This document shows positions 1 through 23,413 of a stretch of DNA of 23,413 bases, one piece after another (position 1 is the stretch's first letter; each line of letters opens with the position of its first letter). A program made the position numbers and the translations under genes. The DNA lies in the IMG/VR virus record IMGVR_UViG_3300050015_000445, positions 1-23,413 of that record, one strand, 5' to 3'. Source of the stretch: a virus. The notes beneath the pieces are model-generated. The model did not search any database. It worked only from the letters and a program-made list of their open reading frames with translations, and had not been told where the DNA came from.

Positions 1-1
1 T

Positions 2-1027
2 GTTAATGAAACATTCACGAGAGATACCCCTGACAAATTGTCAGGTTTGGGGATAGGAAAGATAACTAAGATAAAGGAATGGTTAGAACGGTATGAAATA
101 TCCGGTTATAATATAAATGATGATTTATCGATAGATTGTAATAGCACAGTTATGCTAGGTCATAAAAATTTAAAATATTTACCAGAATTTATACAATTTA
201 GAAATATATTGGGAAGTTTTTGGATAGAACAGACAGGATTACGTTCTTTAAGAGGGTGTCCTTCCTATATTGAAGAAGATTTTGATTGTCAAAATAATGA
301 TCTTGTTGATTTAAAATTTGCTCCATTATATGTAGAAGATACATTTAGATGTTTTGGCAATCACATTCCATCATCTGAAATATCAAGATTCAAAGCAGAC
401 AAGAAATATAAATGGAATTATTTATCATCAGATCATGGAAACACACATGTTGAACATTTAATCGAATCTTTTACTAAAGGTGATAATAAAATAAATGGGT
501 TGGGTATTGGAAGAATACAATTAATAAAGGATTGGTTGGAAAAATATGAAGTACAAAACTATACAATTAATGATGATTATACCATAGATATAAAAGGAGA
601 TGTAGAAATTATTAGGAAATATTTAACTAAATTCCCTGATTTTATACAATTTGGAAAAATATATGGCACTTTTAATTGTTCTTTAAACCAATTAAAATCT
701 TTAAGAGGGAGCCCCATAGAAGTTGAAAAAGATTTTTATTCTACAGAAAATATGTTGAGCTCATTAGAATTTTCCCCAAAAATAGTTGGCGGAAATTTTG
801 AAGTAGTTAAAAATTTATTAAAAACATTAAAGGGCTGTCCAGAATCCGTTGGAAATAATTTTTGGTGTTTGGAGAATGATATAGAAGATTCTGAGATTGA
901 TCTAAAATATCTAGGTGGTAAACTTCATATAAATATTGGAGAACTATCGGTAATGGATGAAACACGTTTAAATAATAATCCTGTATTAGAATTTAAAATT
1001 GAATGGCATAGAGATGCTCATTATTGA
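2..1027 (+). CDS. Two-module LRR protein, 5' end outside the window
   Basis: The frame is open from base 2, so the gene starts upstream; a TTG at 38 is only an internal leucine codon. The first residues (VNETFTRDTPDKLSGLGIGK) are the family header, followed by the helix-like KEWLERY, the INDD strand motif, and repeats of the form L-x-S-L-R-G-C-P-x-x-V-x-x-x-F-x-C-x-x-N. A second header (LIESFTKGDNK, GIGR) starts near base 458 and carries its own INDD segment and three or four 21-residue repeats. The repeat resembles LRR proteins common in large phages. No enzyme motif, signal peptide or membrane segment is visible. Paralogues fill much of the rest of the window. The function is unknown; packaging in the capsid is inferred from the I/L/V-x-E motif at each header. 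The gene ends 59 bases before the gp55-like gene. Confidence 0.85.
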   Translation, partial: VNETFTRDTPDKLSGLGIGKITKIKEWLERYEISGYNINDDLSIDCNSTVMLGHKNLKYLPEFIQFRNILGSFWIEQTGLRSLRGCPSYIEEDFDCQNNDLVDLKFAPLYVEDTFRCFGNHIPSSEISRFKADKKYKWNYLSSDHGNTHVEHLIESFTKGDNKINGLGIGRIQLIKDWLEKYEVQNYTINDDYTIDIKGDVEIIRKYLTKFPDFIQFGKIYGTFNCSLNQLKSLRGSPIEVEKDFYSTENMLSSLEFSPKIVGGNFEVVKNLLKTLKGCPESVGNNFWCLENDIEDSEIDLKYLGGKLHINIGELSVMDETRLNNNPVLEFKIEWHRDAHY

Positions 1028-1062
1028 TGCGCCGATATTAAAACTATTGTAAAAAAATTACA

Positions 1063-1070
1063 TATAAAGA
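1063..1070 (+). promoter_or_regulatory. Late-promoter-like box before gp55-like gene
   Basis: TATAAAGA lies 16 nt before the ATG at 1087, in an AT-rich gap. It shares CATATAAA with the boxes before 6111, 8660 and 18984. It is one or two bases from the T4 late promoter TATAAATA. AT-rich DNA gives chance matches. Confidence 0.3.
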
Positions 1071-1086
1071 ATAAAATATATTTACT

Positions 1087-1437
1087 ATGGCTGGAGTACA
1101 CTTTGTAAAGAACGCAGATCTGCGTGCGGAGATCATCAAATCAAAGGAAAATGGTGAGTTAACAAGAACTGCTATAGATATGATGATATTGATGTCCAAT
1201 AAGTTTGCTGGTAATTTTATCTATTTCTATGAACAGGATAGAGAGGACTGTATCGCCGTCGCTATCATGAACTGTTATCAGTATTGGAGAGGTTACGATC
1301 CTGAAAAATCTCAAAATGCATTTGCATATTTCACACAGATCATCAAAAACGGTATGTCAAAATCATGGGGCATCAGCCATAAAATTCCTATATCAAAACA
1401 AGTTTCAATAAGCCGTCATAGAATTTATTCAATTTAA
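1087..1437 (+). CDS. T4 gp55-like late-transcription sigma factor
   Basis: The 116-aa protein matches the pattern of T4 gp55, the small sigma factor that lets host RNA polymerase recognise late promoters. An N-terminal segment (VKNADLRAEIIKSKENGE) resembles the gp55 NNKELLQAIIDWK region. A region-2-like core follows: a helix (AIDMMILMSNKFAGNF, about 29-44), an acidic helix (QDREDCIAVAIMNCYQYWRGYDPEKS, about 50-75) and an aromatic segment (NAFAYFTQIIKNGMSKSW, about 77-94) that aligns with the gp55 NPHAYITQACFNAF stretch. There is no region 4, as in gp55. It is shorter than T4 gp55 (185 aa), and the hydrophobic sliding-clamp tail at the T4 C-terminus is not evident. The stop overlaps the next ATG by one base, suggesting translational coupling to the gp4-like gene. 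Confidence 0.72.
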   Translation: MAGVHFVKNADLRAEIIKSKENGELTRTAIDMMILMSNKFAGNFIYFYEQDREDCIAVAIMNCYQYWRGYDPEKSQNAFAYFTQIIKNGMSKSWGISHKIPISKQVSISRHRIYSI

Positions 1438-2045
1438 TGAAAACCTCTTCCTCATATCATGCATGGCACAAACCCAATATGTCCGGAACAAAGGCTTCTG
1501 GGGGAAATTCTAGGACACACCAAGGTTATTATAAAGTAAAACATCCTGAAAAATATATAGGTGATATAAACACAATAATATACAGATCTTCCTGGGAATT
1601 TAGTTTTTGTAGTTGGTGTGATATGTCTCCATCAATATTGAGATGGAGTTCAGAACCGATATCGGTTCCATATATGAGTAGAGTTGATAAATTAGATGAA
1701 TGCCAGAAGAATGGGTTGAATCCAAACAATCCTGTCAATTGGACAAGAAAAAATTATCATACAGATTTCTATTTAACTATAGATAAAGGTGATAATGTTG
1801 TCGAAAAATGGTTCATTGAAATTAAACCATCAAATGAATTAAAAAAACCTTTTCCACCAAAGGATAACGCAACACTGAAAGAAGTCAGATCATTTAACAT
1901 AAAAGCTAAAAGTTACCTTGTCAATGAATCAAAATGGGCAAGTATGAACCTATATGCTCAAAAAACAGGATGTAAATTTTATGTATTTACTGAAATAGAA
2001 TTACAACGCTTGGGTATATTGGGCGGTCAATTTGATTTAAAATAA
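1437..2045 (+). CDS. T4 gp4-like head-completion nuclease
   Basis: The 202-aa protein resembles T4 gp4, needed to finish DNA-filled heads before tails attach and predicted to have a nuclease fold. Family-typical segments are KHPEKYIGDINTIIYRSSWE (about 35-54), FCSWCD (57-62) and the ILRWSSEPISVPY strand pair (67-79). A PD-(D/E)XK-type core is visible: E54, D110 in the HTDFYL strand, and E128-x-K130 in WFIEIKP. The C-terminal half (NESKWASMNLYAQKTGCKFYVFTE) is the usual helix-strand closing of the family. The first 15 residues are an extra basic stretch, so initiation at the Met in PNMSG (codon 15) is possible. ATG at 1437 overlaps the preceding stop and is preferred. The neighbourhood (late sigma, portal) fits a late virion cluster. 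Confidence 0.78.
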   Translation: MKTSSSYHAWHKPNMSGTKASGGNSRTHQGYYKVKHPEKYIGDINTIIYRSSWEFSFCSWCDMSPSILRWSSEPISVPYMSRVDKLDECQKNGLNPNNPVNWTRKNYHTDFYLTIDKGDNVVEKWFIEIKPSNELKKPFPPKDNATLKEVRSFNIKAKSYLVNESKWASMNLYAQKTGCKFYVFTEIELQRLGILGGQFDLK

Positions 2046-2055
2046 ATAAGATGAT

Positions 2056-2739
2056 ATGTTATCACCATTTGAACAATTTAAATTATCATCATACGAAAAA
2101 GATATAGAAGATGTTGCATATGACAATATCTATGTTAAATATATCAAGAACGATTTTAATAAGGAACTGGAATCTGTTGAGATAGATGATACAAACCAGG
2201 AACAAATTATTGATAGATATACGGGAAATCTTCCAATACCTGGTCTAATCTATACATTTAAATATTTTGCAAAGGTTGATGAAACAATAAATATTGTTAT
2301 CAATGGAGCTGATAATAAATTTGTAGATTTCGTGCCGCTTGTGTTTTGTGTAAATACATTTAATGGTGCTTTTTCTGGGATAAATCTAAATGCTCTTCCT
2401 GGTACAATACGTCTTAAATTTCTTGAATCTTACTATAAATATTACAAAGGATTCTTTTCAGACATTACGGAAAGAGTTGAAAATAATGAGCTTGTTATAA
2501 ACAAGGCATTTATCAATTTTGTAAAGACTGGAAACGGTCAAACTATGATAAGAACTTTCAGTTCAAACAACAAGGCAAATTTCAATTACGGTTATAGAAG
2601 ATATCGCTATGAAAATATTGAGAAGTTGAGAATGTTAGAATATAATGAATGGAAATACATTCCATTTCTGAATCCTAAGGAGGCATTCAGAAAGATGGGG
2701 ATAAATCAGGTGAATACTCTATACTGGAAAACAGTTTAA
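2056..2739 (+). CDS. Uncharacterised protein of the head/neck gene cluster
   Basis: The 227-aa protein is not one I recognise. It sits 10 bases after the gp4-like gene and 34 before the portal gene, which suggests a virion or assembly role. It has an acidic N-terminal third (about 1-60), a hydrophobic beta-rich centre (FVDFVPLVFCVNTFNGAFSG, about 107-126), a tyrosine-rich helix (FLESYYKYYKGFFSD, about 140-154), and a basic, aromatic C-terminus (YGYRRYRYENIEKL, then EWKYIPFLNPKEAFRKMG). No signal peptide or catalytic motif is evident. In T4 the baseplate-wedge gene 53 follows gene 4, but I see no gp53 similarity and do not assign it. Confidence 0.75.
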   Translation: MLSPFEQFKLSSYEKDIEDVAYDNIYVKYIKNDFNKELESVEIDDTNQEQIIDRYTGNLPIPGLIYTFKYFAKVDETINIVINGADNKFVDFVPLVFCVNTFNGAFSGINLNALPGTIRLKFLESYYKYYKGFFSDITERVENNELVINKAFINFVKTGNGQTMIRTFSSNNKANFNYGYRRYRYENIEKLRMLEYNEWKYIPFLNPKEAFRKMGINQVNTLYWKTV

Positions 2740-2773
2740 AATATAACTAGATAAATACTAAAAATACAAATTC

Positions 2774-4609
2774 ATGGCAGGATTTTTGCTAAAAAGCATA
2801 GACAATAAAAAATCATATTCGTTAATGGATAACATACAACGAAATATCAGATACTTTTCGGTATTTGGCACAAACTTTGATGAGTCTGCGATAAAACAAT
2901 CAAAATCGATAGGTGTTAACGAGGTAGAGGATGATAACCTTTACAGTCCGATGTACGGATTACAAAATGCTCAAGGTCACGAACTTAATAAGAATGAATT
3001 CATAGCGTTCTTTGATAGACAATATGCAACAAGACGAGAATTTCTTAGAAGATTTTCATTAAATGTTGAGATTGAACAGATAGTTGAGATTATATCAGAT
3101 GAAACTGTCATATATGATGAGAATAATTTCTTTGCATATCCAAATACTCAAAATTTAAAATCCTTATTAAAGGCAGAAAAGGCCAAGGAAATAGTAGATG
3201 ATTTAAATGAATCGTTTAAATCAGTTTATTATAAATTCGGTTTCAACAATGGTCACGATGCATGGCATTATGTCAAAAAATTATTGATTGATGGCTTCCT
3301 GTCATTTGAAATAATATATGATGGCGAAGGTTCTGATGATGCCAAAAGTATAATTGGTTTTAAGGAAATAGATGCAACAACGCTTGAACCTGAAATTCGT
3401 GTAGACGAACAGGAACGCGAATATCGTGTATGGATACAGTTTAGAGGTGACGCAAAGAAGGAACGCGTCATGTTAGATGGTAACTTAATATACATATCTT
3501 GGGCGAGAGGAAATTTCATATCTAGACTTTCATATGTAGAAAGGTTGGTACGTTCATTCAATATGTTAAGGACTATGGAAAATAGCCGTATTATATGGAA
3601 CGTTATAAATGCTCAACAGAGGGTACAGATAGAAGTTCCGATTGGAACCCAATCGGAAGCAAAATCTCGCACTAGGTTATCACAATTGAGAGCTATGTAT
3701 AAGGAAGATGTTACTATAGATGAAAATAGTGCCGAATTATCTTTTAACGGTCAACCAAACTTTTCATTTTTTAAGACATATATAACTCCAACAAAAGGTG
3801 GCGAAACTACAAAGATATCTACTATAGAAAATAAAGGTTACGATCTTTCTGATACGAAGTCATTACAGTATTTCTATAATAGATTCATGCTTGAAACAAA
3901 GGTTCCATCTAATAGATTTTCTGGTGGAGCTGAAGGTAAGACTGATTCCGCATGGGGAGCTGGAGGAGAATCTATTTTAAGAGAGGAAATGAGATTTTCA
4001 TATTTTATAAATCGTATTCGTTCGATATTTCAGGAAATATTGTTGAAACCTACATGGATACAGTTTTGTCTTAAACATCCGAATTTTGTAGGTGACCAAA
4101 CGCTTAAAGGTTCAATAGGTCTTGAGTTTATAGAGGAAAATTTATTTACAACGGCAAAGAAACGTGAGATTGCTAAGAAAGGAGCCGATACAGTCACCGC
4201 TTTGATGGGTGTAAAGGAAGATTATGTAGATGCAACAGGAGCCATCACACCGGTATCATATTTTGATCCTAAATTTTTGGTTGAGAAATATATGGATTTC
4301 ACAGAGGATGATGTAAAATTGAATGTGAAATATAAGACTGAAAGAAGAAAGGAAATTGCAAGATTACAAGCAGTTGCAAGAAGGTTAGAGGCACAAAATG
4401 GTGGTGCCGGTGGAGCAGGTGCAGGTGGTGGAGACTTTGGCGGAGGATCTGACTTTGGCGGAGGATCTGACTTTGGCGGAGGATCTGACTTTGGCGGAGG
4501 ATCTGACTTTGGCGGAGGCGGTCCCGAGAATTTTGGAGGTGAAGAACCACCTCCTGAAACTGAGGAACCACCAACAGAGGAAACTACACCCGAGGAACCG
4601 ATAGTTTAG
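2774..4609 (+). CDS. Portal vertex protein, T4 gp20-like
   Basis: The 611-aa protein fits the T4-type portal, the dodecamer through which DNA enters the head. Typical features are the N-terminal region with RREFLRRFS and IVEIISDETVIYD (about 80-120, the helical 'all peptides/ISDEAVV' block of portals), the mixed strand region with IGFKEIDATTLEPEIRVDE (about 196-214), the WARGNF-SRLSYVERLVRSFNMLRTMENS block (about 244-272), and the SLQYFYNRFMLETKVPSNRF block (about 365-384) followed by helices with MRFSYFINRIRSIFQEILLKP. It is longer than T4 gp20 (524 aa), mainly because of a low-complexity C-terminal tail from about residue 540: G/A-rich, a DFGGGS tandem repeat, then a P/E/T-rich acidic end. 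The gene stops with TAG at 4607. It is followed by a charged core-like protein, as gp20 is followed by gp67 in T4. Confidence 0.85.
   Translation: MAGFLLKSIDNKKSYSLMDNIQRNIRYFSVFGTNFDESAIKQSKSIGVNEVEDDNLYSPMYGLQNAQGHELNKNEFIAFFDRQYATRREFLRRFSLNVEIEQIVEIISDETVIYDENNFFAYPNTQNLKSLLKAEKAKEIVDDLNESFKSVYYKFGFNNGHDAWHYVKKLLIDGFLSFEIIYDGEGSDDAKSIIGFKEIDATTLEPEIRVDEQEREYRVWIQFRGDAKKERVMLDGNLIYISWARGNFISRLSYVERLVRSFNMLRTMENSRIIWNVINAQQRVQIEVPIGTQSEAKSRTRLSQLRAMYKEDVTIDENSAELSFNGQPNFSFFKTYITPTKGGETTKISTIENKGYDLSDTKSLQYFYNRFMLETKVPSNRFSGGAEGKTDSAWGAGGESILREEMRFSYFINRIRSIFQEILLKPTWIQFCLKHPNFVGDQTLKGSIGLEFIEENLFTTAKKREIAKKGADTVTALMGVKEDYVDATGAITPVSYFDPKFLVEKYMDFTEDDVKLNVKYKTERRKEIARLQAVARRLEAQNGGAGGAGAGGGDFGGGSDFGGGSDFGGGSDFGGGSDFGGGGPENFGGEEPPPETEEPPTEETTPEEPIV
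4433..4522 (+). repeat. In-frame 18-bp tandem repeat in portal tail
   Basis: Four perfect 18-bp copies of GACTTTGGCGGAGGATCT (4433-4504) are followed by one degenerate copy (4505-4522). The translation is (DFGGGS)4-DFGGGG. The period is a multiple of three, so copy-number change would keep the portal in frame. There are no spacers, so it is not a CRISPR array. Confidence 0.95.
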
Positions 4610-4636
4610 GGAAAACATAAAATTTAATCACAGATA

Positions 4637-4644
4637 TATAAATA
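4637..4644 (+). promoter_or_regulatory. TATAAATA box, T4-late-type promoter candidate
   Basis: This is an exact TATAAATA, the T4 late promoter consensus, 12 nt before the ATG at 4657. It would leave a leader of about 7 nt. It separates the core-like gene from the portal gene. An alternative is that the A-rich stretch only helps translation initiation. Confidence 0.45.
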
Positions 4645-4656
4645 AAAGAAAACCAT

Positions 4657-5220
4657 ATGAAAATAGGAACATATAATATTAAAGATTATTTAGAAAGATT
4701 GAATGAAGCAGCTGAGGAAGGTGGTGCCGTAAAGGATCCAACCCAAGGTTTAATCATTCCTCCTGAAAATAAAAAGGCGTATGACTGGTTAAAAGCCGAA
4801 TATAATAAAGCAAAGGTAGAGGTTAAAATTGAAATGAAAGTTGGCACATCTAAATTTGAACCTGGAATCGCTGTTGAAGGCGCAAAGGACTTTAAACCGG
4901 GTATGTTCGGTAATAGTAAAACTCCATCAGCAACCGGTGAAGATGGAGAGAAAAAGGGAGAAGAAAAAGAAAAAACCATCGTTGCAGGAAATCTTAACTC
5001 ATTCGCTAAGAAGAATAATCCTGATGAAAAAGATAAGGATGAAGACGATAAGGAAGAAGGTGATGAAAAAGATAAGGACGACAAGGAAGATAAAGATGAT
5101 GTCAAACCTTCCAAGACGGATAAAACTCCTCCATTTAAGAAAGCTGACGACAAACCAGCAGAAAAGAAACCTGTAACAAAGGGACAGATTAAAGTAGACA
5201 TTAAAAATAAAATAAAATGA
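4657..5220 (+). CDS. Highly charged protein, possible prohead core (gp67-position)
   Basis: The 187-aa protein is soluble and extremely charged. Residues about 1-20 (MKIGTYNIKDYLERLNEAAE) form an amphipathic helix ending in LNE-A, which resembles the short capsid-targeting leaders of T4 core proteins that the prohead protease removes after (L/I)-x-E. A mixed region to about residue 95 is followed by a low-complexity K/D/E tract (about 95-150) and a K/P-rich basic end. In T4 the gene directly after the portal encodes gp67, a small acidic prohead-core protein; this gene occupies the same position. I see no sequence-level similarity to gp67, so the role is inferred from position and composition. 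The stop overlaps the next ATG (ATGA). Confidence 0.7.
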   Translation: MKIGTYNIKDYLERLNEAAEEGGAVKDPTQGLIIPPENKKAYDWLKAEYNKAKVEVKIEMKVGTSKFEPGIAVEGAKDFKPGMFGNSKTPSATGEDGEKKGEEKEKTIVAGNLNSFAKKNNPDEKDKDEDDKEEGDEKDKDDKEDKDDVKPSKTDKTPPFKKADDKPAEKKPVTKGQIKVDIKNKIK

Positions 5221-5540
5221 TAGATAATAGATTACTCGAGAATCATCTTAATGATTTTAGGAATGGTATAGCAAAAAAATTCTTTGGTAAGGAACCGTTA
5301 GAACCAACTAAAAATCCCGAATCTCAAGATGACTCACGAGAACAAATTATAAAAAAATCTCCTTTTTTTGTAATACTTGATACTATTTTGATTATATTTG
5401 CCTATCTTATTAGATGCACATTGTTTGGACTCGCTTTGGGTTCGATATTCTCATATTCATGGGGTGTCGTACCTTTATTTGCTGTTGGGTTTCTAACAAA
5501 TTATACATTTACAGTTATAACAAATTTATTTAAAAAATAA
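5217..5540 (+). CDS. Small membrane protein with two transmembrane segments
   Basis: The 107-aa protein starts at an ATG that overlaps the previous stop (ATGA), implying translational coupling. The first 50 residues are polar and charged. Two hydrophobic spans follow: FFVILDTILIIFAYLIRCTLFGLAL (about 50-74) and FSYSWGVVPLFAVGFLTNYTFTVIT (about 79-103), with a short basic C-terminus (NLFKK). It is not recognised. A holin is one possibility for a small two-span protein, but nothing here specifically supports it. Confidence 0.75.
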   Translation: MIDNRLLENHLNDFRNGIAKKFFGKEPLEPTKNPESQDDSREQIIKKSPFFVILDTILIIFAYLIRCTLFGLALGSIFSYSWGVVPLFAVGFLTNYTFTVITNLFKK

Positions 5541-5543
5541 TTT

Positions 5544-5819
5544 ATGGAATTTGAGGAAAAAGTTAATACAATTTTGGGTTCCTTGGGGAACCTATTGGTT
5601 GTGAAAAACAGAAATTATGGAAATTCGGCGCTAGTCCCATTGAACATATTTTCTAAGATGAATTCCCAAGAAGGAATTATGCAACGTCTCGATGACAAAC
5701 TCATGCGAGTTAAAAATTCAAAAGAATTAAGAAAAAATGATATCGCAGATCTTATGGGATATCTAACATTACTCTCCGTCCAGCAAGAATGGTTGGATTT
5801 TACAGATCTTATAGATTAA
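5544..5819 (+). CDS. Nmad1/DUF1599-family protein
   Basis: The 91-aa protein matches the DUF1599 pattern, also named nucleotide-modification-associated domain 1 (Nmad1). Key elements are the KNRNYGNSAL motif (about 22-31), the NIFSKMNSQEGIMQRLDDKLMRV helix (about 34-56) with RLDDKL, and NDIADLMGYLTLL (about 66-78). The family is all-helical and occurs in phages, often with genes for modified or hypermodified bases, but its biochemical role is not settled. It lies in a packed run of small genes, 3 bases after the membrane protein and 3 before the next ORF. A thymidylate synthase and a glycosyltransferase about 13-14 kb downstream make a link to base modification plausible but unproven. Confidence 0.72.
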   Translation: MEFEEKVNTILGSLGNLLVVKNRNYGNSALVPLNIFSKMNSQEGIMQRLDDKLMRVKNSKELRKNDIADLMGYLTLLSVQQEWLDFTDLID

Positions 5820-5822
5820 TTT

Positions 5823-6074
5823 ATGTTTAAAAAAGAAAAAGTGATACGGAATATTTCAGAATATTCCGATCTTAATGTCATGTCTTCATTGACAAAGAAA
5901 TCTGCAGGTTTAACGGTTCAATTTATACCAACAGATGAGGACGGTTGGTATATTGATGTTATAAAATATAGGACAAAAACCGGCGTTATAGTATCAATAT
6001 CTACAATTTTAGATAAAGATATGTCAACATGGGAAAACATTTATCTAAAAGATGAATTCATTAAAACTTTATAA
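5823..6074 (+). CDS. Small hypothetical protein
   Basis: The 83-aa protein is not recognised. Its composition is ordinary, with a basic N-terminus and a likely beta-rich centre (GLTVQFIPTDEDGWYIDVIKYRTKTG, about 30-55). It starts 3 bases after the Nmad1 gene and looks co-transcribed. There is no membrane segment or catalytic motif. Confidence 0.65.
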   Translation: MFKKEKVIRNISEYSDLNVMSSLTKKSAGLTVQFIPTDEDGWYIDVIKYRTKTGVIVSISTILDKDMSTWENIYLKDEFIKTL

Positions 6075-6085
6075 AAAAAACTTCA

Positions 6086-6093
6086 TATAAAAT
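6086..6093 (+). promoter_or_regulatory. TATAAAAT box before 6111
   Basis: TATAAAAT lies 17 nt before the ATG at 6111. The 15-base string TCATATAAAATTAAA at 6083-6097 occurs again, identically, at 18962-18976 before thymidylate synthase. That repeat supports a specific signal rather than random AT-richness. Confidence 0.42.
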
Positions 6094-6110
6094 TAAATAA
6101 AATAAAAAAG

Positions 6111-6452
6111 ATGAAAAAAGAAACACCAGCTCCAAAAGATGTAGTAGTTGTAGAACCCGTTGTTGAAAATACAACCGTTGAAAATATTGTTGCCGATACG
6201 CCTCCAGAGGTAGAAACAGCTGCATATGTTCCTCAGTATAAAATTTTGCCTACGTTTAAATCGGCCGTTTTGTTAGCCCTTAAGGATCGTCCTTACAATG
6301 AAGTCGCTAACCTATTTGCAGCAATCAATGTTCCAACTATGGATCATAACACTCTTCAGCAGGTAATCAACTATATCGGTAATTTTCCGTTTGAAAAAGT
6401 TGAAAAATTACTAGCAAGTGTCGGTCAATATGTTGAGCAGATAGTAGAATAA
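6111..6452 (+). CDS. Small hypothetical protein with acidic, proline-rich N-terminus
   Basis: The 113-aa protein is not recognised. Residues 1-45 are P/V/E-rich and probably disordered. Residues about 48-113 look like a compact helical domain (FKSAVLLALKDRPYNEVANLF; TLQQVINYIGNFPFEKVEKLLASVGQYVEQIVE). It is followed 25 bases later by a strong terminator, so it is the last gene of the portal-side unit. It has a separate promoter candidate at 6086. The regular codon structure and the terminator support it being a real and perhaps well-expressed gene. Confidence 0.72.
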   Translation: MKKETPAPKDVVVVEPVVENTTVENIVADTPPEVETAAYVPQYKILPTFKSAVLLALKDRPYNEVANLFAAINVPTMDHNTLQQVINYIGNFPFEKVEKLLASVGQYVEQIVE

Positions 6453-6476
6453 GAATCTTCTCGTTTTTAAATGTAT

Positions 6477-6508
6477 TTGGATAGGAAATGAATTCCTATC
6501 CAATTTTT
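6477..6508 (+). terminator. Rho-independent terminator
   Basis: There is a perfect 11-bp stem, TTGGATAGGAA (6477-6487) and TTCCTATCCAA (6493-6503), with loop ATGAA and a TTTTT tract. It lies 25 bases after the stop at 6452 and ends the unit before the ECF sigma gene. Confidence 0.85.
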
Positions 6509-6545
6509 ATGTTTCACAAATTAACTTTAAATTAAAAATTTTTTT

Positions 6546-7172
6546 ATGTACAAAAAAGGCAAATCAATACAGTCTCTTGCATTAGACTATATTGAGAACA
6601 AAAATAATATCACGTTCTCAGCATTAATCAAGAGACTTACACCAGGATTACGAACCTTCACATATAAATTTATCCAAGATAATGATCTAATCAAGGAAGT
6701 TTTAGAACAAACATTCATTGCATTATGGGAAAAGATAGATCAATACAATAACGATTTTAATTTTTCAACTTGGACTTATGCAATCGCAAGAAATGAAGCA
6801 TTGGCTTTATTAAGACACAAAAAGAAAAACGTATCACACGATAAATTAACCGAGGAAAGATCGATGGTACTTGCTAATTGTTCACCGATATTCAATATGG
6901 ACATTGAATTTGTCGGACCATCAGGAGATAACCTGGTACAAACATTATATGATGTATCTCTAAAGGCGATAGAAAAGATGGATGAACCATATAGAACAGT
7001 CTTGTATGAAAGGGAGGTTAACCAAAAACAACTCCACATCATCGCAGAAGAATTGGATTGGAATCTAAATACTGTCAAGACTCGTTTAACAAAGGCAAGA
7101 AAATATGTGGCCGATGTTATTAAAAAAGAACACCCCGAACTTGTAGACGCATACATAGAGTTAGCATTATGA
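6546..7172 (+). CDS. ECF-type RNA polymerase sigma factor
   Basis: The 208-aa protein has the two-domain layout of extracytoplasmic-function sigma factors. Region 2 covers about residues 22-92: LIKRLTPGLRTFTYKFIQDN, then DLIKEVLEQTFIALWEKIDQ and FSTWTYAIARNEALALLRHKKK, the core-binding and -10-reading helices. Region 4 covers about 140-195: LKAIEKMDEPYRTVLYERE, then IIAEELDWNLNTVKTRLTKARK, the helix-turn-helix that reads the -35 element. A polar linker of about 45 residues separates them. It starts 38 bases after a terminator and its stop overlaps the start of a membrane protein (ATGA). With the gp55-like factor, this gives the phage two sigma factors of different families. The start used is the first ATG, directly after a run of seven Ts. 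Confidence 0.85.
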   Translation: MYKKGKSIQSLALDYIENKNNITFSALIKRLTPGLRTFTYKFIQDNDLIKEVLEQTFIALWEKIDQYNNDFNFSTWTYAIARNEALALLRHKKKNVSHDKLTEERSMVLANCSPIFNMDIEFVGPSGDNLVQTLYDVSLKAIEKMDEPYRTVLYEREVNQKQLHIIAEELDWNLNTVKTRLTKARKYVADVIKKEHPELVDAYIELAL

Positions 7173-7636
7173 ATCTAAACTTTAAAAAAAGTAATCTATA
7201 TCTCGCATATGTAGATGCTGTTAATTATTTCGACTGGAAAAGAACGATAAAAAAGGAAGAGAAAAATCCTGATTCAAAGTATAATACATTTGGGTTTAAA
7301 AGGAATTTTTTCTATGATGTTTTCGTTGTAATTTCTTTAGATGAAATGGATAAAGCATTACCCATAGAAGGTCAACGATACAATGTAATCGAAAAATTGG
7401 TGCCGGTAAATAAATATATAGATGAAGAATTGGGATTTGCAGAGTGTATAGTTCCTGAATTTAACCAATTTTTTGATGCTGAAAATACACCAACGCTTTC
7501 ATTCTTGATAGGATATAGGTTTACTCCAGAAGTTTTAACCCTAGGATGGGTATTAAAATGGATATTTTATTTTGGTATTGCTAGTCTTGCATTTTACTTA
7601 TTCACATATTTTAACATAAACATTAATTTAAAATGA
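7169..7636 (+). CDS. Membrane protein coupled to the ECF sigma factor
   Basis: The 155-aa protein is not recognised. The start overlaps the sigma stop (ATGA). About 125 residues are soluble, with an aromatic and charged N-terminal half, followed by one or two hydrophobic spans near the C-terminus (VLTLGWVLKWIFYFGIASLAFYLFTYF, about 122-148). The order ECF sigma then membrane protein is the usual order for sigma/anti-sigma pairs, but I see no known anti-sigma motif such as the zinc-binding ZAS H-x3-C-x2-C. An anti-sigma role is a guess from context. The stop overlaps the next ATG. Confidence 0.72.
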   Translation: MNLNFKKSNLYLAYVDAVNYFDWKRTIKKEEKNPDSKYNTFGFKRNFFYDVFVVISLDEMDKALPIEGQRYNVIEKLVPVNKYIDEELGFAECIVPEFNQFFDAENTPTLSFLIGYRFTPEVLTLGWVLKWIFYFGIASLAFYLFTYFNININLK

Positions 7637-7851
7637 CAAATGAAAATATAATTGTATTGCCTAATGGCGATATAGATGCAACCAATATTATTTGGAACCC
7701 ATCATTTCCTATAGAATTATGTGGAAAACTCAATGAAGATGGAAAACTTATGGTAAAGGATTGTGTCGCTTTTGCAAGAGTTGATGTACCATGTATAGAT
7801 GATCGTGGAATTTTACTTGCTCCTAGAGAATTGGTAATACCGAAACTTTAA
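7633..7851 (+). CDS. Small hypothetical protein
   Basis: The 72-aa protein overlaps the preceding stop by four bases (ATGA) and ends 4 bases before the nuclease gene, so it belongs to the same unit. The sequence suggests a small beta fold (ENIIVLPNGDIDATNIIWNP; DGKLMVKDCVAFARVDVPCI). Its three cysteines are at about positions 30, 44 and 54. No family is recognised. Confidence 0.65.
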   Translation: MTNENIIVLPNGDIDATNIIWNPSFPIELCGKLNEDGKLMVKDCVAFARVDVPCIDDRGILLAPRELVIPKL

Positions 7852-7855
7852 AAAC

Positions 7856-8632
7856 ATGAAAAATTTCGATCCAACAAGAATAAAGTGGGTTAAATCGGAT
7901 CGAGGTCTTGCAGATGCCTACTATAAATTAGTTGTACCATCTATAACAGGGATAGTATCTACCATCCCTGATCCCGATTTAGATACATTTATTAAAAATG
8001 TCGGGTCTGAAGCGGCAGAACGTATAATGACTAACTCGGCTAATAGAGGTACATCAATGCACCTATTTATTGAAAATTTTCTTAGGATTCTATCATCTAA
8101 AAAAGATGTATCAGTTGCGTTAAAACATACCCAAACACAAACTCCAATACAACTGTCAGAAGAAGGAATTCCTCAAGATAAAATAGATGAAGGACGCGAT
8201 CTTTTTTATAAATTTTACTATTCACAATTTCCATTACAGTATCATACAATCTTAGGACTTGAGTATCCAATCTATTCTCCATCATATTTTTTCAGAGGAA
8301 AGATAGATGTTCTTTTTAAAGATAATGTATACGGCCCTAGTGTAACCGATTTTAAAACCTGTTCCGAGGTTGCTAAGAAAGGAAGTGTAAAGGAATACAA
8401 ATATAAGATTCAGATTGGCGGTTATTCTGTTGCAATAGACGAGATGTTGAAATCAAAGAACATAACCGTTAAAAAAAGTTCCTTACTCTTTGTGAATACC
8501 CAAAATGAAATATTGAACGAACTTATATGTGTTGGTGATGAACTTGAAACATATAAGTCCGAATTTAAAAAACTTGTATTGGATTGGCATGTAAAGAATG
8601 GTCAAGAATTTCTTATCAAAACTTTATTATAA
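7856..8632 (+). CDS. RecB-type PD-(D/E)XK exonuclease (PDDEXK_1/MGME1-like)
   Basis: The 258-aa protein has the full motif set of RecB/Cas4/MGME1-type nucleases. These are the early RGTSMH motif (64-69; H69 is the metal-binding histidine), E136 in GLEYPIY, D151 in the GKIDVLF strand (148-154), D165-x-K167 in VTDFKT, and the Q186-x3-Y190 motif in KIQIGGYSVAI. Such enzymes cut single-stranded or end-containing DNA in a metal-dependent manner and serve in recombination, repair or genome processing. All catalytic residues are present, so activity is expected. It lacks a helicase domain and an obvious four-cysteine Fe-S cluster. Its place after the sigma/membrane pair says little about its role; it could act in phage recombination or degrade host DNA. 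Confidence 0.82.
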   Translation: MKNFDPTRIKWVKSDRGLADAYYKLVVPSITGIVSTIPDPDLDTFIKNVGSEAAERIMTNSANRGTSMHLFIENFLRILSSKKDVSVALKHTQTQTPIQLSEEGIPQDKIDEGRDLFYKFYYSQFPLQYHTILGLEYPIYSPSYFFRGKIDVLFKDNVYGPSVTDFKTCSEVAKKGSVKEYKYKIQIGGYSVAIDEMLKSKNITVKKSSLLFVNTQNEILNELICVGDELETYKSEFKKLVLDWHVKNGQEFLIKTLL

Positions 8633-8640
8633 ATAATACA

Positions 8641-8648
8641 TATAAAAA
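8641..8648 (+). promoter_or_regulatory. TATAAAAA box before 8660
   Basis: CATATAAAAATAAAATT (8639-8655) has the CATATAAA core seen before 1087, 6111 and 18984. The box ends 11 nt before the ATG at 8660. It differs from TATAAATA at one base. Confidence 0.35.
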
Positions 8649-8659
8649 TAAAATTACTT

Positions 8660-9316
8660 ATGGAACACAAAATTGAAGAAGCTATCATAGATCTTGCTAA
8701 AACCAATCTTATTGATGCAAAGAAAGATGAAGAAAATGCACAGGCACTCATAGATGATAAAATTGCAGATGAATTAGCTGAAAGTAGGAATGAACTTGCC
8801 GAAATCGCTAATAAACCAACAGATGCAGAAATCGCCATTGCCAAACAAAATTTTGATGAGGCAGTTACAGAATTTAACAACAAAACCTGGGAACTTGGCA
8901 CAGCAGAGGAAGCTCCAAAACTTGCTACATTTCTTCTTAAATTTATATCTGAAGATTTGGTATGGATAAAAAATGGTTTTCTTGGTATTGTAAAACTAGA
9001 CGAGGAACTCAGAAATACAATCAAACATCGTAAGGAGGATGAAGCTATTAGTTTAGGATATCATGCTTTAGTATTTCTTGCATATTCAATCAACAATTTT
9101 TCGGGTGTTGGACTTAAACAAGCAAAGAAACTAGCTAAATTTGAGAAGGAATACAATATGGTATTTACAACAATCTTGGAAAAACAACAGGAATCACAAG
9201 ATATGATAAAGGAAGTTCAATTTAAACAGGATGTGTGGGCAGCTGCCTTACAAGGATTTAAATTGGAACGTGAACCTGCACCAACAGATGAATTTGAATC
9301 ACCGGTGCCAGAATAA
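8660..9316 (+). CDS. Helical hypothetical protein with coiled-coil segments
   Basis: The 218-aa protein is not recognised. It is almost entirely helical: a charged A/E/D/K-rich N-terminal coiled coil (about 1-80, with EEAIIDLAKTNLIDAKKDEE and ELAESRNELAEIA), a more hydrophobic centre (FLLKFISEDLVWIKNGFLGIVKL, about 93-115; LGYHALVFLAYSINNFSG), and a second coiled coil (about 155-195). The C-terminus is proline-rich and acidic. A terminator-like hairpin follows. Structural and accessory roles are both possible. Confidence 0.72.
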   Translation: MEHKIEEAIIDLAKTNLIDAKKDEENAQALIDDKIADELAESRNELAEIANKPTDAEIAIAKQNFDEAVTEFNNKTWELGTAEEAPKLATFLLKFISEDLVWIKNGFLGIVKLDEELRNTIKHRKEDEAISLGYHALVFLAYSINNFSGVGLKQAKKLAKFEKEYNMVFTTILEKQQESQDMIKEVQFKQDVWAAALQGFKLEREPAPTDEFESPVPE

Positions 9317-9336
9317 AAAAATTAAGATAAATAAAC

Positions 9337-9370
9337 TAAAGACTGGCAAATTCAACTTTACCAGTCTTTA
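9337..9370 (+). terminator. Terminator-like hairpin
   Basis: TAAAGACTGG (9337-9346) pairs with CCAGTCTTTA (9361-9370) across a 14-nt loop, 20 bases after the stop at 9316. The downstream U-tract is weak (TAATTT), so termination may be partial. Confidence 0.6.
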
Positions 9371-9387
9371 TAATTTAAAACAACATT

Positions 9388-9675
9388 ATGAAAGAATTTT
9401 ACAATAAATGGCACAAAATCATACTTCTTTGTGTTGCGTTTTTCTTCCTATACAATTTTATACAATCTTGTAATAGAGGTTTGGTTATAGCCAAACAGGA
9501 TAAAAACATCGTAATTTTAAATCAAAAAATTTTAGTTTTACGGGATAGTGTGAGACAGGGTTTAAACGATATTAAATTTGAACAGGAACGTGTGAGAGGT
9601 TCCGAGTTGAGAGCAACAAAAATAGAAGAAATATCTAAAAGAGCTATCAATACAACAATAAAATTGGAAAAATAA
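9388..9675 (+). CDS. Membrane-anchored coiled-coil protein
   Basis: The 95-aa protein has a short basic N-terminus, a single hydrophobic span (IILLCVAFFFLYNFIQSC, about 11-28) and a charged helical remainder (about 30-95) likely to form a coiled coil. The Cys at the end of the span (QSCNRG) is not in a convincing lipobox context. The N-terminal-anchor plus helix layout also occurs in i-spanins, but no partner o-spanin gene is seen. It lies 8 bases before the frameshifted membrane protein gene. Confidence 0.68.
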   Translation: MKEFYNKWHKIILLCVAFFFLYNFIQSCNRGLVIAKQDKNIVILNQKILVLRDSVRQGLNDIKFEQERVRGSELRATKIEEISKRAINTTIKLEK

Positions 9676-9683
9676 ATCTTTAT

Positions 9684-10340
9684 ATGCATAAAAGTAAAAT
9701 ACTTTATTGGTCTTTGATAGTTACATTTGCTATTTTATATGCTTGTACTGGTTTTGTAAGTTTTTATCATAGTATAAGTTTTTTTAGTTTAGCAAATCCT
9801 GGGTGGCTTGCAATCATCCTTTCGTTGGTATTTGAGATAGGACAAGCATCTGTTTTGTTTTCTATAATGCTGACGAAAAATAAGAATAACTTTCTTGCGT
9901 GGGCGGTGATGATAATACTTACAAGCTTACAGGTTATTGGTAATATTTTTAGTTCATTTAAATTCATATCCGAATCGTCAAATGTAGATTATCAATATTT
10001 TCAAAAATCAATACTATTCTGGGTTGATGCGGATCCTGAAATGTTTAAAGTTATAATTGCAGCAATAGTTGGCGGTATATTACCTTTGATAGCTTTATCA
10101 ATGACGGCGCTGGTTGCAGAGAACATAAAGATGAAGGATGAGGAAGATAGGATAGTTCCAGATATTGTTCAACCTGTTAAAAATATTGAGGAAAAAGAAT
10201 CACCAGCAGTTAATAATCCAGAAAAACCGGTCGAGGATATTATTGCAGCAAACGAGGAAATTGTAGACGATTTCTCACCAGATGATGTTGATGATGCCTT
10301 TATAAAAAATCCCGAAGATATCGAACCACCAAAAAACTAA
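9684..10340 (+). CDS. Four-span membrane protein ending at a -1 frameshift site
   Basis: The 218-aa zero-frame product has four predicted spans: ILYWSLIVTFAILYACTGFVSF (about 6-27), GWLAIILSLVFEIGQASVLFS (about 40-60), FLAWAVMIILTSLQVIGNIF (about 70-89) and VIIAAIVGGILPLIALSMTALV (about 123-144). An acidic, proline-containing cytosolic tail follows (about 145-218). The last sense codons are CCA AAA AAC followed by TAA. The A AAA AAC heptamer and the hairpin just after the stop are a classical -1 frameshift signal leading into a 103-codon extension. No family is recognised. The zero-frame and frameshift products would differ only in the soluble tail, so two forms of the same membrane protein would be made in a fixed ratio. 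Confidence 0.78.
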   Translation: MHKSKILYWSLIVTFAILYACTGFVSFYHSISFFSLANPGWLAIILSLVFEIGQASVLFSIMLTKNKNNFLAWAVMIILTSLQVIGNIFSSFKFISESSNVDYQYFQKSILFWVDADPEMFKVIIAAIVGGILPLIALSMTALVAENIKMKDEEDRIVPDIVQPVKNIEEKESPAVNNPEKPVEDIIAANEEIVDDFSPDDVDDAFIKNPEDIEPPKN

Positions 10341-10378
10341 TAGGGGCGGTTACCGATGATCAGAAAGATAGCCGCCCC
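10331..10378 (+). promoter_or_regulatory. Programmed -1 ribosomal frameshift signal
   Basis: The slippery heptamer A AAA AAC (10331-10337) is in the correct X XXY YYZ phase relative to the zero frame. A 5-nt spacer (TAATA, containing the zero-frame stop) follows. The stem is GGGGCGGTTA (10343-10352) with TAGCCGCCCC (10369-10378): ten pairs, one of them G-U, with a 16-nt loop. This GC-rich stem is exceptional in such AT-rich DNA. The hairpin could also be read as a terminator, but no U-run follows and the next frame is open. Confidence 0.78.
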
Positions 10379-10648
10379 GTTTCAATAGAAGATCTTGTAA
10401 ACGAAGCTGAGATAGAATATGGTTTAAAACCATTCAATGAGCATGAGATAACGTTTGATGAACTATTAGGAGAAGTTGAAGATTATCTTAAAACCGAGGA
10501 TCAGGTTTCACCGACAACACACAGTGACACCAAACATATAACTAATGATGGATACGCAAGTACCATAGTTGATGGTAAGGAAATTCTTGATGAAATGTCA
10601 CATGGCCCTACATGTAGCTGTGAAAAATGTGCTTGGATGAGATCCTAA
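10337..10648 (+). CDS. -1 frame extension of the membrane protein
   Basis: After the slip, the frame reads 103 codons (LIGAVTDDQKDSRPVSIEDL, continuing to a Cys-rich end, TCSCEKCAWMRS) and stops with TAA at 10646. The upstream frame has no usable start: the only ATG codons lie in the last 20 codons. The composition is protein-like, acidic and soluble. The fusion with the zero-frame part would be 321 aa. Its CxC-x2-C cluster could bind metal, though this is only a pattern. An alternative is a single-base deletion in the A6 run, by mutation or sequencing error, in which case the gene is simply a 321-aa protein. Either way this region is coding. Confidence 0.75.
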   Translation, partial: LIGAVTDDQKDSRPVSIEDLVNEAEIEYGLKPFNEHEITFDELLGEVEDYLKTEDQVSPTTHSDTKHITNDGYASTIVDGKEILDEMSHGPTCSCEKCAWMRS

Positions 10649-10672
10649 CAAAACAAAGATAGATAATTGTAA

Positions 10673-10680
10673 TATAAATA
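10673..10680 (+). promoter_or_regulatory. TATAAATA box before gp26-like gene
   Basis: An exact TATAAATA ends 10 nt before the ATG at 10691, in a 42-base gap. If used as in T4, the transcript leader would be only about 5 nt, which may suit a host that does not rely on Shine-Dalgarno pairing. Confidence 0.45.
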
Positions 10681-10690
10681 TTAAAAAGAA

Positions 10691-11605
10691 ATGAACGAAC
10701 AAGAGGACAAATTAAAGAAATTTATTGAATCTGAGGAAGGAACATCAAAAATCATTGATGTTCCTGGTAAAAAACCTTGGGAGAAAAAAAGTTCCGGTTT
10801 AAGCATGCAAAATGAAATAGGATGGATATCGATAAATGTGCTCGATCTTCCAACAAAAGGTCTATTCTATCCTGAAGGTGTCACAATGGCAATAAAGGCT
10901 GCATTAGGTGGTGAGGTACGACATTGGTCTACTTTAAATGAATCTGATATGTCTGCACTGGATGATATGTTAAATTATGTGATTGAACGTTGTTTTACTA
11001 TCAAACATCCAACAAAACAAATAAATTGGAAGGATATAAAGGAGGTTGACCGTTTCTATATCTTACTTAGCATCAGGGAACTTACATTTGTAAATGGCGA
11101 AAATAAATTACAGGTTAAAATATCCGAAACAGATCATATCGATGTAATAAAAGATATGATAGATTATATTAATTTTAGTGATAAATTAATGAGATATTAT
11201 GATGCAGAGAAAAGATGTTTTTTCCTTAAATTTAAATCAGGCAAAAAATTAACTATCGATATCCCAAGTGTTGGATTGACTGGATGGCTTAAAAACTATA
11301 TGATACGTTCAAATCAAAATGGCTTTGAAATAGATAAGGATTATCTTAATTTTGCTCCTTTCGTTATTAGAGAATGGAGAGGTTTGAATGATATATCCTT
11401 CAAACGTTATATCGAGGAATCATTTGAATGGGACAATGCGCAGATATCAATGTTGGATCAGATTAAAAAGATGTTTGCAGATGCGGTTAATCCTAAAATA
11501 AAATATACTGACGAAGGAGGACAGGTGCGCGAAGTTGCACTAAACTTTCCAATCAAATCTCTTTTCACTCTTTCAGATCCGTTCAGCGAACTGGAGGACG
11601 ATTGA
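10691..11605 (+). CDS. T4_baseplate (gp26-like) tail or baseplate assembly protein
   Basis: The 304-aa protein resembles the T4_baseplate family (T4 gp26, baseplate-hub assembly). The recognisable core begins with NVLDLPTKGLFYPEGVTMAIKAA (about 50-72). It continues with GGEVRHWSTLNESDMSALDDMLNYVIERCFTI (about 74-105) and FYILLSIRELTF (about 122-133), the order typical for this family and for related tail-assembly proteins. The first 45 residues are charged and probably flexible. The gene ends in LSDPFSELEDD, but the +1 frame across its end stays open and reads on into a well-formed 69-codon segment. In tail chaperones such as lambda G/GT, a frameshift joins just such a short second domain, next to the tape-measure gene. 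Here the probable tape measure lies close by on the opposite strand. Confidence 0.72.
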   Translation: MNEQEDKLKKFIESEEGTSKIIDVPGKKPWEKKSSGLSMQNEIGWISINVLDLPTKGLFYPEGVTMAIKAALGGEVRHWSTLNESDMSALDDMLNYVIERCFTIKHPTKQINWKDIKEVDRFYILLSIRELTFVNGENKLQVKISETDHIDVIKDMIDYINFSDKLMRYYDAEKRCFFLKFKSGKKLTIDIPSVGLTGWLKNYMIRSNQNGFEIDKDYLNFAPFVIREWRGLNDISFKRYIEESFEWDNAQISMLDQIKKMFADAVNPKIKYTDEGGQVREVALNFPIKSLFTLSDPFSELEDD

Positions 11606-11624
11606 GTTCCTGTTCACATTTAAG

Positions 11625-11834
11625 TTGGGCATAAATCCTGTGATTCTTGACCAATTGGAATTCTATAGGATAGAAGATTTACTTAGTAGTTATGAGGAAT
11701 ATATGGAAAAGGAAAAAGAGGCAAGTGAAAAACAATCTAGTGGATCCACAAACCAAAGTTTTACAAATCCACAAATGCCAAAGATAGATGTTCCTACTAT
11801 GCAAATACCGACGATGAATATGCCAAAAATGTAA
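11625..11834 (+). CDS. +1-frame continuation of the gp26-like gene
   Basis: This frame has only a TTG (11625) as a possible start, with no ATG near the beginning. The frame is open upstream to 11544, inside the gp26-like gene, and reads NWRTIEFLFTFKLGINPVIL across the upstream stop. The following DQLEFYRIEDLLSSYEEYMEKE is typical of the helical C-terminal part of tail-assembly chaperones. The end is a P-x-M-rich tail (TMQIPTMNMPKM). I read it as the second half of a frameshifted protein (+1, or -2), not as an independent gene. No classical slip heptamer is visible; the CTT TCA at 11568-11575 is a weak +1 candidate. A single-base sequence error or mutation is an alternative. Confidence 0.6.
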   Translation: MGINPVILDQLEFYRIEDLLSSYEEYMEKEKEASEKQSSGSTNQSFTNPQMPKIDVPTMQIPTMNMPKM

Positions 11835-11864
11835 AAAAACGAACTAGAAATCTAGTTCGTTTTT
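11835..11864. terminator. Bidirectional terminator between convergent units
   Basis: AAAAACGAACTAG (11835-11847) pairs perfectly with CTAGTTCGTTTTT (11852-11864) around an AAAT loop, giving a U-tract on both strands. It begins directly after the plus-strand stop at 11834. It also includes the last codons of the minus-strand LRR pseudogene, whose TAG lies at 11852-11854. Confidence 0.88.
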
Positions 11865-12367
11865 GAATTAGTTATGTTTCTTAATTCTTTTCGTTGTTCA
11901 TCACTAAGTAAAGTAAATATACAATATAACGAACCTCCTACATGTAATGGAGCAAATTCAATTGTGTCAATTTGATTATTTCTACATATATAATCATCGC
12001 CAACATAAACAGGACCGTATTCTAAAGATTTTAAACTATTTATACTACAATTAAATTCATACTCTACATATGTAGGACAACCACGTAAAGATTTTAGATT
12101 ACATCCTGAACAATCAAAGGATCCATGAACCTCTCCGAATTGGATATAAGATGGAAATTCTCCTAAATTATAATCTCCTCTAAAATCAATATTACTTCTT
12201 ACATCAATTACAAAATTATTATTTATGATATAATCCCTTATCTGATAACTTTCTAACCACTTTTTTATCTAATCAATTTTACCTACACCCCCCATTGATG
12301 TTAATTTATTATCCCCACCTCTAGCGAATGTTTGTTCAATACTTTCTTTAACTAATTTATGATTCAT
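11852..12367 (-). pseudogene. LRR-family gene with an internal amber stop
   Basis: The reverse strand reads MNHKLVKESIEQTFARGG, then DNKLTSMGGVGKID, followed by TAG at codon 33. The same frame then continues IKKWLESYQIRDYIINNN and three LRRs (SLRGCPTYVEYEFNCSIN, SLEYGPVYVGDDYICRNN and a third) to a second TAG inside the terminator. In the neighbouring paralogue the stop position is leucine (GKIDLIKKWLE), so TTG to TAG is the simplest change. There is also one extra glycine codon in a G-run just before GVGK. The rest is well preserved, so decay is recent or the stop is suppressed. The putative start overlaps the end of the upstream LRR gene by 11 bases. Confidence 0.82.
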
Positions 12368-12941
12368 ATTCTACAATATCACCTTTTATTATTTTTCTAT
12401 TCATCAAATTTTTAATTTCGTCCCAGTCATAAAGATTTTTATAACACACAAGGTTTCCACCAACAATAGTGTTTAAAGTTTCAAAAGATTTTAAATTATT
12501 TCTACTACAATTAAAGGTACTACCGACAGATTTCGGAGATCCATCTAAAGATGTTAGAGAATTTCTTGCACAAAAATATCTTTTCTCAACTATTATAGGA
12601 CTATATTCTAAAGAATTTAATTTATTCATTGAACAAACAAAATCTTCACCTACATACAATGGACAACCTCTCAAAGAAGTAAAATCATTTATCGCAATGT
12701 TAAAATCACCACCAACCTCATTAAATTGTATATAATCTGGAAAATTAGAAAGATGTCTATTAAATAAATTAACATCTCCATTAACGTTAATAGTTAGATC
12801 ATCATTTATATTATACCCAGATACACGTTTTTCTTCTAACCATTTTTTGATTAAATCAATTTTTCCAACACCTATTGATGTCAACTTATCTTCACCTCCA
12901 CGGGTGAACTTATGTTCTATATTTTCGTTGATCAATTTCAT
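12357..12941 (-). CDS. Single-module LRR protein
   Basis: The 194-aa protein starts MKLINENIEHKFTRGGEDKL and has the full family header: SIGVGKIDLIKKWLEEKR, then YNINDDLTINVNGDVNL and FPDYIQF. Four or five 21-residue repeats follow (SLRGCPLYVGEDFVCSMN, SLEYSPIIVEKRYFCARN, SLDGSPKSVGSTFNCSRN, then a degenerate one), and a short polar end. The LINE-N at residues 3-7 is the candidate processing site of the family. It starts 2 bases after the stop of the tape-measure-like gene, so it is probably co-transcribed with it, and it overlaps the start of the decayed copy. Antisense ORFs over it are shadows. Confidence 0.85.
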   Translation of the reverse strand: MKLINENIEHKFTRGGEDKLTSIGVGKIDLIKKWLEEKRVSGYNINDDLTINVNGDVNLFNRHLSNFPDYIQFNEVGGDFNIAINDFTSLRGCPLYVGEDFVCSMNKLNSLEYSPIIVEKRYFCARNSLTSLDGSPKSVGSTFNCSRNNLKSFETLNTIVGGNLVCYKNLYDWDEIKNLMNRKIIKGDIVEYES

Positions 12942-12943
12942 AA

Positions 12944-15724
12944 TTATCGTTTAAGTGTTAGAACTCCTTTATCTGCACCAGCAAATGTGAAGACAAATTG
13001 GCCATTTTGTAAAGACTCAGCGACAGATTCTCCAATTTGTTTTGAAACAATATCCCAATTTATATTTTCCATCTGAGAAGGATGAACTATTTCCTTAACA
13101 ACGGAAGCATTTGAAGATGTTGATGATGCTTCCTTATCAACATTATCTTTATATGTAGCCAAATTATTTACACCTCTTGGTGTAAGATCATTGACCCTAT
13201 TGACAGCAACCCTGCTCAATTCATCTATCTTAGAGAGGTTCATCGCTTCCATATTTGTTGTCAATGATAATATGCTTGTTGCCAATAAATTTATGGAATT
13301 TGCAATCTTAGTTATACCATCGGCGGTTGTGCTGAGTTCATTAATCGCCTTCAACTGTAATGTGAAATTATACATCCCAAGGTTCATCTTTCCCGCATTG
13401 ACCTTATCTGTATCCCATCCCTTCGCAATTATATCCGCAAATATCGCTATGCTTGAACTTATATTTGTTGCAACATCCTTAACGGATATGGCTGTTCCTG
13501 TTGATTTTCCTTCCTTATCAAATACAGGTATCATATTGTTTGCTCCAAATTGGGCAAATGATGTTAAAGTTTGTGCAAATTGGTTGATGCCACTCAAAGG
13601 ACCGCTTTCTCCCAATACGGACAATTTGAATCTAGTTTTTAACGCCTCCCATACAGATATCCTTTCTACACCTTCAATCAATGATGTTATGAAAAGTGAT
13701 ATGTTTCCAGTTATTGAATTAACAACTGTAGAAATTGGCACACCTTTTCTTTCCTGTGTGTATATAGGTTGCCCTGTCGTAGGATCGATTCTACCAGAAT
13801 CAACGAAATCTATGTAACCTATCTCCTGTCTATCTCCAAATTCTCCAAAAGCCTTTAATGTATCTGCAAACGCTATGATACCTCCCAAAATACCGTTCTT
13901 CCCGATTAAAGTATTCGTTATGGTTTTTATTTGAAACGCCTTTGTGATTGTCAAATCTTTTGTTGAATTTCCTATTCCTGTAAGAAAATTGGTTATGGTA
14001 GAAACAATCGTTGTTCCAACATTGGCTATATTTACCCTTTCTCCAAATACAGGTTTACCATTTTTATCATAAGAATCTATGACTCGCATAGAAGATAATG
14101 TGGCAAATGCCGTCAAACCAGATGCAAATTGTGAAAGAGATTCAGATACTCCTTTTAATAAGGCGATACCTATCATCATTGATCCTATACCTTTGGCTAC
14201 TTTGAATGGGTTATATGATTCATCCAATCCTACACCTTTCATCACTCCTTTCGAATATCCTAACAATGTGCCACCGACAAGATTCTCAACATTTTTCATA
14301 ACGTCAAAATTCCCTATTGATTTACTCACATTTACAAATTTTTCAACTGAAAAAGCCAAGGATGTAAGTCCTATGGCAACACCTATTGCTCCTGCAATAC
14401 CTGCAGCTAAGACACCTGCTCCAATGCCAAGTGTTCCAGCTGTTAATAACATTCCCAAACCAACAAATGCAGCTGTGGCAACACCTATTATTAACCCAGT
14501 TACACCCAGACCAGACCATAAACCTGCCTTACCTTTATCATCTATATTTGAATTTAAATCTTTTGCTATATGTGAACTCACTAATGTAAATGCTAAAACA
14601 GCGCCAGCTAAAAATACAATGCCTGCAGCAACTCCTGACGCCGCTGCAAGACCTAACCCAATATTTGCCTGTACTGTTGGTGATCCGAGATATTGAAATA
14701 AGAATATAGAGCCAACTATCAATGTACCAGCAACTCCCATACCAAATAGAAGATTTGTCCATCCATCCTCAAGTGATCCATTTTTTCCAGATGTTAAACC
14801 TGCCAAACCGTTCAACATTGCTGCGACAGCTCCAAATACAAGTATGCTACCGCTTAATACAACAAGTCCAAGACCCATCATCATCATAGTTTTTGTACCT
14901 TGATTTATAGAAGGGTTGAAATTGCCTATCAAAACATACATCATCGTTATTCCTGCGATTATAGCAGCTATCATTCCTACACTTCCCAATAATCCAACTC
15001 CATCCATGGAATTTCCTAGAACTTTTGGTACAAGCAACAGTAATAATGTAAATGCTAACACGCCTCCTGCTAACATCATAAACCCAATACCCATATTTTT
15101 TATGGTCTTTGCACCCGATTCTACGACTGTTCCCAGTAATGGTGACCCTATGAGAGCACTTATCCCTATCATCGCAACAACTATACCTGCGATAACACCA
15201 AACGCTCCTACAGGAGTCGTTGATAATATTTTTCCTGCAAGAAATAATGATCCTGCTGTCAGAAGTATTGACGCCCCTATTGACAGAAGGAAGAAACTCA
15301 TTGCCTTTACAGTTTTTTCCATCGGAACTAAAGCTTTTGCTAAGGAATCAAACATATTAGATACATTAACGACTGCTTGACCGTGTTGAGACATCCTAAG
15401 TATGACATCAAAGAAACCTGATAGAGCATCTCCGGCTTCTTTTATCAATTTTGGTTTTACTTTATTTGATGATAGATCTTTAAGCGATGTAACTATGGAA
15501 GCAAATGCATCTGCTGTAGTTTTATTATCAACTGCCTGACCTCTTCCAAAAAAATTAGATAGACCAAGACCACCAAACAAAGATGATTGAGTATTTTGTG
15601 AAGGGGAAGAACCTGGTTGTCCTGGAATACCTGTTGGTGTACTAGGAGATAATTTATCAATCTTTGTATCGATCTTTTTAAGGACTGTTAAAATCCCAGT
15701 CAGAATATCTACAGATGTTGGCAT
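12944..15724 (-). CDS. Probable tail tape-measure protein
   Basis: The 926-aa protein is the longest in the window. It starts with a short coiled-coil-like helix (ILTVLKKIDTKIDKL, about 10-25) and a P/S/G/Q-rich linker (about 26-50). Residues about 140-465 are a chain of eight or more glycine/alanine/isoleucine-rich hydrophobic segments, as in tape-measure proteins that insert into the host membrane during DNA entry. Residues about 520-830 hold three related blocks of about 100 residues, each with an ion-poor helix such as ISTITNFLTGIGNS, VNSITGNISLFITSLIEG or ATNISSSIAIFADIIAKG. The C-terminus is soluble (INWDIVSKQIGESVAESLQ). It lies near the gp26-like/chaperone-like gene but on the opposite strand. 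No lysozyme or peptidase domain is seen. A different structural or membrane protein cannot be excluded. Confidence 0.6.
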   Translation of the reverse strand: MPTSVDILTGILTVLKKIDTKIDKLSPSTPTGIPGQPGSSPSQNTQSSLFGGLGLSNFFGRGQAVDNKTTADAFASIVTSLKDLSSNKVKPKLIKEAGDALSGFFDVILRMSQHGQAVVNVSNMFDSLAKALVPMEKTVKAMSFFLLSIGASILLTAGSLFLAGKILSTTPVGAFGVIAGIVVAMIGISALIGSPLLGTVVESGAKTIKNMGIGFMMLAGGVLAFTLLLLLVPKVLGNSMDGVGLLGSVGMIAAIIAGITMMYVLIGNFNPSINQGTKTMMMMGLGLVVLSGSILVFGAVAAMLNGLAGLTSGKNGSLEDGWTNLLFGMGVAGTLIVGSIFLFQYLGSPTVQANIGLGLAAASGVAAGIVFLAGAVLAFTLVSSHIAKDLNSNIDDKGKAGLWSGLGVTGLIIGVATAAFVGLGMLLTAGTLGIGAGVLAAGIAGAIGVAIGLTSLAFSVEKFVNVSKSIGNFDVMKNVENLVGGTLLGYSKGVMKGVGLDESYNPFKVAKGIGSMMIGIALLKGVSESLSQFASGLTAFATLSSMRVIDSYDKNGKPVFGERVNIANVGTTIVSTITNFLTGIGNSTKDLTITKAFQIKTITNTLIGKNGILGGIIAFADTLKAFGEFGDRQEIGYIDFVDSGRIDPTTGQPIYTQERKGVPISTVVNSITGNISLFITSLIEGVERISVWEALKTRFKLSVLGESGPLSGINQFAQTLTSFAQFGANNMIPVFDKEGKSTGTAISVKDVATNISSSIAIFADIIAKGWDTDKVNAGKMNLGMYNFTLQLKAINELSTTADGITKIANSINLLATSILSLTTNMEAMNLSKIDELSRVAVNRVNDLTPRGVNNLATYKDNVDKEASSTSSNASVVKEIVHPSQMENINWDIVSKQIGESVAESLQNGQFVFTFAGADKGVLTLKR

Positions 15725-15734
15725 GCAATATGAT

Positions 15735-15756
15735 CTTTAGGATATATATCTTAAAG
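15735..15756. promoter_or_regulatory. Palindrome between divergent units
   Basis: CTTTAG-GATATATATC-TTAAAG is a 22-base palindrome with one mismatched pair, centred in the 42-base gap between the divergent starts at 15724 and 15767. It is well placed to be an operator or shared promoter core for both directions. No TATAAATA box is present in this gap. Confidence 0.5.
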
Positions 15757-15766
15757 TCCTTATTTA

Positions 15767-16426
15767 ATGAAATTGATAAACGAATCCATAGCTCATACAT
15801 TTTCAAGGAATGAAACTGATAAAATTTCATCACTAGGTATTGGTAAAATTTCAATGATAAAAAAATGGCTTAAAGAATATGATGATGATTACGACGATAA
15901 TAATTATGATATAACTGATGATTATGTCATAAACACAAAAGGTAGTGTTAATATAAACGAAAAAATAATTGGAGAATTTCCATCATATATACAATTTGGT
16001 GTCATAAGAGGTACTTTTATTTGTTGTGGATGTGGGTTGACATCATTAAGAGGATGTCCAAAAATTGTTGAAAGAACTTTTAGGTGTGCAGATAATGATT
16101 TAAAATCATTAGAATTTTGTCCAATTGAAGTAGGAGATAATTTTACAATAACAAATAATAAATTAACATCATTAAAATATTGTCCTAAAAAAATAAATGG
16201 GGATTTTTTTTGTTCAAAAAACCAATTAACTTCTTTAGGAGATGGTCCCGATAAGGTTGGTGGTGCTTATTTTTGTCGCGAAAATCAAATATTATCATTG
16301 GATGATTATCATTGTGTTGTTCATGATGATTTAAATATAAGATTAAATCCGTTATCTTTAGATAGTGTTAAAAGATTTAGAGAATCTGATCATAATAATA
16401 TAAGAGGAGAAATATTATACATATGA
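15767..16426 (+). CDS. Single-module LRR protein
   Basis: The 219-aa protein starts MKLINESIAHTFSRNETDKI with SLGIGKISMIKKWLKEY, then an unusual D/N/Y-rich insert (DDDYDDNNYDITDDY) before the strand segment, and FPSYIQFGVIRGTFICCG. Five repeats follow, including SLRGCPKIVERTFRCADN, SLEFCPIEVGDNFTITNN and SLKYCPKKINGDFFCSKN. The cysteines are regularly spaced, one per repeat at the strand end. It is the first gene of the plus-strand unit, 42 bases from the divergent tape-measure-like gene. Its stop overlaps the next ATG (ATGA). The INE-S motif sits at residues 4-7. Confidence 0.85.
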   Translation: MKLINESIAHTFSRNETDKISSLGIGKISMIKKWLKEYDDDYDDNNYDITDDYVINTKGSVNINEKIIGEFPSYIQFGVIRGTFICCGCGLTSLRGCPKIVERTFRCADNDLKSLEFCPIEVGDNFTITNNKLTSLKYCPKKINGDFFCSKNQLTSLGDGPDKVGGAYFCRENQILSLDDYHCVVHDDLNIRLNPLSLDSVKRFRESDHNNIRGEILYI

Positions 16427-17157
16427 AGATAGTAAAGGAACATATATACGAATCATTTAAACAAGGAGATGACAAACTTTCATCTTTGGGGTTGGGTAAA
16501 AAATATTTGATTGAAAAATGGTTAGCTGAATTTAATATAAAGGATTACTACATAAACCGTGATTTTTCAATTGATGCATATGGAGAAGTTATTTTAGCGT
16601 ATAGAGAATTAACTGAACTGCCAAGTTACATTCAATTTAATAAGATTGATAGAAAAACATCATCACAACAAGTAGGCTTTTCTGTTGCTCATACTAAGTT
16701 ATCATCTTTAAGAGGGTGTCCAAAAGAGGTGATGGGAACATTTGATTGCAGCAACAATAATTTAAAATCTTTAAAATTCGGACCTGAATATGTCTGGGGA
16801 ACATATTTTTGTGAACATAACCAGATAGAAACTCTTGAAGGCTGTCCAAAATATATAGGTAGAAATTTTCACGCAGAACATAATAAATTAACAACGTTAG
16901 AATATGGCCCTGTTTCTGTTGGTGGATCTTATTTTTGTTACGATAATTCCTTAATTACATTAAAAGGATCGCCTCTTATAATTCCTGGAGATTTTAATTG
17001 TAAAAATAATATAAATCTTGATTCTTTAGAAGGTGCGCCCAAAGAAATACACGGAGAATTGGTGATAGAACTTACAAAATTATCAGAATTATCTGACAAG
17101 GAAATCAGGAATCAAATAAAAATCACCAGAAAATATACGCATGAAAATCATAAATGA
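16423..17157 (+). CDS. Single-module LRR protein
   Basis: The 244-aa protein starts MKIVKEHIYESFKQGDDKL with SLGLGKKYLIEKWLAEF, then YINRDFSIDAYGEVILAY and LPSYIQF. An insertion (NKIDRKTSSQQVGFSVAHTK) lengthens the first strand before the canonical SLRGCPKEVMGTFDCSNN repeat. Five or six repeats follow, ending with SLEGAPKEIHGELVIEL. The C-terminus is a polar helix. VKE-H (4-7) is the candidate processing site. It overlaps both neighbours: by 4 bases at its start and by 17 bases at its end. Confidence 0.85.
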   Translation: MKIVKEHIYESFKQGDDKLSSLGLGKKYLIEKWLAEFNIKDYYINRDFSIDAYGEVILAYRELTELPSYIQFNKIDRKTSSQQVGFSVAHTKLSSLRGCPKEVMGTFDCSNNNLKSLKFGPEYVWGTYFCEHNQIETLEGCPKYIGRNFHAEHNKLTTLEYGPVSVGGSYFCYDNSLITLKGSPLIIPGDFNCKNNINLDSLEGAPKEIHGELVIELTKLSELSDKEIRNQIKITRKYTHENHK

Positions 17158-18943
17158 ACATATTGAACATTTCACAAGGGGAAGTGAAAATAAATTGGAT
17201 ACGTTAGGTATAGGAAAACGCAAGGCTATTGAATTTTGGATGGATGAACATGGCTTTGGTGAGGAGAATTACACAATCCAAGATGACCTTTCTATTCTTT
17301 TAGATTTCAAATATATGTCCATATGGGATTTTATTGAGTATATAGAGGCCCCAAATGAACCTATTCCTAGTTTTATAAAATTTAATTATTCACCGGATTC
17401 GTTAATGTTTATTTCGTCAATCAATCATAATCTTAAAGATTTTAAATATTCTTTGGAACATGGCGCAGAGATCTATGATTTAATTATGGATAATATGATG
17501 GGCAATAAATTTTACGAAGGTATTAAATATTTATTAAAAAAATATAACAAGGAGGAATTGCCATTAGGATATTACAATAGGTTAAAAGATTATTTAAAAA
17601 TAAGTAACATATCTGAATCATTTACCAGAGATTCTAATAATAAATTAGAATCAATCGGCGTCGGCAAAAGAAAAATGATTGAAAAATGGTTGGAAAATAA
17701 TGGTTTATCTAATTTTGATTATACCATAAATGATGTTAATAAAATTATACCGAATTTTAATAGTTTGATTTTTACAGATTTTATAAATTTATTAAGGAAA
17801 CATAAACCTCTACCATCATTCATAAAAATACACCTAACAGGTTTTGCTAGATTCTTAACATCTGTTTATATGAAAGACATAGAAGAATTTAAAAAATCTA
17901 TACCGAAAGAAGAGTTAATTGACGAGTTAGTTTTTAATAAAATATTGACGAATAATTTTGTGGATGCAATGAAATATTTAATTGACAATCAAAAAAAATA
18001 TATAATTCCACAAAATTATATTATCAAAATGAAAGATATGTTATCAAAACAAAATATTGACGAATCATTTACTAGGGAGTCAAAGGATAAACTTACAATC
18101 ATGGGTATCGGAAAGATAAATTTAATTAAAACTTGGTTAGAAAGATGTGGAATAGAAAAATATATAATAAATAATGATTTAACAATAACTGTTAATGGTA
18201 ATGTCAATCTTGATTCCTTTAAGTTTGGTAATTTTCCAGATTATATACAATTTAGAGATGTATATGGATGGTTTGATATAAATAGTGACAAGATGACATC
18301 ACTAAGAGGATGTCCATCATATGTCCAAGATTTTTTTTCATGTTCAAATAATTACTTAGAATCTCTTGATTTTGCACCTAAAAATATAAATGGCTCATTT
18401 TATTGTGCTTATAATTATAAAATATCAAAAGATGATATAGAAGAATATTTACAAAAGATTAATCATTCTGAAAAAAAAGTGTTTGAAGCCTTTATAAAAG
18501 GAAATGATAAATTAGCAACACTTGGTGTAGGCAAACCAGGAATGATAACGAATTGGTTGAGAGAAAGAGGAGCGGAACAAGTAAAGATACATGATGATGG
18601 AACTATTGATGTCAAATGTAAAAATATGTGGTTATATCCTTTTGATCCTGGTAACCCAACCGATGGTAATCTTCCCGATTATATTAAATTTGGAAAAATT
18701 GATGGTTCATTTTTTTGTGAGAATTCTGGATTAACTTCTCTTAAAGGATTTCCGTATGAAATAGACGGTGATTTTGATATACAAGATAATGAGAAATTAA
18801 GATCATTAAAAGGTCTTCCGAAAAAGATAAATGGAGAATTCTATTGCGGAAATATAGATATGTCTAGAACAGAAATAGACAAATATATGTTTGATAATAA
18901 AATAGAAGTCACAGGAGATATTTACTATACACACATAAATTAA
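17141..18943 (+). CDS. Four-module polyprotein with two non-LRR and two LRR modules
   Basis: The 600-aa protein has four headers: near 1 (INEHIEHFTRGSENKLDTLG), 157 (ISESFTRDSNNKL), 306 (IDESFTRESKDKL) and 447 (VFEAFIKGNDKLATLGVGK). Modules 3 and 4 carry the usual INDD-like strand and LRRs (SLRGCPSYVQDFFSCSNN; SLKGFPYEIDGDFDIQDN). Modules 1 and 2 share the header and a P-S-F-I-K-F/I segment matching P-x-Y-I-Q-F. In place of LRRs they have an alpha-helical region with DFKYSLEHGAEIYDLIMDN and KFYEGIKYLLKKYNKEELP (module 1), and a related one in module 2. This helical payload looks ankyrin-like in spacing but lacks the ankyrin consensus. An (I/V)-x-E precedes each internal header (E159, E308, E449). 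The start overlaps the preceding gene by 17 bases. Confidence 0.85.
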   Translation: MKIINEHIEHFTRGSENKLDTLGIGKRKAIEFWMDEHGFGEENYTIQDDLSILLDFKYMSIWDFIEYIEAPNEPIPSFIKFNYSPDSLMFISSINHNLKDFKYSLEHGAEIYDLIMDNMMGNKFYEGIKYLLKKYNKEELPLGYYNRLKDYLKISNISESFTRDSNNKLESIGVGKRKMIEKWLENNGLSNFDYTINDVNKIIPNFNSLIFTDFINLLRKHKPLPSFIKIHLTGFARFLTSVYMKDIEEFKKSIPKEELIDELVFNKILTNNFVDAMKYLIDNQKKYIIPQNYIIKMKDMLSKQNIDESFTRESKDKLTIMGIGKINLIKTWLERCGIEKYIINNDLTITVNGNVNLDSFKFGNFPDYIQFRDVYGWFDINSDKMTSLRGCPSYVQDFFSCSNNYLESLDFAPKNINGSFYCAYNYKISKDDIEEYLQKINHSEKKVFEAFIKGNDKLATLGVGKPGMITNWLRERGAEQVKIHDDGTIDVKCKNMWLYPFDPGNPTDGNLPDYIKFGKIDGSFFCENSGLTSLKGFPYEIDGDFDIQDNEKLRSLKGLPKKINGEFYCGNIDMSRTEIDKYMFDNKIEVTGDIYYTHIN

Positions 18944-18950
18944 AACTTTA

Positions 18951-18998
18951 TTTCAATTTTCTCATATAAAATTAAACGAAAATATGAGAAAATTGAAA
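18951..18998 (+). promoter_or_regulatory. Perfect 17-bp hairpin over the thymidylate synthase start
   Basis: TTTCAATTTTCTCATAT (18951-18967) is the exact reverse complement of 18982-18998, separated by a 14-nt loop. The right arm contains the ATG (18984-18986) and codons 2-5. On any transcript that reads in from upstream, the start would be paired. A promoter box in the left arm and loop would give transcripts without the left arm. Confidence 0.8.
18965..18972 (+). promoter_or_regulatory. TATAAAAT box inside the start-codon hairpin
   Basis: TATAAAAT starts in the last three bases of the left hairpin arm and runs into the loop, 11 nt before the ATG. TCATATAAAATTAAA (18962-18976) is identical to the sequence before 6111. 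Initiation about 6 nt downstream, as in T4 late promoters, would omit the left arm. Confidence 0.5.
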
Positions 18999-19901
18999 AT
19001 TGGTGAAGTTTCCTATGATTACATTAAACCAAAGTTCCTTGAAAACCAAACAGACAACATCTATCATGGTTTGTTAGTAGATATCCTAAAAAATGGTAAA
19101 TTGAGACAAAATCGTACAGGTGAACCTGCATATTCTGTGTTCGGGAGACAATTAAGATTTAAAAATGTAGGAGATGTCTTTCCTATATTAACAACTAAAA
19201 GAGTTCATTTAAAAAGTGTAATTGGAGAACTTCTTTGGTTTCTTTCTGGTAATACTAATAAATTTGTATTAAAGGAAAAATATGGTTGTACAATTTGGGA
19301 TGAATGGGGAGATGATGAAACAGGAGAGATGGGACCCATTTACGGTTATCAATGGAGAAATTTTAATAGTTCTGGTATAGATCAGATGACAAATGTTTTG
19401 AATACACTTAAAACAGATCCTGACAACCGTCGGATGATTGTAACTGCATGGAACCCAGAACAACTTTCTCAACAAGCACTTCCACCATGTCATTGGAGCT
19501 TTCAATTTAATACAAATAAGATAGAAGGACAGGAAAAAAGAACTCTTGATCTTATGATGAACATCCGTTCTAATGATATTTTTTTAGGTGCGCCATTCAA
19601 TATTGCATCATACGGGTTATTATTATTGATGGTAGCGCAACAAGTAGATATGATACCTGGTGATTTAATTATAAACATAGGTGACGCGCATATTTATAAA
19701 AATCATATTCCATTTGTTATTGAACAACTTAAACGTAGTTCAAAATTTATTGAAATTGATGTTATGGGAGAAATTTCAGGTGTGTCACCACAAATAAAGG
19801 TAAATAAAGCACTGACATTATTTGATTATACCATGGATAGTTTTGAATTAAATAATTATAATCCATATCCAAATTTCAAGAATGTTCCTATCGCTATCTA
19901 A
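18984..19901 (+). CDS. thyA: Thymidylate synthase
   Basis: The 305-aa protein carries all the main motifs of folate-dependent thymidylate synthase, which methylates dUMP to dTMP. NRTGEPAYSVFGRQLRF (43-59) contains the phosphate-binding arginine, and ELLWFLSGNTN (82-92) and TIWDEWGDDETGEMGPIYGYQWR (103-125) follow. DNRRMIVTAWNP (147-158) has the phosphate-binding arginines. The catalytic cysteine is C169 in LPPCHW. RSNDIFLGAPFNIASYGLL (195-213) has N206, the base-selecting asparagine, so the substrate is expected to be dUMP rather than dCMP. DAHIYKNH (234-241) and the C-terminal PIAI complete the fold. A dUMP hydroxymethylase, as in SPO1-type phages, cannot be excluded by motif alone. The start lies in a perfect hairpin. 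Confidence 0.93.
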   Translation: MRKLKIGEVSYDYIKPKFLENQTDNIYHGLLVDILKNGKLRQNRTGEPAYSVFGRQLRFKNVGDVFPILTTKRVHLKSVIGELLWFLSGNTNKFVLKEKYGCTIWDEWGDDETGEMGPIYGYQWRNFNSSGIDQMTNVLNTLKTDPDNRRMIVTAWNPEQLSQQALPPCHWSFQFNTNKIEGQEKRTLDLMMNIRSNDIFLGAPFNIASYGLLLLMVAQQVDMIPGDLIINIGDAHIYKNHIPFVIEQLKRSSKFIEIDVMGEISGVSPQIKVNKALTLFDYTMDSFELNNYNPYPNFKNVPIAI

Positions 19902-19910
19902 ATAAATAAT

Positions 19911-19976
19911 CAGATCTTCCATGTATATAAATAAAACAGCTCCCGACAACATGGTTTCAAGGAGCTTAAAGATCTG
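19911..19976 (+). other. Nested inverted repeats after thymidylate synthase
   Basis: An outer perfect pair, CAGATCTT (19911-19918) with AAGATCTG (19969-19976), encloses AGCTCC (19938-19943) with GGAGCT (19961-19966). That pair in turn encloses AAC-ATG-GTT. An exact TATAAATA (19926-19933) lies between the outer and inner left arms. The element may end thyA transcription or control the glycosyltransferase. No U-run follows, so a simple terminator is doubtful. Confidence 0.55.
19926..19933 (+). promoter_or_regulatory. TATAAATA box, distal
   Basis: This is an exact T4-late-type TATAAATA, 66 nt before the ATG at 20000 and inside the outer inverted repeat. A transcript started here would carry the inner hairpin but not the outer left arm. 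Confidence 0.38.
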
Positions 19977-19978
19977 TT

Positions 19979-19986
19979 TATAAATA
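19979..19986 (+). promoter_or_regulatory. TATAAATA box before glycosyltransferase
   Basis: This is an exact TATAAATA 13 nt before the ATG at 20000, directly after the outer inverted repeat. Its spacing to the start matches the boxes before 4657 and 10691. Confidence 0.45.
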
Positions 19987-19999
19987 TAATAAAACATTT

Positions 20000-20833
20000 A
20001 TGATAAAGAAACTTTCCCTCACCATAAATTCCTACGATACAGGTGAACTTCTTGAGCCTGTGATAACACAGATACGTGACAAGGTTGACCATGTTGCCTG
20101 CATATATCAAAAACTTAGTTATTGGCGTAATCCTATAGATGAGGAGGATATGGAGGAATTAGTGAGATTAAAATCTATAGGATTGGTAGATGAACTCATA
20201 GAATTTAAACCAGATTTTATGAAATATAGTAGGGAGCAAGAATGTGACAAAAGAAACATGGGCATTCGAAAAATGAAAGAAAACGGGAGTTCTCATGTAT
20301 TAAACATCGACGCGGATGAAATGTATGACACAGCGCAGTTTCAGGCAGCCAAGGATCTAATAAATAAAAATAGTTGGAATATAACCTATTGTCAATATAT
20401 AAATTATTACAGAGACCTGGATCACTATCTAATCTTCCCGTTTGAATCATTTGTCCCGTTTATCCACAGCACTTTCTTTAATTATACATATAATGCAAGT
20501 GCTCCTGGCCCAACAGATCCTACAAGAAGAATACACAATCCTTTTGGATTAAGTCAACATGTGTTTAAAAATGATGTTGTCATGATGAATCACCTTGCAT
20601 GGGTACGTAAGGATATAAGAAAGAAACTTAAAAATTGGAGTGCAAATAACCACTTCACAGATGTGCAGATTGAGGCAGCCATCAACAAATGGGAAAATTG
20701 GAAGGAAGGGGAACCGGCTGTGTTATTATTTAACACTCCTGAAAACAAGGTAAATGTAAAGAAATTAGAAAAAAGATGGATTAATGTTAAGATACCTTGG
20801 GTTGAAGAGGAAGTAAAAAGATGGAAAGGATGA
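20000..20833 (+). CDS. GT-A (family 2-like) glycosyltransferase
   Basis: The 277-aa protein starts with a nucleotide-sugar-binding strand (KLSLTINSYDTGELLEP, about 4-20). The ECDKRNMGIRKMKENGSSHV helix (81-100) leads into LNIDADEMYD, where D104-A-D106 is the metal/UDP-binding DxD motif. This is the typical N-terminal half of a family 2 transferase with the KRN-x-G motif. The C-terminal half (about 120-277) is aromatic and basic and probably sets acceptor specificity; it contains no membrane span. Possible acceptors are a modified DNA base, host surface glycan or a virion protein; the sequence does not decide. Adjacency to thymidylate synthase is suggestive of base modification. Its TGA abuts the minus-strand stop (TGATCA), and an 8-bp hairpin crosses the junction. 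Confidence 0.75.
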   Translation: MIKKLSLTINSYDTGELLEPVITQIRDKVDHVACIYQKLSYWRNPIDEEDMEELVRLKSIGLVDELIEFKPDFMKYSREQECDKRNMGIRKMKENGSSHVLNIDADEMYDTAQFQAAKDLINKNSWNITYCQYINYYRDLDHYLIFPFESFVPFIHSTFFNYTYNASAPGPTDPTRRIHNPFGLSQHVFKNDVVMMNHLAWVRKDIRKKLKNWSANNHFTDVQIEAAINKWENWKEGEPAVLLFNTPENKVNVKKLEKRWINVKIPWVEEEVKRWKG

Positions 20834-20852
20834 TCAACGAAAAGTCCTTTCC
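20823..20852. terminator. Hairpin across abutting convergent stops
   Basis: GGAAAGGA (20823-20830) pairs with TCCTTTCC (20845-20852) across the two TGA stops that share TGATCA (20831-20836). No U-run follows on either strand, so it may slow or stop convergent transcription only partly. Confidence 0.45.
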
Positions 20853-21430
20853 TCCCAATTAAAATGGTACCCCAATTTCTTTGCTTTTTCATATTCACCA
20901 TCAAATAATTCGTTAGGATCAATCACTATATACGCCTTTTTGTTCATTATAGGAAGGTATCTTAAAGAACGTATATATGTCCCCTTTAGATATAAAAGTC
21001 CTCCTATAGTTACAGGTCCATTTTCTAAAGATGATAAAGGATTATTTTCAAAAGAGACATTTTGTTGCACATATTCGGGACAAAATTTTAAAGATTTTAA
21101 TTTATTTCCTTCTACCCAAAGATATCCTTTAATCATCTTTGGAAAACCTCTCAATGTTATTAAATCACAATCACATGCGTCTAAATTACCAGAAATCACA
21201 TTGAATTGTATATACTCTGGAAGCGATCCATGTATTTTAATATGTTGAAAATTTATATTATCATCAATATCTATTGAAAAATCATCATTGATTTCATATT
21301 TTCGTATAAAATGTTCTTCAAGCCAGCTTTTTATCAATGACAACCTGCCAATATTTAGATTTTGTAATTTAGACGAATCCTCAGGAGTCCTAACAAATGC
21401 CTCATCTATGTGTTCTCTTATCAATTTCAT
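20834..21430 (-). CDS. Single-module LRR protein
   Basis: I start this 198-aa protein at the second ATG (21430), not at 21439. That choice gives MKLIREHIDEAFVRT, which matches its paralogues, and an ATGA overlap with the upstream stop. The header is complete (KLQNLNIGRLSLIKSWLEEH, then YEINDDFSIDIDDNINF and LPEYIQF). Three or four repeats follow (TLRGFPKMIKGYLWVEGN, SLKFCPEYVQQNVSFENN, SLENGPVTIGGLLYLKGT), poorer in cysteine than in other copies, and a basic C-terminus. IRE-H (4-7) is the candidate processing site. It ends base-to-base against the glycosyltransferase gene. Confidence 0.85.
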   Translation of the reverse strand: MKLIREHIDEAFVRTPEDSSKLQNLNIGRLSLIKSWLEEHFIRKYEINDDFSIDIDDNINFQHIKIHGSLPEYIQFNVISGNLDACDCDLITLRGFPKMIKGYLWVEGNKLKSLKFCPEYVQQNVSFENNPLSSLENGPVTIGGLLYLKGTYIRSLRYLPIMNKKAYIVIDPNELFDGEYEKAKKLGYHFNWEERTFR

Positions 21431-23412
21431 ACGCTCCATATTCCTTTCAAGATAAATTCATATTGAGGATTTTTTTCTTGTGCTATATCTGTCATAGGTT
21501 TGATAACATCTGTCACATATTGTTCTGATGTTTTGTCTTCGAGATCATAGCTTTCAGAAAGATAGAATTTGTTTGTCTTTCCGTATTGCATCCAACATAC
21601 AACATTTTCATATGCTGAATGTTTTCCGTCCCATTCTATAGGGTAGGAAACCAATTCATACTTAATAATAGCATCAATTATATCTCCGTGTATTATATTC
21701 AATGAATCTGCAATGAAAAAATTACCATCTTTATCTGTGACTGCTCTGCTCATTATAGGAAATCTTTTGATTGAAGGAGGGTTCATGTATAGATCTCCTC
21801 CATCTAGTTTTTTATTATATGAAGAAACCTTTCCTATAAGAACTTCATTTAATGATTCATATAAACCATCAAGTTTCTTATTATCTTCTATTGTTTGTTT
21901 AGAATCATTATATCTATCAACATATCTCATATTTTCTCGTGGAACTCCCGTTCTTTCACAGTATTTTAATATTTCCCTTTCAGATAATCGGACATTGCCA
22001 TAAACGAATATTCCAGTTCTAAGAATGTTGGGTGCAAAATCTAAATTTATCAGATCATTGTCTTCACAATAGAAATTACCATTTATGTGGCGCGGGCAAC
22101 CTCTCAGTGTTGTCATTTTGTTTCCAGTTATAGACATCCAATTGTCCATATCTGCAAATTGAATATATTCAGGAAAATTACCATCGAAACGAAAATCTTT
22201 ATTTATACTCTGATCTGTAAATATTTCTAAATTATCTTTTATTGTACAAGTTTTATCTAAATCATTTTTTTCAAGCCATTTTTGGATTAATTGCCTTTTC
22301 CCAATTCCTAAATTTACTAATTTATTATCGCTTTTTGTAAAAAATTCATTTACTTTATTATATTTCGTATTATCTTCCTTTATTAAATCTGTATCATCTT
22401 CACCATCAACATATCTCATATTTTTACGTGGGAACGAATATTTTTTGCAATATTTTAATAATTCATCCTCAGATATTTCATTTCCACCATAATAAAATGA
22501 TGATGTTTTATTTAATATTTCTGGGGCAAATTCCAAAGATGTTAGTTTATTATTTGCGCAATAAAATGATTCATAAATTTTTGGAGGACATCCCCTTAAA
22601 GATGTCATACCATTTCCTTCTATAGAAAACCATCTTGGCCCATTTGCAAAGCGAATAAAATCTGGAAAATTACCATTAAGCTTAAAATCCCAATTTATAG
22701 CATTATGTGGTTCCAATTCCAATTTATCATTAATATATACATCAAAAAATTCGTGGTCAGATAGCCATTGTTCTATTAACTTTCTTTTTCCTATTCCCAA
22801 TGTATCTAATTTATCATCATTTTTTATAAATGATTCATTTAAATTTAATTGTCTATTTTCGTATTTTTCGAGTTCACTATCATTAACATTCACACTTCGT
22901 CTTATACGCCAACGTTCACAATTAAATTTTTTGCAATATTTTTCAATTGAATATTCGGAAATTTGATTGCCACCATAAATAAGTTTACCTAAATTTTGTA
23001 AATAAGGCGCATAGTCAAGAGATGTTAATTCATTATGATCACAATAGAAATTACCCAAACATATCTTTGGACTACCCTTTAACGTTGTTAACTTGTTTCC
23101 AGACACTGAATAATAAAAAAGTGTCTTATTAAAATTTATATAATTTGGCAAACCATCTGGTAAGTTTTGATCCAAATTAACACCATCATTTACATCTATG
23201 GTGTAATCATCCTTTATTACATAATTTTTTATGTAATGATCATCTAACCATTTTTTTATCAGTTGAGGTTTGCCTATACCTAAATTAACCAACTTATCAT
23301 CACCTTTTACAAAAGATTCGTCTAATTTATTGTATTTCTTATTAATGTTTTTTATTTTATTTGTGTCAGCGTGCTTAATATTGTATCTAAAATCATGTCT
23401 TAAAAAATTGTA
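21427..23412 (-). CDS. LRR polyprotein with distinct C-terminal domain, 5' end outside the window
   Basis: The frame stays open to the window edge, reading a module tail (FLRHDFRYNIKHADTNKI) and then the header LDESFVKGDDKLVNLGIGK; the TTG at 23292 is an internal leucine. Two more headers follow (LNESFIKNDDKLDTLGIGK; VNEFFTKSDNKLVNLGIGK). Each of the three modules has the INDD-like strand, F/L-P-x-x-I-x-F, and two canonical LRRs (e.g. SLRGCPPKIYESFYCANN), then a variant FAPEIL-x(n)-YGGNEIS repeat and a helix (LLKYCKKYSFPRKNMRYVD) absent from the single-module copies. The last 135 residues are a different, non-repeat domain (from about GDLYMNPPSIKRFPIMSRAV to EFILKGIWSV) that I do not recognise. 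Confidence 0.85.
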   Translation of the reverse strand, partial: YNFLRHDFRYNIKHADTNKIKNINKKYNKLDESFVKGDDKLVNLGIGKPQLIKKWLDDHYIKNYVIKDDYTIDVNDGVNLDQNLPDGLPNYINFNKTLFYYSVSGNKLTTLKGSPKICLGNFYCDHNELTSLDYAPYLQNLGKLIYGGNQISEYSIEKYCKKFNCERWRIRRSVNVNDSELEKYENRQLNLNESFIKNDDKLDTLGIGKRKLIEQWLSDHEFFDVYINDKLELEPHNAINWDFKLNGNFPDFIRFANGPRWFSIEGNGMTSLRGCPPKIYESFYCANNKLTSLEFAPEILNKTSSFYYGGNEISEDELLKYCKKYSFPRKNMRYVDGEDDTDLIKEDNTKYNKVNEFFTKSDNKLVNLGIGKRQLIQKWLEKNDLDKTCTIKDNLEIFTDQSINKDFRFDGNFPEYIQFADMDNWMSITGNKMTTLRGCPRHINGNFYCEDNDLINLDFAPNILRTGIFVYGNVRLSEREILKYCERTGVPRENMRYVDRYNDSKQTIEDNKKLDGLYESLNEVLIGKVSSYNKKLDGGDLYMNPPSIKRFPIMSRAVTDKDGNFFIADSLNIIHGDIIDAIIKYELVSYPIEWDGKHSAYENVVCWMQYGKTNKFYLSESYDLEDKTSEQYVTDVIKPMTDIAQEKNPQYEFILKGIWSV

Positions 23413-23413
23413 T

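Follow-up and report, generated by a model that had tools for sequence, protein, structure and literature searches.

A site in a conserved membrane-protein gene of huge phages is predicted, with a probability of about 0.9, to be a true signal for -1 programmed ribosomal frameshifting, which would yield the protein in two forms, one short and one with a tail. It was analysed in the window, the whole stretch of 23,413 nucleotides of IMG/VR record IMGVR_UViG_3300050015_000445. The reading given in the preliminary description, two forms of 218 and about 321 aa made via a -1 shift, is supported by the conserved signal, the covarying stem and the selected tail. According to the proposed mechanism, most ribosomes would stop at TAA 10338, giving the four-span protein of 218 aa; some would be delayed by the hairpin, the two tRNAs on A AAA AAC would re-pair on AAA AAA, and the shifted ribosomes would read 103 further codons, giving the 321-aa form.

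Predicted slip site and extension in the window

The gene, located downstream of the portal gene, starts with ATG at 9684, and its 3' end reads CCA (10329) AAA AAC TAA (10338-10340); the features are listed in Table 1. The four-span membrane protein proposed at first sight is borne out by four TM segments, at about residues 6-24, 31/44-62, 70-88 and 120-138, and by the AF2 model of the homologue L036. Judging by the charge pattern and this model, both termini are probably inside. Searches of Pfam, PHROGs and PDB (Foldseek) gave no function for the four-TM protein or its tail, and the fold search of BFVD matched only uncharacterised phage proteins.

The conserved gene cluster at the homologous loci comprises genes for a sigma factor, a 151-aa protein, an exonuclease, a 184-aa protein and a single-TM protein of about 100 aa, the family of which is found directly upstream of the four-TM gene in 114 of 125 loci. 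The window member of this family, of 95 aa, is likely a functional partner of the four-TM protein. A phage sigma-70-like factor with regions 2 and 4 is encoded at 6546-7172 of the window, and the homologous family occurs near the frameshift gene in 82/125 loci. A perfect 18-bp tandem repeat (4.8 copies) at 4433-4518 corresponds to GDFGGGS-type repeats in the C-terminus of the portal protein. A leucine-rich-repeat-like family (K..LGIGK..LI..WL; LTSLRGCP) has at least seven member genes within 23 kb, distributed over both strands, a strong local expansion.

Table 1. Coordinates of features in the window
Feature	Position	Strand	Basis
Single-TM protein, 95 aa	9388..9675	+	family member just 5' of the gene in 114/125 loci
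0-frame ORF, 218 aa, four-TM membrane protein with acidic cytoplasmic tail	9684..10340	+	TM pattern; about 125 phage loci with homologues
Second in-phase heptamer, A AAA AAT, within the -1 opening, without adjacent strong stem	10304..10310	+	sequence reading
Predicted slippery heptamer, A AAA AAC, in phase with ATG 9684	10331..10337	+	gap-free match to A AAA AAA plus a following G in 19 relatives
Extension read in the -1 frame, 103 codons and stop; motif YASTIVDGKEILDE near residues 73-86	10337..10648	+	codon usage; homology to relatives' tails
0-frame stop TAA, directly 3' of the heptamer	10338..10340	+	sequence reading
5-nt spacer TAATA, length identical in all relatives	10338..10342	+	sequence reading; relatives' alignment
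Putative stimulatory hairpin, 10-bp stem 10343-10352 / 10369-10378, 16-nt loop	10343..10378	+	folding; covariation in relatives
Leucine-rich-repeat-like genes	2-1027, 12357-12941, 15767-16426, 16423-17157, 17141-18943, 20834-21439, 21427-23292	both	

The layout described initially, namely a heptamer in exact phase, an immediate 0-frame stop, a 5-nt spacer and a 10-bp GC-rich stem, was confirmed base by base. The arms GGGGCGGTTA (10343-10352) and TAGCCGCCCC (10369-10378) form 10 bp with one G-U pair. The hairpin after A AAA AAC (-19.3 to -19.6 kcal/mol) is by far the strongest among the 76 in-frame heptamers of window genes, counted as X XXY YYZ with YYY being AAA or TTT, and the next-best one reaches -10.9; the folding z score is -2.6 over the 76-nt stretch, and -3.5 when the 60 downstream nt are taken. 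Of the features by which a -1 programmed ribosomal frameshift signal is recognised, three were found, namely an in-phase X XXY YYZ heptamer, a short spacer with a stable 3' structure, and conservation in homologues together with purifying selection on the -1 frame. The heptamer A AAA AAT at 10304-10310 is a possible minor slip site.

The GC-rich stem directly 3' of a stop codon also fits a transcription terminator, in which case the open -1 frame would be accidental; this is scarcely credible, given the lack of a T-run, the 16-nt loop, the negative terminator scan, and the position of the stem within a conserved coding frame at a constant distance from the heptamer. No family was found by the Rfam scan of the site. 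The use of TAG as a sense codon was rejected, as the portal gene of the window and some neighbour genes of relatives terminate in TAG; readthrough of this codon would add only 4-33 codons.

The -1 frame is open at 10337-10645, that is, for 103 codons, with the stop at 10646-10648, and the predicted fusion product is of about 321 aa. Upstream, this frame is limited by TGA at 10292, with no start codon between there and the tail, and the first ATG, GTG or TTG within the tail is codon 86, in agreement with the earlier claim of a 103-codon frame without a usable start. By the contig's own codon usage, the tail scores 0.24 bits per codon, compared with a mean of 0.31 (minimum 0.085) for true-frame windows and of -0.12 (maximum 0.14) for off-frame ones; open runs reaching 103 codons are rare off frame (2/1,466).

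The window tail aligns to the tails of relatives at its start (IGA) and at YASTIVDGKEILDE, where hhalign gave E 1e-4 over 19 columns, and it shares with them the conserved motif YAS.I.DGVEVVD. Its end, HGPTCSCEKCAWMRS, is peculiar to the window, and the family C-terminal peptide is absent; the C-x-C-x2-C cluster noticed at the tail end is indeed present, but is not conserved in relatives. No relative was found by a simple search of IMG/VR and INPHARED with the extension as the query, homology being visible only via the gene family, and the Pfam search of the tail gave no match. Two helices and one small hairpin were modelled in the tail by AF2 with low confidence.

Conservation of the signal in homologous loci

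The homologue set came from searches with the portal and downstream genes, after which viral and genome contigs were searched by profile; the first search revealed a distant homologue in the 462-kb phage genome LR756500. Homologues of the four-TM protein were found in well over 100 loci (about 125 phage loci). Among named relatives, the nearest by portal are the Lak megaphages of Prevotella (41%), along with other huge phages, and a profile search of the named huge phages Lak-C1, PAU, PTm1 and pT24 gave no homologue.

Nineteen other loci, distinct and from different samples, have the same layout (A AAA AAA, 5-nt spacer, stem) and are assigned together with the window to group I. CCAAAAAACTAATAGGGGC of the window aligns without indels with CCAAAAAAAGCATAGGGGC of relatives; A AAA AAC itself is atypical of the family, in which relatives have A AAA AAA with G as the next base. 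The spacer sequence in group I is mostly GCNTA. The 0-frame stop is located one codon past the heptamer in most loci and 3, 9 or 53 codons past it in others. At L042:4205-4374, the site and the stem are kept, though the 0-frame continues for 53 codons before the stop.

The stem of group I is a covarying RNA structure inside a coding region. Every stem pairs; the 8-nt 5' arms comprise 13 different sequences, each matching its own 3' arm, and pairs 3-7 vary on both sides. Pairing amounts to 150/160, compared with 140 in the best of 100,000 trials with arms permuted between loci, where the 3' arm was taken as the best complement per locus and loci were treated as independent, their kinship being ignored. 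The test is fair as to the choice of arms, because permuted sets receive the identical best-complement choice.

Group I tails contain the invariant GVE..D and frequently end in ..FGIP....WDKI or ..NFDRI. No stops were found in 2,244 codons of the -1 tails, against 209 and 317 in the other two frames, a result partly due to construction, since tails were cut at the first stop. Pairwise dN/dS of the tails is 0.10-0.32, which indicates that the -1 tail is under purifying selection. The preliminary description proposed comparing homologues for conservation of the signal and for low dN/dS in the extension: both expectations held, the heptamer, spacer, stem and -1 tail being kept across divergent homologues with a covarying stem, and dN/dS being low.

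These tails also bear on the suggestion that the extension is a remnant of a decayed gene or a separate gene translated from its own start. An ATG is present near the start of the -1 tail in L044 and L117, but early ATG, GTG or TTG codons are absent from the tails of the window and most relatives, no conserved start codon was found in relatives' tails, the dN/dS values argue against decay, and in-frame fusions of relatives tie the tail to the four-TM protein; a decayed or separate gene is thus highly improbable.

The exact slip site of the window is absent from all other contigs searched, and the sole near-identical contig reaching the four-TM gene stops 66 nt short of it. The site was thus seen in one contig only, and a sequencing or assembly error would make the true sequence seven As in one continuous frame, as the same tail is encoded in L036, L037 and L051. 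An error is nevertheless very unlikely: the equivalent -1 junction, with a 0-frame stop and a covarying stem, occurs in 19 other distinct loci, and a mere error would need no stem. Gene ends that look recoded, with A6 in phase at most 36 nt from the stop and a -1 frame open for at least 18 codons beyond, were found in 28 of 35 near relatives and in just 4 of 150 neighbouring genes of the same loci.

Slippage could also occur in transcription, with RNA polymerase inserting or omitting an A within the run and ribosomes reading the altered mRNAs normally. For the window site, this is unlikely. The window has only six As, few for the polymerase, and group I has seven As with a covarying 3' hairpin; a downstream hairpin is not yet copied when the polymerase would slip and hence has no effect on it. 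These features favour ribosomal slippage in the window and group I, and suggest that ribosomes, not RNA polymerase, slip at the window site.

In the tree, group I loci are widely scattered, and the window adjoins L074 and L075 (support 98/89), its closest relatives by the N-domain, which have no shift and a different tail. Accordingly, the shift state was gained or lost several times.

C-terminal, tandem and unshifted arrangements

Group II includes nine distinct loci, in which the long tail is encoded in the 0-frame and the gene ends after a run of A8-A10 near the C-terminus (the A9 sites). The -1 frame adds 22-28 codons, ending in the conserved GIPxNPGExxNFDRI before the stop. These runs have no obvious 3' stem, which is a typical context of transcriptional slippage, and the sites of the distant group III are likewise located on runs of A7-A11; polymerase slippage may therefore apply at the A9 sites.

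Tandem sites were found in three loci (L048:970-1350; L055:4190-4620; L062:4165-4570), where the group I shift is followed by GVEVVD..KAI, an A9C run with a stop, and a second -1 shift to a frame ending in GIPINPGEHLNFDRI. The products would span all three frames, and the second site is without an evident stem.

In the unshifted L036, L037 and L051, all parts of the tail are encoded in one frame, which indicates that the tail and the N-terminal part belong to one protein. The preliminary description regarded relatives that encode both parts as one continuous frame as speaking against the shift; such relatives do exist, but they are outnumbered by recoded ones and so do not refute frameshifting. 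The C-terminal peptide [FW]D[KR]I at the stop was found in 22 of 29 members of groups I and II and in 7 of 78 unshifted members, most of them distant. A single C-terminal peptide common to all relatives was rejected on the latter count.

Some members of the distant clade have a small -1 tail, ..NPQVRPGVNA, following an A-run, and similar ends are in frame in L132 and L149. Among L144, L132 and L149 (3000-3900), the conserved C-terminus (HPQIMPGVL / NPQVRPGVN) is encoded in frame by some phages, and others need a -1 shift at an A-run for it.

Considered together, the arrangements suggest that a covarying -1 cassette, moving within the gene (mid-gene site with a stem, C-terminal A9, tandem), probably serves this huge-phage clade to regulate a core membrane protein, so that lineages would make nested isoforms, two or three in number, with or without a conserved, putative docking peptide at the C-terminus. 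The homologue set provides comparative material on how frameshift sites move, vanish and reappear, and plain gene calling in these phages loses a conserved tail.

Comparison with known systems and possible role

Frameshifting in phages is known for tail chaperones and for Ig-like extensions of capsid and tail proteins (PMC5009743). The proposal that a membrane protein is a new use holds in so far as the literature search, covering few subscription journals, yielded no report of a frameshift in such a phage membrane protein; its premise that tail chaperones are the well-known phage case is too narrow, as other cases were already known. Conserved phage frameshifting has so far concerned mainly tail chaperones and capsid or tail decorations, and here it is widely kept in a membrane protein of huge phages. 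As far as sequences can tell, the recoding is real and conserved, and the four-TM gene and the tandem arrangement are new for a known mechanism.

Bacterial and phage -1 frameshifting in dnaX and IS elements shares with the window an in-phase X XXY YYZ heptamer, a short spacer, a 3' hairpin and two products (PMC5009743, PMC4066793); here, in contrast, the gene is that of a phage four-TM protein, and the heptamer is mostly A AAA AAA in the family and A AAA AAC in the window. The latter is a weak, low-efficiency motif in E. coli (PMC4066793), which may not be the host of the window phage.

With the tail-assembly chaperones G/GT (PMC5009743), the site shares its location in a structural-gene region of a phage and the C-terminal extension by a -1 shift, and by analogy stoichiometric control by the shift, as with G/GT, is likely. 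G/GT is soluble, and its gene directly precedes that of the tape measure, whereas the present protein has four TM segments, is encoded beside a conserved single-TM protein and neighbours the exonuclease and 184-aa proteins; no match to a chaperone family was found for it. The Ig-like phage extensions are likewise added by a -1 shift in some phages and encoded in frame in others (PMC5009743), but the present tail has no Pfam match, and its AF2 model is mostly of low confidence.

Within the family, the tail is acidic and mostly disordered, with a small beta-hairpin at I.DGVEVVD / GVEVVD (AF2, low confidence). The four-TM protein may act as a platform at the membrane, used in assembly or in a different late step. 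Tentatively, the cytoplasmic tail might dock a phage partner at the membrane, and the shift might set the share of copies bearing the dock, as the analogy with G/GT suggests. Control of a ratio by frameshifting would thereby extend to the phage-membrane interface.

Double -1 shifts are known in MMTV and HTLV (PMC5009743). Their gag-pro-pol region has in common with L048, L055 and L062 two consecutive -1 sites, nested products and the use of three frames, and these loci differ in belonging to DNA phages and in encoding a membrane protein, with no polyprotein and no evident second stem; the tandem sites would represent an MMTV-like layout in DNA phages. Two programmed shifts using three frames were also proposed for the reverse transcriptase of the Quimbyvirus DGR, a different phage gene, for which the portion of the source consulted describes no covarying stem family (PMC8008677). 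The window itself contains one site, followed by a clean end of the tail.
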